Below are positions 1 through 64,000 of a DNA stretch of 64,000 nt, piece by piece; positions within the stretch are counted from its first letter, which is position 1; each line of letters opens with the position of its first letter. The DNA is taken from NCBI RefSeq assembly GCF_001646665.1, contig NZ_LWBU01000395.1, forward strand, positions 1 through 64,000. The letters run 5' to 3'. The notes beneath the pieces are model-generated. The model did no database searches. It saw only the letters and a list, made by a program, of their open reading frames with translations, and had not been told where the DNA came from. The DNA comes from Streptomyces noursei. GTDB lineage: Bacteria > Actinomycetota > Actinomycetes > Streptomycetales > Streptomycetaceae. A program made the translations under genes and the position numbers.

Positions 1-74
1 CATGGTGACCGACGACAACGCCGCGAGCGCGCGTGCAGGGCGCCGCGGGCCAGGCGAGACTTTGCGGACACGAC

Positions 75-488
75 CTAGGACCCGGGGGCAGCTTCCCCGT
101 CCCGGGCGAGCGGCTGGGTGAGCTGGACGAGGTTGCCGACGGTGTCGTCCAGCACCGCCGACAGCACCGGCCCGTGCTCCGTGGGCGGCTGGGTGAACCG
201 CACACCCAGCCCGCTCAGCCGCTCGTGCTCGGCCCGCAGGTCGTCCACCCCCAGCACGATGCACGGCAGCCCGGCCTCCCGCAGCCCCCGGCGGTACTGC
301 TCCGCCAGGGGGCTGTCCCCGGGCTCCAGCAGCAGCTCCACGTCCTGGCCGGGGGCGACCACCGTGATGAAGCGCGCCCCGCCGAGATCGAGGTTCGTCC
401 GGGTCTCGAACCCCAGCACGTCCCCGTAGAAGGCGTGAGCCCTCTCCTCGTCGTCGACGTACACGCTGGTCATCGCAATTCTGATCAT
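75..488 (-). CDS. VOC-family (glyoxalase/bleomycin-resistance fold) protein
   Basis: A 137-residue protein with a single glyoxalase-type beta-alpha-beta-beta-beta layout. The N-terminus (TSVYVDDEERAHAFYGDVLG) is the usual first half-motif, and the C-terminal half ends in a 'DDTVGNLVQL' metal-site-like strand. The start is placed at the ATG at 488 because a clear AGGAGGAGC ribosome site lies just upstream. The frame stays open for 39 codons further upstream, but that part is low-complexity Arg/Gly and does not look like the family. Family members bind a divalent metal and act on small molecules (antibiotics, lactoylglutathione-like adducts, dioxygenation substrates); the substrate cannot be told from sequence. 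It stands alone on the minus strand, with a strong hairpin (662-721) between its start and the next gene. Confidence 0.8.
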   Translation of the reverse strand: MIRIAMTSVYVDDEERAHAFYGDVLGFETRTNLDLGGARFITVVAPGQDVELLLEPGDSPLAEQYRRGLREAGLPCIVLGVDDLRAEHERLSGLGVRFTQPPTEHGPVLSAVLDDTVGNLVQLTQPLARDGEAAPGS

Positions 489-661
489 GGTGCTCCTCCT
501 GCCCGGCCGAGCGCCGCGCACAACCCCGTACGACCGCCGCTCATGACCGTGCACGAGCCGGACGAGCCGCACGGGCCGCGTACGTCCGATGATGCCCGCC
601 GCCACCGGCAGCGGGCGCGCCGGACGGCGCCGGGAGCACCGGGGTCCGGGCCGCCGGGGCC

Positions 662-721
662 CTAGGGGGTGTCTCGCCGATCATGCCGGGAGCCCGGCAC
701 GATCGGCGAGACGCCCCCTAG
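662..721. terminator. Long near-perfect inverted repeat, probable terminator
   Basis: Two roughly 29-nt arms (662-690 and 693-721, only two mismatches) form a very stable hairpin. The right arm overlaps the stop codon of the minus-strand gene at 718-1353, so it most likely terminates that transcript. There is no clear T tract, which is common for Streptomyces terminators. Confidence 0.65.
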
Positions 722-1353
722 ATACCCAGCTGCTTCGTGCCGTGCAGCCGCTCCACGGCGTCCTTGTCCCCCTCCACCTCGACGTCCGCCGCGTCCTGGC
801 GGCCGAACACGAACATCGTCAGCTCACCCGGCTCGCCCGTCACCGTCACCACCGGCGTGCCCCGGTGCGCGACCGTGGTCTGGCCGTTGGGACGGCGCAG
901 CACCAGGCCCACCGGCACCTTGCGGCACAGCATGCGCGCCGCCTTCTCCAGACGGACCCACAGGGCCTCCGCGAACACAGGGTCCAGCTCACGCGCCGTC
1001 CAGCCACGCTGCGCCCGGCGGACGTCCTCGGCGTGGACGTAGAACTCGACCGTGTTGGCGCCCTCGTCCACCTGCTTGATCGAGTACGGGGACATCCGCG
1101 GCGGACCCGTCCGGATCAGCTGGACCAGTTCGTCGTACGGCTTCGACGCGTACTCCGCCTGCACCTGCTCCAGGCGGTTGCGCAGGGGCGCCAGCAGTAT
1201 CCCGGCGGCGGCGTCCGGCCGGCGCTCGCGCACCACCACATGGGCCGCCAGGTCCCGCGTCTTCCACCCCTCGCACAGGGTCAGGGCATCGGGGCCCGCC
1301 GCCTCCAAGAGGTCGGCGAGCAGGAGCCGTTCACGCTTGGCATGGGTCGACAT
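718..1353 (-). CDS. TIGR03085-type metal-binding / mycothiol-dependent maleylpyruvate isomerase-family protein
   Basis: A 211-residue protein. The N-terminal half resembles the DinB/MDMPI four-helix fold: '[20 protein letters not shown]' is followed by '[20 protein letters not shown]', with the family's W...DLAAHVVxRE motif supplying a metal-ligand His. A second ligand-like segment is '[14 protein letters not shown]'. The C-terminal part is the SCP2-like '[13 protein letters not shown]' domain found in actinobacterial relatives. Such proteins are thought to use mycothiol as cofactor; the substrate is unknown. It is read divergently from hisI across an 84-nt gap, so promoters probably face both ways there. 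The ATG at 1353 is the only good start. Confidence 0.8.
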
Positions 1354-1437
1354 GGGGGCCAGGGTACGGCCGGACCCCGTGGTCCGCCCAGTGGACGCAC
1401 CACCGGGAAGCCCCCGCCGTCACGGCACAATGGCCAC

Positions 1438-1788
1438 ATGACCAGCAACCTTGACCCGGCCATCGCCGCCCGTCTCAAGCGCAGCCCCGACGGGCTGGTC
1501 CCGGCCATCGCCCAGCAGTACGACACCGGCGAGGTGCTCATGCTGGGCTGGATGGACGACGAGGCCCTGCACCGCACCCTCACCACCGGCCGCTGCACCT
1601 ACTGGTCCCGCAGCCGCCAGGAGTACTGGGTCAAGGGCGACACCTCCGGGCACGTGCAGCACGTCAAGTCCGTCGCCCTCGACTGCGACGCCGACACCGT
1701 CCTGGTCAAGGTCGACCAGGTCGGGGCCGCCTGCCACACCGGCGCCCGGACCTGCTTCGACGCCGACGTCCTCCCGCTGGGAAGGTAG
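1438..1788 (+). CDS. hisI: Phosphoribosyl-AMP cyclohydrolase
   Basis: A 116-residue enzyme of histidine biosynthesis (third step) that opens the adenine ring of phosphoribosyl-AMP. The signature segments are present: '[14 protein letters not shown]', '[18 protein letters not shown]' and the zinc/magnesium site '[14 protein letters not shown]' followed by 'CHTGARTCF'. Length is normal for the stand-alone hisI of actinobacteria. The ATG at 1438 has no ribosome-binding site but lies six bases after CACAAT, so a leaderless start is possible. The stop is only four bases before the trpE start, so the two genes are almost certainly co-transcribed and translationally coupled, joining histidine and tryptophan synthesis. 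Confidence 0.95.
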
Positions 1789-1792
1789 CGCC

Positions 1793-3280
1793 ATGGATCT
1801 CGAGACCTTCCGCAAGCTGGCGGCCGACCGCCGCGTCATCCCCGTCAGCCGCCGCCTCCTCGCGGACGGCGACACGCCGGTCGGCCTCTACCGCAAGCTC
1901 GCCGCCGAACGCCCCGGCACCTTCCTCCTGGAGTCCGCCGAGAACGGCCGCTCCTGGTCCCGCTACTCCTTCATCGGCGTACGCAGCTCCGCGACCCTCA
2001 CCGCCCGCGACGGCAGGGCCCACTGGCTCGGCACCCCGCCCGTCGGCGTCCCGGTGGACGGCGACCCGCTCCAGGCGCTGCGCGCCACCGTGGAGGCCCT
2101 CCACACCCCACGCGACCTCGCCTCCGGGATGCCGCCCTTCACCGGCGGCATGGTCGGGTACCTGGGCTACGACATCGTGCGCCGTCTGGAGCGCATCGGC
2201 GATCACGGCCGTGACGACCTGCGGCTGCCCGAGCTGACCATGCTGCTCACCTCGGACCTCGCCGTGCTCGACCACTGGGACGGCACGGTGATCCTGATCG
2301 CCAACGCCATCAACCACAACGACCTCGACACCGGCGTCGACGAGGCGTACGCGGACGCCGTCGCCCGCCTCGACGCCATGGCCGCCGACCTCGCCGAGCC
2401 GCTGCGCACCGAGCCCGCCGCCCTCCCGCCCTCCGAACTGCCGCCGTACACCGCCCTGTGGGGCGGCACGGCCTACCAGGAGGCCGTCGAGGACGTCAAG
2501 GAGCGCATCCGGGCCGGCGAGGCCTTCCAGGTCGTGCCCTCGCAGCGCTTCGAGACCCCCTGCGCGGCGAGCGCCCTGGACGTCTACCGGGTGCTGCGGG
2601 CCACCAACCCGTCCCCGTACATGTACCTCTTCCGCTTCGACGGCTTCGACGTCGTCGGGTCCAGCCCCGAAGCCCTGGTAAAGGTCGAGGACGGGCACGC
2701 CATGGTGCACCCGATCGCCGGCACACGCCCGCGCGGGGCCACCCCCCAGGAGGACCAGGCCCTCGCCGACGAGCTGATCGCCGACCCCAAGGAGCGGGCC
2801 GAGCACCTGATGCTCGTCGACCTCGGGCGCAACGACCTCGGCCGCGTCTGCGAACCCGGCTCCGTCGAGGTCGTCGACTTCATGTCGATCGAGCGGTACT
2901 CGCACGTCATGCACATCGTCTCCACCGTCACCGGCCGCGTCGCCGAGGGCCGCACCGCCTTCGACGTCCTCACCGCCTGCTTCCCCGCCGGCACCCTCTC
3001 CGGCGCGCCCAAGCCGCGCGCCATGCAGATCATCGAGGAACTGGAGCCCACCCGGCGCGGGCTGTACGGCGGCTGCGTCGGCTACCTGGACTTCGCGGGC
3101 GACTCCGACACCGCCATCGCCATCCGCACCGCCCTGCTGCGCGACGGCACGGCCTACGTCCAGGCGGGCGCCGGTGTCGTCGCCGACTCCGACCCGGTCG
3201 CCGAGGACACCGAGTGCCGCAACAAGGCGGCGGCGGTCCTGCGGGCCGTCCACACCGCCAACCGGATGAAGGACGCATGA
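1793..3280 (+). CDS. trpE: Anthranilate synthase component I
   Basis: A 495-residue protein that makes anthranilate from chorismate, the committed step of tryptophan synthesis, with glutamine-derived ammonia from a separate TrpG not found in this window. The N-terminal domain carries 'FLLESAENG' with the adjacent 'WSRYSFIG', the LLES element of the tryptophan feedback site. The C-terminal chorismate-binding domain has '[11 protein letters not shown]', '[10 protein letters not shown]', '[10 protein letters not shown]', 'PIAGTRPRG', '[19 protein letters not shown]' and '[16 protein letters not shown]', all typical. The ATG at 1793 follows the hisI stop by four bases. No Trp-codon-rich leader peptide or attenuator is visible upstream, so control must be by other means. 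Confidence 0.96.
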
Positions 3281-3294
3281 CGGCATAAGGGATA

Positions 3295-3963
3295 GTGGGT
3301 CACGTGAGTGCCGCATCCGTACCCCAGCCCCGTGCCACCCGCGCGGACGAGACGGCGGCCGCTTCGGGCGGCCGCCGCAGCCTCGCCGCCGCCCTGCTCC
3401 TCGGCGCCGTGGGCGCGGCCGTCGTGCTGCTCGCCTCGGGCCAGACCTGGGCCGAGGGCACCGTCGCCGTCGGCGGCGGCACCGTGCCGCTCGACGCCGC
3501 CGGCGGCGACATCACCGGCGTGCCGACCGCCCTCGCCATCGTGGGACTCGCCGCCCTCGTCGCCGTCTTCGCGGTACGCCGCGCCGGCCGGTTCCTCGTC
3601 TCGCTGCTGCTCACCCTGAGCGGAGCCGGCGCGGCCGTCGCCGCGTACCTGGGCGCCTCCGACCGCTCCGCGCTCGACGAGAAGGCCGCCTCGACCACCG
3701 GGGACGCCGCCGCCCGCATCGGCACCCTCACGCACACCGCCTGGCCCTACGCCACGGCCGCCGCCGCGCTGCTGATCCTCGCCGCCGGACTGCTCGCCCT
3801 CCGCTACGGCCGCGGCTGGCCCGCCATGTCCGGGCGGTACGAGCGCGAGGCCGGCCCGCGCGCGGCCCGAGGCGGCCGCCGGCCCGCCCCCGCCGACTCC
3901 GAGCGGCCCGAGGACCTGTGGAAGGCCCTGGACCGCGGCGAGGACCCCACACGCGAGTCCTGA
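3295..3963 (+). CDS. Trp-biosynthesis-associated membrane protein (TIGR02234 type)
   Basis: A 222-residue membrane protein (GTG at 3295; GTG at 3304 is an equally good start). Four hydrophobic segments are visible at about residues 30-47, 78-95, 102-122 and 148-168. A hydrophilic, Arg/Glu-rich tail follows ('SERPEDLWKALDRGEDP'). The extracytoplasmic 'GQTWAEG' after the first helix is characteristic of the actinobacterial family regularly found next to trpE. Its biochemical function is unknown; the constant linkage to trp genes suggests a role in uptake, sensing or membrane placement of an aromatic compound, but this is inference. It sits 14 nt after trpE and is very likely in the same transcript. 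Confidence 0.85.
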   Translation: MGHVSAASVPQPRATRADETAAASGGRRSLAAALLLGAVGAAVVLLASGQTWAEGTVAVGGGTVPLDAAGGDITGVPTALAIVGLAALVAVFAVRRAGRFLVSLLLTLSGAGAAVAAYLGASDRSALDEKAASTTGDAAARIGTLTHTAWPYATAAAALLILAAGLLALRYGRGWPAMSGRYEREAGPRAARGGRRPAPADSERPEDLWKALDRGEDPTRES

Positions 3964-4079
3964 CGCCCCCGCACTGGGTGACCCCCGGATCACCCCGCAC
4001 GCGCGCGTACGGGACAATGACGCTGAGCGTCCGCACCCGGCGGGGCCGTACACAGAGCAACAGCAACGAGGAGCAATTC

Positions 4080-4355
4080 ATGGCGGGCAGCGACCACGGA
4101 CACACCCCGGCCGCCTGGACCGGAGTCACCATCTCCTTCATCGGCTTCTGCGTCGCCGGTGCCTTCATGGTGGCGGCCAACCCGCTCGGCTTCTGGGCGG
4201 GCATGGCCCTCATCCTGCTCGGCGGTGTCGTCGGATTCGCGATGAAGCTCGCCGGCCTGGGTCAGAAGCCGACGCCGGAGCTCGACCGGGCCCGTGCAGA
4301 GGCCGCCCGCAAGGACCACACCCCGGAGACCGGCCGCGCGGACGTCCACGCCTGA
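4080..4355 (+). CDS. Small two-TM HGxxPAAW-motif protein
   Basis: A 91-residue protein opening with 'MAGSDHGHTPAAWTGV', the HGxxPAAW signature of a small actinobacterial membrane protein family. Two hydrophobic helices follow ('ISFIGFCVAGAFMVAA' and 'WAGMALILLGGVVGFAM'), then a charged cytoplasmic tail. The ATG at 4080 is preceded by a good AACGAGGAGC ribosome site. The function is unknown. The 116-nt gap before it is longer than others in the cluster and may hold its own promoter. Conserved position between trpE and trpC is the only functional clue. Confidence 0.82.
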   Translation: MAGSDHGHTPAAWTGVTISFIGFCVAGAFMVAANPLGFWAGMALILLGGVVGFAMKLAGLGQKPTPELDRARAEAARKDHTPETGRADVHA

Positions 4356-4417
4356 GCCGTACGGGTGCATCCCGGCACGAGGCGCGGTCCGGCACCAGCC
4401 GGGCTGCGCCTTCGCGC

Positions 4418-5017
4418 ATGAGCGGCGACAATCACCCGGTGGACCCCAAGCCGTCGCCCGCCGCCCCCGCCCCGCCGCCGCCCACCGTTCCCGCCGCGTC
4501 CCCGCCGGCTCCCGCCGCTCCGGCCGCGGCCGCGTCGCCGGCTGCCCCCGATGCCGTCCCGGAGCCGGGCCGTGCGCCGCTCCCGCAGCCCGTGCCGGGC
4601 CCGCACGGGTCGCGGCGGCCTTCGCTCGTCCGGCGGATCGCACCGCCCCTGGGTGTGCTCACCGGAGTCGTCGCCGCCTTCGCGTACGTCGGCGCGGTCG
4701 ACCCCAACGAACCCGGGCACTACCCCGTCTGCCCGCTCTTCCGCCTCACCGGCATCCTCTGCCCCGGCTGCGGCGGCCTGCGCAGCGCCCACGCCTTCGC
4801 GCACGGGGACCTCGTCACCGCCCTCGGCGCCAACGCGGTCGCCGTCGCCGGGTACCTGCTCTTCGCGGTGGCCATGGTGTTCTGGCTGGTGGGAGCCGTA
4901 CGGGGGGTGTCCGTGCGCCTCACCGCCGGGCCGGTGTGGTGGTGGTCCGCCGGAGTGGTGGTGGCACTCTTCTCCGTCGTCCGGAACCTGCCGTTCGGTG
5001 CGGCGCTCGCCCCGTGA
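4418..5017 (+). CDS. DUF2752 membrane protein
   Basis: A 199-residue protein. The first roughly 65 residues are Pro/Ala-rich low complexity. Then comes a DUF2752 domain with the diagnostic 'CPLFRLTGILCPGCGGLRSAHAFAHGD' region (C-x10-CPGCG), which looks like a cysteine cluster at a membrane surface. Three hydrophobic helices are visible at about residues 72-88, 132-155 and 165-183. The family's function is not established. The ATG at 4418 is the first in frame after the preceding gene; a start further in would shorten only the disordered leader. The gene probably belongs to the trp-region transcript. Confidence 0.78.
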   Translation: MSGDNHPVDPKPSPAAPAPPPPTVPAASPPAPAAPAAAASPAAPDAVPEPGRAPLPQPVPGPHGSRRPSLVRRIAPPLGVLTGVVAAFAYVGAVDPNEPGHYPVCPLFRLTGILCPGCGGLRSAHAFAHGDLVTALGANAVAVAGYLLFAVAMVFWLVGAVRGVSVRLTAGPVWWWSAGVVVALFSVVRNLPFGAALAP

Positions 5018-5132
5018 AACCGCAGCTCACAGCGGTGCGCTCGGCCGGATGAGGACTCTGGGCCCCGGTACGGATACCATCGAGGTGACTGATCCTGATC
5101 CGACATGACCGTCCCGGAAGGGGGCCTCTCGC

Positions 5133-5942
5133 GTGAGTGTGCTCGACGAGATCATCGACGGCGTTCGCGCCGACCTCGCAGAGCGACAGGCGCGGGTATC
5201 CCTCGACGAGCTCAAGGAGCGGGCGGCCAAGGCGCCCCAGGCCAAGGACGGTGCCGCCGCGCTGCGCGGCGACGGCGTCAAGGTCATCTGCGAGGTCAAG
5301 CGCTCCAGCCCCTCCAAGGGCGCGCTCGCCGCGATCGCCGACCCCGCCGGGCTCGCCGCGGACTACGAGGCGGGCGGCGCCGCCGTCATCTCCGTCCTGA
5401 CCGAGCAGCGGCGCTTCGGCGGCTCCCTGGCCGACCTGGAGGCCGTGCGCGCCAAGGTCGACATCCCGGTCCTGCGCAAGGACTTCATCGTCACGGCCTA
5501 CCAGCTGTGGGAGGCCCGGGCGTACGGCGCCGACCTCGCCCTGCTGATCGTCGCCGCCCTGGAGCAGCCCGCCCTGGAGTCGCTGATCGAGCGGGCCGAG
5601 TCCATCGGGCTCACCCCGCTGGTCGAGGTGCACGACGAGGACGAGGTCGAGCGGGCCGTCGACGCGGGCGCCCGGGTCATCGGCGTCAACGCGCGCAACC
5701 TGAAGACCCTCAAGGTGGACCGCACCACCTTCGAGCGGGTCGGCCCCGAGATCCCCTCCGGCATCGTGAAGATCGCCGAGTCGGGCATCCGCGGCCCGCA
5801 CGACCTGATCGCGTACGCCAACGCGGGCGCGGACGCCGTGCTCGTCGGCGAGTCCCTGGTCACCGGCCGCGACCCCAAGTCCGCGGTGGCCGACCTGGTC
5901 GCCGCCGGCGCCCACCCGGCCCTCCGGCACGGACGGGGCTGA
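5133..5942 (+). CDS. trpC: Indole-3-glycerol-phosphate synthase
   Basis: A 269-residue (beta/alpha)8 enzyme that closes the indole ring from CdRP. Typical motifs are '[15 protein letters not shown]' (catalytic Glu and Lys), '[15 protein letters not shown]', 'PVLRKDFIV', 'LIVAALEQ', '[18 protein letters not shown]', '[10 protein letters not shown]' and '[10 protein letters not shown]...[12 protein letters not shown]' (phosphate site). GTG at 5133 is the start, preceded by GAAGGGGGCC. In the 115-nt gap upstream a TACCAT-like hexamer near 5086 could be a -10 element. Within the trp order it is followed by trpM, trpB and trpA. A separate PriA/TrpF isomerase is assumed to be encoded elsewhere. Confidence 0.96.
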
Positions 5943-5951
5943 GCCCTCCCC

Positions 5952-6440
5952 ATGACCGCCGCCGCCCGCCCCGTCGCCGCCGCGACGCCGCACCGGACGC
6001 CCTCGCGCCCGGCGCAGGCGCCGGCCGCCGCGCACGGGTGCCCGGCGGACGGCACCACGCCCGCGTACCCGGGCCACGGCACGGACGGCACCACCCGGGC
6101 GTACCCGGGCCACGGCACGGACGGCCCCACGCGCGCGTACCCGGGCCGTGACACGGACGGCGCCCCGCGCGCGTGCCCCGGCTCCGCGGCCAGCCTCGGC
6201 GCGCGTGCCCTCGACCGGCCCGGCACGGCCACCCCGCCCGCGTACCTCACGGTCCCGGCGGACGCCACCGCCTCGCGCGACCCCTATGCCCGGCTGGCCC
6301 GTGGCTGCCGCCCGCGCGGCTGCCGCGCCCCGGCCCGCCGCGTGCACGGGCGCCGCGTCCGCTACGTCATCGGCGACGAGCCCGGCCAGGTCAACGGCAT
6401 GCGATGGCGGGCGCGCACCGCGCGCCACCCCCACCGCTGA
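5952..6440 (+). CDS. trpM: TrpM-like tryptophan modulator with a repeat-bearing N-terminal extension
   Basis: The C-terminal roughly 55 residues ('DPYARLARGCRPRGCRAPAR' through 'YVIGDEPGQVNGMRWRAR') match what I know of TrpM, the short Streptomyces protein between trpC and trpB that modulates tryptophan production and differentiation in S. coelicolor. There it is only about 60-70 residues. Here the only ATG or GTG in frame is at 5952, giving 162 residues. The extra roughly 100 residues are low-complexity and contain a 12-residue repeat (GTTxAYPGHGTD-like) three times, plus a fourth decayed copy. Either translation starts at a non-standard codon near 6240, or the protein really is extended. 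There is no good ribosome site before 5952 (only ...GCCCTCCCC). Confidence 0.7.
   Translation: MTAAARPVAAATPHRTPSRPAQAPAAAHGCPADGTTPAYPGHGTDGTTRAYPGHGTDGPTRAYPGRDTDGAPRACPGSAASLGARALDRPGTATPPAYLTVPADATASRDPYARLARGCRPRGCRAPARRVHGRRVRYVIGDEPGQVNGMRWRARTARHPHR
6051..6170. repeat. 36-nt tandem repeat inside the trpM 5' part
   Basis: Three complete 36-nt units (6051-6086, 6087-6122, 6123-6158) and a partial fourth (from 6159). Each begins GGCxCCAC and carries a central GCGTACCCGGGCC core. The first two units differ at only a few bases and the third is more diverged. The unit length is a multiple of three, so the frame is kept and a 12-residue protein repeat results. Copy number could change by slippage without breaking the frame. 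Confidence 0.9.
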
Positions 6441-6581
6441 CCCACAGCCCTCCGTCCCGCGGCACCACGCGGCCGCACGGACGGGCCGTCGGCGGTCGAC
6501 GGGCGGTGCCGGCGCACACCGTGACCACCGTCAAGCCAAGACGTCCGGGGGCGCGACCGCCCCCGCAGAGGAGCATGTCGC

Positions 6582-7895
6582 ATGCCCAGCGAGTTCTTCA
6601 TTCCCGACCCCGAGGGACAGGTCCCCAGCGCCGAGGGCTACTTCGGTGCCTACGGCGGCAAGTTCATCCCCGAGGCGCTCGTCGCCGCGGTCGACGAGGT
6701 CGCCGTCGAGTACGACAAGGCCAAGAACGACCCCGCGTTCGCCGCCGAACTCGACGACCTGCTGGCCAACTACACCGGCCGCCCCAGCGCCCTCACCGAG
6801 GTGCCCCGGTTCGCCGAGCACGCGGGCGGCGCCCGCGTCTTCCTCAAGCGTGAGGACCTCAACCACACCGGCTCGCACAAGATCAACAACGTGCTGGGCC
6901 AGGCCCTGCTCACCAAGCGCATGGGCAAGACCCGGGTCATCGCCGAGACCGGAGCCGGTCAGCACGGCGTCGCCACCGCCACCGCCTGCGCCCTGTTCGG
7001 CCTCGAATGCACCATCTACATGGGCGAGATCGACACCCAGCGCCAGGCGCTGAACGTCGCCCGGATGCGGATGCTCGGCGCCGAGGTCGTCCCGGTCAAG
7101 TCCGGCAGCCGCACCCTCAAGGACGCCATCAACGAGGCGTTCCGCGACTGGGTCGCCAACGTCGACCGCACGCACTACCTGTTCGGCACGGTCGCCGGGC
7201 CGCACCCCTTCCCCGCCATGGTCCGCGACTTCCACCGCGTCATCGGCGTCGAGGCCCGCCGCCAGATCCTCCAGCGGGCCGGCCGGCTGCCCGACGCGGC
7301 CGTCGCCTGCGTCGGCGGCGGCTCCAACGCCATCGGCCTCTTCCACGCCTTCGTCCAGGACACCGACGTGCGCCTGGTCGGCTGCGAACCCGCCGGCCAC
7401 GGCGTGGAGACCGGCGAGCACGCCGCCACCCTCACCGCCGGGGAGCCCGGCATCCTGCACGGCTCCCGCTCCTACGTCCTCCAGGACGACGAGGGCCAGA
7501 TCACCGAGCCGTACTCCATCTCCGCCGGGCTCGACTACCCGGGCATCGGCCCGGAGCACTCGTACCTCAAGGACAGCGGCCGCGGCGAGTACCGCGCGGT
7601 GACCGACGACGCGGCCATGCAGGCGCTGCGCCTGCTGTCCCGCACCGAGGGCATCATCCCGGCCATCGAGTCGGCCCACGCCCTCGCCGGCGCCCTGGAG
7701 CTGGGCCGGGAGCTCGGCGAGGACGGGCTCATCGTGGTCAACCTCTCCGGCCGCGGCGACAAGGACATGGACACCGCCGCCCGCTACTTCGGCCTGTACG
7801 GCACCGATGCCGCCCCGGTCGAGGCCGACGCCTCCGCCGACGACGGCGCCGCCGAGATCCAGACGGACACCACGATCCAGGGGGGAACCAAGTGA
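6582..7895 (+). CDS. trpB: Tryptophan synthase beta chain
   Basis: A 437-residue PLP enzyme that joins indole and serine. The PLP lysine lies in '[14 protein letters not shown]', and the phosphate-binding loop is '[15 protein letters not shown]'. Other family signatures are '[16 protein letters not shown]', '[15 protein letters not shown]', '[12 protein letters not shown]' and '[11 protein letters not shown]'. The last roughly 30 residues are an acidic Ala/Asp-rich tail not needed for the fold. The ATG at 6582 has an upstream GAGGAGC. Its stop overlaps the trpA GTG by four bases, the usual coupling of the two subunits of the alpha2-beta2 complex. Confidence 0.97.
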
Positions 7896-8707
7896 GCGGC
7901 AACATCCACCTCCTCAGCGAGACCCTGGAGCAGGCCAAGGCCGAGAACCGGGCCGCGCTCATCGCGTACCTCCCGGCGGGCTTCCCCACCGTCGACGGTG
8001 GCATCGAGGCCGTCAAGGCGGTCCTCGACGGCGGCGCCGACGTGGTGGAGATCGGCCTGCCGCACAGCGACCCGGTCCTGGACGGCCCCGTCATCCAGAC
8101 CGCCGACGACATCGCCCTGCGCGGCGGCGTGCGGATCGCCGACGTCATGCGCACCGTCCGCGAGGCGCACGAGGCCACCGGAAAGCCGGTCCTCGTCATG
8201 ACGTACTGGAACCCCATCGACCGGTACGGCGTCGAGCGCTTCACCGCCGAACTCGCCGACGCGGGCGGTGCCGGCTGCATCCTCCCCGACCTGCCGGTCC
8301 AGGAGTCCGCGCTCTGGCGCGAGCACGCCGACAAGCACGGCCTGGCGACCGTCTTCGTCGTCGCGCCCAGCAGCAGGGACGAGCGGCTCGCCACCATCAC
8401 CGAGGCCGGCTCCGGCTTCGTCTACGCCGCCTCCCTGATGGGTGTCACCGGCACCCGCGAGTCCGTCGGCGAGGAGGCGGCCGACCTGGTGCGCCGCACC
8501 CGCGCCACCTCCGGCCTGCCGGTCTGCGTGGGCCTCGGCGTCTCCAACGCCGCCCAGGCCGCCGAGGTCGCCGGCTTCGCCGACGGGGTCATCGTCGGGT
8601 CCGCGTTCGTCAAGCGGATGCTCGACGCCGACGACCACGCCGCGGGCATCGCCGCCGTACGGGAACTGGCGGGCGAACTCGCCCGCGGAGTACGGCGAGT
8701 TCCGTAG
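7892..8707 (+). CDS. trpA: Tryptophan synthase alpha chain
   Basis: A 271-residue TIM-barrel protein that cleaves indole-3-glycerol phosphate and channels indole to TrpB. Motifs are '[16 protein letters not shown]', '[20 protein letters not shown]' (the family's catalytic Asp region), '[11 protein letters not shown]', 'GCILPDLP' and the phosphate site '[28 protein letters not shown]'. GTG at 7892 overlaps the trpB stop (GTGA). The next gene follows after 63 nt. Confidence 0.97.
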
Positions 8708-8770
8708 CTCGTACGGGTGGAAGTGGACCGGGGAGGCGCGCGGGCGCCTCCCCGGTTCGTTGCTGTGGGC

Positions 8771-9631
8771 GTGAGCGAGAAGAACAGTGCAGGCAAGCGG
8801 AGCGCGCGGACGCGGCTCCAGGAGGAACGCGAGCGCCAGAAGGCCCGCGACAAGCGCAGGCGCACGCTGATCGTCTCGGCGGCCGTCGTCGGTGTGCTCG
8901 GGCTGGCCGCGGTCGTCGGGCTCATCGCCGCCAACACCGGCGACAAGGGTGACGGCTCCGGCTCCGGTCCCGTCGCCGCCCCCACCGGCGCGACCGGGAA
9001 GGACCAGCTGGCCATCCCGGTGGGCGCCACCGACGCCCCCTCCACGCTCACGATCTGGGAGGACTTCCGCTGCCCGGCCTGCGCCCAGTTCGAGAACGCC
9101 GCCCGGGCCACCATCCACCAGCTGACCGACTCCGGCCAGATCAAGGTCGAGTACCACCTCGCCACGATCATCGACGGCAACATGGGCGGCAGCGGCTCCC
9201 TCAACGCGGCGAACGCGGCGGCCTGCGCGCAGGACTCCGGGAAGTTCGTCGCCTACCACGACGTGCTGTACCAGAACCAGCCCCCCGAGCCGGACGACGC
9301 CTTCGCCCGGGACGCCAAGCTCTTCGAGCTGGCGGCGAAGGTGCCCGGCCTCGACACCCCCGCCTTCCGCTCCTGCGTCAGCGGCGGCACGCACGACGGC
9401 TGGGTGAACAAGTCCAATGAGGCGTTCCGCAGCGGTGACTTCCGCGGCACGCCGACGGTGCTGCTCAACGGGGAGTCGATCTTCCCGAGCAAGGGCGACG
9501 AACAGATCTCCATCGAGAACCTGAAGAAGTGGGTCGCCGAGGCGAACAAGGGCAAGAAGCCCGGCACGGCGTTCCCGTCCCCTGCCGCCCCCGCCTCGCC
9601 GGGGACGCCCGCGTCCCCCACCTCCGGCTGA
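8771..9631 (+). CDS. Membrane-anchored DsbA-family thiol-disulfide protein
   Basis: A 286-residue protein. It has a basic, coiled-coil-like cytoplasmic N-terminus (residues 1-30), one transmembrane helix at about 31-52 ('LIVSAAVVGVLGLAAVVGLI'), and then an extracytoplasmic thioredoxin-fold domain. The active-site motif is CPAC in 'WEDFRCPACAQFENAA', the DsbA/thioredoxin_4 type. A later 'FRGTPTVLLNGE' carries the family's cis-Pro loop. A Pro/Ala-rich tail ends the protein. The start is placed at GTG 8771 (SEKNSAGKRS); the longer frame from 8717 runs into the trpA terminator area. It probably forms or isomerises disulfides in secreted proteins. It stands between trpA and lgt, both oriented the same way. 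Confidence 0.87.
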   Translation: MSEKNSAGKRSARTRLQEERERQKARDKRRRTLIVSAAVVGVLGLAAVVGLIAANTGDKGDGSGSGPVAAPTGATGKDQLAIPVGATDAPSTLTIWEDFRCPACAQFENAARATIHQLTDSGQIKVEYHLATIIDGNMGGSGSLNAANAAACAQDSGKFVAYHDVLYQNQPPEPDDAFARDAKLFELAAKVPGLDTPAFRSCVSGGTHDGWVNKSNEAFRSGDFRGTPTVLLNGESIFPSKGDEQISIENLKKWVAEANKGKKPGTAFPSPAAPASPGTPASPTSG

Positions 9632-9663
9632 GCCCGGCGGGCCCGCCGCTGTTATCCACTCTT

Positions 9664-9696
9664 TGCCGGGCGGGTTGCCCCGTCTCCCGCCCGGCA
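9664..9696. terminator. Hairpin between the DsbA-like gene and lgt
   Basis: Perfect 11-bp arms (TGCCGGGCGGG at 9664-9674 and its complement at 9686-9696) enclose an 11-nt loop, ending 20 nt before the lgt ATG. It could terminate the trp/DsbA transcript or act as a leader structure for lgt. There is no T run. Confidence 0.5.
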
Positions 9697-9715
9697 GGGT
9701 AGCGTCGGACCTGCC

Positions 9716-10738
9716 ATGGACCTTGCCTACATTCCCAGCCCGTCTACCGGTGTGATCCATCTCGGACCGGTACCGCTGCGCGGCTATGCCTTCTGCATCA
9801 TCATCGGTGTCTTCGTCGCCGTCTGGTACGGCAACAGGCGCTGGCTCGCCCGGGGCGGCAAAGCCGGCACCGTGGCCGACATCGCCGTGTGGGCCGTGCC
9901 CTTCGGTCTCGTCGGCGGCCGGCTCTACCACGTCATCACCGACTACCAGCTGTACTTCAGCGAGGGTGAGAACTGGGTCGACGCCTTCAAGATCTGGGAG
10001 GGCGGCCTCGGCATCTGGGGCGCCATCGCGCTCGGTGCCGTGGGCGCCTGGATCGGCTGCCGCCGCCGCGGCATCCCGCTGCCGGCGTACGCGGACGCCA
10101 TCGCGCCCGGCATCGCCCTCGCCCAGGCGATCGGGCGCTGGGGCAACTGGTTCAACCAGGAGCTGTACGGCCGGCCCACCGACCTGCCGTGGGCGCTGAA
10201 GATCAGCGAGGGCCCGAACCGCGAGGCCGGGCTCTACCATCCGACCTTCCTGTACGAGTCGCTGTGGTGCGTCGGCGTCGCGCTGCTGGTCGTCTGGGCG
10301 GACCGCCGCTTCCGGCTGGGCCACGGCCGGGCGTTCGCCCTGTACGTCGCCGCCTACTGCGCCGGGCGCGGGTGGATCGAGTACATGCGCGTCGACGAGG
10401 CGCACCACGTCCTGGGCCTGCGGCTGAACGTGTGGACCGCGATCGTGGTCTTCGTGCTGGCCGTGACGTACATCGTTCTGTCGTCGCGGCTGCGGCCGGG
10501 CCGCGAGGAGGTCGTGGAGCCGGGGGCGCTCGCGGACCTGGCGAAGGCCGACGCCGCGAAGGCGGAAGGTGCCGCGAAGACGGCCGACGCCGCGAAGACG
10601 GACGGTACGGCGAAGGCCGGCGCCGCCGCGGCCGACGCCGTGACGACCGACGCGGCGGAGGCGGACCCCGGGACGCCGGCCGGCCCGGCGGGGCGGAAGG
10701 GGACCGGCGCGAAGCCGGAGTCGGCCGAGAAGGGCTGA
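9716..10738 (+). CDS. lgt: Prolipoprotein diacylglyceryl transferase
   Basis: A 340-residue integral membrane enzyme that transfers diacylglycerol from phosphatidylglycerol to the lipobox cysteine of prolipoproteins. The Lgt signature is clear: 'AIAPGIALAQAIGRWGNWFNQE', with the essential-Arg region 'GRWGNWFNQELYG', and the N-terminal 'GPVPLRGYAFCIIIGV'. About seven membrane segments can be traced up to residue 260. The last roughly 80 residues are an unusual Ala/Lys/Asp repeat tail ('AKADAAKAEGAAKTADAAKT'), presumably cytoplasmic and disordered, as in several Streptomyces Lgt proteins. A strong hairpin follows the gene. Confidence 0.96.
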   Translation: MDLAYIPSPSTGVIHLGPVPLRGYAFCIIIGVFVAVWYGNRRWLARGGKAGTVADIAVWAVPFGLVGGRLYHVITDYQLYFSEGENWVDAFKIWEGGLGIWGAIALGAVGAWIGCRRRGIPLPAYADAIAPGIALAQAIGRWGNWFNQELYGRPTDLPWALKISEGPNREAGLYHPTFLYESLWCVGVALLVVWADRRFRLGHGRAFALYVAAYCAGRGWIEYMRVDEAHHVLGLRLNVWTAIVVFVLAVTYIVLSSRLRPGREEVVEPGALADLAKADAAKAEGAAKTADAAKTDGTAKAGAAAADAVTTDAAEADPGTPAGPAGRKGTGAKPESAEKG

Positions 10739-10752
10739 CCAGTTCATGGTGC

Positions 10753-10792
10753 GGGGCGGCCGCCGGGACCCGAGGGTTCCGGCGGCCGCCCC
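10753..10792. terminator. Bidirectional terminator between lgt and the CitE-like gene
   Basis: Perfect 14-bp GC-rich arms (10753-10766 and 10779-10792) with a 12-nt loop, followed by CTTTC on the plus strand. It lies between the convergent ends of lgt (10738) and the minus-strand gene ending at 10796, so it can serve both. Confidence 0.8.
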
Positions 10793-10795
10793 CTT

Positions 10796-11629
10796 TCATG
10801 CGCGGTGCGCCCTGGCCAGGGACAGGGTGCGGTGGGCGGCGGCGGCGACCGCCGCGTCGACGAAGCGGCCGTCGGGCAGGGCGAGGGCGCCCGCGTCGGC
10901 GGCGCCCGCCTTGACGATCTCCTCCGCCGCCGCGACCTCCTCGGCGGTCGGCAGGTAGGCCCGCTCGATGACCGGCAGCTGCCGGGGGTGGATCGCCGCA
11001 CGCCCCAGGAAGCCGAGCGCCCGGCCGTGGGCGCAGGACGCGGCGAGGCCGTCGAGGTCGCCGATGTCGGGGTGGACGGACTGGGCGGGCGGTGGCAGGT
11101 TTGCCGCCCGGGCGGCGACCACGACGCGGCTGCGCGGCCAGTCGAGGCCCCGGTCGTCGCGTACGCCCAGGTCGGCGCGGAGGTCCGCCTCGCCGAGGGC
11201 GATGCCGCGGACGGCCGGGTGGGCGGTGGCGATGGCGTGGGCGTGCTCGATCGCCAGGGCGGATTCGAGCAGGGCGTGCAGCGGGACGCCGGGGGCGAGG
11301 TCCGCGATCCGCCGGATGTCAGTGCCGTGTGTCACCTTGGGAACACGCAGTGCGGCGAGGCCGGGCAGGGGGGCCAGCGCCGTGATGGCCGTGGTGTCGT
11401 GTGCGCTGGGGAGGCGGACGTGGACCGGTACGGGGTGGGGCGAGGAGAGCAGGTCGGCCGTGGCGGCGAGGGCGTAGCCCCTGCGGTCCGCGGGGACCGC
11501 GTCCTCCAGGTCGACGATCACGACGTCGGCGCCCGAGGCGAGGGCCTTGCCGACGACCTCCGGCCGGTCGCCGGGGGCGTACAACCAGGTCAGTGGCCAC
11601 GTCTCGGGGGCGGAGGCCGGGCCGCTCAC
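10796..11629 (-). CDS. HpcH/HpaI aldolase / citrate-lyase beta-like protein (CoA-ester lyase)
   Basis: A 277-residue TIM-barrel protein of the CitE/malyl-CoA lyase family. Visible motifs are 'TWLYAPGDRPEVVGKALASG', 'ADVVIVDLEDAVPADRR' (metal-binding Glu/Asp), 'VHVRLPSAHD', 'LHALLESALAI', 'GIALGEADLRADLG' (metal Glu and Asp) and 'GRAAIHPRQLPVIERAY'. Family members cleave or form C-C bonds in CoA thioesters such as citramalyl-CoA or malyl-CoA. The start is GTG at 11629, which overlaps the CoA-transferase stop by four bases (GTGA). It is last in the seven-gene minus-strand operon 10796-19014. A CoA-transferase directly upstream fits a pathway in which an organic acid is activated to a CoA ester and then cleaved; the substrate is not evident. 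Confidence 0.87.
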   Translation of the reverse strand: MSGPASAPETWPLTWLYAPGDRPEVVGKALASGADVVIVDLEDAVPADRRGYALAATADLLSSPHPVPVHVRLPSAHDTTAITALAPLPGLAALRVPKVTHGTDIRRIADLAPGVPLHALLESALAIEHAHAIATAHPAVRGIALGEADLRADLGVRDDRGLDWPRSRVVVAARAANLPPPAQSVHPDIGDLDGLAASCAHGRALGFLGRAAIHPRQLPVIERAYLPTAEEVAAAEEIVKAGAADAGALALPDGRFVDAAVAAAAHRTLSLARAHRA

Positions 11630-12837
11630 AGCGCGCCCTCGGAGCGGAGGCGGGCGATCTCGGACTCGGTCAGGCCGAGGTCGGTGAGGACGGCGTCGGT
11701 GTCGGCGCCGTGGGGCCGGCCGGTCCAGCGGATAGAGCCGGGGGTCTCGGAGAGGCGGAAGAGGACGTTCTGCATACGGACCGGGCCGAGATCGGGGTCG
11801 GCGACCTCGGTGACCGTGTCGAGCGCCTGGTACTGGGGGTCGGCCAGCACGTCGCGGACGTCGTAGATCGGGGCGATCGCCGCCTCTGCCTTCTCGAACG
11901 CGGCCATGGCCTCGTCGCGGGTGTGCCGGGCGATCCAGCTGCCGACCGCCTCGTCGAGGACGTCCGCGTGCTGGGCGCGGGTGGTGCCCTCGGCGAACCA
12001 GGGCTCGGCGATCAGTTCGGGCCGGCCGACCAGGCGCATCACGCGCTCCGCGACGGACTGGGCGGAGGTGGAGACGGCGAGCCAGGAGCCGTCGGCGGTG
12101 CGGTAGGTGTTGCGGGGGGCGTTGTTCCGGGAGCGGTTGCCGGTCCGGGGCTGGACGTAGCCGAGCTGGTCGTACCAGAGGGGCTGGGGGCCGAGGACCA
12201 TGAGGATCGGTTCGATGATCGCCATGTCGACGACCTGGCCGTGGCCGGTGGTGGCGCGGGCCTGGAGGGCGGTCATCACGGCGTACGCGGTGGCCAGGGC
12301 CGCGATGGAGTCGGCGAGGCCGAAGGGCGGGAGCGTCGGCGGGCCGTCGGGTTCGCCGGTGATCGCGGCGAAGCCGCTCATGGCCTCGGCGAGCGTGCCG
12401 AAGCCGGGACGGCGGGCGTACGGGCCGTACTGCCCGAAGCCGGTGACCCGGGCCAGCACCAGCCGCTCGTTGGCGGCGGAGAGTTCGGGCCAGCCGAGGC
12501 CCCACTTCTCCAGGGTCCCGGGGCGGAAGTTCTCGACGACCACGTCGGCGGTGGCGGCGAGGCGGAGCAGGGTGGCCCGGCCGCCGGGGGTGGACAGGTC
12601 GAGGGTGATGGTGCGCTTGTTGCGGCCGAGGAGCTTCCACCAGAGCCCGACGCCGTTCTTGGCGGGACCGTGGCCCCGGGACGGGTCGGGTCTGCGGGGG
12701 TGCTCGACCTTGATGACGTCGGCACCGAAGTCGCCGAGCATGGTCGCCGCCAGCGGGCCGGCGAAGAGGGTGGCGAGGTCGAGGACCCGCAGCCCCTGGA
12801 GCGGGGGCGCGGCCGGGGAGGAGGTGGTGGTGGTCAT
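11626..12837 (-). CDS. CaiB/BaiF family III CoA-transferase
   Basis: A 403-residue protein. The N-terminus is typical of the family: 'LQGLRVLDLATLFAGPLAATMLGDFGADVIKVEHP' followed by 'GRNKRTITLDLSTPGG'. The catalytic aspartate lies in the conserved 'GFGTLAEAMSGFAAITGEPDGPP' and 'GLADSIAALATAYAVMTAL' region (Asp of 'LADSIA'). The C-terminal small domain ends in 'ADTDAVLTDLGLTESEIARLR', a usual closing motif. Such enzymes move CoA between carboxylic acids. The ATG at 12837 overlaps the ribokinase-like stop (ATGA), so the genes are coupled; the partner lyase follows with a four-base overlap. Confidence 0.92.
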   Translation of the reverse strand: MTTTTSSPAAPPLQGLRVLDLATLFAGPLAATMLGDFGADVIKVEHPRRPDPSRGHGPAKNGVGLWWKLLGRNKRTITLDLSTPGGRATLLRLAATADVVVENFRPGTLEKWGLGWPELSAANERLVLARVTGFGQYGPYARRPGFGTLAEAMSGFAAITGEPDGPPTLPPFGLADSIAALATAYAVMTALQARATTGHGQVVDMAIIEPILMVLGPQPLWYDQLGYVQPRTGNRSRNNAPRNTYRTADGSWLAVSTSAQSVAERVMRLVGRPELIAEPWFAEGTTRAQHADVLDEAVGSWIARHTRDEAMAAFEKAEAAIAPIYDVRDVLADPQYQALDTVTEVADPDLGPVRMQNVLFRLSETPGSIRWTGRPHGADTDAVLTDLGLTESEIARLRSEGAL

Positions 12838-13718
12838 GCGGTGTCGATCTCCGTGCGGTACGGCATCGAGGACGAGGCGCCGGGACGCTGGACGGACAGG
12901 GCGGCGGCGGACGAGGCCCAGGCGAGGGCGTCGGGGACGGGGGTCCCCTCGCCGAGCGCGACGGCCAGGGCGCCGACGAAGGTGTCGCCCGCCGCGGTGG
13001 TGTCGACGGCCCGGACCCGGGGGGCGGGGACGGTGACCGGGTCGGCGCCGCGGGCCGCGTACAGGCTGCCGGCGGCGCCGAGGGTGATGACGACCTCCGG
13101 GACGTGGCGGAGCAGCGCCTCGGCGGCCGCGTGCGGGTCGGCGTGGCCGGTGAGGGTCGCCGCCTCGTGCTCGTTGGGCACCAGCAGGTCGGTGGCGGCG
13201 AGCAGTTCGGGGGGCAGCGGCTGGGCGGGGGCGGGGGTGAGGATCGTGCGGACGCCGTGGCGGCGGGCGGCCTCGGCGCCGGCGACGACGGCGGAGAGGG
13301 GGAGTTCCAGTTGGAGGAGCAGGGCGGTGCCGGTGGCGATGAGGGTCTCGTCGCCGGGGGCCAGCGAGGTGACGGTGCCGTTGGCGCCGGGGACGACGAC
13401 GATGGCGTTGCTGCCCTCGTCGTCGACGACGATGTGGGCGGTGCCGGAGGGGCCGTCGACGGTGCGGAGCAGGTCGGTGTCGACACCGGCGCCGGTGAGC
13501 CCGGCCCGCAGCCGGGTGCCGAACTCGTCGGAGCCGACGGCGCCGATCATCGACACCTCCGCCCCGGCGCGGGCGGCGGCGACCGCCTGGTTGGCGCCCT
13601 TGCCGCCGGGGACCGTGCGGAACTCGCGTCCCGTGACGGTCTCGCCGAGCTTGGGGGCGCGGCTCACATAGGCGACGAGGTCCATGTTGGTGCTGCCGAG
13701 CACCACGATGTGGGTCAT
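12834..13718 (-). CDS. Ribokinase / PfkB-family carbohydrate kinase
   Basis: A 294-residue kinase with the N-terminal 'VVLGSTNMDLVAYVSRAPKLGETVTG' (GSxNxD sugar-binding), the PfkB signature 1 'GGKGANQAVAAARAGAEVSMIGAVG', and signature 2 with the catalytic base in 'VDTTAAGDTFVGALAVAL' (D of AAGD). 'LVPNEHEAATLTG' is the ribokinase-type NExE region. It fits ribokinase better than fructokinase or adenosine kinase. In this operon it follows four ADP-ribosylglycohydrolase paralogues, so a role in phosphorylating the (deoxy)ribose or riboside released by them is plausible but not shown. The ATG at 13718 overlaps the upstream stop (ATGA). Confidence 0.9.
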   Translation of the reverse strand: MTHIVVLGSTNMDLVAYVSRAPKLGETVTGREFRTVPGGKGANQAVAAARAGAEVSMIGAVGSDEFGTRLRAGLTGAGVDTDLLRTVDGPSGTAHIVVDDEGSNAIVVVPGANGTVTSLAPGDETLIATGTALLLQLELPLSAVVAGAEAARRHGVRTILTPAPAQPLPPELLAATDLLVPNEHEAATLTGHADPHAAAEALLRHVPEVVITLGAAGSLYAARGADPVTVPAPRVRAVDTTAAGDTFVGALAVALGEGTPVPDALAWASSAAALSVQRPGASSSMPYRTEIDTA

Positions 13719-15244
13719 GTGCGGTGTGCCTCCTGGCGGGTGAGCCGGTGGGTGAGGGTGGCGAGGGTGTCGAATCCGGTGCCGTCGAACGGGGGGACGG
13801 AGGTGGCGAGGCGGTTCTTGAGGGGAGCGGTCCAGCGGTCGGGGATCCTTTCGGGCCGGCCGGCCAGGAGACCGGCGACGGAGCCTGCGGTGGCACCGTT
13901 GGAGTCGGTGTCCCACCCCCCGGAGACGGCACGGCAGACGGAGAGGCTGAAGTCGCCGTCGGCGTGGGTGAGCGCGGCGGCGAGGAGGGCGGCGTTCGGC
14001 ACGACGTGTACCCAGTGGTAGGAGCCGTAGGCGGTGTGGAGCCGGTCGGCGACGGTGTCGAAGTCGGGGTGCGCGCGGGCCGTCGCGATGCCGAAGCGGA
14101 CCGCGCGGGACAGCCGTGAGTCGGGTGGGACGACCGTCAGCCCGGTGGCGAGCGCCCGGTGGACGTCGGCGGTGCCGGAGGCGGCGGTGGCGATGACGGC
14201 CGCGGTGAACATGGCGCCGTACACGCCGTTGGCGGTGTGGGTCAGGGTGGCGTCCCGGTGCGCCTGTTCGGCGGCGGCGGCCGGGTCGCCCGGGTGGGTC
14301 CAGCCGTGGACGTCCGCGCGGATCTGGGCGCCGATCCACTCGCGGAACGGGTTGCGGTGGCTGGCGGTGAACGGCGGTTCCAGGCCGCACAGGAGGTTGC
14401 GGTAGGCGACGCGCTCGGCTGTGAAGGTGCGGCCGGCCGGAAGTTCGTCCAGCCAGAGGCGGCCGACGTCGGCGGTGCGGAAGCCGGGGCCGTACCGCTG
14501 GAGGAGCAGGAGATTGAGGAGGGGGTAGTTGAGGTCGTCGTCCTCCGGCATGCCGTCGATGTTCTCGGCGAGGGAGGTGGTGGCGGAGCGGCGGTTCCAG
14601 GGGTGGGCGGCGGCGAGCGCCGGGGGGAGGCCCTTGGCGGTGAACCACGTGGTGAGCGGCCAGTTGCCGGTGGCGCGGGCGAGGGCCCGGATGGCGGGGA
14701 GCGGAAGCTTCTCGACCGGCTTGCCGAGCAGGCACCCGGCGGCCCGCCCCAGCCAGGCGGCGTGCAGCCGCGCGGTCGCGTCGGCCGGCGGTCCGGGTTC
14801 CGGTGCGGGTGGGGCGTGGGGTGCCACCGGTGCGTCCGGTCCCGGTGGTGCTTGTGGTGCTTGTGGTGCTTGTGGTGCTGGTGGTGCGGTGGGTGCGGGT
14901 GGTGGTCCGGGCGGAGGGGATGCGGCGGACGCCGGCGCGGGGGGTGCCGCGGGGGTGGCGGGCCAGTCCCGGCAGAGGCGCCTGATGTGCGGAAGGGAGG
15001 TGGGTTCGGCCGGGGACAGGGGGACGGGCAGAGCGGCCAGTTCGTCGAGGAGGCGTTCCGCGAGGGCCCTGAGGTGCGGGGGCGCGGGGACCGCAGAGGC
15101 GCCCGCCGCCGCGGGGGCGGGGGAGCCGCCGGCCGCGCGCCAGCGGGCGGCGACGGCCGAGGCGTCCCGGCCGTCCTCGGCGGCCTGGCGCAGTTCGTGA
15201 CCGACCAGGTCCTCGGGCTGCACCCAGGTGAGACGGACGTTCAC
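13715..15244 (-). CDS. ADP-ribosylglycohydrolase-family protein, long form (paralogue D)
   Basis: A 509-residue protein. Residues 1-90 are a poorly defined helical region. Residues 90-160 are a Pro/Ala-rich linker containing a short repeat (PQAPQAPQAPPGP). The ADP-ribosylglycohydrolase (DraG/ARH) fold then begins at 'ARLHAAWLGRAAGCLLGKPV'. The first metal motif appears as 'PEDDDLNYPLL' (Thr of the usual TDDT replaced by Glu) and the second as 'SGGWDTDSNGATAGSVAGLL', intact. 'THTANGVYGAMFTAAVIATA' is the family's central motif. GTG at 15244 overlaps the upstream stop by four bases. It differs clearly from the other three paralogues in the operon and so probably has its own substrate. Confidence 0.85.
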   Translation of the reverse strand: MNVRLTWVQPEDLVGHELRQAAEDGRDASAVAARWRAAGGSPAPAAAGASAVPAPPHLRALAERLLDELAALPVPLSPAEPTSLPHIRRLCRDWPATPAAPPAPASAASPPPGPPPAPTAPPAPQAPQAPQAPPGPDAPVAPHAPPAPEPGPPADATARLHAAWLGRAAGCLLGKPVEKLPLPAIRALARATGNWPLTTWFTAKGLPPALAAAHPWNRRSATTSLAENIDGMPEDDDLNYPLLNLLLLQRYGPGFRTADVGRLWLDELPAGRTFTAERVAYRNLLCGLEPPFTASHRNPFREWIGAQIRADVHGWTHPGDPAAAAEQAHRDATLTHTANGVYGAMFTAAVIATAASGTADVHRALATGLTVVPPDSRLSRAVRFGIATARAHPDFDTVADRLHTAYGSYHWVHVVPNAALLAAALTHADGDFSLSVCRAVSGGWDTDSNGATAGSVAGLLAGRPERIPDRWTAPLKNRLATSVPPFDGTGFDTLATLTHRLTRQEAHRT

Positions 15245-16422
15245 CGGGGCACCCCGGGCACGGGGGAGAGCGCGACGAACGCCCGCTCGTGGGCCCGGCG
15301 CCGGGCCGTGTCGCGCATGAAGACCTCGTGGGCCACCTCGGCCAGCACCGCGGCCGGGGCGTGCAGGTCGAGCCGGCTGGCCTCCGCGACCTGTTTCGCC
15401 CAGACGGCGGGGACGGCCGCCTCCCCGTGCAGCGCGCCCGCGATCGCCCCCGCCATGGTGGCGATCGAGTCGCAGTCCCGGCCGTAGTTGACGGCGCCCA
15501 GCACCGTGCGGCGGTAGTCGCCCTCGCCGACCAGCAGCATCCCGAGGGCGACGGGGAGTTCTTCGACGGCGTGCAGCCGGGAGGGGCGGCGGGCGCCGAG
15601 GGACGGCGAACGGTAGTCCGGGCCGACCGTGTCGAAGGGGGCGACCGCCTCGCGCAGCGGGCGCAGGGCCGACTCGAAGTCGGTGTGTCCGGCGGCGGCT
15701 TCCGCCACCGCCTCGATCGCCGAGCGGGTGCCGTCCTTGGCCAGGCCCAGCGCCGTGCCGACGACGGAGGCCGGATCCGCGCCGGGCGCGCAGGCCGCGG
15801 CGACCGCCGCCGCGAACACTCCGGCGGCCTCACGGCCGTAGGAGGACTGGTGGGCACCGGCGATGTCGAGGGCCTCGGCGTACGCCCGCTCCGGGTTGGC
15901 CGCGTTGACCAGGCCGACGGGTGCCATGTACATCGCCGCACCGCAGTTGACGATGTTCCCGGTGCCTGCCTCGCGCGGATCGACGTGACCGTAGTGGAGC
16001 CGCGCGACCAGCCACTTCTCGGCGAGGAAGATCCGCTGGAGGGGCAGTGCCTCGGCCTCCAGCTCCGGGATCCAGCGCGGGGTGGAGATCAGGTCGGGTA
16101 CGAGGTGGTCGGCCACCGCGTAGGCGTCGAGATGGTCGCGGACGGTGTCGTAGACCCGGACCAGCGCGTGGGTCATGAGGGTGTCGTCGGTGACGTGTCC
16201 GTCGCCCTTGTGGTACGGGGCGATGGGGCGGGCGGTGCGCCACGCGTCGCCGTTCCAGGGGCCGACGATGCCGGTGACGCGGCCTCCGTGGCGCTCGGCG
16301 ATCCGGTCGGGGCTGTAGCCCTCGACCGCCCCGCCGAGCGCGTCACCGACGGCTGCTCCGACGAGGCTGCCGGTGATCCTGTCCTCGAGTGTGGGTTTCG
16401 GCGTCATGTCGGAATTGTCCAC
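15241..16422 (-). CDS. ADP-ribosylglycohydrolase-family protein (paralogue C)
   Basis: A 393-residue protein with a full set of ARH motifs: 'DRITGSLVGAAVGDALGG' at the N-terminus, 'GDGHVTDDTLMTHALV' (intact TDDT metal ligands), and 'NYGRDCDSIATMAGAIAGAL' (D-x-D-S). It has the long insertion with 'TPRWIPELEAEALPLQ'. The start is ATG 16422 or, more cautiously, ATG 16407 (MTPKPTLED). Either way the gene overlaps the upstream gene's 3' end by 65-80 nt in another frame, which is unusually long. It likely hydrolyses an N- or O-glycosidic bond to ADP-ribose or to a related riboside; the substrate is unknown. Confidence 0.9.
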   Translation of the reverse strand: MDNSDMTPKPTLEDRITGSLVGAAVGDALGGAVEGYSPDRIAERHGGRVTGIVGPWNGDAWRTARPIAPYHKGDGHVTDDTLMTHALVRVYDTVRDHLDAYAVADHLVPDLISTPRWIPELEAEALPLQRIFLAEKWLVARLHYGHVDPREAGTGNIVNCGAAMYMAPVGLVNAANPERAYAEALDIAGAHQSSYGREAAGVFAAAVAAACAPGADPASVVGTALGLAKDGTRSAIEAVAEAAAGHTDFESALRPLREAVAPFDTVGPDYRSPSLGARRPSRLHAVEELPVALGMLLVGEGDYRRTVLGAVNYGRDCDSIATMAGAIAGALHGEAAVPAVWAKQVAEASRLDLHAPAAVLAEVAHEVFMRDTARRRAHERAFVALSPVPGVPR

Positions 16423-17977
16423 CCGGGGTGGCGAGTTCCGTGTGTGCGAGCTGCCCGGCGAGTTCCACCAGGTCCGTGCCCCTGAGCCGGGGCAGGGCGC
16501 AGCCCGCGAGCGTGCGGCAGGCGTCGCGCCAGGTCGCGGGCACCGCGTCGCCGCCGCTGAGCGCTCCGGTCAGGGCGCCCGCGAGGGCCGGCGCGGAGTC
16601 GGCGACCCGGGACAGGCAGGCGGCCGCCGGCACCGCCGCGGTGACCTCGCCGCGGGCCGCGGTGGTCAGGGCGAGGGCGACCGGGACGGTCTCGGCGGCG
16701 GCGATCCCGTAGCTGTAGACGTGGTCGACGATCTGGTGCTCCAGCAGCGGGACGAGCGCGAAGGCGCCGTCGGCGGTGCGGGCGAGCCCGGTGGCGTGCC
16801 GGGCGTTGCGGCCGATCTCGGTGGCGGGCGGCAGCTGGGCGAGGGCGGCGTCCACGGCGTCGTCGGCCGTCGCCCCGCCGAGCGCCGCGGCGACGGCGGC
16901 GGCCATGGCGCGGGCGCCGTGCACGCCGTCGCCGTCCTGGGTGTAGCGGGCGTCGAACTCGGCCAGTTCGGCGGCGGCGCGGGGGTCCCCCGGGTGGGCG
17001 ACCGCCAGGACGGCGGCGCGCACGCAGGCCGCGTCGTCGAAGTAGTGCGGGTTGTCGTGGCCGGTCGCGGGCGGGCGCAGACCGGTGGCGAGGTTGCCGA
17101 GGCCGGCGCGTACGGAGATGCGGGCACGCAGGGGCAGGACGGCCGACTCGACCTCGGGCGCGCGGTCGGACGCCGCGGCGATCTCGGCGGCCAGGGAGTT
17201 CCAGGCGAGGTCGACCGCCGCGCACAGGCGGCGGGCGGGCGGCAGGGAGCGGAACAGCTCCCCGGCCGCGGTGAGCAGGGTCTCGGCGGTGAACACCGCC
17301 CACTCGGCGTCGTCGGAGGGGCCGAGGCGCAGCGGCTCGGGCGGCTGGTTGAGGGCGATCGGGACGGGGAGGGTGGTGGTGGCGTTCTGCTCGGCGAAGG
17401 TGTCGAGTTCCCGGGTGAGGCGCCGGGTCCACTCGGGCATGCGGGCGGCGCGGTGCCGGGCGGCGGGCCACCCCGCGGCGTCCCCGGAGGCGAGGCCGAG
17501 CAGGAGGCCCTCGATGCGGCGGGGTGCGGACGCCGGGGTGGTGCGGGCCGTGCCCCTCGTGCCGGCGGGGCCGGTACGCCGTCCCTTGCGGGCGGGGAGG
17601 CCGCGGTCCTCGGCGGCGGGCGCGGCGCCCGGGGCGGCGGTGACGGGTGCGGTTGCCGGGGCGGGCGTGAGGCGGGGGGAGGGGGCGGGGGCGGTGCGCG
17701 GAGCGGTGGCGGCGGATGACGCGGGGTCCGGGGCGGGGTCCGGGGCGGTGGCCGGGGCGGGGCCCGGGGCGGCGGCGTGCTGCGCGGGCGGGCGGCCGGA
17801 GCCCCGCGTGCCGTCGCCGGCGGGGCCGTCCACCGGGCCGGGCGGGGCGGTGGCGCGGGCGGTACGACCGCTCCCGGCCGGGTGCGTCCCTCCCGGCGGG
17901 GGCGGGCCCTCCCGTCCGTGCGGTGCCTCGTCGGCGGGGGCTCCGGTCGGCGGGGCTTGCGGGGGCGTGGGCGGCAT
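16343..17977 (-). CDS. ADP-ribosylglycohydrolase-family protein with disordered N-terminus (paralogue B)
   Basis: A 544-residue protein. The first roughly 160 residues are Pro/Ala/Thr-rich low complexity with many short PAPATAP-like runs. The ARH fold starts at 'RRIEGLLLGLASGDAAGWPA'. The first metal motif is present as 'GPSDDAEWAVFTAETLL' (SDD). The second is decayed to 'SRVADSAPALAGALTGAL', where the family has G-x-D-x-D-(T/S): one Asp is replaced by Val. Metal binding and catalysis may therefore be weakened or lost. 'TQDGDGVHGARAMAAAVAAALG' is the central motif. The ATG at 17977 overlaps the upstream stop by one base (TGATG). Confidence 0.83.
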   Translation of the reverse strand: MPPTPPQAPPTGAPADEAPHGREGPPPPGGTHPAGSGRTARATAPPGPVDGPAGDGTRGSGRPPAQHAAAPGPAPATAPDPAPDPASSAATAPRTAPAPSPRLTPAPATAPVTAAPGAAPAAEDRGLPARKGRRTGPAGTRGTARTTPASAPRRIEGLLLGLASGDAAGWPAARHRAARMPEWTRRLTRELDTFAEQNATTTLPVPIALNQPPEPLRLGPSDDAEWAVFTAETLLTAAGELFRSLPPARRLCAAVDLAWNSLAAEIAAASDRAPEVESAVLPLRARISVRAGLGNLATGLRPPATGHDNPHYFDDAACVRAAVLAVAHPGDPRAAAELAEFDARYTQDGDGVHGARAMAAAVAAALGGATADDAVDAALAQLPPATEIGRNARHATGLARTADGAFALVPLLEHQIVDHVYSYGIAAAETVPVALALTTAARGEVTAAVPAAACLSRVADSAPALAGALTGALSGGDAVPATWRDACRTLAGCALPRLRGTDLVELAGQLAHTELATPGGQFRHDAETHTRGQDHRQPRRSSRR

Positions 17978-19014
17978 CAGGGGGCCTCCGTCTCGTCGTA
18001 CGGGGTGAGCAGCTCCGCGACGTCCAGCACGTGGTAGCCGCGCATCGAGGGCAGGCAGCTGCCGCGTACGGGGCCGATGGCGGCCGCCCAGTCCGCGGGG
18101 ATCGCCGTGGCGCCGGACATCGCGCCGGCCAGGGCGCCCGCCACGGCGGCGGTGGTGTCGGCGTCCCGCCCCATGTTGACCGCCGTCAGGACCGAGGTGA
18201 CGAAGTCGCCGCGGGCCGCCGCGAACGCGCCGAACGCCAGCCCCACGGCCTCCGGCGCCAGGTCCGTCCAGGGGTAGCCGCCGATGACCACGGCCGAACG
18301 GACCGCCCGCTCCCGCGCCAGCGGGTCGGGCTGGACGCGCTGCGCCGCCACCACCGCGCGGCGCATGGAGCGGGCCGTCCAGGAGTCCATCGGCACCACC
18401 GACAGCGCGGCCGCGATCACCGAGGCGGGTCCGGCGCCCGACATGGCCGCCGCCACGCCCGCCGCGACGGCCTGGCCCCCGTAGATGCCCTCGCCCTCGT
18501 GGCTGACCGTGCCGTCGATCGCGACCAGCCGCGCCGCCTCCGCCGGGCGGCCCGCCGCGAAGACGCCGAAGGGCGCCGCCCGCATGGCCAGCCCGTCGCT
18601 CCAGGCGTGCCGGTGCTGGGCCGAGATGGGGGCGGCCAGTCCGCGCCGGAGGTTCTCCAGCGTGCCGCGCTCGCTGAACCCGGCGCCGCGGAACGGGCCC
18701 TCGTCGAGGTCGGCGATCCACCGGTGCCAGGCCTTCTCGACCTGCGGGACGGTCAGCGCCGACCCGTGCCGGGCGAGCAGCAGCCCCGAGAAGATCGCGT
18801 ACTCGGTGTCGTCCGTGCCTGCCGGGTCCTCGCTGACGAAGCCCTCGATGCGGCCCCAGCGGCGGCGGATCTCCGAGGGCCGCATGTTCTCGGCCGGGGC
18901 CCCGAGCGCGTCACCGACGGCCAGCCCCAGCAGCGCCCCCCGCGCGCGGTCGAGCACTGTCGCCGCGTCGGCGCGAGCAGCGGGATCGCGGACGATCGGC
19001 TCCGTCGGCTCCAT
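17977..19014 (-). CDS. ADP-ribosylglycohydrolase-family protein (paralogue A, first gene of operon)
   Basis: A 345-residue protein with canonical ARH features: 'DRARGALLGLAVGDALGAPA', 'DPAGTDDTEYAIFSGLLLA' (TDDT metal ligands), 'SHEGEGIYGGQAVAAGVAAA', and 'NMGRDADTTAAVAGALAGAM' (DADT). The fold removes ADP-ribose or similar groups from proteins or small molecules. The ATG at 19014 is preceded by GGAAGGGCC. As the first gene of the seven-gene minus-strand operon its promoter must lie in 19015-19150. All seven genes overlap or abut, implying co-ordinate translation. Confidence 0.9.
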   Translation of the reverse strand: MEPTEPIVRDPAARADAATVLDRARGALLGLAVGDALGAPAENMRPSEIRRRWGRIEGFVSEDPAGTDDTEYAIFSGLLLARHGSALTVPQVEKAWHRWIADLDEGPFRGAGFSERGTLENLRRGLAAPISAQHRHAWSDGLAMRAAPFGVFAAGRPAEAARLVAIDGTVSHEGEGIYGGQAVAAGVAAAMSGAGPASVIAAALSVVPMDSWTARSMRRAVVAAQRVQPDPLARERAVRSAVVIGGYPWTDLAPEAVGLAFGAFAAARGDFVTSVLTAVNMGRDADTTAAVAGALAGAMSGATAIPADWAAAIGPVRGSCLPSMRGYHVLDVAELLTPYDETEAP

Positions 19015-19443
19015 CGGCGTGGCCCTTCCGTGCGCACCGATCCGATTCCTGGATGTGTGCCACGCCCGGCGTGCGGGTTGTCGGTGCGCACCGCGGTGTC
19101 ACCCGCCTGCCGCAGCCGCCCGGCGCGCATGTCCGGGGGCAGCCGGGGAGTTCCGCGAGCCGCCGGTGGGCGGGCCGGGCAGCGCTCCGGGCAGCGGGCG
19201 GGGAAGCAGGCGGCGAACCGGGCTCGGGACCACCCGGACGGAGCGGCCCAGGAGCGCCGGGGGAGTCCCCGTGGAACCGGATCGCGCCCCCGGAGGACAG
19301 GCCGGGATCCGCCGGGCCGGAGCGCCGGGTAAGTAAAGCCTGCCTTGCTGGCGCGCCCCTTACATGGCGCGTATTTTCGAAGGTGTCGGGGGGAGCGGGG
19401 TCATCCGGACCCGCTGCCGACACAAGGCGACAAGGGGATAGTT
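19015..19443. other. 429-nt divergent intergenic region
   Basis: This separates the ARH operon (minus) from the VIT-like transporter (plus). No gene was found. The left part (about 19020-19110) must hold the ARH operon promoter, but I see no convincing -35/-10 pair. The right part contains the iron-box-like site at 19330-19348. Confidence 0.5.
19330..19348. promoter_or_regulatory. Degenerate DmdR/IdeR-type iron box
   Basis: TAAGTAAAGCCTGCCTTGC matches the actinobacterial iron box TWAGGTWAGSCTWACCTWA at 12 of 19 positions, with the left half and the centre (AAGCCT) best. It lies 95 nt upstream of a predicted Fe/Mn transporter start, where iron control would make sense. Confidence 0.4.
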
Positions 19444-20172
19444 GTGTCCATCATCGAGACCGGGGCGACGCTTCACGAGGCGCACCGCGACAACCACACC
19501 CACCGCGACGTGAACGGCGGCTGGCTCCGCCCCGCCGTGTTCGGCGCGATGGACGGTCTCGTCTCCAACCTCGCCCTGATGACCGGTGTGGCGGGCGGCG
19601 CGGTGTCCCAGCAGACCATCGTGATCACCGGCCTGGCGGGGCTCGCGGCCGGCGCGTTCTCCATGGCCGCCGGCGAGTACACCTCCGTGGCCTCGCAGCG
19701 CGAGCTGGTGCAGGCGGAACTGGACGTGGAGCGGCACCAGTTGCGCAAGCACCCGGTGGACGAGATGGAGGAGCTGGCGGCGCTGTACGTGGCGCGCGGC
19801 GTCGAGCCGGCGCTCGCCCGCGAGGTCGCCATGCAGCTGTCGAGGGACCCGGAGCAGGCGCTGGAGATCCACGCCCGCGAGGAGCTGGGCATCGACCCCG
19901 ACGACCTGCCCTCGCCGGCGGTCGCGGCCCTGTCGTCCTTCGGGTCGTTCGCGCTGGGCGCGCTGCTGCCCGTCCTGCCCTACCTGCTGGGCGCCACCGC
20001 CCTGTGGCCGGCGGTGCTGCTCGCGCTGCTCGGGCTGTTCGCGTGCGGCGCCCTGGTGGCGCGGGTGACCGCACGCAGCTGGTGGTACAGCGGTCTGCGC
20101 CAGCTGGCCCTCGGCGGTGCGGCGGCGGCCGTCACCTACGGGCTGGGCGCCCTGTTCGGCGCGGCCGTCTGA
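19444..20172 (+). CDS. VIT1/CCC1-family iron/manganese transporter
   Basis: A 242-residue membrane protein. The first membrane segment carries the family signature 'RPAVFGAMDGLVSNLALMTGVAGG' and the second 'GLAGLAAGAFSMAAGEYTSVASQRE', with conserved Asp, Met and Glu residues along the transport path. A cytoplasmic helical insertion (about residues 85-150, rich in Glu and Arg) is the metal-binding domain seen in VIT proteins. Three further helices complete the fold. The start is taken as GTG 19444 with AAGGGG upstream; the frame is open further 5' without a better site. It probably exports Fe2+ or Mn2+ from the cytoplasm. An iron-box-like sequence upstream supports metal control. Confidence 0.88.
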   Translation: MSIIETGATLHEAHRDNHTHRDVNGGWLRPAVFGAMDGLVSNLALMTGVAGGAVSQQTIVITGLAGLAAGAFSMAAGEYTSVASQRELVQAELDVERHQLRKHPVDEMEELAALYVARGVEPALAREVAMQLSRDPEQALEIHAREELGIDPDDLPSPAVAALSSFGSFALGALLPVLPYLLGATALWPAVLLALLGLFACGALVARVTARSWWYSGLRQLALGGAAAAVTYGLGALFGAAV

Positions 20173-20195
20173 TCCGTACCGGATCGTCGCCGCTC

Positions 20196-20224
20196 AGCCC
20201 CCTCGACAGGCGATCGAGGGGGCT
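20196..20224 (+). terminator. Terminator of the VIT-like gene
   Basis: Perfect 11-bp arms AGCCCCCTCGA / TCGAGGGGGCT with a 7-nt loop, starting 23 nt after the stop codon at 20172. Confidence 0.85.
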
Positions 20225-20644
20225 TCGCCGTACCGTTGCCGTACCGTTGAGGAACCGACGAAGGTGTTGTGACGAACGTCCAATAGCTCTATCCGCCCTC
20301 CGATGAGACACTATGCAGCGCGGCACATAAGTAGCCGTAAACCGGCGGTTTCGAAGCCCTCACCACAGGGCATGAGCCGTAGACGCTGCGGGCAACGAAG
20401 CCCGGGCACCCCCACAGGTCACTGCGTGTCGATCTCCCGACGGTCCGTCCGCCTGTCAGGCTTGTGAAACCCCGCCGCCATCAGCGGTGTCCGCATGTTG
20501 GAACGAGCTTTCCGCTTTTCGAGAAGCACTCCATCATGTAACCTGCACGAAATTTTGCGGAGGGCCAACGTCGTCCCTCTGGTACTCGCACTCCCGGACC
20601 TCCTCCGGGAGATGCCCCCAGCCACGACGACGACGGGAGAGCCG
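20225..20644 (+). promoter_or_regulatory. gltB promoter/leader region
   Basis: A 420-nt gene-free region with lower GC content than its surroundings, containing AT-rich blocks around 20280-20340 and 20490-20560. No reading frame here looks coding. It must hold the gltBD promoter(s), but I cannot assign a -35/-10 with confidence. A GlnR-like site is listed separately. Confidence 0.5.
20538..20553 (+). promoter_or_regulatory. GlnR-like binding site
   Basis: GTAAC-CTGCAC-GAAAT matches the actinobacterial GlnR box GTnAC-n6-GaAAc in both half sites (9 of 10 defined positions). It is 92 nt upstream of the gltB start, so nitrogen control of GOGAT is plausible. Confidence 0.45.
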
Positions 20645-25199
<4,555 letters not shown>

Positions 25200-25207
<8 letters not shown>

Positions 25208-26660
25208 CCCCAAGGGCTTCCTGACCACCGGGCGCGAGGTCGCCAAGACCCGTCCCGTGGCCGAGCGCGTCAAGGACTGGAACGAGGTCTACGTCCCCGG
25301 CTCCCTGCTGCCGATCATCAGCAAGCAGGCCGGCCGGTGCATGGACTGCGGCATCCCGTTCTGCCACAACGGCTGTCCGCTGGGGAACCTGATCCCCGAG
25401 TGGAACGACTACGCCTACCGCGAGGACTGGTCCGCCGCGTCCGAGCGGCTGCACGCCACGAACAACTTCCCCGAGTTCACCGGGCGGCTGTGCCCCGCGC
25501 CCTGCGAGGCGGCGTGCGTGCTGGGCATCAACCAGCCCGCCGTCACCATCAAGAACGTCGAGGTCTCGATCATCGACAAGGCGTGGGACTCCGGTGACGT
25601 CACCCCGCAGCCGCCGGAGCGGCTGTCCGGCAAGACCGTCGCCGTCATCGGCTCCGGCCCGGCCGGCCTCGCCGCCGCGCAGCAGCTGACCCGCGCCGGC
25701 CACACGGTCGCCGTGTACGAGCGGGCCGACCGCATCGGCGGCCTGCTGCGGTACGGCATCCCCGAGTTCAAGATGGAGAAGGTGCACATCAACCGGCGCA
25801 TCGAGCAGATGCGCGCGGAGGGCACCAAGTTCCGCACCGAGATCGAGATCGGCGTCGACATCGACGCCGCGAAGCTGCGCAGGCGGTACGACGCGGTCGT
25901 CATCGCCGCCGGTGCCACCGTCTCGCGCGACCTGCCGGTCCCGGGCCGGGAGCTCAAGGGCATCCACTTCGCCATGGAGTACCTGCCGCTCGCCAACAAG
26001 GTGCAGGAGGGCGACTTCGTGGCGCCCCCCATCACCGCGGAGGGCAAGCACGTCGTCGTCATCGGCGGCGGCGACACCGGCGCGGACTGCGTGGGCACCG
26101 CCCACCGCCAGGGCGCGGCCTCCGTCACGCAGCTGGAGATCATGCCGCGGCCGGGCGAGGAGCGGAACGCGAACCAGCCGTGGCCGACCTTCCCCATGCT
26201 GTACAAGGTCACCTCGGCGCACGAGGAGGGCGGCGAGCGGGTCTACTCCGTCTCCACCACCCACTTCGAGGGCGACGAGGACGGCAACGTCCAGTTCCTC
26301 CACCTCGTCGAGGTCGAGTTCAAGGACGGCAAGCTGGAGCAGAAGCCCGGCACCGAGCGGAAGATCCCGGCCCAGCTGGTCACCCTCGCCATGGGCTTCA
26401 CCGGCACCGACCAGGCCAACGGCCTGGTGCAGCAGTTCGGCCTGGAGCTCGACGAGCGCGGCAACATCGCCCGCGACGCCGACTTCGCGACCAACGTCGA
26501 CGGCGTGTTCGTCGCCGGTGACGCCGGCCGCGGCCAGTCGCTGATCGTCTGGGCCATCGCCGAGGGCCGCTCCGCGGCGCGCGGCGTGGACCGCTACCTG
26601 ACGGGCGCCAGCGAGCTGCCGGCCCCGATCCGCCCGACGGACCGCGCGCTCACGGTCTGA
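25200..26660 (+). CDS. gltD: Glutamate synthase small chain
   Basis: A 486-residue beta subunit that takes electrons from NADPH and passes them to GltB. The N-terminal cysteine clusters for the two 4Fe-4S centres are '[17 protein letters not shown]' and '[12 protein letters not shown]'. The FAD-binding '[21 protein letters not shown]' and the NADPH-binding '[22 protein letters not shown]' follow. '[20 protein letters not shown]' is the closing FAD motif. The ATG at 25200 overlaps the gltB end by eight bases, the normal gltBD arrangement that keeps the subunits in step. A long hairpin follows. Confidence 0.97.
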
Positions 26661-26667
26661 CGCCCCG

Positions 26668-26714
26668 CCGGCCGGGCGGTCGCCGCGGGGACACCCGCGA
26701 GCCGCCCCGGCCGG
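26668..26714 (+). terminator. Terminator after gltBD
   Basis: A long, GC-rich, imperfect inverted repeat. The left arm begins CCGGCCGGGCGG and the right arm ends GCCCCGGCCGG, around a short loop near 26690. It starts eight bases after the gltD stop. Confidence 0.7.
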
Positions 26715-27113
26715 CACGGCTCCCGGAGCCGGGCGCACCGTGCAGGGAGCCCGCCCGTCCGCCACCGCGCCAGGTGCCCGGCCGGGCGCCCGCGAACAGG
26801 TCTCCCCTCCACGGGCCGGGAGCACCCCCCGTCCGGGCGGGGCTCCCGTGGCACCGGGGCGGGGGCGGGCGCGGTAGAGTCGGGGTGCCGAGAACCGGCC
26901 GGCCCGCACGGGCCCGGCGGCTCGGACCCCTCAGACGTCCCGTACAACGGCGTGCGGAACACAGCAGCGCCTGCCGTGTCCCCGACCGGACCTTCGGCAG
27001 GCGCTGCGCCATGTCCGGCGCGCGCGGTGCCGGTGTGCGCGTCGCATGCGCCCTGTCGGGCGCGGGCCCGCTTCTCTACGATCGGTTCTCCGATCGGGGG
27101 AGGGGGAGTGCCC
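26715..27113. other. Intergenic region with two hairpins before the 2-TM gene
   Basis: No gene was seen. A perfect 13-bp inverted repeat (26964-26976 / 26995-27007, 18-nt loop) and a smaller palindrome CGATCGG-TTCT-CCGATCG (27079-27096) precede the next gene. A TACGAT hexamer at 27077-27082 could be a -10 that overlaps the small palindrome, which would then be well placed as an operator. Confidence 0.45.
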
Positions 27114-28079
27114 ATGGCGTCGTCGGCGCGGACGAACCGCACGAACCGGCTGGAGGCCGCGGTCGCCTTCTGCCTGCGCAACTTCGAAGTGGTCTTCGCG
27201 GCCGGCATCGGCCTCACCGTCGGCATCCTCGACATCTTCGGCGACCGGCTCATCGAGTCGGACTTCGCCTCCGGCGCCACCCTCGTGGTCCTCGGCGCCC
27301 TCGCCGTCGGCTCGCTCTCCGAGCGCACCCGCCGCCCGCACGCCATCCAGGAGGCCATGGCCGGCACCCGCCGCGCCATCGAGGACCTCACCATGGTCCG
27401 CTCCCTCGCCGGCAACGAGGTCCGGGAAGCGCTCCGCGAAGCCCGCCAGGGCACCAACATCTGGTACTTCAAGGGCGGCACCGGCACCTACCTCCGGGCC
27501 GTCACGCTCCCGCAGTGCGTACGCGCCGCCAAGGAGAACCGCTCCCAGCTCAACGTCAAGATCGAGATACTGAACCCGGCGGACGAACGGGCCTGCAACG
27601 CCTACGCCCAGTTCCGCCGGATGTTCTCCGGCACCCGCCCCCACAACGCCGACCTGTGGACCGCCGACCGCACCCGCAAGGAGTCGTACGCGACCGTCCT
27701 CGCCGCCTGCTGGTTCCGCATGCAGCTGAGCACGCTCGACATCAGCGTCCACCTGTCGTCGACCGTGCCGACCCTCCGCTTCGACCTGTCGGACTCCGGC
27801 CTGATCATCACCCAGGACGACCCCTCGCGGGTCAACCTCCTGGTCAGACGCGGACAGCCGCTGTACGACTACTACCTGACCGAGCTGCACCAGAGCCGCG
27901 AGCAGGCCACCACGCTGGACCTGCGCGACGCCACCCTGCTCAGCCTGTCCCCGACCGTCGACGAGGTGCGCGCCCTGTTCGACGCGCTGGCGCTGCCGCT
28001 GCCCCGGACCTTCACCGACGCCGACGTGGGCGAAGTCATCGCCAAGGCCCTGCACGCAGAGGACCCCTACGGGAGGTGA
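27114..28079 (+). CDS. Uncharacterised protein with two N-terminal membrane helices
   Basis: A 321-residue protein. Two hydrophobic segments ('VVFAAGIGLTVGILDIFG' at about 24-42 and 'GATLVVLGALAVGSL' at about 51-67) would anchor it with both ends in the cytoplasm. The remaining 250 residues are soluble and well ordered, with 'GTNIWYFKGGTGTYLRAVTL', 'VKIEILNPADERACNAYAQF', 'TLRFDLSDSGLIITQDDPSR' and 'YDYYLTEL' as striking segments. I recognise this layout from actinobacterial hypothetical proteins but cannot assign a function. It vaguely recalls HKD-less phospholipase-D-like folds; that is only an impression. The ATG at 27114 follows GGGAGGGGGAG. The next gene begins 10 nt downstream, so they are probably co-transcribed. 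Confidence 0.75.
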   Translation: MASSARTNRTNRLEAAVAFCLRNFEVVFAAGIGLTVGILDIFGDRLIESDFASGATLVVLGALAVGSLSERTRRPHAIQEAMAGTRRAIEDLTMVRSLAGNEVREALREARQGTNIWYFKGGTGTYLRAVTLPQCVRAAKENRSQLNVKIEILNPADERACNAYAQFRRMFSGTRPHNADLWTADRTRKESYATVLAACWFRMQLSTLDISVHLSSTVPTLRFDLSDSGLIITQDDPSRVNLLVRRGQPLYDYYLTELHQSREQATTLDLRDATLLSLSPTVDEVRALFDALALPLPRTFTDADVGEVIAKALHAEDPYGR

Positions 28080-28089
28080 ACCGCCGGCC

Positions 28090-29556
28090 ATGGACGCCCC
28101 CGACGACCCGATGCGCGCCCACGTCGACACCTTCGTACCGGTCCTCGAGGAGATCGCCGCGGGCAAGCGGGACCTGCCCGCCGTCCGCCATCCGCTGGGC
28201 TTCCTGTGCCTGCCGCTGCTCAGGGAGGGCGCCGACGGCGTCTGCCTCCACCTCTTCGGCGCCGGCCGCCCCACCGCCGAGGTCCCCCCGCTCCACGCCC
28301 ACAGCTGGGAACTGCGCAGCCACGTCCTGTACGGCGAGGTCGGCAACGTACGGGTGCGGGTCCGGGACGACGCCGACACCCCCACCCACCGCGTCTTCGA
28401 GGTGCACAGCGGCGCCGACGGCGTGGACGAGATACGGCCCACCTCCCGGCTGGTGCGCGGCGAGGAGGGCCCCGTCCGCACCAGCCCGGCGGGCGAGACG
28501 TACGCGCTCGGCGCGGGCGAGTTCCACACCACCGTGGTGACACCGGGCCGTTCCGCCGCCACCCTCGTCCTGGGACGGTCCCTGCCCGGCGGACGGGACC
28601 TCTCGCTCGGCCCGCTCGACGGGCGGCCCCGCCGCACGGTCCGCCGGCTGTACGGACCGAGGCCACCGTCCGTGCCGTGCGCACGGCCCTGGGGAGGATC
28701 CATGCACAACGCCGCGCCTGACACCGCCCGCCGCCCCCCGTTCACGGCCGAGCGCCGGGTCGCCGTCGCCGCTGCCGAGGCGACCGGACGGCTGCTGCGG
28801 GGCCACTTCGCCGACGCCAGGGCCGTACGCACCAAGGGAGCGCACGGCGACGTCGTCACCGACCTCGACCTGGCGGCCGAGGAGCTGATCCTCACCCGGC
28901 TGCGGCGGCACTTCCCGCGGGACCGGATCCTCTCCGAGGAGGCCGGGCTGCTGGACACCGGCAGCGGCCGCACCTGGCTGGTCGACCCGCTGGACGGCAG
29001 CAACAACGTGGCGATCGGGCTGCCCGCGTACGTCGTCGGCATCGGCCTGTGCGTCGGGGACACCCCGGTCGTCGGCGTCGTCCACGAGCCGGTCACCGGC
29101 CGCACCTGGCACGCCGTCACCGGACAGGGCGCCCACGACGACGACGGTACGCGGCTGCGCGGCCCGCACAGCCGCCTCCCCGGCCCCGGGCCCGTGCTCG
29201 CCTGGACCCAGGGCCACGCCGTGGACCGCGCCGACCGCACCGCGGCCGCCCTGCGCGGCACCCTGGAGCGGCGCTGCCGGCGCGTCCTGCAACTGTGGGC
29301 CCCGCTGCTGGGCTGGAGCCTCCTCGCGCGGGGCACCATCGACGGGTTCGTCGGCTACCGCGCCGAGGGCGTCGACCTGCCCCCCGGGGCACTGCTCGCC
29401 GCCGAGGCCGGCGCGGAGCTGCGCACCCTGCGCGGCGCGCCCTTCCGGCCCCGCTTCAGCGGCCCCGACTCCGGGCGCAGCTTCGTCGCCGCCCGGGCCG
29501 AGACCCTCGGCTACGTCCTCGAAGAGGTCGCCGCGGCGCTCCGGACGACCACCTGA
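28090..29556 (+). CDS. Fusion of a cupin-like domain and an inositol-monophosphatase-family domain
   Basis: One uninterrupted 488-codon frame. Residues 1-200 look like a cupin or cysteine-dioxygenase-type metal site ('PPLHAHSWELRSHVLYGEVG', with His69, His71 and His78, and a later 'GAGEFHTTVV'). Residues 215-488 are an FIG/IMPase fold: 'TKGAHGDVVTDLDLAAEELI', 'ILSEEAG', the metal motif 'WLVDPLDGSNNVAIGLPAYV' (D299, D302; Ser in place of the usual Thr) and 'GVDLPPGALLAAEAGAE'. In IMPase the later motif is normally WDxAAG; here the W-D is replaced (VDLPPG). An in-frame ATG at 28702 (residue 205) has a good GGGGAGGA site, so a separate phosphatase product is possible. The function is probably a phosphatase for a sugar or nucleotide phosphate. 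Confidence 0.75.
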   Translation: MDAPDDPMRAHVDTFVPVLEEIAAGKRDLPAVRHPLGFLCLPLLREGADGVCLHLFGAGRPTAEVPPLHAHSWELRSHVLYGEVGNVRVRVRDDADTPTHRVFEVHSGADGVDEIRPTSRLVRGEEGPVRTSPAGETYALGAGEFHTTVVTPGRSAATLVLGRSLPGGRDLSLGPLDGRPRRTVRRLYGPRPPSVPCARPWGGSMHNAAPDTARRPPFTAERRVAVAAAEATGRLLRGHFADARAVRTKGAHGDVVTDLDLAAEELILTRLRRHFPRDRILSEEAGLLDTGSGRTWLVDPLDGSNNVAIGLPAYVVGIGLCVGDTPVVGVVHEPVTGRTWHAVTGQGAHDDDGTRLRGPHSRLPGPGPVLAWTQGHAVDRADRTAAALRGTLERRCRRVLQLWAPLLGWSLLARGTIDGFVGYRAEGVDLPPGALLAAEAGAELRTLRGAPFRPRFSGPDSGRSFVAARAETLGYVLEEVAAALRTTT

Positions 29557-29592
29557 CCGCCACGCCACGGCTCCACCGGGGCGTCCCGGCCG

Positions 29593-30795
29593 TCAGGACG
29601 TCGCCGCCAGCGCCACCGTCGCCGCCACCGTGCCGGACGCCGCCAGCACCAGGCTCGTCCCCATGAAGCGGCCCAGCGCGATACGGGTCCCGTGCCACCG
29701 GCAGCGCTCGAACCACAGCAGCGTCGCCAGCGACGCCCACGGGGTGACCAGCGGGCCCACGTTGACGCCGATCAGCAGCCCCAGCAGCTGCTCGTGGTTG
29801 GCCGGCGGCACCACCGCCTCACCGGCCACGTACGCCGGGAGGTTGTTGAGCGCGTTGGAGAACCCCGCCCCGACCGCCGCCGTGCGCAGCACCCCCAGCG
29901 GGCCCTCCTGCGCCCCGATCGCGGACGCCAGCAGCCGGTCCATGCCCAGCGCGCCGGCCGTCTCCACCACCAGGAACATCCCCGGCACCAGCACCAGCAG
30001 CCGCCACGGCACCAGCGACCACCGCAACTCCTCGCGGCGGCGCCGGGCGAACGCCGCGGCCACCACCAGCGCCGCCGCCGTCGACGCCACCCACAGCGGG
30101 ACCAGGTCGGCCAGCAGCACCAGCAGGAACCCGCCGCACACCACCGCGCACACCCGCAGCAGCACCGGGTCGGCGGGGCGCGGCGGCTCCGGCGGCAGGT
30201 AGCGGTCCTCGCCCCGGGCCCCGCGCCGCCAGTAGAACACCCACAGGCACACCATCGTGGCCGCGATCGCCGCCACCTGCGGCGGCCACATCACGGCCGC
30301 CATCCCCGACGGCGACAGCGCCACCCGGTCGGCGGCCAGCAGGTTCGTCAGGTTCGACACCGGCAGCAGCAGGCTCGCCGTGTTCGCGAGCCACACCGTC
30401 GTCATCGCCAGCGGCACCGCCGCGATGCCCACCCGCGTCGCCAGCGCCAGCATCACGGGCGTCAGCAGCACCGCCGTCGTGTCCAGATTGAGCGTGATCG
30501 TGGTGACCGAGGCGAACACCACGCACAGCCCGAACAGCAGGACGTAACTGCCCCTCCCGGCCCGCGCCACCCACGTGGCCACCACGTCGAAGACCTCGGC
30601 CTTCCCCGTCAGTTCCGCCAGGACGATCACCGTCGCCAGGAACACCAGCAGCGGCCCCACCCTGGCCAGCACGTCCGCGGCCGGACCGGACGGCAGCAGC
30701 CCCGTCGCCACCGCGAGCAGCCCCAGTACCAACAGCGCCCCGGCCAGCCAGTCCAGCGGATGCAGACGTCTGAGGAAGGTCACGGCCATCAGCAT
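29593..30795 (-). CDS. ArsB/SLC13-type ion permease
   Basis: A 400-residue protein with about 10-11 hydrophobic helices and no large soluble domain. The segments 'TITLNLDTTAVLLTPVMLAL' and 'GAGFSNALNNLPAYVAGEAV' correspond to the two half-site loops of the ion transporter superfamily (ArsB, NhaD, CitM). 'VWLANTASLLLPVSNLTNLL' is another arsenite-permease-like stretch. It could export arsenite or move dicarboxylates or Na+; no ArsR or ArsC gene is adjacent, so arsenic is not supported by context. ATG 30795 with GGGGG upstream is preferred to ATG 30789. It is divergent from the giant TIR-NACHT gene across only 47 nt. Confidence 0.82.
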   Translation of the reverse strand: MLMAVTFLRRLHPLDWLAGALLVLGLLAVATGLLPSGPAADVLARVGPLLVFLATVIVLAELTGKAEVFDVVATWVARAGRGSYVLLFGLCVVFASVTTITLNLDTTAVLLTPVMLALATRVGIAAVPLAMTTVWLANTASLLLPVSNLTNLLAADRVALSPSGMAAVMWPPQVAAIAATMVCLWVFYWRRGARGEDRYLPPEPPRPADPVLLRVCAVVCGGFLLVLLADLVPLWVASTAAALVVAAAFARRRREELRWSLVPWRLLVLVPGMFLVVETAGALGMDRLLASAIGAQEGPLGVLRTAAVGAGFSNALNNLPAYVAGEAVVPPANHEQLLGLLIGVNVGPLVTPWASLATLLWFERCRWHGTRIALGRFMGTSLVLAASGTVAATVALAATS

Positions 30796-30806
30796 AGGTT
30801 TTCCCC

Positions 30807-30843
30807 CGGACAGCGCACCCGGCCGAGGCCTAATGTGGACACA
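30807..30843 (+). promoter_or_regulatory. Leaderless promoter of the TIR-NACHT-WD40 gene
   Basis: A TAATGT hexamer (30831-30836) is followed after exactly six bases by the ATG at 30843, the classic Streptomyces leaderless arrangement. A weak -35 (CGGACA, 30807-30812) stands 18 bases upstream. There is no ribosome-binding site. Confidence 0.6.
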
Positions 30844-33800
30844 TGCCGACGGGTGACGAAGCGGGGCAGTGCACGACCGGGTTGGACTTCTTCATCAGCT
30901 ACTCACCGGCCGACGAGGCATGGGCGTCCTGGATCGCCTGGACCCTCGAAGAGGCCGGATACCGCACCGTCGTACAGGCCTGGGACTTCGTACCGGGCAG
31001 CAACTTCATCGACTTCATGGACCGCGGCGTCAGCGAGTCCGCCGCCGTCGTCGCCGTCCTCTCCCGCCACTACGAACGCTCCACCTACGGCCGCATGGAG
31101 TGGACCGCCGCCCTGCGGGCCGACCCCGAGACGCCGGAACGGCGGCTGCTCACCGTCCGCGTGGACGACATCCCCGTCGAAGGGCTGCTCGCCACCATCA
31201 CCTACGTCGACCTCGTCGGCGTCCGGGACGCCGCCGCCGCCCGCTCCCTCCTCCTGGCCCGCGTCGAGCAGGCCCTCGACGGCCACGCCCGCCCCGCCCG
31301 CCGCCCCGGCTACCCCGGCGACGCGGCCACCGCCCGCAGCACCGGCCGCCCCGTCACCCCCGAGGCCCGCCTGCCCGCCCAGCGGTGGATCGGCGGCCCC
31401 GGCTGGGCCGGCCGCCGCCGCCCGCAGAAGGCACCCCGCTACCCGCAGGGCGCGCAGGACCCCGCCGCGCAGGACGCCGTGACCCTCCTCCACCTCGCCG
31501 GCCCCGACTTCGGGCGCGGCCGCGAACCGGAGGCCCTGCGGCGCGAGATCCGCGGCGACCTCATCGTCCTGCGCGACAGCGGCGCACCCGCCCCCGACCT
31601 GCTCGTCGTCACCGGCGACCTCACCGCGTCCGGCAGCCCCCGCGAATGCGACCAGGCCCTCGCCTTCCTCACCTCCTTACGCTCCCTGCTCGACCTGCCG
31701 CCGCAGCGCGTCGTCGTCGTCCCCGGCGCCCAGGACGTCAACCAGGCCGCCTGCCGCGCCTACTTCCACACCTGCGAGGCCGACGAGATCGCCCCGCAAC
31801 CCCCGTACTGGCCCAAATGGCGCCACTACACCCGGCTGTTCCGCAGCTTCTACCACGGCCTGGACACCGTCTTCGACAGCGACCAGCCCTGGACCCTCTT
31901 CCCGGTGCCCGAACTGCACACCGTCGTCGCCGGGTTCAACTCCTCCCTCGCCCACAGCCACCGCCTGGAGGACCAGTACGGCCACATCGGACGCGACCAG
32001 GCCGCCTGGTTCGCCGAGGCGCTGCGCCCGTACGAGGAGGAGGGCTGGCTCCGCGTCGGCGCCCTGCGCCACCCCCTCACCCGCGGGACGCGCCCCGGCG
32101 ACGCCGACGGCGGCCCCGGCGCCCTCGTCGACACCGACACCCTCACCGAACTCGCCGGCCCCCGCCTCCACCTGCTGCTCCACGGCCCCACCGGCGGCCC
32201 CCGCACCACCGGCACCGTCCCCAGCCACACCCGCCTGCCCGGCACCGGCGCCGACCCCGCCGCCGGCCTGCCCCTGCTCGGCGCGGCCGCCCCCGCCCGC
32301 TTCCAGCTCCTGCGCATCGCCGCCGACGGCATCACCCGCTGGTACGACCGAGGCCGCACCGGACCGGAGGCGTTCCCCGGCCGCTGGCCCCGCGCCGGCC
32401 GGATCTTCCCCGCCGCCGAACCGCCCGCCGCCCCCGCCGGCCCCGGCCCCGCCGACCGGCCCGCCCCGCACGGCGACCCCCCGGACTCCCTGACCGAACG
32501 GGTCAAGGAGGTGTGCCTGGCCCGCCGCGACGGCGTACGGCTGCGGGACGTGCCCCGCCGCACCCCCGGCGACATGGCCCAGATCATGGCCACCTGGCGG
32601 GAGGAGGGCGTCGTCCGCCAGGCGCGGATCGCCGTCCACCCCGGCACCCCCACCGACGACCAGCTCGACCGGTTCGCCGCCCAACTGCACGCCTCCGGCC
32701 CCGGCGTGGAGGCCGAGATCGTCCACGACGGCCCCGCCCCCGCCGCCGCCCTGCGCGACCGCGCCGTCCGCCACGGCATCCGCGTCCGCAGCTTCCCCGA
32801 GTTCCAGGGCCTGCTCGACCTGCGCGGCTACGTCACCGCCCAGACCGGCCGCCTCCTCGCCAGCGACAGCTACGCCCCCGTCCGCTACCTCCCCCAGCGC
32901 TACCGCGACGCCGACCGGCCCGACGGCGACCCGGGCGCCGAGCACGACAACCTCGTCGAGGACCTGCTGGAACTGCTGGAGGCCGACCACGGCCGCTTCG
33001 TCCTCCTCCTCGGCGACTTCGGCCACGGCAAGACCTTCGCACTGCGGGAACTCGCCCGCCGCATCCCCGAGGAACTGCCGCACCTCACCCCGATCCTCAT
33101 CCCGCTGGGCACCCTGGACCGCGCCCACAGCCTCGAAGGGCTCGTCGCCGCCCACCTCGCCGGCCACGACGTCGACACCATCGACCTGCGCGCCCTGCGC
33201 TACATGCTCGCCCAGGGCCGCGTCGTCCTCCTCTTCGACGGCTTCGACGAACTCGTCAACCGCGTCAGCTACGACCGCGCGGCCGACCACCTCCAGGTCC
33301 TCCTCGACGCCGCCGTCGACAACGCCAAGATCGTGGTCTCCAGCCGCACCCAGCACTTCAAGTCCCACGAACAGGTCCTCACCGCCCTCGGAGAACGCGT
33401 CGGCCTGCTGCCGCAGCGCCGGATCCTGTCCGTGCAGGGCTTCACCTCCGACCAGATCCGCTCCTACCTCGCCAAGACCTACGGCGACGAGGAGGCCGCC
33501 GAACGCCGCCACCGCCTCCTGCGGAACATCCCCGACCTGCTCGCCCTGTGCCGCAACCCCCGGCTGCTGTCCTTCGTCGCCCAGCTCGGCACCGACCGGC
33601 TGCGCGCCGTCGCCGGAGCCGGCCGCGCGCTCAGCCCCGCCCGGCTCTACGAGGACGTCTTCACCTCCTGGCTCCAGTACGAGGCCGACCGCGGCAGCAA
33701 GGGCCCCGGCTCCCCGCCCGGCCTCGCCCTGCCCGAACTGTGGGCCGCCGTCACCGCCCTCGCCCGGCGCCTGTGGGAGTCCGGCCGCACCGCGCTGCGC

Positions 33801-36674
33801 CTGGACGAACTCACCGACGCCGTCGCCGGCACCCTCAGCCGCCTCACCGAGACCCCCCGGTCCGCCCTGGAACTCGGCCACGCCGTCGGCGCGGGCAGCC
33901 TCCTCGTCCGCACCGACGAGGGACTGTTCCACTTCATCCACGGCTCCGTCGAGGAATGGCTCATCGCCCGCGAGGCCGCCCGACACCTCGACCGGGGCCA
34001 GTACGGACTCCTCCACGCCCGGCCCCTCAGCCGCCTCGCCGTCGAGTTCCTCTGCGACCTCGCCGACCACGAGCGGTGCGCCCGCTGGGTGCGCGACACC
34101 CTGGAGGGCCGCACGGCGGCGGGCGAGACCGCCCGCGCCAACGCCGTCCGCATCGGCGACCGGCTGCGCGTACCCGCCCACGCCGACCTGCGCGGCGCCC
34201 GCCTCGCCGGCGAGGACCTCTCCCACCGGGACTTCTCCGGCGTCGACCTCACCGGAGCCGACCTCACCGACACCCGCCTCGTCGGCGCCAACCTCCAGCA
34301 GGCCGACCTCACCGGCGCCCGCCTCGCCGGCGCCCGCCTCGACCGGGCCGACCTGCGCGGCGCGAACCTCACCGACGCCGACCTCCGGCGCGCCCGCCTC
34401 ACCCGCACCGACCTGCGCGACGCCCGCCTCACCCGCAGCCGCTGGCACCGCGCCGCCCTCATCGACCCCGTCGTCGACGACACCACCCGGGCCGCCCCCG
34501 AACTGGCGACCGCCGCCATCGCCCCCGGCATGCCCGTCGAGGCGGGCTTCCGCCCCTCGTCCGTCGGCGTCCCCTACGGCTACGGCATGCGCACCGGCCG
34601 GCTCCCCGAGCCGATCGCGTACAGCCCCGACGGCGAACTCCTCCTCGTCGGCAGCGAGGACGGCGGCATCCTCGTCTGCGACACCGCCGACGGCCGCGCC
34701 CTGCGCACCCTCCAGGGACACCAAGGGCGCGTGTACGCCGTCAAGCACGGCCCCGGTGTCATCGCGTCCGGCGGCTCCGACGGCGTGGTCCGCCTCTGGG
34801 ACCCCGTCTCCGGCGCGTGCCGCCACCGGCTCGACATCCACCCCGACGGGGTGTGGCCCGTGACGCTCGGCCCGGACGGCACCCGGCTCGCGACCGGCGA
34901 CGCCGAGGGCCTGGTCACCGTCTGGGACGTCGCCACCGGTGAGCCCCTGCACCGGCTGCCCGGCCACCGCGCCCCCGTCTACACCGCGGTCTTCAGCCCC
35001 GACGGCCGCACCCTCGTCACCGGCGACGCCGCCGCCTGCGTACGGATGTGGTCCCTGGCGACCGGGCGCTGCGAGCGGGAACTGCCCGGCCACGGCAGGG
35101 CCGTCTACCGCGCCCGGTACAGCCCCGACGGCACGCTCCTCGCCACCGGCGACAAGGACGGCACCGTCCGCGTCTGGAACGCGGACGACGGCCGGCCCCG
35201 CCAGGAGTTCACCGGCCACACCGGGCGGGTCTACACCCTGGACTTCCACCCCGGCGGACGGCTGCTCGCCAGCGGCTGCACCGACGGGCAGGTCCGCCTC
35301 TGGGACCCGGTCGTCGGCACCCCGCTCGGCAGCCTGGAGCGCTGCCCCGGCGCGATGTACCAGGTCGCATTCAGCGCCGACGGGAAACTGCTCGCCGGCT
35401 GCGACAGCGACGGCACGGTCCGGCTGTGGACCGTCACCAGCACACCCCGGCAGGGGCACGTCGTCACCCTGCACGCCCGCCGCCCCACCCCGCACCGGGG
35501 ATCCGCCTGGGCGTGCGCCTTCCACCCGCACGAATCCCAGCTGCTGACCGTCGGCAACGACGGCGGCGCCCAGATCTGGGACGCCGCCACCGGCCAGGGC
35601 AAACGAATCCTGCGCGGCCACGGCAGGCGCGTCACCGGCGTGGCGTTCAGTGCCGACGGCACCCGCCTCGCCTCCTGCGGCAGCGACGGGGCGGTACGCC
35701 TCTGGGACACCCGCACCGGCTCGCGCACCGGGGAACTCACCGGGCGCGGCGACCGGCTCGTCTCCGCCGCGTTCAGCCCCGCCCGGCCCGTCCTCGGCAC
35801 CGCCAGCAACGACGGCGGCGTCCACCTGTGGAGCCAGGACGGCGAGTTCCTGCGCGAACTGGACGCCGAGACCGAGCACATCTGGGCCCAGGCCTTCAAC
35901 CACGCGGGCGACCTGCTGGCCACCGCCAACGACGACGACACCGTCCGCGTCTGGTTCCGCTCCACCGGGGCCCGCGTCGCCACCCTCGACCGGCACCGCG
36001 GCCGGGTGCGCTCCATCGCCTTCCGCGCCGACGGCGACCTCCTGGCGACCGGCTGCGACGACAGTCTCGTACGCCTCTGGCAGGCGCGCGAGGGCCGCCT
36101 GCTGGCCGAACTCCCGGGCCACGAGGACCGCGTGTACGGCGTCGCCTTCGGCCCCGGCGACGCCTGGCTCGCCAGCGTCTCCTGGGACGGCACCGCCATC
36201 GTCCGGCACGGCGCGGACACCGGGCCGGGGCTCCGGCTGCGCGCCGGCGGCGGCAAACTGTGGACGGTCGCCGCCCACCCCACCCGGCCGGTCCTCGCCA
36301 CCGCGGGCGACAACCGCGTCGTCGTGCTCTGGAACGCCGACACCGGTGCCCGGCTCGCCGAACTCGCCGGCCACACCGGCCGCGTGCTGTCCGTGGCGTT
36401 CAGCCCCGACGGCACGGCACTGGCCAGCGGCGCCGAGGACGGCACGGTACGCCTGTGGAACCTCCCGCCCGGCGGCGGCGCCTCCTCGCCGCGCGCCACC
36501 CTCATCGGCGTGCCGGACGGCTGGGCCGCCCTGACGCCGTCCGGCGGCTACAAGTGCGAGGGCGACCTGGCGGGCGAGTTCTGGCACGTGGTGGGCATGT
36601 ACCGGTTCCAGCCGGGGGAGTTGGACGCCTTCCTGCCGGGGGTGCGCAGACTGCCCCTCGGCGAGGAACTGTGA
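30843..36674 (+). CDS. Giant TIR / pseudo-metallophosphoesterase / NACHT / pentapeptide / WD40 protein
   Basis: A 1943-residue signalling or defence-type NTPase. Domains in order: (1) TIR at about 14-145 ('LDFFISYSPADEAWASWIAW', Glu86 in 'YGRMEW'). (2) A metallophosphoesterase-like domain at about 210-470 whose metal motifs are decayed: 'LHLAGPDFG' in place of the family's LHxSDxxF, 'VPGAQDVN' (294-300) in place of PGNHDVN, and 'HGPTG' (447-451) in place of HGHTH; only GD (258-259) remains. (3) A linker, then NACHT with Walker A 'GDFGHGKT' (724-731) and Walker B 'LLFDGFDEL' (D799). (4) Pentapeptide A(D/N)LxxA repeats at about 1114-1200. (5) About 14-15 WD40 repeats at 1250-1875, enough for two seven-blade propellers. 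(6) A conserved C-terminal 'EGDLAGEFWHVVGMYRFQPG'. Inferred: WD40 sensing, NACHT oligomerisation, TIR as effector (possibly NAD-directed). Confidence 0.9.
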   Translation: MPTGDEAGQCTTGLDFFISYSPADEAWASWIAWTLEEAGYRTVVQAWDFVPGSNFIDFMDRGVSESAAVVAVLSRHYERSTYGRMEWTAALRADPETPERRLLTVRVDDIPVEGLLATITYVDLVGVRDAAAARSLLLARVEQALDGHARPARRPGYPGDAATARSTGRPVTPEARLPAQRWIGGPGWAGRRRPQKAPRYPQGAQDPAAQDAVTLLHLAGPDFGRGREPEALRREIRGDLIVLRDSGAPAPDLLVVTGDLTASGSPRECDQALAFLTSLRSLLDLPPQRVVVVPGAQDVNQAACRAYFHTCEADEIAPQPPYWPKWRHYTRLFRSFYHGLDTVFDSDQPWTLFPVPELHTVVAGFNSSLAHSHRLEDQYGHIGRDQAAWFAEALRPYEEEGWLRVGALRHPLTRGTRPGDADGGPGALVDTDTLTELAGPRLHLLLHGPTGGPRTTGTVPSHTRLPGTGADPAAGLPLLGAAAPARFQLLRIAADGITRWYDRGRTGPEAFPGRWPRAGRIFPAAEPPAAPAGPGPADRPAPHGDPPDSLTERVKEVCLARRDGVRLRDVPRRTPGDMAQIMATWREEGVVRQARIAVHPGTPTDDQLDRFAAQLHASGPGVEAEIVHDGPAPAAALRDRAVRHGIRVRSFPEFQGLLDLRGYVTAQTGRLLASDSYAPVRYLPQRYRDADRPDGDPGAEHDNLVEDLLELLEADHGRFVLLLGDFGHGKTFALRELARRIPEELPHLTPILIPLGTLDRAHSLEGLVAAHLAGHDVDTIDLRALRYMLAQGRVVLLFDGFDELVNRVSYDRAADHLQVLLDAAVDNAKIVVSSRTQHFKSHEQVLTALGERVGLLPQRRILSVQGFTSDQIRSYLAKTYGDEEAAERRHRLLRNIPDLLALCRNPRLLSFVAQLGTDRLRAVAGAGRALSPARLYEDVFTSWLQYEADRGSKGPGSPPGLALPELWAAVTALARRLWESGRTALRLDELTDAVAGTLSRLTETPRSALELGHAVGAGSLLVRTDEGLFHFIHGSVEEWLIAREAARHLDRGQYGLLHARPLSRLAVEFLCDLADHERCARWVRDTLEGRTAAGETARANAVRIGDRLRVPAHADLRGARLAGEDLSHRDFSGVDLTGADLTDTRLVGANLQQADLTGARLAGARLDRADLRGANLTDADLRRARLTRTDLRDARLTRSRWHRAALIDPVVDDTTRAAPELATAAIAPGMPVEAGFRPSSVGVPYGYGMRTGRLPEPIAYSPDGELLLVGSEDGGILVCDTADGRALRTLQGHQGRVYAVKHGPGVIASGGSDGVVRLWDPVSGACRHRLDIHPDGVWPVTLGPDGTRLATGDAEGLVTVWDVATGEPLHRLPGHRAPVYTAVFSPDGRTLVTGDAAACVRMWSLATGRCERELPGHGRAVYRARYSPDGTLLATGDKDGTVRVWNADDGRPRQEFTGHTGRVYTLDFHPGGRLLASGCTDGQVRLWDPVVGTPLGSLERCPGAMYQVAFSADGKLLAGCDSDGTVRLWTVTSTPRQGHVVTLHARRPTPHRGSAWACAFHPHESQLLTVGNDGGAQIWDAATGQGKRILRGHGRRVTGVAFSADGTRLASCGSDGAVRLWDTRTGSRTGELTGRGDRLVSAAFSPARPVLGTASNDGGVHLWSQDGEFLRELDAETEHIWAQAFNHAGDLLATANDDDTVRVWFRSTGARVATLDRHRGRVRSIAFRADGDLLATGCDDSLVRLWQAREGRLLAELPGHEDRVYGVAFGPGDAWLASVSWDGTAIVRHGADTGPGLRLRAGGGKLWTVAAHPTRPVLATAGDNRVVVLWNADTGARLAELAGHTGRVLSVAFSPDGTALASGAEDGTVRLWNLPPGGGASSPRATLIGVPDGWAALTPSGGYKCEGDLAGEFWHVVGMYRFQPGELDAFLPGVRRLPLGEEL

Positions 36675-36682
36675 CGGTCGCA

Positions 36683-36695
36683 TAGTCTCGCCGTA
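36683..36695 (+). promoter_or_regulatory. Leaderless-type promoter of the VWA gene
   Basis: TAGTCT (36683-36688) is followed by six bases and then the ATG at 36695, the same geometry as upstream of the giant gene. No clear -35 and no ribosome site is seen, so the gene can be read both from the upstream gene and on its own. Confidence 0.4.
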
Positions 36696-37411
36696 TGCCG
36701 ATCAGCCTGCAGAAGATCGAAGAGACCGCGCCGGCTCTGGTCGGCCTCTACAAGAGCGCGGGCATCTCGCTGCGCAAGCACGGGCTGAGCGGCGAACGCG
36801 CCGCCGTCTACCTGGTGATCGACTACTCGGGCTCGATGAAGCCGTACTACGGCGACGGCAGCGTCCAGGCGCTCGCCGACCGGGTGCTGGGCCTGTCGGC
36901 CAACCTCGACGACGACGGACGCGTCCCGGTGGTCTTCTTCTCCACGGACGTGGACGCCGAGACCGAGATCGCCCTCGCCGACCACCGGGGCCGGATCGAC
37001 CGGATCGTCGCGGGCCTGGGGCACATGGGGAAGACCAGCTACCACCTGGCCATGGACGCGGTCATCGACCACTACCTGGACAGCGGCGCCACCGCCCCGG
37101 CCCTGGTGGTCTTCCAGACGGACGGCGGTCCCGTCAACAAGCTCGCCGCCGAGCGCTACCTGTGCAAGGCCGCCCGGCTGCCGCTCTTCTGGCAGTTCAT
37201 CGGCTTCGGCGACCCCGCGAGCCGCCAGTTCGACTTCCTCCGCAAGCTCGACGAACTCGCTGTCCCCGCCAAACGCCGCGTCGACAACGCCGGCTTCTTC
37301 CACGCGGGCACCGACCCGCGCCGCGTACCCGACGCCGAGCTGTACGACCGGCTGGTCGCCGAGTTCCCCGCCTGGCTCGCCGCCGCCCGCGCCCAGGGCA
37401 TCGTGCGGTGA
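36695..37411 (+). CDS. VWA-domain protein of TerF type
   Basis: A 238-residue protein that is essentially one von Willebrand A domain. The MIDAS metal site is intact: 'LVIDYSGSMK' (DxSxS), the Thr in 'MGKTSYHLAMD' and 'VVFQTDGGPVN'. The N-terminal 'MPISLQKIEETAPALVGLYKS' is the opening typical of tellurite-resistance TerF and stand-alone Streptomyces VWA proteins. It begins 20 nt after the giant NACHT gene on the same strand and is probably part of its unit. VWA proteins often pair with AAA or NACHT ATPases or Ter proteins as adaptors, so a partnership is reasonable but inferred. Its stop overlaps the HutD start (GTGA). Confidence 0.9.
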   Translation: MPISLQKIEETAPALVGLYKSAGISLRKHGLSGERAAVYLVIDYSGSMKPYYGDGSVQALADRVLGLSANLDDDGRVPVVFFSTDVDAETEIALADHRGRIDRIVAGLGHMGKTSYHLAMDAVIDHYLDSGATAPALVVFQTDGGPVNKLAAERYLCKAARLPLFWQFIGFGDPASRQFDFLRKLDELAVPAKRRVDNAGFFHAGTDPRRVPDAELYDRLVAEFPAWLAAARAQGIVR

Positions 37412-37965
37412 CGGGGGTGCGCGTGCTGCGGGCGGCCGGGCGGCCGGCGGTGCCGTGGAAGAACGGCGGCGGCGTCACCCGGGAGATCGCCGCCCTCCCC
37501 GAGGACGCGGGCACCGACGGCTTCGACTGGCGCGTCAGCCTCGCGGACGTCCACCGGGACGGGCCGTTCTCCGCCTTCCCCGGTACGGAGCGCGTCCTCA
37601 CCGTCGTCGACGGCGCGGGCATGGACCTCGACGCCGGGGGGCGCCGGCTGCGTGCCGCGCCGTACGCCCCGTGCCCCTTCCCCGGCGACGTCCCGACGTA
37701 CGGGCGGCTCCTCGCCGGGCCGGTCGTCAACCTCAACGTGATGCACCGGCGCGGGGCGGTCGCGGCGGACGTCACGGTCGTCCGGGGCGGGTACGCCGTC
37801 GCCGTACCGGCGGACGCGACCGTGCTGGTCGTCGCCCTCGACGGGCCGGCGCGGGCGGCGGGCGCGGAACTGGGGCGGTACGACGCGGTGTTGTGCCCGG
37901 CCGGGCGGGCGGAGGTCCGCACGGAGGGGTACGCGGCGGTCGTCACGCTCCGCCGGACGGGCTGA
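37408..37965 (+). CDS. HutD-family protein
   Basis: A 185-residue double-stranded beta-helix protein. 'PWKNGGGVTREIAALPEDAG' is the signature of HutD, followed by 'FDWRVSLADVHRDGPFSAFP' and 'VNLNVMHRRGAV'. HutD proteins are linked to histidine use in Pseudomonas, where they are thought to limit the pathway, but the biochemistry is unsettled. No other hut gene is nearby, so here it may have another role. The start is taken as GTG 37408, overlapping the VWA stop; GTG 37417 is an alternative. Confidence 0.85.
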   Translation: MTGVRVLRAAGRPAVPWKNGGGVTREIAALPEDAGTDGFDWRVSLADVHRDGPFSAFPGTERVLTVVDGAGMDLDAGGRRLRAAPYAPCPFPGDVPTYGRLLAGPVVNLNVMHRRGAVAADVTVVRGGYAVAVPADATVLVVALDGPARAAGAELGRYDAVLCPAGRAEVRTEGYAAVVTLRRTG

Positions 37966-38060
37966 GCCGGCCGTGTGATTGTGCCCCGACCGTCGTGAGC
38001 GGGCGGGACCGGCGGGTAGGGCTGCACCTCGGGGCCGGCCACCGGACAGGAGACACTCAT

Positions 38061-38495
38061 ATGCGCCGTGCAGGTTTCACCGTCGCCGCCACGACCGCGT
38101 TCACGCTCGCGGCCGCCGGGCAGGGCTGGGCGAGCACCACCAGTGGCGACATCACCACCAGCTGGGGGGACCGCAGCCGGATCCAGCTGACCTGGGTCGA
38201 CCGGAACTCCTTCCGCGACGGCACGCTCGCCGTCGCCGACCAGACGTGCGACGAGCGGTCCCTCTACGTCACCCTCACCGTCCGGACGGGCTCCGGCGCC
38301 ACCCTCGCGTCGGACGACAGGCACAACACCCGGGGCTGCGGCACGACCACCGACTTCCGCGGCATCGGCGCCACGGACGCGGGCGGCATCAAGAGCGTCA
38401 CGATGACCCTGTGCCGCCGGGCGGCCGGAACGACCGACCACTGCGAGACGCGGTACACGAGCTTCAACCCGTACAACCCGTCCTTCTCGTTCTGA
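38061..38495 (+). CDS. Small secreted protein
   Basis: A 144-residue protein with a clear Sec signal peptide ('MRRAGFTVAATTAFTLAAAG', cleavage likely after 'GWA-S'). The mature part of about 120 residues is Thr/Ser-rich, with four cysteines ('QTCDERS', 'RGCGTTT', 'TLCRRAA', 'DHCETRY') likely to form two disulfides. The C-terminus is aromatic-rich ('SFNPYNPSFSF'). I do not recognise the family; similar proteins are annotated as hypothetical secreted proteins in Streptomyces. The ATG at 38061 has AGGAG at good spacing. A perfect inverted repeat follows 40 nt after the stop. Confidence 0.75.
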   Translation: MRRAGFTVAATTAFTLAAAGQGWASTTSGDITTSWGDRSRIQLTWVDRNSFRDGTLAVADQTCDERSLYVTLTVRTGSGATLASDDRHNTRGCGTTTDFRGIGATDAGGIKSVTMTLCRRAAGTTDHCETRYTSFNPYNPSFSF

Positions 38496-38535
38496 GACCG
38501 CCGACCGCCCTCGGTGCGCAGAGGACGCCGGATGC

Positions 38536-38566
38536 CCGATACCCGACAGAGGGTGTCGGGTATCGG
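38536..38566. terminator. Perfect 13-bp inverted repeat between the secreted-protein gene and the PNPOx gene
   Basis: CCGATACCCGACA (38536-38548) and its exact complement (38554-38566) enclose a 5-nt loop. It may terminate the secreted-protein transcript. Because it ends only 15 nt before the next ATG it could also be an operator for that gene. Confidence 0.6.
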
Positions 38567-38581
38567 CGGTTCCATGGGCTC

Positions 38582-39055
38582 ATGACTTCCTGCACCTGGG
38601 CCGGTTTCGAGGCGGCGGAGCCCGACTTCGCCCGCACCGCACGCCGGCGCTTCGCGGCGTACACCCACCACGTCCTGGCCACCCTCCGCAAGGACGGCTC
38701 CCCGCGCGTCACCGGCCTGGAGGTGACGTTCCGCTCCGGTGAGCTGTGGCTCGGCATGATGCCGGACTCCCGCAAGGCCCACGACCTCCGGCGCGACCCC
38801 CGCTTCGCCCTTCACGCCAACCCGGGCAGCGGCACCGGCATGGGCGGCGGCGACGTCCGGATCTCCGGCCGGGCCGTCGAGGTGACCGACCCGGAGACGG
38901 TGGCGCGGCTCGCCGCGGAGACGGGAGCGCCGCAGCCCTTCCACCTCTTCCGGGCGGAACTCACCGAGGTGGTCCGCACCTGCGTCGAGGACGACCTGCT
39001 GGTGATCCGGTCCTGGCGCCCCGGCGGCCCGCTGCGCACCGTCAGCCGGACCTGA
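38582..39055 (+). CDS. Pyridoxamine-5'-phosphate-oxidase-fold (split-barrel flavin) protein
   Basis: A 157-residue protein with the flavin split-barrel layout: 'HVLATLRKDGSPRVTGLEVT', 'GELWLGMMPDSRKAHDLRRD', 'PRFALHANPG', and 'GDVRISGRAVEVTDPETVAR'. These proteins bind FMN or F420 and are often oxidoreductases acting on small molecules; the substrate is unknown. ATG 38582 is chosen, although ATG 38573 (MGLMTS) is in frame three codons earlier. The ribosome site is weak. The upstream inverted repeat may regulate it. Confidence 0.82.
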   Translation: MTSCTWAGFEAAEPDFARTARRRFAAYTHHVLATLRKDGSPRVTGLEVTFRSGELWLGMMPDSRKAHDLRRDPRFALHANPGSGTGMGGGDVRISGRAVEVTDPETVARLAAETGAPQPFHLFRAELTEVVRTCVEDDLLVIRSWRPGGPLRTVSRT

Positions 39056-39164
39056 GTCCCCGTCCGGCGTCCCTCCGGGACCCGTCCCGGCCGCACCGGT
39101 ACGTCCGCCGCGCGCCCCCGCGCGGCGGGCGCGTCCTGTTGCGAAGGGGCCGCCGGGATGGTGT

Positions 39165-39294
39165 GCTACGGTTGTTCACGTTGCAGTTTTGGTACCCATG
39201 AACTTTATGTGCGCCTGACGGGAATGTTCCTCAGGCGCATTATTGTTTTACCGGCTTTCTCCGGATGGGGCCCCGACACCATCAGGAGAAAATT
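39165..39294 (+). promoter_or_regulatory. Cold-shock gene promoter and structured 5' leader
   Basis: A TGCTACGGT extended -10-like element (39165-39173) is followed by a roughly 115-nt AT-rich leader, very unlike its GC-rich surroundings. It contains a perfect 9-bp stem TGCGCCTGA / TCAGGCGCA (39210-39218 and 39231-39239) directly followed by TTATTGTTTTA, which reads as an intrinsic terminator. A six-codon frame (39198-39218, MNFMCA) ends on the left arm of that stem. Good candidates are an attenuator or a temperature-responsive leader. Confidence 0.6.
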
Positions 39295-39498
39295 ATGGCC
39301 ACCGGTACCGTGAAGTGGTTCAACTCGGAAAAGGGCTTCGGCTTCATCGAGCAGGACGGCGGCGGCGCCGACGTCTTCGCCCACTACTCCAACATCGCCA
39401 CCTCGGGCTTCCGTGAGCTCCAGGAAGGCCAGAAGGTGACCTTCGACGTCACGCAGGGCCAGAAGGGCCCGCAGGCGGAGAACATCCTCCCCGCCTGA
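39295..39498 (+). CDS. Cold-shock protein (CspA family)
   Basis: A 67-residue single cold-shock domain. RNP1 is 'KGFGFIEQ' and RNP2 'DVFAHYSNI' (CspA-like FxH), preceded by the usual '[18 protein letters not shown]'. It binds single-stranded RNA/DNA and acts as an RNA chaperone; in this genus such proteins are abundant. The ATG at 39295 has AGGAG at 39283-39287. The long leader upstream suggests post-transcriptional control, and the hairpin at 39528-39570 ends the transcript. The DEAD-box helicase downstream forms a sensible functional pair with it (RNA unfolding in the cold). Confidence 0.97.
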
Positions 39499-39527
39499 TC
39501 ACCGGATACGCAGCACCGGTATCTCGC

Positions 39528-39570
39528 AGCCGGGACCCGCACCATGCAGCCGCAGGTGCGGGTCCCGGCT
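39528..39570 (+). terminator. 43-nt hairpin after csp (copy 1)
   Basis: Perfect 16-bp arms (AGCCGGGACCCGCACC at 39528-39543; complement at 39555-39570) with an 11-nt loop (ATGCAGCCGCA). It lies 30 nt after the csp stop. An almost identical element follows the helicase gene (41240-41282). Confidence 0.85.
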
Positions 39571-39602
39571 TGTGCTGTGCTCAGGCCCAAGGAAGGCAAT
39601 GT

Positions 39603-41225
39603 ATGACGACGACTCGACCCGAACGCCCCGCCCGTAAGCGCCCCGCGAGGAACGGCGCCGCGAACCCCGCGCGCTCCGGAAACGGCAGGGCCGCCGGAAA
39701 CGGCAGCGCCCCCGCCCGCGGCACGGGCAACCGCGCCCCCATAGCGCCCCCGCGCGACTTCGCGCTGCCGGAGACCGCCACGCCCGCGCTGCCCGCGGTC
39801 GCCGCCTTCGACGACCTCGACATGCCGGCCGCCCTCCTCAAGACGCTCACCGCCCAGGGCGTCACCGAGCCGTTCCCGATCCAGGCCGCGACCCTGCCGA
39901 ACTCCCTCGCGGGCCGCGACATCCTCGGCCGCGGCCGCACCGGCTCGGGCAAGACCCTCGCCTTCGGCCTCGCCCTGCTCGCCCGCACGGCCGGCCGCCG
40001 CGCCGAGCCGAAGGCCCCGCTCGGGATGGTCCTGGTCCCCACGCGCGAGCTCGCGCAGCAGGTGACCGACGCCCTCACGCCGTACGCGACCTCCGTGCAG
40101 CTGCGGATCGCCACCGTCGTCGGCGGCATGTCGATCGGCCGCCAGGCGGGCGCCCTGCGCCGCGGCGCCGAGATCCTCGTCGCCACCCCGGGCCGCCTCA
40201 AGGACCTGATCGAGCGCGGCGACTGCCGGCTGGACCAGGTGTCGGTCACCGTCCTCGACGAGGCCGACCAGATGGCCGACATGGGCTTCCTCCCGCAGGT
40301 CACCGCGCTGCTGAAGCAGGTCGAGCCGGACGGCCAGCGCATGCTGTTCTCCGCCACGCTCGACAAGAACATCGACCGGCTGGTGCGGATGTTCCTCACC
40401 GACCCGGTGGTCCACTCGGTCGACCCGTCGGCCGGCGCGGTCTCCACCATGGAGCACCACGTCCTGTACATCGCGGACGAGACCGACAAGAAGGCCGTCA
40501 CCGCCCGCATCGCGGCCCGCGACGGCCGGGTGATCCTCTTCCTGGACACCAAGCGCTCCGTGGACCGGCTGGTCAAGCGGCTCCTCGCCAGCGGCGTACG
40601 CGCCGCCGGACTGCACGGCGGCCGCTCGCAGCCGCAGCGCAACCGGACCCTGGACCAGTTCAAGAACGGTCAGGTCACCGCGCTCGTGGCCACCAACGTG
40701 GCGGCCCGCGGCATCCACGTCGACGACCTCGACCTCGTGGTGAACGTCGACCCGCCCACCGACCACAAGGACTACCTGCACCGCGGCGGCCGCACCGCCC
40801 GTGCCGGTGAGTCCGGCAGCGTGGTCACCCTCGTCCTGCCCGAGCAGAAGCGGGACATGAGCCGGCTGATGTCCCACGCGGGCATCACGCCGCGCAGCGC
40901 CCGCGTCAAGTCGTCCGACGAGGAGCTGGCCCGGCTCACCGGCGCCCGCGAGCCGTCCGGCACCCCGGTCACCATCGAGGTCCCGCAGCCGGCGCAGCCC
41001 GCCGCGCAGGGCGACGGCAAGCCCGGCCGGCGCCGCCGCCCCCGCCGCAGCGGCCAGGGCACCGGCGCCCCCGCCGCGGCCGGCGCCAACGGCGGCGCGC
41101 AGGCGGGCGCCCCGCGCCGCCGCACCGCGGCCACCGGCGGAACCCGCACCGGCGGCACCGGCCGCTCCTCGGCCGCCGGCCGCTCCGGCGGCACGGGCCG
41201 CGGCGGCCGCCGCACCGCCGCCTAG
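39603..41225 (+). CDS. DEAD-box RNA helicase
   Basis: A 540-residue helicase of the RhlE/CsdA type. An N-terminal basic low-complexity region (1-50) precedes the Q motif region ('FPIQAATLPNSLAGRDILG'). Then come motif I 'GRTGSGKT', Ia 'PTRELAQQV', Ib 'TPGRL', II 'VLDEADQM', III 'SAT', 'TNVAARGIHVDDLDLVVN' (V) and 'HRGGRTARAG' (VI). The last roughly 100 residues are a Gly/Arg/Ala-rich RNA-binding tail. It unwinds structured RNA, probably in ribosome assembly or cold adaptation, in line with the neighbouring csp gene. The ATG at 39603 has AAGGAAGG upstream. Confidence 0.95.
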   Translation: MTTTRPERPARKRPARNGAANPARSGNGRAAGNGSAPARGTGNRAPIAPPRDFALPETATPALPAVAAFDDLDMPAALLKTLTAQGVTEPFPIQAATLPNSLAGRDILGRGRTGSGKTLAFGLALLARTAGRRAEPKAPLGMVLVPTRELAQQVTDALTPYATSVQLRIATVVGGMSIGRQAGALRRGAEILVATPGRLKDLIERGDCRLDQVSVTVLDEADQMADMGFLPQVTALLKQVEPDGQRMLFSATLDKNIDRLVRMFLTDPVVHSVDPSAGAVSTMEHHVLYIADETDKKAVTARIAARDGRVILFLDTKRSVDRLVKRLLASGVRAAGLHGGRSQPQRNRTLDQFKNGQVTALVATNVAARGIHVDDLDLVVNVDPPTDHKDYLHRGGRTARAGESGSVVTLVLPEQKRDMSRLMSHAGITPRSARVKSSDEELARLTGAREPSGTPVTIEVPQPAQPAAQGDGKPGRRRRPRRSGQGTGAPAAAGANGGAQAGAPRRRTAATGGTRTGGTGRSSAAGRSGGTGRGGRRTAA

Positions 41226-41239
41226 CGGACACGTCCCGC

Positions 41240-41282
41240 GGCCGGGACCCGCACCATGCAGCAGCAGGTGCGGGTCCCGGCC
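41240..41282 (+). terminator. 43-nt hairpin after the helicase (copy 2)
   Basis: Perfect 16-bp arms (41240-41255 / 41267-41282) with loop ATGCAGCAGCA. The sequence differs from copy 1 at only three positions (one loop base and the outermost pair). Confidence 0.85.
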
Positions 41283-41591
41283 TGTGCGCGGCGCCCCGGC
41301 TCCGGCCGGCAGGGCCCGGAACACCGCGACACGCGGCGTCCCGGGCCCTCCGCCGTAGGCGCCCCCGCGCCGGTCCCGGGCCCCGGTCCGGGCCCCGCGC
41401 CCCGGCTCCGCGCCCGCCCTCGGCTCCACGCCCGCCCCCGGCTCCGGGCTCCGCGCCCGGGCCCCGACCCTGGTCACATCACAGACTCCGGCCCCGCGCC
41501 TGGCCCGGTCCGGGCCCCCGCCCCCGGCTTTGGCCGCCGCCCGGGCCCCCCTCCCGGCTCCGCGCCGCGCGCCCCGCCGTCCCGGCGCCCG
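41283..41591. other. GC-rich low-complexity intergenic stretch
   Basis: No gene. It is composed of GGCTCCGCGCCC/GGGCCCCGG-like imperfect repeats. A hairpin GGGCCCGG (41312-41319) / CCGGGCCC (41341-41348) may be a terminator. The 42-nt segment around 41470-41495 (GGTCACATCACAGACTCC) is the only AT-containing part. Confidence 0.5.
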
Positions 41592-42869
41592 TCAGTCACG
41601 GGCGTCCCTTCCGGCGGTGGTCAGGTGCCGGTCGAGGAACCCGCACACGAGGCCGCGCACCGCCGGTACCGACCGGGCCGGGTCCACCGCGCCGACCAGC
41701 CGGATCCGCTCCGCCCGGGTCATCAGCCCGGCGGCCTGCAGCCGGGGCGCCATCGCCGCGTAGTCGGTGAAGACGCCGTGCGCGGCGTCGTCGAGCCGCC
41801 GGCGCACCACCCGCCCGCCCGGGCGGGCGAACACCGCCGACCAGGACGCCTCCAGGCCCCGCCGGTCGGGGAAGCCGTCGGTGTTCACGAGCAGCAGCGG
41901 GCGGTCCACACCGCACCGGGCGACCGGGAACGGCTCACCCGGCCGGCCGGGCGCCTGCGGCGGGTGGTCCAGGTGGCCCTCCAGGTCGACCGCGGCGGCG
42001 ACGCGCCCGTCCTCGTACAGCGCCTGGGCCGCCGCGGTGCCGCCCGCCGAGTGGCCGTAGACGCCCACCCGGCGCAGGTCCAGCGCCCGGCCGAGGTGTT
42101 CCGGCAGCGCGCGTCCCGCGGCGTCGGGGTTGCCCCCGGCGACCAGCACCGCGAGCCGGTCGAGCACGAACCGGAGGTCCGCCACGCGAGTGCCGATCAT
42201 GGTGCGGTAGAGGGCGGGATCCGTCCGCCGGGGGTCGCCCCGCAGGACGGTCGGGCGGAGCGGGCCCCGCCGGTACGCCGTCGTACCGGGGAACTCCACC
42301 TCACTGGCGTCCCCGGGATGGTCGACGGTCACCACCACACGGCCCCGGCTCGCCAACTCCTCGGCCACCACGGTCCCCAGCGTGCGGGCGTCTCCGCCGC
42401 CGGGGCTGTAGAGCACCACCGGCCGCCGTACGGGCAGAGCGGGGGCGCCCACGCGCGCGTGCGTCAGGGTGGCCGCCCAGTCCACCCCCGCGTCGGGCAG
42501 TTCCGGGTGCACGCGGAAGGGGACGAGCCCGGCGAACGACTCCGCGGCGGACGCGGTCATCTGAGGGGCGCGCGGCCGGCCCCGTACCGTACGCGCCGGA
42601 TAGAGGACGGTGACCATCAGTTCCCGTACCGGCAGCGCGGCGTCCCACGGGTCACGACGGGCGCGGTCGACGAGGTACAGCGTGGTGACCCCGACCGGGT
42701 ACGGCCCGGTCGGCGCCGGCAGCCGCAGGACGAGCCCCCGCCCCGCCGCCGCGGCGCTCCCCGCTTCCGCCGCCGCCCGCGCCCTCGCCGTACCGCCGAA
42801 CAGCAGCATCGAGGCCGCGACCGCGACCGACCTCGCGACCGTCCGCCGGTCCGTTCCGGCATCGCCCAT
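41592..42869 (-). CDS. Secreted alpha/beta-hydrolase (PAF-acetylhydrolase/lipase-like)
   Basis: A 425-residue protein with an N-terminal signal that looks Tat/Sec-like ('DRRTVARSVAVAASMLLFGG'). The hydrolase core has the nucleophile elbow 'VGVYGHSAGGTAAAQAL' (Ser of GHSAG). Before it comes an oxyanion-forming 'VVLYSPGGGDARTLGTVVAE', then the acid region 'PLLLVNTDGFPDRRGLEASW' and a catalytic-His region 'DAAHGVFTDYAAM'. The layout is that of Streptomyces platelet-activating-factor acetylhydrolase-like lipases and cutinase-type esterases. The substrate is probably an ester or lipid outside the cell. It is divergent from the ArsR/DUF5937 gene across 120 nt, which contains a perfect 6-bp inverted repeat. 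Confidence 0.83.
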   Translation of the reverse strand: MGDAGTDRRTVARSVAVAASMLLFGGTARARAAAEAGSAAAAGRGLVLRLPAPTGPYPVGVTTLYLVDRARRDPWDAALPVRELMVTVLYPARTVRGRPRAPQMTASAAESFAGLVPFRVHPELPDAGVDWAATLTHARVGAPALPVRRPVVLYSPGGGDARTLGTVVAEELASRGRVVVTVDHPGDASEVEFPGTTAYRRGPLRPTVLRGDPRRTDPALYRTMIGTRVADLRFVLDRLAVLVAGGNPDAAGRALPEHLGRALDLRRVGVYGHSAGGTAAAQALYEDGRVAAAVDLEGHLDHPPQAPGRPGEPFPVARCGVDRPLLLVNTDGFPDRRGLEASWSAVFARPGGRVVRRRLDDAAHGVFTDYAAMAPRLQAAGLMTRAERIRLVGAVDPARSVPAVRGLVCGFLDRHLTTAGRDARD

Positions 42870-42939
42870 GACTCTCCCCTGACGTGTGGTCCGCTGTGAT
42901 CCGTGACCGCATGCTGGCGTGACGCGGGGATTCCGGGCG

Positions 42940-42965
42940 ATCGTTGAGGCTCTGGCCGAAACGAT
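42940..42965. promoter_or_regulatory. Inverted repeat between hydrolase and regulator genes
   Basis: ATCGTT (42940-42945) and AACGAT (42960-42965) form a perfect 6-bp dyad with a 14-nt spacer in the divergent gap. This is a plausible operator for the regulator at 42990. No consensus is known to me. Confidence 0.35.
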
Positions 42966-42989
42966 GGCGCCCCGGCGCCGGGGAGTTCA

Positions 42990-43997
42990 GTGATCCGGAT
43001 CCACTTCACCGCCGCCGACTTCGCGCGGGTGCGGTTCGCCGCCCGCCCGGCGCCGCTGCAGGAACTCAACGCGGCCTTCATGACGATGTTCCGCCCCGCG
43101 CCCCGCCCCGGCGGGGACCTGCTCACCGGCCGCTGGAGGCAGCGCGCGCTCCGCTCCCTGCCGCCCGCGGTCGCGCCGCTGGCCGACCTGGTCCCGGCGG
43201 CGGCCCGGCCGCCCGTGTTCCTCGACGTGTTCGCCACCGGCCTGACCGACGCGCTGGACGCCGTCGCCGGGACGCGCCCCGCGCTGCTCCGCGCCGAGCT
43301 GGAACGCGTCCACGCCCACCGCACCGCCCCCGCCCCGCCCTGGGTGCGCGCCCTGCACCAGGGCGACGCCGCCGCCCGGCGCCTGGTGCGCCACGCGCAG
43401 CGGTCCGCGTTCGACGCCGTACTGGCGCCGGTGTGGGACGTGGTTCAGGACCTGCACCGGGCGGAGTTCACCCGCCACGCCCTGACCGCGGCCGAGCACG
43501 GCACCGGCGCCGCACTCGACGGCCTCCTCCCCGGCGCCCGGCTGGCCGGCGCCGTCTGGGAGTGCGAGGGCCCCGGGGAGCGGGTCGTCGAACTGGGCGG
43601 GCGCGGCCTGGAGCTCCGGCCGACCTTCCACTGGACCGGCCCGCCCCTGCTCGCCGAGCCGCCCGGCCACCCGCCCGTCCTGACCTATCCGGCCGGCTCC
43701 GGCCCGCCGCCCGCACCGCAGGGGGGCACCGGGACGGCGGACGCGCTCGCCGGGGTCATCGGCCGCACCCGGCTCGAAGCCCTGCTCGTCCTCGCCGAGG
43801 AGCACACCACCCGGGGCCTCGCCCGGCGGCTGCGCGTCAGCGAGGCCACCGCCTCCGCGCACACGGCGGCGCTGCGCGCGGCGGGCCTGGTCGCCTCGGA
43901 GCGGGCCGGCAGGTCGGTGCTCCACCGGCGTACCGCGCTGGGCGGCCTGCTGGTGCGCGGGCGGGCCGGCGAGGGCTCCGTACCCTCTTCGCCATGA
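42990..43997 (+). CDS. ArsR-like winged-helix transcriptional regulator (DUF5937 type)
   Basis: A 335-residue protein. The N-terminal roughly 230 residues form the DUF5937-like domain ('RIHFTAADFARVRFAARPAP', 'RALRSLPPAVAPLADLVP'). The C-terminal about 75 residues are a winged helix with 'GRTRLEALLVLAEEHTTRGL' and 'ARRLRVSEATASAHTAALRA' as the recognition helix region. The domain is widespread and uncharacterised in Streptomyces, usually beside a permease or hydrolase it is thought to control. Start GTG 42990 with GGGGAG upstream. The stop overlaps the MBL gene start (ATGA), so the two are coupled. Confidence 0.82.
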   Translation: MIRIHFTAADFARVRFAARPAPLQELNAAFMTMFRPAPRPGGDLLTGRWRQRALRSLPPAVAPLADLVPAAARPPVFLDVFATGLTDALDAVAGTRPALLRAELERVHAHRTAPAPPWVRALHQGDAAARRLVRHAQRSAFDAVLAPVWDVVQDLHRAEFTRHALTAAEHGTGAALDGLLPGARLAGAVWECEGPGERVVELGGRGLELRPTFHWTGPPLLAEPPGHPPVLTYPAGSGPPPAPQGGTGTADALAGVIGRTRLEALLVLAEEHTTRGLARRLRVSEATASAHTAALRAAGLVASERAGRSVLHRRTALGGLLVRGRAGEGSVPSSP

Positions 43998-44755
43998 CGC
44001 TCACCCTCACCGTCCTCGGTACCGCCTCGCCGCACCCCGCTCCCGGGCGTCCCTGCTCCGGATACCTCGTGTCCGGCGGCGGGGCCCGGGTGTGGGTGGA
44101 CGCGGGGCCCGGGACGTTCGGGGAGGTGCAGCGGCACACCGACCCGGCCCGGCTCGACGCCGTCTGGATCTCCCACCTGCACGCCGACCACAGCGCCGAC
44201 CTGCTCGCCGCCCTGTACGCCTTCGCCTACGGCGGCCTCACCCCGCCGGCGCCGGTCCCCGTGTACGCGCCCGCCGGCTGCGCGGAGCGGATCGCCGGGT
44301 TCCTCGGGCGCCCGGACCCGGCGCCGCTCGCCGCCGTGTTCGACTTCCGCGACCTGCACGACGGTCACGAGGCCCGCCACGGCGGGCTGCGGCTGACCTC
44401 CCGGGCGGTGGCCCACGACGCCGAGGCGTACGGGCTGCGCGTCGAGGGCGGGGGAGCGGTCCTCGCGTACTCCGGCGACAGCGGGCCCTGCCCGGGGCTC
44501 GGCGAACTCGCCGCGTCGGCGGACCTGTTGCTGTGCGAGGCCGACACCGACCGGCACGCCGGCGGCGGGGCGCCGGTCCACCTGACGCCCGAGGACGCCG
44601 GCCGGCTCGCCCGTGACGCGGGCGTGCGGCGCCTGCTGGTAACCCACGTCGGTCCCGGCCTCACCCGGGAGGACGCGACACGGCGGGCGGCGGCGGTGTA
44701 CGGGGGCCGGACGGACACGGCGTACGAGGGAGACGTTCACCGTCTCGCCAACTAA
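43994..44755 (+). CDS. MBL-fold hydrolase (RNase Z/AHL-lactonase-like)
   Basis: A 253-residue metallo-beta-lactamase-fold protein. The first motif is 'ISHLHADHSADL' (HxHxDH), with further ligands in 'RAVAHDAEAYGLRVEGGG', 'AYSGDSGPCPGL' (the conserved Asp) and 'LLVTHVGPGL'. The opening 'LTVLGTASPHPAPGRPCSGYL' is the tRNase Z-like start. The exact substrate is unknown; members include nucleases, lactonases and arylsulfatase-type enzymes. The ATG at 43994 overlaps the regulator stop. The codon also lies seven bases after TACCCT, so an internal leaderless start is possible. Confidence 0.88.
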   Translation: MTLTLTVLGTASPHPAPGRPCSGYLVSGGGARVWVDAGPGTFGEVQRHTDPARLDAVWISHLHADHSADLLAALYAFAYGGLTPPAPVPVYAPAGCAERIAGFLGRPDPAPLAAVFDFRDLHDGHEARHGGLRLTSRAVAHDAEAYGLRVEGGGAVLAYSGDSGPCPGLGELAASADLLLCEADTDRHAGGGAPVHLTPEDAGRLARDAGVRRLLVTHVGPGLTREDATRRAAAVYGGRTDTAYEGDVHRLAN

Positions 44756-44792
44756 GTGGCGGACCGGTCAACATCCCTGGAATTCGCCCCAC

Positions 44793-44820
44793 TTGACGTT
44801 GACGTGCCCACGTCTACACG
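44793..44820 (+). promoter_or_regulatory. Promoter of the secreted RNase gene
   Basis: TTGACG (44793-44798) and TACACG (44815-44820) with a 16-nt spacer. The start codon follows at 44836 without a ribosome-binding site, so the untranslated leader is very short or absent. Confidence 0.55.
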
Positions 44821-44835
44821 CGTCATCATCGGCGT

Positions 44836-45246
44836 ATGCGAATCCCCCCACGCCTCACCCTGCTCGGCGCCGCCTCGGCGCTGCTGGCCACCCTGTTCGC
44901 CGGACCGGCCGGCGCGGCCCCGGCCGCCGGTGCCCCCGCCGCCCCGTACGCGGCCGCGGCGGTCGGCGAGATCTGCTCCTCCCGGCTGCCGGCCCAGGCG
45001 CACGACACCCTCGACCTCATCGAGGCCGGCGGCCCCTACCCCTACCCCCAGGACGGCACGGTCTTCCAGAACCGCGAAGGCATCCTGCCGAGCCGGACGT
45101 CCGGCTACTACCACGAGTTCACGGTCGTCACCCCGGGCGCCGACACCCGCGGCGCGCGCCGCATCGTCACCGGCGACGCCGAGCGGGAGGACTACTACAC
45201 CGCCGACCACTACGCGTCGTTCGACCGCGTCGACCACGGTTGCTGA
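44836..45246 (+). CDS. Secreted guanyl-specific ribonuclease (RNase Sa-like)
   Basis: A 136-residue precursor with a Sec signal peptide (residues 1-28, 'LLATLFAGPAGA'). The roughly 95-residue mature domain closely follows RNase Sa: 'ICSSRLPAQAHDTLDLIEAG', 'PYPQDGTVFQNREGILPSRT', 'YYHEFTVVTPGADTRGARRI', 'YYTADHYASFDRVDHGC'. Catalytic residues can be placed as Glu in 'YYHEF', Arg in 'RGARRIV' and His in 'TADHYA'. Two Cys form the single disulfide. It cleaves RNA at G residues outside the cell. An intracellular barstar-like inhibitor is encoded 13 nt downstream. Confidence 0.94.
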   Translation: MRIPPRLTLLGAASALLATLFAGPAGAAPAAGAPAAPYAAAAVGEICSSRLPAQAHDTLDLIEAGGPYPYPQDGTVFQNREGILPSRTSGYYHEFTVVTPGADTRGARRIVTGDAEREDYYTADHYASFDRVDHGC

Positions 45247-45259
45247 ACCGGACGCCGCC

Positions 45260-45541
45260 GTGACGACCGTGTACGTCATCGAGGGCAGTGAGGTCACCGG
45301 CCCCGGCGGCTTCTGGCGGGCCGTCGGCGAGGCCGTGAACGGCCCCGGCGGCTACTTCGGCCGCAACCGCGACGCGTTCGCGGACTGCCTGAGCGGCGGC
45401 TTCGGCACGCCGGAGGACGGCGACTTCGTCCTCGAGTGGCGCGATCACGCCGTCTCGCGCCGTGCCCTGGGCCCGGACCTGTTCGACGAGCTCGTGGAGA
45501 TCGTCCACGAACGGGCCCCGGGCACGCTCCGGCTCCGCTGA
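45260..45541 (+). CDS. Barstar-family ribonuclease inhibitor
   Basis: A 93-residue protein with the barstar layout: 'VYVIEGSEVTGPGGFWRAVG', 'EAVNGPGGYFGRNRDAFADC', 'DFVLEWRDHAVSRRALGPDL', 'FDELVEIVHERA'. The 'YFGRNRDAFADCL' helix corresponds to the acidic inhibitory helix of barstar. It would neutralise the neighbouring RNase if that leaked or failed to be exported. The start is taken as GTG 45260; GTG 45269 is also possible. Its coding is on the same strand directly after the RNase, the arrangement seen for RNase Sa-type genes in Streptomyces. Confidence 0.85.
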   Translation: MTTVYVIEGSEVTGPGGFWRAVGEAVNGPGGYFGRNRDAFADCLSGGFGTPEDGDFVLEWRDHAVSRRALGPDLFDELVEIVHERAPGTLRLR

Positions 45542-45698
45542 CCGCAGGGGCGGCCGTCCCCGGGAGCGTCCGGCCCCCGGGGCCCCGCTCGCCCCGGGTG
45601 CGTTCCGCCGGTCACGGCGGGGCCCGCTCCGGGGCGGACGGACGGTTGCTGCCGGCTGTCGGCCGCCCGCGGTGGGCCGCGGGCGTCGGCCGGGACGG

Positions 45699-47176
45699 TC
45701 AGCGGCGGCGGGGCAGGGTGTGCGCCAGGCGCCGCCTGTCGCGGGCGTCCCGTACGTGCACCAGGGCGGCCTCGGCGACCTCGCGCACCGCGCTGCCCGG
45801 CTCCTCGCTGCCGAGGATGCGCGCCAGCGCCTGCGGGGCGCGGTCGTCGCCGCGCTCGGCCAGGCCCCGGGCGGCCTCGGCGGCCGTGCCGGCGTCGGGG
45901 TCGTCCAGCCGGGCGGCCAGGGCCTCCCGCAGGGCGGGGGAGTCGTCCGGCACCCGCCCGAGCGCCAGGGTCGCCCAGTCGCGCACCTCCCGGTCCCCGT
46001 CGCGGCTCAGCCCGATCAGCACCTCCACCCCTCGCGGTGTCCGGCCGGCACCAGCCCGGTGAGCGCGACGGCCACCCCGCGCCGCACACCGGCGTCGGGG
46101 TGCGCGGCGTGCCGCAGGACCTCCGGCAGCGCCGCCGGGTCGCCGAGCTGCCCGAGCGCCCCGACCACGGCGGCCACCGGCTCGGCGTCCCGCTCGGCCC
46201 GCGCCATCTCCCGCAGGACCGGCAGGACCCGCTCCGCGCCGGCGCCGAGCCGGCCGAGGACGTCCGCCGCGAGCGCCCGGCGCAGCGGGTCGTCGCTCGC
46301 GGCCCAGCCGAGCGCCGCCTCCAGCGTCTCCCCGTCGCCGCGCCCGCACAGCGCGGTCACCGCCTCGGTCCAGTCGTCCCGCGCGGGGTCGCCGCAGCGC
46401 AGGGCCCGACCGGCCAGCTCCTCCGGGCCGGTGCGGACGCCCAGCGCGGTCTCCAGCAGCGTGGCGATCGCCGCGTGCCCGGTCTGCTGCTCGGCTCCCG
46501 GCCCGGGCACGCCGTCGCGCAGCAGCTCCACCACGACGGTCACCCCGCCGTCCTCCGGCACCCGCCGGACCACCACCTCGTACCCGTCGGGCCCGTACGC
46601 CTCGGCGAGGTCGCGCCGCAGCGCCTCCGCCACGTCCGTCCCGGCCCACCGCAGCGCCTCGCGCAGGGCCTGCTCCGCTCCGGGCGCACCGCGCTCCAGC
46701 AGGGCCCGCACCACCGAGGGGGAGCCGCGCCGGGCGGCGGTGACCAGGGGCGGCTCCGTGCCGTTCCCCGTCCCGGGCAGGCCGGGGTCGGCGCCGTGCT
46801 CCAGCAGGGCCTGCACGGTGTCGGTGAACCCCTGGCGCACGGCCCACCCCAGCGCGGTGAACCCGAACGCCTCGCGCCGGTCCACCTCCGCGCCCGCGGC
46901 GAGCAGGGCGCGCACCGCCCCGGTGTGGCCGTGGCACGCGGCACCGCACAGCGGCAGGTCCCCGCCGTCCGCCCCGCTCGCACGGTCGGGGTCCGCCCCG
47001 GCGGCGAGCAGCAGCCGGACGATCCCCGCGCGGCCGTTCACCGCGGCCAGGTAGAGGGCGGTGCACCCGTCGTCGTCGGCCGCGCCGGCCGGGACCCCCG
47101 CCCGCAGCAGCCGCACCACCGCGTCCTCGTCGCCGCCGTGGACGGCTTCGAAGAGGGCCTGCGTGTCCTTGGTCAT
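45699..47176 (-). pseudogene. Ankyrin-repeat / HEAT-repeat protein, frameshifted
   Basis: From ATG 47176 the frame encodes about five ankyrin repeats ('DDDGCTALYLAAVNGRAGIV', 'GFTALGWAVRQGFTDTVQAL'), a linker, and HEAT-like repeats ('PLRRALAADVLGRLGAGAER', 'GVRRGVAVALTGLVPAGHRE'). It then stops at 46016 after 'GWRC'. The HEAT repeats continue in another frame to 45699 ('DREVRDWATLALGRVPDDSP', 'AVREVAEAALVHVRDARD'). Adding one G to the GGGG run opposite 46028-46031 would join both as '...REG-VEVLIGLSRDGD...', giving a roughly 492-residue protein. This is either a sequencing/assembly slip in a homopolymer or a recent natural frameshift. The intact form would be a protein-protein scaffold of unknown role. 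Confidence 0.8.
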
Positions 47177-47233
47177 GGCCCGAGCTTCACCCGGCGTCCG
47201 TCCGGCCGCCAAGCGGATTTCGGGGGCGGGGCC

Positions 47234-48175
47234 CTACGTGTCGCACTCCAGCACCGTCCGGCACAGCCCGCACCGGGCCCGTACCCGGCCGCGTACCGGA
47301 ATCCGGATGCGCTGGTGGCAGGTGGGGCAGGGGAAGGAGACCCGCAGTGCGGCGTCCGGGCCGCCGCCCTCGAAGGCGTACGGCAGGCCGGTCGCGGCCC
47401 CCGGGTGGTCCTGGGCGTGGCGGCGGTCCTTGGCGTAGCGGTGCCGGCCCGCCCAGCCGGCCGCCGTCAGCGGGGGCTGCCGCCCGTCGTGCAGGGCCAC
47501 TTCCCGGCCGTCGGTGTAGGCCGCGTACGCCTGCGCGCTGGTGAACCAGGGCGACGGGTCCTCCCCGAACACCAGCGCCCGCTTGGCCAGGACGTATCCG
47601 AACTCCTCCGGGGTGAGGTAGCCCAGCTTCTGGCTCGTCGCCCCGTCCTCGCGGTAGGCGTCGAGCAGCAGCCAGCCGGCCCCCAGGTAGGTCGTCACCG
47701 TGTCGGTGAGGATCTCGTTGTCCCGCGTGCCGGGGAAGCCCAGCCCGAGCCGGTGCAGCAGCACATGGGTGATCTCGTGCGCGAGGGCCGCCCCGATGTC
47801 CCGCCGGTGGGTGCGGAAGCGGTCGTTCAGCTCGACGAAGTACTCGGGTCCGGCGGCCAGTTCGACGCCGGCCGCGTGGGTCATCTCCCGGAAGCTGACG
47901 ATCATCCGGGCGTCCGGCAGCCGCAGCTGCTGCACCAGCGCGTGGGCCACCCGCTGCGCGCCCAGGTGGAGGTCGTCGCCGTCGGCGAAGGACACGTCGG
48001 CGGGGGCGACGCTGGTGGCGTACGCGTGCAGCCCCTCGCGGGTCAGCCGGCGGTACAGGGCGGTGATCGCCGCCCGCACGGTGCCGAGGTGCGGGTAGCC
48101 GTGCACGACCTCGCTGCCGTTCGCCACGTCCTGCCCCCATGTGCGACGTCGACCTTCCTCCACTGTAGAGGGCAT
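47234..48175 (-). CDS. Zinc metallopeptidase with C-terminal zinc ribbon
   Basis: A 313-residue protein. The zinc motif 'AALAHEITHVLLHRLG' (HEITH at 133-137) is followed by 'TRDNEILTDTVTTYLGAG', where Asp or Glu could supply the third ligand. The C-terminus is a zinc-ribbon-like four-cysteine module ('FPCPTCHQRIRIP' and 'RCGLCRTVLECD'). No signal peptide is seen, so it is cytoplasmic. It resembles SprT/WLM-like peptidases only in general form; I cannot name the family. The start at ATG 48175 is the longest; GTG 48127 (VANGSEV) has GGGGGCAGGAC upstream and may be the real one. Confidence 0.72.
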   Translation of the reverse strand: MPSTVEEGRRRTWGQDVANGSEVVHGYPHLGTVRAAITALYRRLTREGLHAYATSVAPADVSFADGDDLHLGAQRVAHALVQQLRLPDARMIVSFREMTHAAGVELAAGPEYFVELNDRFRTHRRDIGAALAHEITHVLLHRLGLGFPGTRDNEILTDTVTTYLGAGWLLLDAYREDGATSQKLGYLTPEEFGYVLAKRALVFGEDPSPWFTSAQAYAAYTDGREVALHDGRQPPLTAAGWAGRHRYAKDRRHAQDHPGAATGLPYAFEGGGPDAALRVSFPCPTCHQRIRIPVRGRVRARCGLCRTVLECDT

Positions 48176-48274
48176 GCCCCGGCCGGGCGGGGGCGGCGGG
48201 GCGGTGGGGGATGGCCGAAAACGCGGCCTTGTGGTCCTCGCGGCGGCCTCCGGATAATCCGGGACACGCCTTGA

Positions 48275-49126
<852 letters not shown>

Positions 49127-49136
49127 GAAGAGTCCC

Positions 49137-49185
49137 GCCGGTGGTGCCGGTCCGACCCACGGGACACCCCACCGGCACCACCGGC
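49137..49185 (+). terminator. First of two tandem hairpins after the trypsin gene
   Basis: Perfect 15-bp arms (GCCGGTGGTGCCGGT at 49137-49151; complement at 49171-49185) with a 19-nt loop, 10 nt after the stop. Confidence 0.7.
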
Positions 49186-49194
49186 ACGTACGAA

Positions 49195-49222
49195 AGGGGC
49201 AGGCCCGGCGGGGCCTGCCCCT
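49195..49222. terminator. Second tandem hairpin between trypsin and GH35 genes
   Basis: Perfect 12-bp arms (AGGGGCAGGCCC at 49195-49206; complement at 49211-49222) with a 4-nt loop. It sits in the convergent gap and can stop both transcripts. Confidence 0.8.
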
Positions 49223-49302
49223 CCCGCGCGGTGGCCGCCCGCCCGCCGACCTCGCGCCCCGCCGCCCCGCCGCCCCGCCGCACCGGGCGCCCGCCCGGCT
49301 CC

Positions 49303-51084
49303 TCACACCAGGCGTACGGAGGTCCCGGCGCCCTCCAGCTCCAGCACCCACACCTCGTTGGCGCCCTCCCGGAGCGCGGGCCCCGGCACGAACAGCGACT
49401 CCTGCGGCCCCACCCCCCAGAACCGGCCCAGGCAGAACCCGTTCACCCACACGAACCCCCGGGTCCACCCGGGCAGCTCCAGCGCCGCGTCCCCCGCACC
49501 GGCCAGCTCCACCACCGCCCGGTACAACCCCGGACACCCGGGCCCCGCCCCGTCCGCCACGGAGCCGCCCGCCCCCGAGTCGTCCGCCACGTCCCGGAAG
49601 GGGACCCTCGCCACCCCGTCCGCCGTGAACGCGTCCAGCCGCAACCCCCGCGCCCGCACCCCGTGCAGGTACTGCCGCTCGTGCAGCAGCCCGCCGGTGA
49701 TCCCCTTCTCCTCCGCCAGCCGCGGCCCGTAGCCCACCCGCCCCAGCGACTCCACCCACAGCTCCACCTCCGCCGGCCCCGCCACCGGCTCCGCCAGCAC
49801 CACGTGCTCCCCCTCCAGCACACCCGCCCGCACCCCGTCCACGTACACCACCGCACGGTCCCGCAACCCCGCCACCGACAGCGGATACGGCCCGCGCGGC
49901 CCGGGGACGCGGAACCGGTAGCGCACCAGCCCCCGGTCCACCCCCAGCTCCTCGAAGGACGGCGGCACCGGCCCCTCCCGCTCCTCGCCGCCCAGCACCT
50001 CCAGCACCCCCTCCAGCGGCGCCCACCGCGCGAACCGGACGACCACCCGCCCCGCCAGCCGCGGCGGCGGCGCCGGCGCCGGCGGCAGCGGGCCGTCCGC
50101 GTACCGCGCCAGCACCTCCCGGAACGCCCAGAACTTCGCCGTCGGCAGCCCCGCCTCGTCGACCGGCGCGTCGTAGTCGTACGACGTCACCGTCGCCTCC
50201 AGCGGACCGTCGTGCAGCGGACCCGACCGGTTCGCGCCCGCCCACCCGCCGAAGGACGTCCCCCCGTGCGCCATGTAGACGTTGACCGACGCCCCGCACT
50301 CCAGGACCTCCGCCAGCGCCGCCGCCGCGTCCCCCGCGTCCCGCACCGCGTGCGCCTCGCCCCAGTGGTCGAACCAGCCGCACCAGAACTCCATGCACAT
50401 CAGCGGCCCCCGCTCCCGGTGCCGCCGCAGCGCCTCGAACGCCGCCCGCGCCCCCGACCCGAAGTTCACCGTCGCCAGCACCCCCGTCACCGACCCACCC
50501 GTCAGCATGTGGTCCTCCGGCCCGTCCGACGTGCACAGCGGCACACTCACCCCGCACGCGACGAGCAGGTCCGCGACCCACCGCGGATGGTCCCGGTCCG
50601 AGCCCCAGCTCCCGTACTCGTTCTCCGCCTGCACCAGGACCACCGGGCCACCCCGGTCGACCTGCCGCGCCACCACCTGCGGCAGCAGCGTGCGGAACCA
50701 GCGCGTGACGTGCCCCAGGTACTCCGCGTCCCGCGTCCGCACCCGCCGCCCCAGCCGCCCCGTCAGCCAGTGCGGCAGCCCACCGTTCTCCCACTCCGCG
50801 CAGATGTACGGACCCGGCCGCACGATCGCCCACAGGCCCGCCTCCCGCACCGCGTCCAGGAAACGCCCCACCGCCGCCACGTCCCGGTGGCGCCCCGGCT
50901 CCGGCTCGTGCAGGTTCCACGGCACGTACGTCTCCACACAGTTCAGGCCCATCGCCCGCAGCATCGCCAGCCGGTGACCCCACTGCCCCTCGTGCACCCG
51001 GAAGTAGTGCAACGCCCCCGACAGCAACCGCACCGGCCTCCCGTCCAGCAGGAAGTCCCGGTCGCCCACCGTGAAACCGGCCAC
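49303..51084 (-). CDS. GH35 beta-galactosidase
   Basis: A 593-residue glycoside hydrolase. The TIM-barrel part shows 'DRDFLLDGRPVRLLSGALHY', 'RAMGLNCVETYVPWNLHEPE', 'AIVRPGPYICAEWENGGLPH', the acid/base Glu in 'VVLVQAENEYGSWG' and the nucleophile Glu in 'LMCMEFWCGWFDHWGE'. 'NVYMAHGGTSFGGWAG' completes the site. C-terminal jelly-roll domains end in 'GFVWVNGFCLGRFWGVGPQE'. No signal peptide is seen, so it acts inside the cell on imported beta-galactosides. GTG 51084 is preferred; GTG 51093 is possible. It is divergent from an AraC regulator 133 nt away, which likely controls it. Confidence 0.93.
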   Translation of the reverse strand: MAGFTVGDRDFLLDGRPVRLLSGALHYFRVHEGQWGHRLAMLRAMGLNCVETYVPWNLHEPEPGRHRDVAAVGRFLDAVREAGLWAIVRPGPYICAEWENGGLPHWLTGRLGRRVRTRDAEYLGHVTRWFRTLLPQVVARQVDRGGPVVLVQAENEYGSWGSDRDHPRWVADLLVACGVSVPLCTSDGPEDHMLTGGSVTGVLATVNFGSGARAAFEALRRHRERGPLMCMEFWCGWFDHWGEAHAVRDAGDAAAALAEVLECGASVNVYMAHGGTSFGGWAGANRSGPLHDGPLEATVTSYDYDAPVDEAGLPTAKFWAFREVLARYADGPLPPAPAPPPRLAGRVVVRFARWAPLEGVLEVLGGEEREGPVPPSFEELGVDRGLVRYRFRVPGPRGPYPLSVAGLRDRAVVYVDGVRAGVLEGEHVVLAEPVAGPAEVELWVESLGRVGYGPRLAEEKGITGGLLHERQYLHGVRARGLRLDAFTADGVARVPFRDVADDSGAGGSVADGAGPGCPGLYRAVVELAGAGDAALELPGWTRGFVWVNGFCLGRFWGVGPQESLFVPGPALREGANEVWVLELEGAGTSVRLV

Positions 51085-51217
51085 GCACCCCACCCCCTCT
51101 TCCGGCCACCCGCACCGCGCCCCACTGTCGCCCCCTGGCGGCCGGCCGGTCCATGGACAAAGATCGGCGCCGGTTGGACGGACACGAACCCGCGACGACG
51201 CGCCGGGGAGGCCGCGG

Positions 51218-52105
51218 ATGTACCACACCTGGATGCGCTTCTTCACGCCCGGCCCCCTGCACCGGCGGCTCGGCCTCGTCTGCCTCGGCGTCGGACTCCA
51301 GCACGGCGCCCTCCCCGCGGTCGGCCCCCGCACCCTCGACCACCATGTCGCCGTGGTGATCGACGCCGGCCGCGGCTGGTACCGGTTCCCCGACGGGCGG
51401 CGCACCCCCGTCACCGCACCCGCCCTCCTCTGGCTCACCCCCGGCGTACCCCACCACTACGCCCCCGACCCGGCCACCGGCTGGGACGAGGGCTTCGTCG
51501 ACTTCACCGGACCGGTCACCGCCACCTACACCGAACTCGGCTGCATCGAACCCGACCGCCCCGTCGTCCCCCTCACCGACGCGGGGCCCGCCCGCTCCGT
51601 CATCGGCCGGATCGCGCGTGCCGCCCGGCGCGGCAACCCCCTCCTGGAGGTCGAGACCTCCGCCGCCGTCCACGAACTGCTCGTCACCCTGCGCCGCACC
51701 CGCGCCGACACCACCCCCGACGGCACCCCCGTCCTCACGGCCCTCGCCCGCGACGCCTGCCGCCCCCTGACCGTCGCCGAACACGCCGCCCGCAACGGCA
51801 TGACCCCCGCCGAGCTGCGCACCGCCGTACGCCGCGGCGCGGGCTGCAGCCCCAAGGACTACCTGCTCGGCATCCGCCTGGGCCGCGCCAAGGAACTCCT
51901 CGCCGGCACCGACCTGCCCGTCGCGGCCGTCGCCCGCCGCGTCGGCTACGACGACCCCGCCTACTTCTCCCGCCTGTTCACCCGCCGTGTCGGCACCGCA
52001 CCCGTCCGCTTCCGCCGGCAGCAGGGACGCGCCGTACCGGGCGGCTGGAGCACCCGGATCCCGGATGCCGAACACCCGCCGACGATCATCACGGGACACG
52101 TCTAA
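51218..52105 (+). CDS. AraC-family transcriptional regulator
   Basis: A 295-residue protein. An N-terminal cupin-like ligand-binding domain ('DHHVAVVIDAGRGWYRFPDG', 'LTPGVPHHYAPDPATGWDEG') precedes a C-terminal double helix-turn-helix: 'TVAEHAARNGMTPAELRTAV' and 'LPVAAVARRVGYDDPAYFSR', ending 'LFTRRVGTAPVRFRR'. These are the AraC signature. It probably senses a sugar and activates the divergent GH35 beta-galactosidase gene. ATG 51218 has GGGGAGG upstream; longer in-frame starts are less likely. Confidence 0.93.
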   Translation: MYHTWMRFFTPGPLHRRLGLVCLGVGLQHGALPAVGPRTLDHHVAVVIDAGRGWYRFPDGRRTPVTAPALLWLTPGVPHHYAPDPATGWDEGFVDFTGPVTATYTELGCIEPDRPVVPLTDAGPARSVIGRIARAARRGNPLLEVETSAAVHELLVTLRRTRADTTPDGTPVLTALARDACRPLTVAEHAARNGMTPAELRTAVRRGAGCSPKDYLLGIRLGRAKELLAGTDLPVAAVARRVGYDDPAYFSRLFTRRVGTAPVRFRRQQGRAVPGGWSTRIPDAEHPPTIITGHV

Positions 52106-52116
52106 GCTCGCTCCCC

Positions 52117-52434
52117 ATGAGCACCAGCGAGACCGAGGACTCCGTACACGCCGAGCTGACCCGCCTGCGCGAGAGCATCGACAACATCGACGCGGCGGTC
52201 GTCCACATGCTGGCCGAGCGCTTCAAGTGCACCCAGCAGGTCGGCCACCTCAAGGCCCGCCACCACCTGCCCCCGGCCGACCCGGCCCGCGAGGCCCGCC
52301 AGATCGCCCGGCTGCGGCAGCTCGCGGAGAGCGCCAACCTCGACCCCGCGTTCGCCGAGAAGCTGCTGAACTTCATCATCGCCGAGGTGATCCGCCACCA
52401 CGAGACCATCGCCGGCGGCGCCCGGACCACCTGA
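52117..52434 (+). CDS. Chorismate mutase (AroQ type)
   Basis: A 105-residue all-helical protein matching the AroQ chorismate mutase fold: 'ELTRLRESIDNIDAAVVHML', 'AERFKCTQQVGHLKARHHLP', 'PADPAREARQIARLRQLAES', and 'FAEKLLNFIIAEVIRHHETI'. Active-site residues include the first-helix Arg, Lys in 'HLKARH' and the Arg in 'PAREARQ'. It converts chorismate to prephenate for Phe/Tyr. The ATG at 52117 lacks a ribosome site and lies eight bases after TAAGCT, so a leaderless start is likely. It competes with TrpE (same window) for chorismate. Confidence 0.92.
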   Translation: MSTSETEDSVHAELTRLRESIDNIDAAVVHMLAERFKCTQQVGHLKARHHLPPADPAREARQIARLRQLAESANLDPAFAEKLLNFIIAEVIRHHETIAGGARTT

Positions 52435-52532
52435 CCCGCACCACCCGGACGGCACCGGCGCACGACCCCGCCCGCTCAGCCCTGAGATGAACACCCGTGC
52501 CCCGGCCCCGCCCCATCGGGCAGCATGGCCCC

Positions 52533-55016
52533 ATGCCCGTACTGACGCGCGACGAAGCGCAGACCCGAGCCCGGCTCCTCGACGTCCACCGCTACACGGT
52601 CGGCCTCGACCTGACGACCGGGGAAGAGACCTTCGACTCCACCACCGTCATCCACTTCACCGCCCGCACCGGCGGCACCACCTTCGTCGAGCTCAAGCCG
52701 GCCACCCTGCGCTCCGTCACCCTCGACGGCGCACACCTCGACCCGGAGACCCTCGCCGACAACCGGCTGCCCCTCACCCTCACCGAGGGCGAGCACACCC
52801 TCCGCGTCGACGCCGCCATGCGCTACTCGCGCACCGGCGAGGGCATGCACCGCTTCACCGACCCCAGCGACGGCGAGACCTACGTCTACACCCAGCTGTT
52901 CATGGAGGACGTCCAGCGGGTCTTCGCCGCCTTCGACCAGCCCGACCTCAAGGCGGTCTTCGACGTCTCCGTCACCGCCCCCGACCGCTGGACCGTCCTC
53001 GCCAACGGCGTCACCACCCACCAGGGCGACGGCCGCTGGCAGGCCGCCCCCACCCCGCTGATCTCCACCTACCTCGTCGCCGTCGCCGCCGGCCCCTGGC
53101 ACTCCGTCCGCACCGAGCACGCCGGCCTGCCCTTCGGCATCCACTGCCGCCGCTCCCTCGCCCCGTACCTCGACGCCGACGCCGACGAGATCCTCGACGT
53201 CACCCGCCAGTGCTTCGACCGGTACCACGAGAAGTTCGACGAGCCCTACCCCTTCGACTCCTACGACCAGGCCTTCGTCCCCGAGTTCAACGCGGGCGCC
53301 ATGGAGAACCCCGGGCTCGTCACCTTCCGCGACGAGTTCGTCTACCGCTCCGCCGTCACCGTCACCGAACGCCAGACCCGCGCCATGGTCATCGCCCACG
53401 AAATGGCCCACATGTGGTTCGGCGACCTCGTCACCCTCAAGTGGTGGGACGACATCTGGCTCAACGAGTCCTTCGCCGAGTACATGGGCTACCAGATCAT
53501 CAACGAGGCCACCAGCCGCTTCCCCGACACCTGGATCGACTTCGGCGTCGCCCGCAAGGCCTGGGGGTACGACGCCGACCAGCGCCCCTCCACCCACCCC
53601 GTCGCCCCCGACCCCGAGGCCGTCCCCGACACCGCCTCCGCGATGCTCAACTTCGACGGCATCTCCTACGCCAAGGGCGCCTCCGCCCTCCGCCAGCTCG
53701 TCGCCTGGCTCGGCGAGAAGGACTTCCTGGCCGGCATCAACACCCACTTCACCCGCCACAAGTTCGCCAACGCCACCCTCGCCGACTTCATCGACAACCT
53801 CGCCTCCGCCACCGACCGCGACGTCCACACCTGGGCCGAGGCGTGGCTGCGCACCACCGGCGTCGACACCCTCGCACCGGCGTACGACCGGACCACCGGC
53901 ACCCTCACCGTCACCCGCACCGGCAGCCGGCCCCACCGCATCACCGCCGGCGTCTACGACCAGGACCTCGGCGACACCCGCCGCCTCGTCCTGCGCGACC
54001 GCCTGGAGATCGACGTCCCCCAGACCGCCCCGGTCAACCTCCCCGGCCCCCGCCCGGCACTCGTCGTCCTCAACGACGGCGACCACACCTACGCGAAGAT
54101 CCGCCTCGACGAGCACTCCGAGGAACGCGCCCTGCGCACCCTCTCCGGCATCCCCGACCCCCTCACCCGGGCCGTCGTGTGGAACGCCCTGCGCGACATG
54201 GTCCGCGACGGCGAACTCGAACCCGTCACCTACCTGGAGACCGCCCGCGCCCACCTCCCCGAGGAGAAGGACCTCGCGATCGTCCAGGGCGTCCTCGGCT
54301 TCGCCTCCGCCCACATCGCCGACCGCTACGTCACCGCGGAGGACCGCCCCGCCGCCCTCGCCCTCATCACCGACCTCACCCGCGACCTCATCCGCCGCAC
54401 CGAGGACGGCAGCGACCCGGGCCTGCGCCTCACCGCCGTACGCCACTACATCGACGCCACCGAGCGCGACGGCACCCTCCACGGCTGGCTCGACGAGGGC
54501 GGCGTCCCCGGCGGTCCCGAACTCGACCCCGAACTGCGCTGGCGCATCCTCGCCCGGCTCGCCGTCCTCGGCGCCACCGACGAGGCCGCCATCGCCGCCG
54601 AACTCGACCGCGACCCCAGCGCCACCGGCCAGGAGGGCGCCGCCCGCTGCCGGGCCGCCCTGCCCACCGCCGAGGCGAAGGCCGCGGCCTGGGAGCGCAT
54701 GTTCACCTCCGACGACCTCTCCAACTACCTGTTCACCGCCACCGCGCAGGGCTTCTGGCAGCCCGAACAGGCCGAGCTGGTACGCGAGTACGTGCCCCGC
54801 TTCTACCCCGACGCGACCGCGCTGGCCGACCGGCGCGGCCCCGCCATCGCGGAGGCGGCCGGACGCCACGCCTTCCCCGCCCACGCCGTCGACGCCGCCC
54901 ACCTCCGCCTCGCCGAACAGCACCTCGCGGCCGACGACCTCCTCCCGGCCCTCCGCCGCAAGCTGATCGACCAGATCGACGACCTCCGCCGCGCCCTCGC
55001 GGTCCGCAAGGTCTGA
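52533..55016 (+). CDS. pepN: Aminopeptidase N
   Basis: An 827-residue M1 zinc aminopeptidase of the bacterial/actinomycete type. The substrate-recognition motif 'EFNAGAMENPGLVTF' and the zinc site 'MVIAHEMAHMWFGDLVTLKW' (HExxH) are followed 18 residues later by the third ligand in 'LNESFAEYMGYQ'. The N-terminal domain begins with 'DEAQTRARLLDVHRYTVGLD', and the C-terminal helical domain extends from about residue 530. It removes N-terminal residues from peptides in the cytoplasm. ATG 52533 (MPVLTRDEAQ) is preferred over the upstream in-frame codon at 52497 because family members begin there. No ribosome site; CAGCAT six bases ahead. Confidence 0.95.
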   Translation: MPVLTRDEAQTRARLLDVHRYTVGLDLTTGEETFDSTTVIHFTARTGGTTFVELKPATLRSVTLDGAHLDPETLADNRLPLTLTEGEHTLRVDAAMRYSRTGEGMHRFTDPSDGETYVYTQLFMEDVQRVFAAFDQPDLKAVFDVSVTAPDRWTVLANGVTTHQGDGRWQAAPTPLISTYLVAVAAGPWHSVRTEHAGLPFGIHCRRSLAPYLDADADEILDVTRQCFDRYHEKFDEPYPFDSYDQAFVPEFNAGAMENPGLVTFRDEFVYRSAVTVTERQTRAMVIAHEMAHMWFGDLVTLKWWDDIWLNESFAEYMGYQIINEATSRFPDTWIDFGVARKAWGYDADQRPSTHPVAPDPEAVPDTASAMLNFDGISYAKGASALRQLVAWLGEKDFLAGINTHFTRHKFANATLADFIDNLASATDRDVHTWAEAWLRTTGVDTLAPAYDRTTGTLTVTRTGSRPHRITAGVYDQDLGDTRRLVLRDRLEIDVPQTAPVNLPGPRPALVVLNDGDHTYAKIRLDEHSEERALRTLSGIPDPLTRAVVWNALRDMVRDGELEPVTYLETARAHLPEEKDLAIVQGVLGFASAHIADRYVTAEDRPAALALITDLTRDLIRRTEDGSDPGLRLTAVRHYIDATERDGTLHGWLDEGGVPGGPELDPELRWRILARLAVLGATDEAAIAAELDRDPSATGQEGAARCRAALPTAEAKAAAWERMFTSDDLSNYLFTATAQGFWQPEQAELVREYVPRFYPDATALADRRGPAIAEAAGRHAFPAHAVDAAHLRLAEQHLAADDLLPALRRKLIDQIDDLRRALAVRKV

Positions 55017-55032
55017 CCCCCGGCCCCGCCCC

Positions 55033-55076
55033 GCCCCGCCCGACGACCGGCCCACGGCCGGCGACCCGGGCGGGGC
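55033..55076 (+). terminator. Nested hairpin after pepN
   Basis: Outer arms GCCCCGCCCG (55033-55042) / CGGGCGGGGC (55067-55076) enclose an inner stem CCGGCC-CAC-GGCCGG (55047-55061). It begins 16 nt after the stop. Confidence 0.65.
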
Positions 55077-55267
55077 AGCCCGGCGGGGCCTCCGGGCGGG
55101 GCCGCCGGGCCGGAGCGCACCCGCACCCCCCGCCCCCACGCACCGGCAACCACCGCACCGCCCCCATAGCACGCCCGGCGCGCCCCGCAACCCCCTCGTC
55201 CCCCTTTCGGGTAGCGATCGCCCCACGGCGCAACCACGCCCCGCCGCACCGCGCCACGCTGGGCGAC

Positions 55268-56692
55268 ATGAGCAGCAGCCCCCGGACCGCCCCGTCGAGC
55301 ACCCAGTGGAGCCCACCACCCCTCGCCGGAGGCCCCGAGGGCGCCGACGCGCTACGGCCGCTCCTGGACACCGTGCTCGACGCCCTCCGCGACGGGGCCA
55401 CCACCCGCGGCGGACCCGTACCGGCCGGCGGACCCCGGGAGACCACCGCCCGGCTGCGCGACACCCTCGCGGACGTCCTGCCCGACCGCGGCGCCGGCGC
55501 CGAGGAAGCCCTCCGCGCCCTCGTCACCGCCCTCGCCCACGGCGCGGCCGACCCCGCCCACCCGCACTGCGCCGCCCACCTCCACACCCCGCCCCTCGCC
55601 CTGGCCGCCGCGGCCGACCTCGCCGCCTCCGCCCTCAACCCCTCCCTCGACTCCTGGGACCAGGCCCCCGCCGCCTCCGCCCTCGAAACGCTCGTCACCC
55701 GCGCCCTCGCCACCGAGACCCACCCCACCGGACCCGCCCCCGACGCCGTGGTCACCACCGGCGGCACGGAGTCCAACCAACTCGCCCTGCTCCTCGCCCG
55801 CGAGGACCACGGCCCCACCCTCCAGACCGTCTGCGGAGCCAACGCCCACCACTCGCTCCACCGCGCCGCCTGGCTCCTCGGCCTCCCCGAACCCGTCACC
55901 GTCCCCGCACCCGACGGCACGATCGACCTCACCGCCCTCGCCGCCGTCCTCACCGACCTCCGCGGCCCCCTCCTCGTCACCGCCACCGCGGGCACCACCG
56001 ACACCGGCAGCATCGACCCCCTCCCCGAGATCGCCGACCTCTGCGACCGGCACGGCGCCGCCCTCCACATCGACGCCGCCTACGGCGGACCCCTCCTCTT
56101 CAGCCACACCCGCCGCCACCTCCTCAGCGGCCTCGACCGCGCCGGCACGGTCACCCTCGACCTGCACAAACTCGGCTGGCAACCGGTCGCCGCCGGCCTC
56201 CTCGCCGTACCCGACACCAACCGGCTGCGCGCCCTGCACCACACCGCCCCCTACCTCAACGCCGACGACGACACCCGGGCCGGCCTCCCCGACCTCCTCG
56301 GCCGCTCCCCGCGCACCAGCCGCCGCCCCGACATCCTCAAGATCGCCGTCACCCTGCGCGCCCTCGGCCGCACCGGCCTCGGCCGGCTCGTCGACCGCGT
56401 CTGCGACACCGCCCAGCACCTCGCCGACCTGGTCGACACCGACCCCTGCCTCGACCTGTACGCCCGCCCCACCCTCAGCACCGTCCTCTTCCGCCCCGCC
56501 GGCGCCCCCGACCACACCGTCGCCGAGACCCGCCGCGACCTCCTCACCCGCGGCCACGCCGTCCTCGGCCGCGCCCGCGCGGGCGGGCGCCTCTGGTTCA
56601 AAGCCACCCTCCTCAACCCCCACACCACCCCCGACGACCTCCGAGAACTCCTCGCACTCACCGCACTCGTGGAAGGCAGCACCACCCGATGA
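55268..56692 (+). CDS. PLP-dependent decarboxylase (lysine/diaminobutyrate decarboxylase-like)
   Basis: A 474-residue group II decarboxylase. The PLP-binding region shows 'AVVTTGGTESNQLALLLARE', 'LLVTATAGTTDTGSIDPLPE', 'HIDAAYGGPLLFSHTRR' and the PLP lysine in 'TVTLDLHKLGWQPVAAGLL'. The closest relatives I know are DesA-type lysine decarboxylases and diaminobutyrate decarboxylases of siderophore clusters. Its stop overlaps the start of the N-hydroxylase (ATGA), confirming that they act together: diamine (cadaverine or putrescine/diaminopropane) formation followed by N-hydroxylation. No iron box is visible upstream and no acyltransferase or NIS synthetase follows. Confidence 0.88.
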   Translation: MSSSPRTAPSSTQWSPPPLAGGPEGADALRPLLDTVLDALRDGATTRGGPVPAGGPRETTARLRDTLADVLPDRGAGAEEALRALVTALAHGAADPAHPHCAAHLHTPPLALAAAADLAASALNPSLDSWDQAPAASALETLVTRALATETHPTGPAPDAVVTTGGTESNQLALLLAREDHGPTLQTVCGANAHHSLHRAAWLLGLPEPVTVPAPDGTIDLTALAAVLTDLRGPLLVTATAGTTDTGSIDPLPEIADLCDRHGAALHIDAAYGGPLLFSHTRRHLLSGLDRAGTVTLDLHKLGWQPVAAGLLAVPDTNRLRALHHTAPYLNADDDTRAGLPDLLGRSPRTSRRPDILKIAVTLRALGRTGLGRLVDRVCDTAQHLADLVDTDPCLDLYARPTLSTVLFRPAGAPDHTVAETRRDLLTRGHAVLGRARAGGRLWFKATLLNPHTTPDDLRELLALTALVEGSTTR

Positions 56693-58101
56693 CCGGCAGC
56701 ACACCCCAGCTCGACCCCGACCACCCCCACGACCTGGTCGGCATCGGCATCGGCCCGTTCAACCTCTCCCTCGCCGCCCTCGCCCACGGCGTACCCGGAG
56801 GGCTCGCCACCGCCTTCTACGAACAGCGCCCCGCCTTCCACTGGCACCCCGGACAGCTCATCGACGGCACCACCCTCCAGGTCCCGTTCCTCGCCGACCT
56901 CGTCACCCTCGCCGACCCCACCAGCCCCTGGTCATTCCTCAACTACCTCCGGGGCCGCGACCGCCTCTACCCCTTCTACTTCGCCGAGCGCTTCCACACC
57001 CACCGCACCGAGTACGACGCCTACTGCCGCTGGGTCAGCGACCACCTCCCCGGCCTCCACTTCGCCCACCGCGTCGACGCCGTCCGCTGGAACCCCGAAC
57101 GCGACCTGTTCGAAGTCGACCACACCCGCCTCGGCCCCGACGGGGAAACCCAGGCCCCCGGCCGCACCCACACCCGCCACATCGCCCTCGGCGTCGGCAC
57201 CGAACCCCACGTCCCCGAACCCCTCCGCCCCCTCACCGAACAGCCCGACGTCCCCGTCATCCACTCCGCCGACTACCTCCACCACCGCGACCGGCTCCTC
57301 GCCGCCGAGCACGTCACCGTCATCGGCTCCGGCCAGTCCGGCGCCGAGATCTTCCTCGACCTCCTCCGCACCCGCCCCACCGGAGCCGAGAAGATCCACT
57401 GGCTCACCCGCACCGAGGCCTTCGCCCCCATGGAGTACTCCAAACTCGGCCTCGAACACTTCACCCCGGACTACACCCGCTACTTCCACGCCCTCCCCGA
57501 ACACGTCCGCGGCGACCTCCTCCCGCGCCAGTGGCAACTCCACAAGGCCATCGACGCCGACACCATCGCCGCCATCCACGACGAGCTCTACCGCCGCACC
57601 CTCCACGGCGGCTGGCCAGACGCCGTCCTCACCCCCGGCGTCCGCGTCCGCACCGCCGGCCGGCTCGCCACCACCAAGGTCGAACTCCACCTCGAACACA
57701 CCCAGCAGGGCACCCGGTCCCGCCTCACCACCGACGCCGTCGTCCTCGCCACCGGCTACCGCGAACGCCCCCTCGGCCGCATCCTCGCCGGACTGGAGCC
57801 CTACATGCGCCGCGACTCCCGCGACCGCCCCCGCGTCGACGCCCACCACCGGCTCGTCCTCGACCCCTCCGTCACCGGCTCCCTCTATGTACAGAACGCC
57901 GAGACCCACACCCACGGCGTCGGCGCACCCGACCTCGGCCTCGCCGCCTGGCGCAGCGCCACCATCCTCAACCACCTCACCGGCAAGGAGCCCTACCCGC
58001 TCCCGCGCCGCACCGCCTTCACCACCTTCGGCCTCGAACGCCAGGAGGCGCCCGGCATTCCCCGCCAGACGCCTCCCGCTCGAACCACCCGCACCCCCTA
58101 G
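56689..58101 (+). CDS. Lysine/ornithine-type N-monooxygenase (IucD/SidA/DesB-like)
   Basis: A 470-residue FAD- and NADPH-dependent N-hydroxylase. The FAD site is 'DLVGIGIGPFNLSLAALAHG', with 'EQRPAFHWHPGQLIDGTTLQ' and 'LADPTSPWSFLNYLRGRDRL' typical of the family. The NADPH-binding motif is 'VTVIGSGQSGAEIFLDLL', and 'AVVLATGYRERPLGRILAGL' is the family's ATGY segment. It hydroxylates the terminal amine of the diamine made by the preceding enzyme to give an N-hydroxy compound used for hydroxamate siderophores. The gene ends four bases inside the convergent nucleotidase gene. Confidence 0.92.
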   Translation: MTGSTPQLDPDHPHDLVGIGIGPFNLSLAALAHGVPGGLATAFYEQRPAFHWHPGQLIDGTTLQVPFLADLVTLADPTSPWSFLNYLRGRDRLYPFYFAERFHTHRTEYDAYCRWVSDHLPGLHFAHRVDAVRWNPERDLFEVDHTRLGPDGETQAPGRTHTRHIALGVGTEPHVPEPLRPLTEQPDVPVIHSADYLHHRDRLLAAEHVTVIGSGQSGAEIFLDLLRTRPTGAEKIHWLTRTEAFAPMEYSKLGLEHFTPDYTRYFHALPEHVRGDLLPRQWQLHKAIDADTIAAIHDELYRRTLHGGWPDAVLTPGVRVRTAGRLATTKVELHLEHTQQGTRSRLTTDAVVLATGYRERPLGRILAGLEPYMRRDSRDRPRVDAHHRLVLDPSVTGSLYVQNAETHTHGVGAPDLGLAAWRSATILNHLTGKEPYPLPRRTAFTTFGLERQEAPGIPRQTPPARTTRTP

Positions 58102-59885
58102 AACACCGGCACGCCGTCCCGGGTCAGCTTCCAGTCCACCGACGCGAAGCTGGCCGGGTCGACCGTCCCCTGCGCCTTCACCCACTGGATGATCGTGTTC
58201 CGGATCTCGTCCGAATTCGCCCACAGCTGCTTCGCCGCCGCCACGTGCGGGAACGCGCCACCACCGGCCGCCCGGTAGTTGTTCACCGCCAGCACGAACC
58301 GCGCGGCCGGATCCAGCGGCTTCCCCTCGAACGACAAGTTCACGATCCGCGACCCGGCCGGCTTCGCGATGTCGATCTCGTACGACAGCCCGTACACCGC
58401 GTCGTAGTTGTAGTCCGGCGTCCCGCCCGCGTTCGTCAGCTTCGCCGGCTCCACCGGCGCACCCGCCGGGGTCTGCACGTAGTACCGCGCCGAGTACTCC
58501 AGGTACTCCTTCAGCTGCGCGCCCGTCAGCAGCCGCGCCTCCAGCGTGTTCTCGAACGGGTACAGCCCCGCCGCGTCCTTGATCGTCACCTCGCCCGCCG
58601 GGATCCGCGCCGTACGCGAGAAGCACGACGCCTGCGACAGCACCGGCAGCGACGCGTACTCCCCGCCCGCCAGCGCCGCCTTCACCGTCTCCGCCTGGAC
58701 GTGGTTGATCAGGTCGATGATCGGCTCGTCCTTCCACGGCGCGTCGGCCGTGGACATCACGGCGGTCGACGTACCGATGACCTGGTTGACGTACGCCACG
58801 ACCTTCTCGTGCTCGTCACCCAGCAGCTTCACGATCCGCGGGTCCTCCTCCACGGTGTTGGAGTTCAGCACCTGCGCGCCGACCCTCTCCACCGTCCAGC
58901 GGCCCTTCGACCACACCAGATCGAAGTCGAACAGCGTCAGCCGCTGCCCCCACTTCAGCGGCTCGGACAGCACCACGTCCTTGCCGGTCTCCTTGTTGGT
59001 CACCCGGTACTCGGGAATCTCCGTGTGCGCGTGACCCACCAGGATCGCGTCGATCCCCGGCACCTGCTCCGCCACCAGACCGGCCGCGTTCTCGATGTAC
59101 GGAAGCTGGTCCCCGTACGACGACGTCCCGCTCGACCCCGAGTGCGCCGACACGATCACCACGTCCGCGCCCATCGAACGCAGCTTCGGCACCCACTTCG
59201 CCGCCTGCTCCTCGAGACCCGGGAACACCATCTTCCCGCTCACGTTCGCCTTGTCCCAGATCGCGATGCCCGGGTTCGTCAGCCCCAGCACCGCCACCCG
59301 CACGTCCCGCCCGTACGGCGTGCACAGCCGGTGCATGCTGTACGGCGGGAACGCCGGCCGCAGCGTCCTCGCGTCCAGCGCGTTGGCACCGAGCAGCGGG
59401 AAGTCGCACTGCTCCTGGAACTTCCGCAGCACCGGTATGCCGTAGTTGAACTCGTGGTTCCCGAGCGCGGCGGCGTCGTACCCGATCGCGTTCATCGCCT
59501 GCGCCATGGGGTGCACGGGGCCGCGCCGGGCGGTGATCGGGTCGACCTTGGCGTAGTAGTACGACAGCTGGGTGCCCTGGATCGTGTCACCCGCGTCGAT
59601 CAGCAGGGTGTTGCGCCGCCCCTTCTCCTCGCGGACCCGGTCCACCAGCGTGGAGATCTTCGCCAGGCCCACGTCGTTGTGCGCCTTGTCGTCGAACTCC
59701 CGGTCCGTGAAGTAGTCCCAGTTGAAGACGTTGCCGTGCAGGTCCGTCGTCCCCATGACGGTGAAGGAGTACCGCTTCGCCCGGGGCGCCGCCGCCGCGG
59801 GTGCGGCGCCGACCGCCCCGGCGACCGCCGCACCGGCACCCGCGACGGCCGAAGTGCCCAGGAAAGTCCTACGATTCAACGGCAT
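58098..59885 (-). CDS. Exported 5'-nucleotidase / 2',3'-cyclic phosphodiesterase-type metallophosphatase
   Basis: A 595-residue protein of the UshA/CpdB type. The N-terminus is a Tat signal ('MPLNRRTFLGTSAVAGAGA'). The metallophosphoesterase motifs are complete: 'TTDLHGNVFNWDYF' (DLH), 'LLIDAGDTIQGTQLSYY' (GD), 'DAAALGNHEFNYG' (GNHE), 'VIVSAHSGSSG', and 'AILVGHAHTEIPEY' (GHAHxE). The C-terminal nucleotide-binding domain includes 'AAGLYPFENTLEARLLTGAQ' and 'NNYRAAGGGAFP'. It dephosphorylates nucleotides outside the membrane to recover phosphate and nucleoside. The ATG at 59885 is preceded by GAAGGAGATCAC, a strong site. Confidence 0.95.
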   Translation of the reverse strand: MPLNRRTFLGTSAVAGAGAAVAGAVGAAPAAAAPRAKRYSFTVMGTTDLHGNVFNWDYFTDREFDDKAHNDVGLAKISTLVDRVREEKGRRNTLLIDAGDTIQGTQLSYYYAKVDPITARRGPVHPMAQAMNAIGYDAAALGNHEFNYGIPVLRKFQEQCDFPLLGANALDARTLRPAFPPYSMHRLCTPYGRDVRVAVLGLTNPGIAIWDKANVSGKMVFPGLEEQAAKWVPKLRSMGADVVIVSAHSGSSGTSSYGDQLPYIENAAGLVAEQVPGIDAILVGHAHTEIPEYRVTNKETGKDVVLSEPLKWGQRLTLFDFDLVWSKGRWTVERVGAQVLNSNTVEEDPRIVKLLGDEHEKVVAYVNQVIGTSTAVMSTADAPWKDEPIIDLINHVQAETVKAALAGGEYASLPVLSQASCFSRTARIPAGEVTIKDAAGLYPFENTLEARLLTGAQLKEYLEYSARYYVQTPAGAPVEPAKLTNAGGTPDYNYDAVYGLSYEIDIAKPAGSRIVNLSFEGKPLDPAARFVLAVNNYRAAGGGAFPHVAAAKQLWANSDEIRNTIIQWVKAQGTVDPASFASVDWKLTRDGVPVF

Positions 59886-60019
59886 GTGATCTCCTTCGTT
59901 CTGTGCATGACGCGCGTAGATTCTGGCGCAGACACGCCCCCCGCAACAGCCCCTCCAGGTTTCGATCCGATGACCGCCTACGGAAGAGTGGAACCCCCGA
60001 CCGAAGGGACCCACCCGCC

Positions 60020-60721
60020 ATGACCCAGCCCAGCGACCTCCCCTACGGCACCCCCCAGGCACCCCGCGTCGCCGTCCGCGGCGAAGCCCACCTCGAAGTC
60101 GACCCCGAGATCGCCCGCATCGGCATCACCGTCACCGCCCGCGGCACCGACCGGCGCACCACCCTCGACGACCTCACCCGCCGCAACACCACCGTCCTCG
60201 ACCTCCTCAAGAGCTACGGCGACGCCGTCGAGAACATCACCACCGGAACCCTCACCATCACCCCCGAACTCACCCGCCACGGCCGCACCGAACGCGTCCG
60301 CGCCCACCACGGCACCGTCCACATCACCGCCGAACTCACCGACTTCACCGCCCTCGGCGAACTCGCCACCCGCCTCGCCGACCTCGAACTCACCCGCGTC
60401 GACGGCCCCTGGTGGGAACTGCGCCCCGACTCGCCCGCCCACGGCGAAGCCCGCCGCCGCGCCGTCGAGGAAGCCGTCCAGCGCGCCCGTGCCTACGCCG
60501 AAGCCCTCGGCACCCGCCTCGCCGCCCTCGTCGAACTCGCCGACCTCGGCGCCGAGAACGCCACCCCCTACCTCCCGCCCGCGACCGGCGGCGCCCGCAT
60601 GGCCTTCGCCGCCGCCGAATCCGCGGAATCAACCCCTCCGCCGCTCGACCTCGAACCCCGGCGCCAGACCGTCACCGCACAGGTGAACGCCCGCTTCACC
60701 ATGCATCCGCCCCAGCTCTGA
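60020..60721 (+). CDS. SIMPL-domain protein (DUF541)
   Basis: A 233-residue protein consisting of one SIMPL/DUF541 domain: 'RVAVRGEAHLEVDPEIARIG', 'TLDDLTRRNTTVLDLLKSYG', 'AHHGTVHITAELTDFTALGE', 'RRRAVEEAVQRARAYAEALG' and 'TVTAQVNARFTM'. There is no signal peptide, unlike many homologues that are exported. The domain forms multimeric assemblies in some species; its role is uncertain. The ATG at 60020 has AAGGGA upstream. It lies between the divergent nucleotidase gene and pyk. Confidence 0.85.
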   Translation: MTQPSDLPYGTPQAPRVAVRGEAHLEVDPEIARIGITVTARGTDRRTTLDDLTRRNTTVLDLLKSYGDAVENITTGTLTITPELTRHGRTERVRAHHGTVHITAELTDFTALGELATRLADLELTRVDGPWWELRPDSPAHGEARRRAVEEAVQRARAYAEALGTRLAALVELADLGAENATPYLPPATGGARMAFAAAESAESTPPPLDLEPRRQTVTAQVNARFTMHPPQL

Positions 60722-60760
60722 CGCTCATCGGAGCAGACCCCCGCACAATTAAACACTTGT

Positions 60761-60787
60761 CAATAACCTTTCACGCAAAGGTTGTTG
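60761..60787. promoter_or_regulatory. Near-perfect 27-nt palindrome upstream of pyk
   Basis: CAATAACCTTT (60761-60771) and AAAGGTTGTTG (60777-60787) are complementary at 10 of 11 positions around the 5-nt centre CACGC. It lies 53 nt before the pyk start and 39 nt after the SIMPL gene stop, in AT-rich DNA. Likely an operator for a dimeric regulator. Confidence 0.6.
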
Positions 60788-60828
60788 GACAGTCATGCGG
60801 GACCAAATCTCTACCCACCGGTAAGCCA

Positions 60829-60841
60829 TAGGCTCGCCCCA
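60829..60841 (+). promoter_or_regulatory. Leaderless-type promoter of pyk
   Basis: TAGGCT (60829-60834) is followed by six bases and the ATG at 60841. There is no ribosome site, which agrees with a leaderless start. Confidence 0.45.
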
Positions 60842-62271
60842 TGCGCCGAGCCAAAATCGTCTGCACCCTGGGCCCAGCCACCGACACATACGACCAGATC
60901 AAGACCCTGGTCGAAGCCGGAATGGACATCGCCCGCTTCAACCTCAGCCACGGCACCTACGCCGACCACGAGGAGCGCTACCAGCACGTACGCAAAGCCT
61001 CCGACGAAACCGGCCGCAGCGTCGGCATCCTCGCCGACCTTCAAGGCCCGAAGATCCGCCTCGGACGCTTCCAAGAAGGCCCCGTACTCCTTGAACGCGG
61101 CGACGACTTCACCATCACCGTCGAACCCGGCGTCCAGGGCGACCGCCACACCTGCGGCACCACCTACGACGGCCTCGCCGCCGACGTCACCCCCGGCGAA
61201 CGCATCCTCGTCGACGACGGCCGCGTCACCCTCCAGGTCACCTCCGTCGACGGCCCCCGCGTCCACACCACCGTCCTCGAAGGAGGCATGGTCTCCGACA
61301 ACAAGGGCCTCAACCTCCCCGGCGTCGCCGTCTCCGTCCCCGCCCTCTCCGACAAGGACGTCGAAGACCTCCGATGGGCCCTGCGCACCGGCGCCGACAT
61401 CATCGCCCTCTCCTTCGTCCGCAGCGGACGCGACATCGAGGACGTCCACCGCGTCATGGACGAAGAGGGCCGCCGCGTACCCGTCATCGCGAAGATCGAG
61501 AAGCCGCAGGCCGTCGACAACATCGACGACATCGTCGCCGCCTTCGACGGCATCATGGTCGCCCGCGGCGACCTCGGCGTCGAGATGCCCCTCGAACACG
61601 TCCCCGTCGTCCAGAAGCGCGCCATCAAACTCGCCAAGCGCAACGCCAAACCGGTCATCGTCGCCACCCAGATGCTCGACTCGATGATCGACAACTCGCG
61701 CCCCACCCGCGCCGAGGCCAGCGACGTCGCCAACGCCGTCATCGACGGCACCGACGCCGTCATGCTCTCCGGCGAGACCAGCGTCGGCCGCTTCCCCGTC
61801 GAGACCGTCCGCACCATGAGCCGCATCGTCGAAGCGGCCGAGGAGGACGTCCTCGCCAAGGGCCTCCCGCCCCTCACCGAACGCAACAAGCCCCGCACCC
61901 AGGGCGGCGCCGTCGCCCGCGCCGCGGCCGAGATGGGCGACTTCCTCGGCGCCAAGTACCTCGTCGCCTTCACCCAGTCCGGCGACACCGTCCGCCGCCT
62001 CTCCCGCTACCGCTCCCCGATCCCCCTGCTCGCCTTCACCCCGGACCCGGCCACCCGCTCCCAGCTCAACCTCACGTGGGGCGTGGAGACCTTCCTCGGC
62101 CCGCACGTCGACTCCACGGACGCGATGGTCGCCCAGGTCGACGAGCACCTGCTCCGCATCGGCCGCTGCCGCAAGGGCGACGTCGTCATCATCACCGCCG
62201 GCTCCCCTCCGGGCGTCTCCGGCTCGACGAACCTCGTCCGCGTCCACCACATCGGCGAACCCCTGGCGTAA
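60841..62271 (+). CDS. pyk: Pyruvate kinase
   Basis: A 476-residue glycolytic enzyme converting PEP and ADP to pyruvate and ATP. Motifs are 'RRAKIVCTLGPATDTYDQIK', 'MDIARFNLSHGTYADHEERY', 'LADLQGPKIRLGRF', 'LSFVRSGRDIEDVHRVMDEE', the signature 'VIAKIEKPQAVDNIDDIVAAFDG' region around the catalytic Lys, 'MVARGDLGVEMPLEHVP', 'MLDSMIDNSRPTRAEASDVA' and 'DAVMLSGETSVGRFPVETV'. The C-terminal domain is complete ('AFTQSGDTVRRLSRYRSPIP'). A palindrome sits upstream. Convergent with the LAGLIDADG-like gene; only eight bases separate the stops. Confidence 0.97.
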   Translation: MRRAKIVCTLGPATDTYDQIKTLVEAGMDIARFNLSHGTYADHEERYQHVRKASDETGRSVGILADLQGPKIRLGRFQEGPVLLERGDDFTITVEPGVQGDRHTCGTTYDGLAADVTPGERILVDDGRVTLQVTSVDGPRVHTTVLEGGMVSDNKGLNLPGVAVSVPALSDKDVEDLRWALRTGADIIALSFVRSGRDIEDVHRVMDEEGRRVPVIAKIEKPQAVDNIDDIVAAFDGIMVARGDLGVEMPLEHVPVVQKRAIKLAKRNAKPVIVATQMLDSMIDNSRPTRAEASDVANAVIDGTDAVMLSGETSVGRFPVETVRTMSRIVEAAEEDVLAKGLPPLTERNKPRTQGGAVARAAAEMGDFLGAKYLVAFTQSGDTVRRLSRYRSPIPLLAFTPDPATRSQLNLTWGVETFLGPHVDSTDAMVAQVDEHLLRIGRCRKGDVVIITAGSPPGVSGSTNLVRVHHIGEPLA

Positions 62272-62279
62272 CCCGCCAC

Positions 62280-63053
62280 TCAGTGCTTCGGCCCGACATG
62301 CGCGTCCATCAACCCCACGGACGCGCGTCGGGCGACCGAGATGTTGTACGGACTCCCGCCGCGGACACACTGCGTCCACTCGACGCCGAGCGTGTCCAGG
62401 GTGTCGGTGAACAGCCGCCGGATGTCGTCCGACACGTTGGTGAAGAAGTACCGCGGATACTCGTACCGCTTCGGCACCCCGCCCACGAGGCGCGTGGTCC
62501 AGTTCGTGATCCGGCACCCGTCGGAATGGATGAGCCCCCGGACGAACTCCCAGGGATGCTCGTCCACGATCTCCTGCTGCCAGGCCTCGAGGACGATGCG
62601 CCGTTCGTGCTTCCTGCCGGGGCCGTGCTGGGGGAAGAGGCACGGCCAGTGTTTGCTGCTGCTCGCCACGGAGACACAGCCCTGCTTCTGCACACGGCAG
62701 ACGCTGTTGTCCGGGCGTACCGCACGCATCGCCGCCTCACAGGCGTCGATGAGGCCGGGCCAGGCGTCGGCGCACGCGATGCGGAGGTAGTGGACACCTC
62801 TCCTGTGCTCGCTGATGCAGCCGTCGCCGAGATAGAGGCCCAGGAGGTAGGCGTACGCCGCCCTGTCCTCGGGCATGCCAGGTACGGTCCTGCAGCGAGG
62901 ACATGGTTCGCCCGTGCGGATGAGGGGTTCGATCCGTGTCTGCCAGGAGCGGATGGCCGCCCGCGATATGCCGGTCTGTTTGCTGACGGAGTTCAGACTG
63001 CGGCCTTGACTGACGAGGATGAGCGCGCGTTTACGGGTGTCGATGTCGTACAC
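62280..63053 (-). CDS. HTH plus LAGLIDADG-like (homing-endonuclease-type) protein
   Basis: A 257-residue protein. The N-terminal helix-turn-helix ('QGRSLNSVSKQTGISRAAIR') is followed by 'CPRC' and then two LAGLIDADG-like helices: 'YAYLLGLYLGDGCISEHRRG' and 'EFVRGLIHSDGCRITNWTTR', each ending with the acidic residue of the DG motif. The spacing fits a single-chain homing endonuclease or its domesticated transcriptional-regulator form, which is common in actinobacteria. It stands 110 nt from a tRNA gene, a frequent place for mobile-element-related genes. The ATG at 63053 is the first in frame with a GTGTACGAC context; no strong ribosome site is seen. Confidence 0.8.
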   Translation of the reverse strand: MYDIDTRKRALILVSQGRSLNSVSKQTGISRAAIRSWQTRIEPLIRTGEPCPRCRTVPGMPEDRAAYAYLLGLYLGDGCISEHRRGVHYLRIACADAWPGLIDACEAAMRAVRPDNSVCRVQKQGCVSVASSSKHWPCLFPQHGPGRKHERRIVLEAWQQEIVDEHPWEFVRGLIHSDGCRITNWTTRLVGGVPKRYEYPRYFFTNVSDDIRRLFTDTLDTLGVEWTQCVRGGSPYNISVARRASVGLMDAHVGPKH

Positions 63054-63161
63054 GTGGCGAGTGTGGCCCGGGGGTGCTTCCGGCGAGCGGGTTCGATCGT
63101 TCGTTCACCCAGGGGGGTGACGTGCGCCGGTCCACTTGTGACCATGGAATCCAAGGAAAAG

Positions 63162-63236
63162 TGCCCCGGGTCGGACTCGAACCGACACTGTGTGGGTTTT
63201 GAATCCACTGCCTGCTGCCAATTGGGCTACCGGGGC
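63162..63236 (-). tRNA. tRNA-Leu (anticodon CAA), class I-type short variable loop
   Basis: A complete cloverleaf of 75 nt on the minus strand, without encoded CCA. The acceptor stem GCCCCGG pairs perfectly with CCGGGGC (discriminator A). The D stem is GCC/GGC with a GG-containing 10-nt loop. The anticodon stem GTGG/CCAC has an A31-C39 mismatch, with loop TTCAAAA, hence anticodon CAA (Leu, codon UUG). The variable loop is only 5 nt (ACAGT). The T arm is GTCGG-TTCGAGT-CCGAC. All bacterial tRNA-Leu species I know have a long variable arm, so this is an unusual form or has another identity. Confidence 0.88.
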
Positions 63237-63336
63237 CCGCAGATTCCAAGGTTTCCCTGGACCCGCTGCGCGTCCACCATACCGCAGCTAGGTAGGCTCA
63301 TGGGGAGCTGTACCTGCCTTGGAACGAGGAGCCCAC

Positions 63337-63993
63337 GTGACCGCCCCCGAGTCGCCCCAGCCCGACGCCGCCGACGACGACAAGTCGCACGTCCCGCCGC
63401 TGACGACCCGTGTCGTCATCGCCGAGGACGAGGCCCTCATCCGCCTCGACCTCAAAGAGATGCTCGAGGAAGAGGGCTACTCCGTCGTCGGCGAGGCCGG
63501 TGACGGCGCCCGTGCCGTCGAACTGGCGCGGGAGCACCGGCCGGACCTGGTGATCCTGGACGTGAAGATGCCCGTCCTGGACGGGATCTCCGCCGCCGAG
63601 AAGATCGCCGGCGAGTCCATCGCGCCGGTGCTGATGCTGACCGCGTTCTCGCAGCGGGACCTGGTCGAGCGGGCGCGGGACGCCGGGGCCATGGCGTACC
63701 TGGTGAAGCCGTTCAGCAAGAGCGACGTGGTGCCGGCGATCGAGATGGCGGTGTCGCGGTTCGCCGAGCTGAAGGCGCTGGAGAAGGAGGTCGCGGACCT
63801 CTCGCAGCGGCTGGAGACCCGGAAGCTGGTGGACCGGGCGAAGAGCATCCTGCAGACGCAGTACGGGCTGTCGGAGCCGGCGGCGTTCCGGTGGATCCAG
63901 AAGACGTCGATGGACCGGCGCATGTCGATGCAGCAGGTCGCGGAGGCGGTCATCGAGGACGCCGAGGAGAAGAAGGCCGCGAAGAACCAGTAG
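63337..63993 (+). CDS. Response regulator with ANTAR RNA-binding domain (PdtaR-like)
   Basis: A 218-residue protein. The receiver domain (about 22-140) has 'RVVIAEDEALIRLDLKEMLE', the phospho-accepting Asp in 'PDLVILDVKMPVLDGISAAE', 'VLMLTAFSQRDLVERARDAG' and 'YLVKPFSKSDVVPAIEMAVS' (Thr and Lys switches). A coiled coil follows ('LKALEKEVADLSQRLETRKL'). The ANTAR domain is 'DRAKSILQTQYGLSEPAAFR' through 'KTSMDRRMSMQQVAEAVIED'. Such regulators act by anti-termination on structured RNA targets. GTG 63337 with GAGGAG is chosen; the TTG at 63319 is an alternative. The partner histidine kinase is not in the window. Confidence 0.95.
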   Translation: MTAPESPQPDAADDDKSHVPPLTTRVVIAEDEALIRLDLKEMLEEEGYSVVGEAGDGARAVELAREHRPDLVILDVKMPVLDGISAAEKIAGESIAPVLMLTAFSQRDLVERARDAGAMAYLVKPFSKSDVVPAIEMAVSRFAELKALEKEVADLSQRLETRKLVDRAKSILQTQYGLSEPAAFRWIQKTSMDRRMSMQQVAEAVIEDAEEKKAAKNQ

Positions 63994-64000
63994 CGCGCGC

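Follow-up and report, generated by a model that had tools for sequence, protein, structure and literature searches.

The window, by which we mean the whole 64,000-nucleotide stretch of Streptomyces noursei DNA that was analysed, carries seven open reading frames on the minus strand at positions 10796–19014, which were verified, overlap one another and are flanked by lgt and gltB. A sequence-only reading had claimed here seven abutting or overlapping minus-strand genes for four ADP-ribosylglycohydrolases (ARHs), a ribokinase, a CoA-transferase and a CitE-like lyase, and this claim held, both by coordinates and by domain scores. The arhA/arhB junction is TGATG, arhB and arhC overlap by about 65 bp, and the other four junctions are 4 bp overlaps of the ATGA or GTGA type. 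Gene content and order are shown.

The first gene, arhA (17977–19014, 345 aa), encodes a DraG-like protein of the ARH fold with intact TDDT and GRDADT motifs. It is followed by arhB (16343–17977, 544 aa), whose product combines about 150 N-terminal residues rich in Ala and Pro with a degenerate ARH domain, by arhC (15241–16407, 388 aa), encoding an ARH that is common to relatives in Pseudomonadota and Bacillota and is the proposed ribosyl hydrolase, and by arhD (13715–15244, 509 aa), encoding the proposed second ribosyl hydrolase, in which an N-terminal extension and a Pro-rich linker accompany an ARH domain of the DDD-x-N class. All four exceed the curated PF03747 cut-off of 26.2 bits (200.6, 122.5, 176.5 and 157 bits, respectively), and of the eight PF03747 genes that the genome contains, four are in this operon. 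The remaining genes encode a ribokinase (12834–13718, 294 aa; PF00294, PfkB), proposed to phosphorylate freed ribose, a family III (CaiB/BaiF) CoA-transferase (11626–12837, 403 aa; PF02515, 410.6 bits), proposed to activate the freed acid, and a CitE-like (HpcH/HpaI) CoA ester lyase (10796–11629, 277 aa; PF03328, 92.2 bits), proposed to cleave the resulting acyl-CoA. The only Rfam match in the window at the gathering threshold is a tRNA.

Motifs, fold and phylogeny of the ARH proteins

The two Asp-rich motifs of PF03747 proteins bind metal. In alignments from which rows covering less than 55% of the query were left out, TDDT and GRDADT of ArhA were present in all 79 rows, and the Asp-rich motifs of ArhC and ArhD were likewise intact, gapped rows apart. 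In ArhB, SDDA replaces TDDT and SRVADS replaces GRDxDT in 77 of 77 rows, every one of which has lost the first Asp, a metal ligand, of the second motif (D-x-D-S/T). No more than three of the four ARHs appear catalytic. ArhB is probably non-catalytic, an inference from the sequence alone, and its likely role, also inferred, is that of a non-catalytic partner.

Fold comparison was made for ArhC alone. Its model (pLDDT 83.6) adopts the ARH fold, with Z 30.1 and an rmsd of 3.1 over 281 residues to MJ1187, Z 29.0 to ARH3 and Z 27.0 to DraG. DraG, ARH1, ARH3 and Tri1 share a fold with the window proteins, as well as the metal-binding Asp motifs found in ArhA, ArhC and ArhD. However, the window ARHs fall below the equivalog cut-offs: ArhA and ArhC score 73.5 and 51.9 on the DraG model (TIGR02662, cut-off 337.05) and 48.1 and 47.4 on the Tri1 model (NF041672, cut-off 490), while ArhB and ArhD have no NCBIfam match. 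ArhC also carries M-Y at a position where ArhA and two paralogues from its own genome carry M-R, a comparison that ignores one further paralogue row (L002, wrong reading frame). In the ARH tree ArhC groups with other ArhC proteins (support 95/99) and ArhD with ArhD of Mycolicibacterium, Halostella and Deinococcus and with ArhDL (99/99); the ARH paralogues of the same genome were left unplaced.

Ribokinase, CoA-transferase and lyase

The kinase scores above the cut-off of the ribokinase model TIGR02152 (321.1 vs 299.65 bits) and below that of the stricter NF008353 (272 vs 341), and its Asp245 is kept in all 59 rows. The CoA-transferase keeps Asp176 in 75 of 75 rows; the conserved Asp of family III CoA-transferases has a functional role. 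It remained below the models for succinate-glutarate (NF052585, 241 vs 750), mesaconate (NF041294, 190.2 vs 700) and formyl-CoA (220.8 vs 442) enzymes. When the CoA-transferase of the Ensifer operon was compared with the window genome, the window enzyme was the best match (329.5 bits vs 155.8 for the next), and a tree unites the operon enzymes of Streptomyces and Sporosarcina (98/96), although its paralogue branches are very long and it carries a warning.

In the lyase, Glu122 and Asp149 are kept in all 72 rows and Arg72 in 71 of them. The window enzyme is below both the RipC/Ccl model (NF038242, 119.5 vs 375) and the CitE model (TIGR01588, 94.5 vs 443.4). The operon lyases lie under every equivalog cut-off and fit citE no worse than RipC_Ccl, with scores of 147 vs 95 for Ensifer and 163.5 vs 105.6 for Sporosarcina. 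Orthology between the Ensifer and window lyases could not be assigned, as a paralogue elsewhere in the genome (54.1 bits) ties with the window lyase (53.0 bits).

Conservation within the genus

All seven genes occur in order between gltB and lgt at 54 of 80 same-genus loci, and a complete set is also found away from gltB and lgt at three (L132, L144 and L152). ArhC is accompanied by the CoA-transferase and lyase, which are never apart in these loci, at 74 of the 80, and at five the set is immediately preceded by LacI-permease-permease-SBP genes; for these reasons we do not regard the gene set as a chance row. The kinase is present at 58 of 80 loci, never without the CoA-transferase and lyase, and is missing at a further 16 where that pair is present. 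Conservation of the set is shown. L031 and L033 retain only arhA beside gltB, the rest of the set being gone, while arhA travels with the set in L128, L132, L144 and L152. No kinase, CoA-transferase, lyase or AtuA match was found at any of 20 control ARH loci (19 kb read at each), which represent the same genus and order only and differ in taxa from the 80 ArhC loci of Pseudomonadota and Bacillota described below. By tblastn, a Nonomuraea locus has arhA-D and the kinase with the acid module missing.

Relatives in other phyla and an exchangeable acid module

Outside the genus we considered the best 80 of 557 ArhC relatives, comprising 46 loci from Pseudomonadota and 34 from Bacillota, most of which belong to operons that also encode an importer, a second ARH and a module for acid cleavage. 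A permease is present at 40 of the 46 and 32 of the 34, respectively, and a ribokinase was detected at 29 of the Bacillota loci and only four of the Pseudomonadota loci. The arrangement in Ensifer, Sinorhizobium B11, Devosia and others is LacI-permease-permease-SBP-ArhC-ArhDL-(UgpC)-CoA-transferase-lyase, that of Bacillota is AtuA-DUF4387-importer-ArhC-ArhDL-ribokinase, and one Clostridiales locus (L125) reads kinase-arhDL-arhC-arhA. ArhA and ArhB were not found in the alphaproteobacterial operons as read with the references used.

The acid module takes two forms that exclude one another: a CoA-transferase is present at 39 loci (33 with the lyase), AtuA plus DUF4387 at 30, both at none and neither at 11, at least four of which are on short contigs. 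AtuA/DUF4387 fills this place in 30 of the 34 Bacillota loci, and in Sporosarcina (L123 and L124) the lyase and CoA-transferase occupy the same slot. At the one locus compared (L089), both proteins are near full-length homologues of a solved citramalate lyase (PDB 9erq, 9evf), AtuA matching subunit CmlA over residues 4–441 (E 1.4e-131) and the DUF4387 protein matching CmlB over residues 3–101 (E 3e-30). The AtuA model, of middling quality (pLDDT 72.6), superimposes on 9evf with Z 43.8 and an rmsd of 4.8 over 431 aligned residues at 43% identity. The enzyme name rests solely on the depositors, whose title for 9evf is a citramalate lyase - ADP - pyruvate complex, and no paper on CmlAB was found in the open-access literature searched. 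The mutual exclusion with a citramalate-lyase homologue is shown; the window itself uses the CoA-transferase/CitE-like pair and has no CmlAB gene in its operon.

Other relatives are less complete. L075 and L084 have importer, ArhC and ribokinase genes with no acid module, and tblastn detected no CoA-transferase or lyase in the rhizobial-type plasmid loci L016, L042 and L043, nor an ArhD-type gene in L042. Only AtuA, DUF4387 and GntR recur as neighbour families at 19 loci or more out of the 80, and none of them is base-degrading; rarer neighbours mostly lack annotation.

Importer and regulation

The window operon is without CUT1 carbohydrate ABC importer genes. The best relative of the Ensifer permease in the window genome is only 31% identical, so not a close one. 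An importer acting in trans was considered and rejected: an SBP on contig C91 is 65% identical, yet it follows ArhC just weakly (63 of 88 genomes with ArhC vs 17 of 33 without, 121 genomes in all; p 0.052). Among the relatives, the SBP of Ensifer is similar to oligosaccharide-binding proteins of the AlgQ type, and the rhizobial LacI has RbsR and CytR as its top models, both below cut-off.

A shared operator before arhA was likewise rejected, as the GGTGCGCAC palindrome occurs in just three of 74 upstream stretches; the window has two copies before arhA, and no other stretch among the 74 holds two. Pairs resembling TGTAAACGTTTACA, seen near LacI in the five importer-bearing loci, are absent before arhA in the window, where the only such element is a single 3-mismatch match at 50274.

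Discussion

By a modest margin, we favour the reading that the operon serves the catabolism of an imported glycoside of ribose and a hydroxy acid, most likely citramalate; substrate and reactions are inferred, and no activity has been shown. A LacI-controlled CUT1 ABC importer, whose genes lie next to the operon in some genomes of the genus and in the majority of relatives, though not in the window, would take up the riboside, and the ARH-fold proteins ArhC and ArhD would cut its ribosyl bond or bonds via a two-metal centre. The ribokinase would then turn ribose into ribose 5-phosphate, while the family III CoA-transferase would load CoA onto the freed acid and the CitE-like lyase would split the acyl-CoA, yielding acetyl-CoA and pyruvate from citramalyl-CoA. 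Every one of these reactions is inferred, as are the identities of sugar and acid and the way in which ArhC and ArhD share the work.

The sequence-only reading had proposed a joint pathway in which ribose is released, trapped by the kinase, and the acid broken down by the CoA-transferase and lyase. The neighbourhood survey supports this, short of any shown activity: the genes are not scattered, parts of the set recur in three phyla, in varying order and with an importer, and a citramalate-lyase homologue takes the place of the CoA-transferase and lyase. Support is limited by the absence of the kinase and of the acid module from some relatives. The proposal that four ARHs remove ribosyl groups held only in part, given the degenerate motif of ArhB. 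For the suggested substrate, a ribosylated metabolite or an ADP-ribosylated target, only the metabolite half gained support, and nothing points to an ADP-ribosylated macromolecule.

Among known systems, degradation of citramalate and itaconate via citramalyl-CoA (NF038242; PMC4682846) likewise uses a family III CoA-transferase and then a CitE-like lyase, but the window operon has no hydratase or mesaconase and scores far under the equivalog cut-offs. In the E. coli yegTUV operon, too, genes for a predicted ADP-ribosylglycohydrolase, a predicted sugar kinase and a porter of the nucleoside type are neighbours; however, this operon has a single ARH, an MFS porter and no acid module, and its substrate is unknown, having been linked to glycogen and ADP-glucose (PMC10819704). 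Ribocitrin, a Streptomyces dextransucrase inhibitor, provides an example of a citrate-type acid that carries ribose on its hydroxyl, albeit citrate and not citramalate; its structure is alpha-ribofuranosyl citrate.

A bolder reading, which we consider slightly less likely than not, is that the operon represents, in Streptomyces, a so far undescribed pathway that spans phyla and acts on a natural product class of ribosylated citramalate-type acids, with ribocitrin a relative, and that the ArhC plus ArhD/ArhDL branch comprises dedicated small-riboside glycosidases. SCO2028-2031 of S. coelicolor, which probably correspond to the ARH genes of the window, are listed as uncharacterised ADP-ribosyl hydrolases (PMC9411070), and SCO2028 and SCO2030 were inactive on U-alpha-ADPr (PMC13036486). 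If ArhC and ArhD/ArhDL are riboside glycosidases, then up to half of the eight S. coelicolor DraG/ARH homologues would be catabolic and outside ADP-ribose signalling. The open-access literature searched contained no mention of ribosyl-citramalate and nothing linking a ribosylglycohydrolase to LacI and an ABC transporter, such that the riboside pathway is apparently undescribed, within the limits of one literature collection.

The riboside reading offers a concrete function that can be tested for a row of enzymes in a model Streptomyces whose current label is ADP-ribosyl hydrolase, and suggests that some enzymes filed as removers of ADP-ribose actually digest food. A further prediction is a ribose conjugate, so far unrecognised, that is common enough for rhizobia, Devosia, Paenibacillus and streptomycetes to hold genes for its import and use. 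If true, part of the ARH superfamily would shift from signalling to carbon metabolism.

The best-surviving alternative, which remains possible, keeps the riboside pathway with citrate, malate or another 2-hydroxy acid as the aglycone. Citrate is the aglycone of ribocitrin, which is reported from Streptomyces and whose biosynthesis is not established (PMC13136089); citE outscores RipC_Ccl for the Ensifer and Sporosarcina operon lyases, and the importer-ArhC-ribokinase operons L075 and L084 manage without an acid module. Against this, citrate and malate enter the TCA cycle, making a lyase needless for an aerobe, and homology links the exchangeable module to a citramalate lyase. Salvage of nucleosides or N-ribosides, with the ARHs as nucleosidases and the acid enzymes handling a degradation product from an unusual base, is unlikely. 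In its favour, the neighbours of an ArhD relative in Halostella include two PF01156 nucleoside hydrolases and importer-like ORFs (no family test), a relative in Rhizobium ACO-34A comes after BMP-family ABC genes, and the LacI resembles RbsR and CytR; however, the recurrent neighbours AtuA, DUF4387 and GntR include no base-degrading enzyme, and the Ensifer SBP is akin to oligosaccharide binders of the AlgQ type.

Two further alternatives appear very unlikely. The ARHs might remove ADP-ribose from modified proteins or nucleic acids, with the kinase, CoA-transferase and lyase reusing ribose derived from ADP-ribose or being unrelated, as PF03747 membership, the ARH3- and DraG-like fold of ArhC and the publication of SCO2028-2031 as DraG/ARH homologues (PMC9411070) would allow; we set this macromolecular target aside, without excluding it, because the conserved partners are sugar importers and acid-cleaving, catabolic enzymes. 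Finally, one transcript might serve two functions, arhA (and arhB) being unrelated to a pathway of arhC, arhD, kinase, CoA-transferase and lyase, as the lone arhA by gltB in L031 and L033 and the alphaproteobacterial operons read without ArhA or ArhB could suggest, but arhA moves along with the set in L128, L132, L144 and L152 and stands with the kinase, arhDL and arhC in Clostridiales L125.

Conservation of the gene set in Streptomyces

The seven-gene set (10796-19014) lies between lgt (plus strand, 9716-10738) and gltB (plus strand, 20495-25207), both named by NCBIfam, and is read on the minus strand in the order arhA, arhB, arhC, arhD, ribokinase, CoA-transferase and lyase. Gene junctions are overlaps of a few bases, that of arhB and arhC being approximately 65 bases. 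The names of all seven genes held at family level, with only the ribokinase reaching an equivalog cut-off. The genome (7.64 Mb) carries eight ADP-ribosylglycohydrolase (ARH, PF03747) genes, four of them in this set.

At E 1e-60, an ArhC profile matched 88 of the 121 Streptomyces genomes; at E 1e-40, in a phylum-wide sample of 296 genomes, it matched 8, all of this genus, and Nonomuraea gerenzanensis, outside that sample, also carries one ArhC. Eighty same-genus loci were read, 20 picked from the PF03747 list and 60 from the ArhC-profile genomes; genomes G012 and G014 were counted twice and 9 of the 88 ArhC-bearing genomes were left out. All seven genes were present, in order, between gltB and lgt in 54 of these loci, only the ribokinase was missing in 12, and three (L132, L144 and L152) held the complete set with neither gltB nor lgt within the stretch read. 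At loci L031 and L033 arhA stands alone beside gltB, while their genomes carry arhB-arhC (L127) or a larger set (L128) elsewhere; the remaining nine gene patterns occurred once each, some at contig ends. The CoA-transferase and lyase were both found in 74/80 loci, never one without the other, and the kinase, found in 58/80, never occurred without both.

Nearly 1.5 kb separates arhA from gltB (19014-20495). Since 50 of the 74 stretches upstream of arhA share 9-mers such as GCCAGCAAG, we infer a conserved, unidentified control region in this gap, which perhaps belongs to gltB.

Related operons in other phyla

The strongest evidence for a catabolic operon is that the set recurs in three phyla with a different gene order, together with the swap of acid modules in one slot, seen in Sporosarcina. 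One genome per species was scanned using an ArhC alignment with a rhizobial first row, the best 80 of 557 relatives were kept, and genes at these ArhC loci were detected by tblastn (≥ 60 bits); the counts represent related genomes, not independent events. Among the 46 Pseudomonadota loci we detected ArhDL, a long ArhD-type protein, in 40, the solute-binding protein (SBP) in 42, permease A in 40, CoA-transferase in 37, lyase in 31, ribokinase in 4 and AtuA in 0. The corresponding counts for the 34 Bacillota loci were ArhDL 34, SBP 33, permease A 32, ribokinase 29, AtuA 30, DUF4387 30, CoA-transferase 2 and lyase 2. Both acid modules, i.e., CoA-transferase with lyase and AtuA with DUF4387, occurred together in none of the 80 loci and 11 had neither; in 6/80 the CoA-transferase was present and the lyase undetected. 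Twenty other ARH loci, taken from the PF03747 list, yielded no match for the kinase, CoA-transferase, lyase or AtuA; drawn from the same genus and order only, they are a control for ARH genes generally, not for other phyla.

Among plasmid records searched by tblastn, 30 contained ArhD relatives and 22 contained ArhC relatives; we examined the surroundings of 11 and 5, respectively. Ensifer PDNC004 and Sinorhizobium B11 share the order LacI-permease-permease-SBP-ArhC-ArhDL-UgpC-CoA-transferase-CoA ester lyase, the last two being replaced by a ribokinase in Agrobacterium HAMBI 105. In Phyllobacterium, Pseudochrobactrum and Nitratireductor, ArhC comes with the importer, but neither CoA-transferase nor lyase gave a match. 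ArhD is paired with a ribokinase and sugar importer in Mycolicibacterium and Deinococcus, and Nonomuraea has arhA-D and the kinase only.

In three Burkholderiales loci (L065, L076 and L087) ArhC comes after a LacI regulator and, in place of the ABC importer, an MFS porter, which in L065 (the only one tested) is gluP-type. A Subdoligranulum variabile plasmid (L019) holds two ArhD-type matches, a ribokinase match and more unannotated ORFs, which we regard as another sibling operon. A Halostella pelagica plasmid (L011) carries an archaeal relative of ArhD, surrounded by two PF01156 nucleoside hydrolases and by ORFs reading like an ABC importer. The LacI/ABC/ArhD/ribokinase/ArhDL operon of a Deinococcus aetherius plasmid (L012) includes a 370-residue protein without a Pfam match (L012:6610-7722), between the SBP and ArhD genes. 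Enterobacter hormaechei plasmid pMB8072_1 (L013) has a LacI - long ARH - SBP set amid usually chromosomal genes (pgm, seqA, fldA, fur, glnS, nagE/B/A), which may be a chromosomal block carried by a plasmid or may reflect an assembly problem.

Inferred identity of the acid and the sugar

Most Bacillota operons start with AtuA-DUF4387, with or without a preceding GntR, and those of Sporosarcina (L123, L124) start with GntR-lyase-CoA-transferase and then continue with the importer, ArhC and ArhDL as the others do. The AtuA and DUF4387 of locus L089 match both citramalate lyase subunits (PDB 9erq, 9evf), 9evf being titled 'Citramalate lyase - ADP - pyruvate complex'. We name citramalate mainly because two unrelated modules, each possibly citramalate-cleaving (directly versus via a CoA ester), occupy one slot; this naming is an inference, as is cleavage by either module. 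The operon lyases match citE no worse than they match RipC_Ccl, and citrate or malate remains possible.

For the inferred ribose, a gene of the ribokinase family occurs together with ArhC or ArhD in most same-genus and most Bacillota loci, on the Agrobacterium plasmid, and in Mycolicibacterium and Deinococcus; among Pseudomonadota ArhC loci it was detected in only 4/46. RbsR and CytR were the best-scoring models for the rhizobial LacI. ARH enzymes of known function cleave ribosyl bonds. The nearest chemical precedent known to us for the proposed ribose-acid compound is ribocitrin, a Streptomyces metabolite of unknown biosynthesis (PMC13136089). Ribocitrin is alpha-ribofuranosyl citrate.

Importer genes in Streptomyces genomes

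In five of the 80 same-genus loci (L128, L132, L144, L147 and L152) a LacI regulator, two permeases and an SBP precede the arh genes on the same strand; Pfam assigned those of L152, the only locus tested, to PF00356, PF00528 (twice) and PF01547. At L147 lgt comes after the set, which therefore occupies the same chromosomal place as in the window. Site pairs near TGTAAACGTTTACA adjoin LacI in all five importer-bearing loci, with none in 380 kb of control loci. Permeases and an SBP also lie ahead of arhA on contigs L223 and L225. Only permeases and an SBP stand between lgt and gltB at L224:8460-11700, in a genome with no ArhC detected, and this is apparently a reciprocal remnant, the importer half of the locus.

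Elsewhere in the window's genome, contig C91 carries an SBP of 65% identity and two permeases, with no LacI or ARH within the stretch read. We do not claim this SBP as the operon's importer because its wider group follows ArhC only weakly (63/88 genomes with ArhC vs 17/33 without; Fisher p 0.052).

Comparison with published genes

SCO2028-2031 of S. coelicolor have been named as uncharacterised DraG/ARH homologues (PMC9411070), as they are, SCO2031 not included, in PMC5087735; SCO2028 and SCO2030 were inactive on U-alpha-ADPr in a 2026 paper (PMC13036486). The four adjacent genes arhA-D match this published arrangement, and gltB and lgt are known to adjoin SCO2028-2031. The two groups probably correspond, the gene-by-gene pairing being inferred. 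In the literature searched we found neither this operon nor a ribosyl-citramalate described.

The hydrolases

In the tree ArhC groups with alphaproteobacterial and bacillar ArhC (support 95/99), and ArhD with ArhDL and the short ArhD proteins from Mycolicibacterium, Deinococcus and Halostella (99/99). An ARH fold is predicted by the structure model of ArhC. The metal-binding motifs of the ARH family are intact in ArhA, ArhC and ArhD and altered in every ArhB row. ArhC has M-Y where ArhA and two paralogues from its own genome have M-R, which may reflect a substrate without an ADP part.

ArhDL (L015:8782-10881, L012:9989-12091) has approximately 700 residues, of which PF03747 spans only residues 14-304, and its C-terminal 400 residues gave no Pfam match at 1e-3.

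Conservation is strong in ArhB (16343-17977), an ARH whose second metal motif is broken and reads SRVADS in 77/77 rows. It could be a pseudo-hydrolase with a kept role, loss of catalysis being inferred from the motif. Its N-terminus is a long Ala/Pro-rich stretch.
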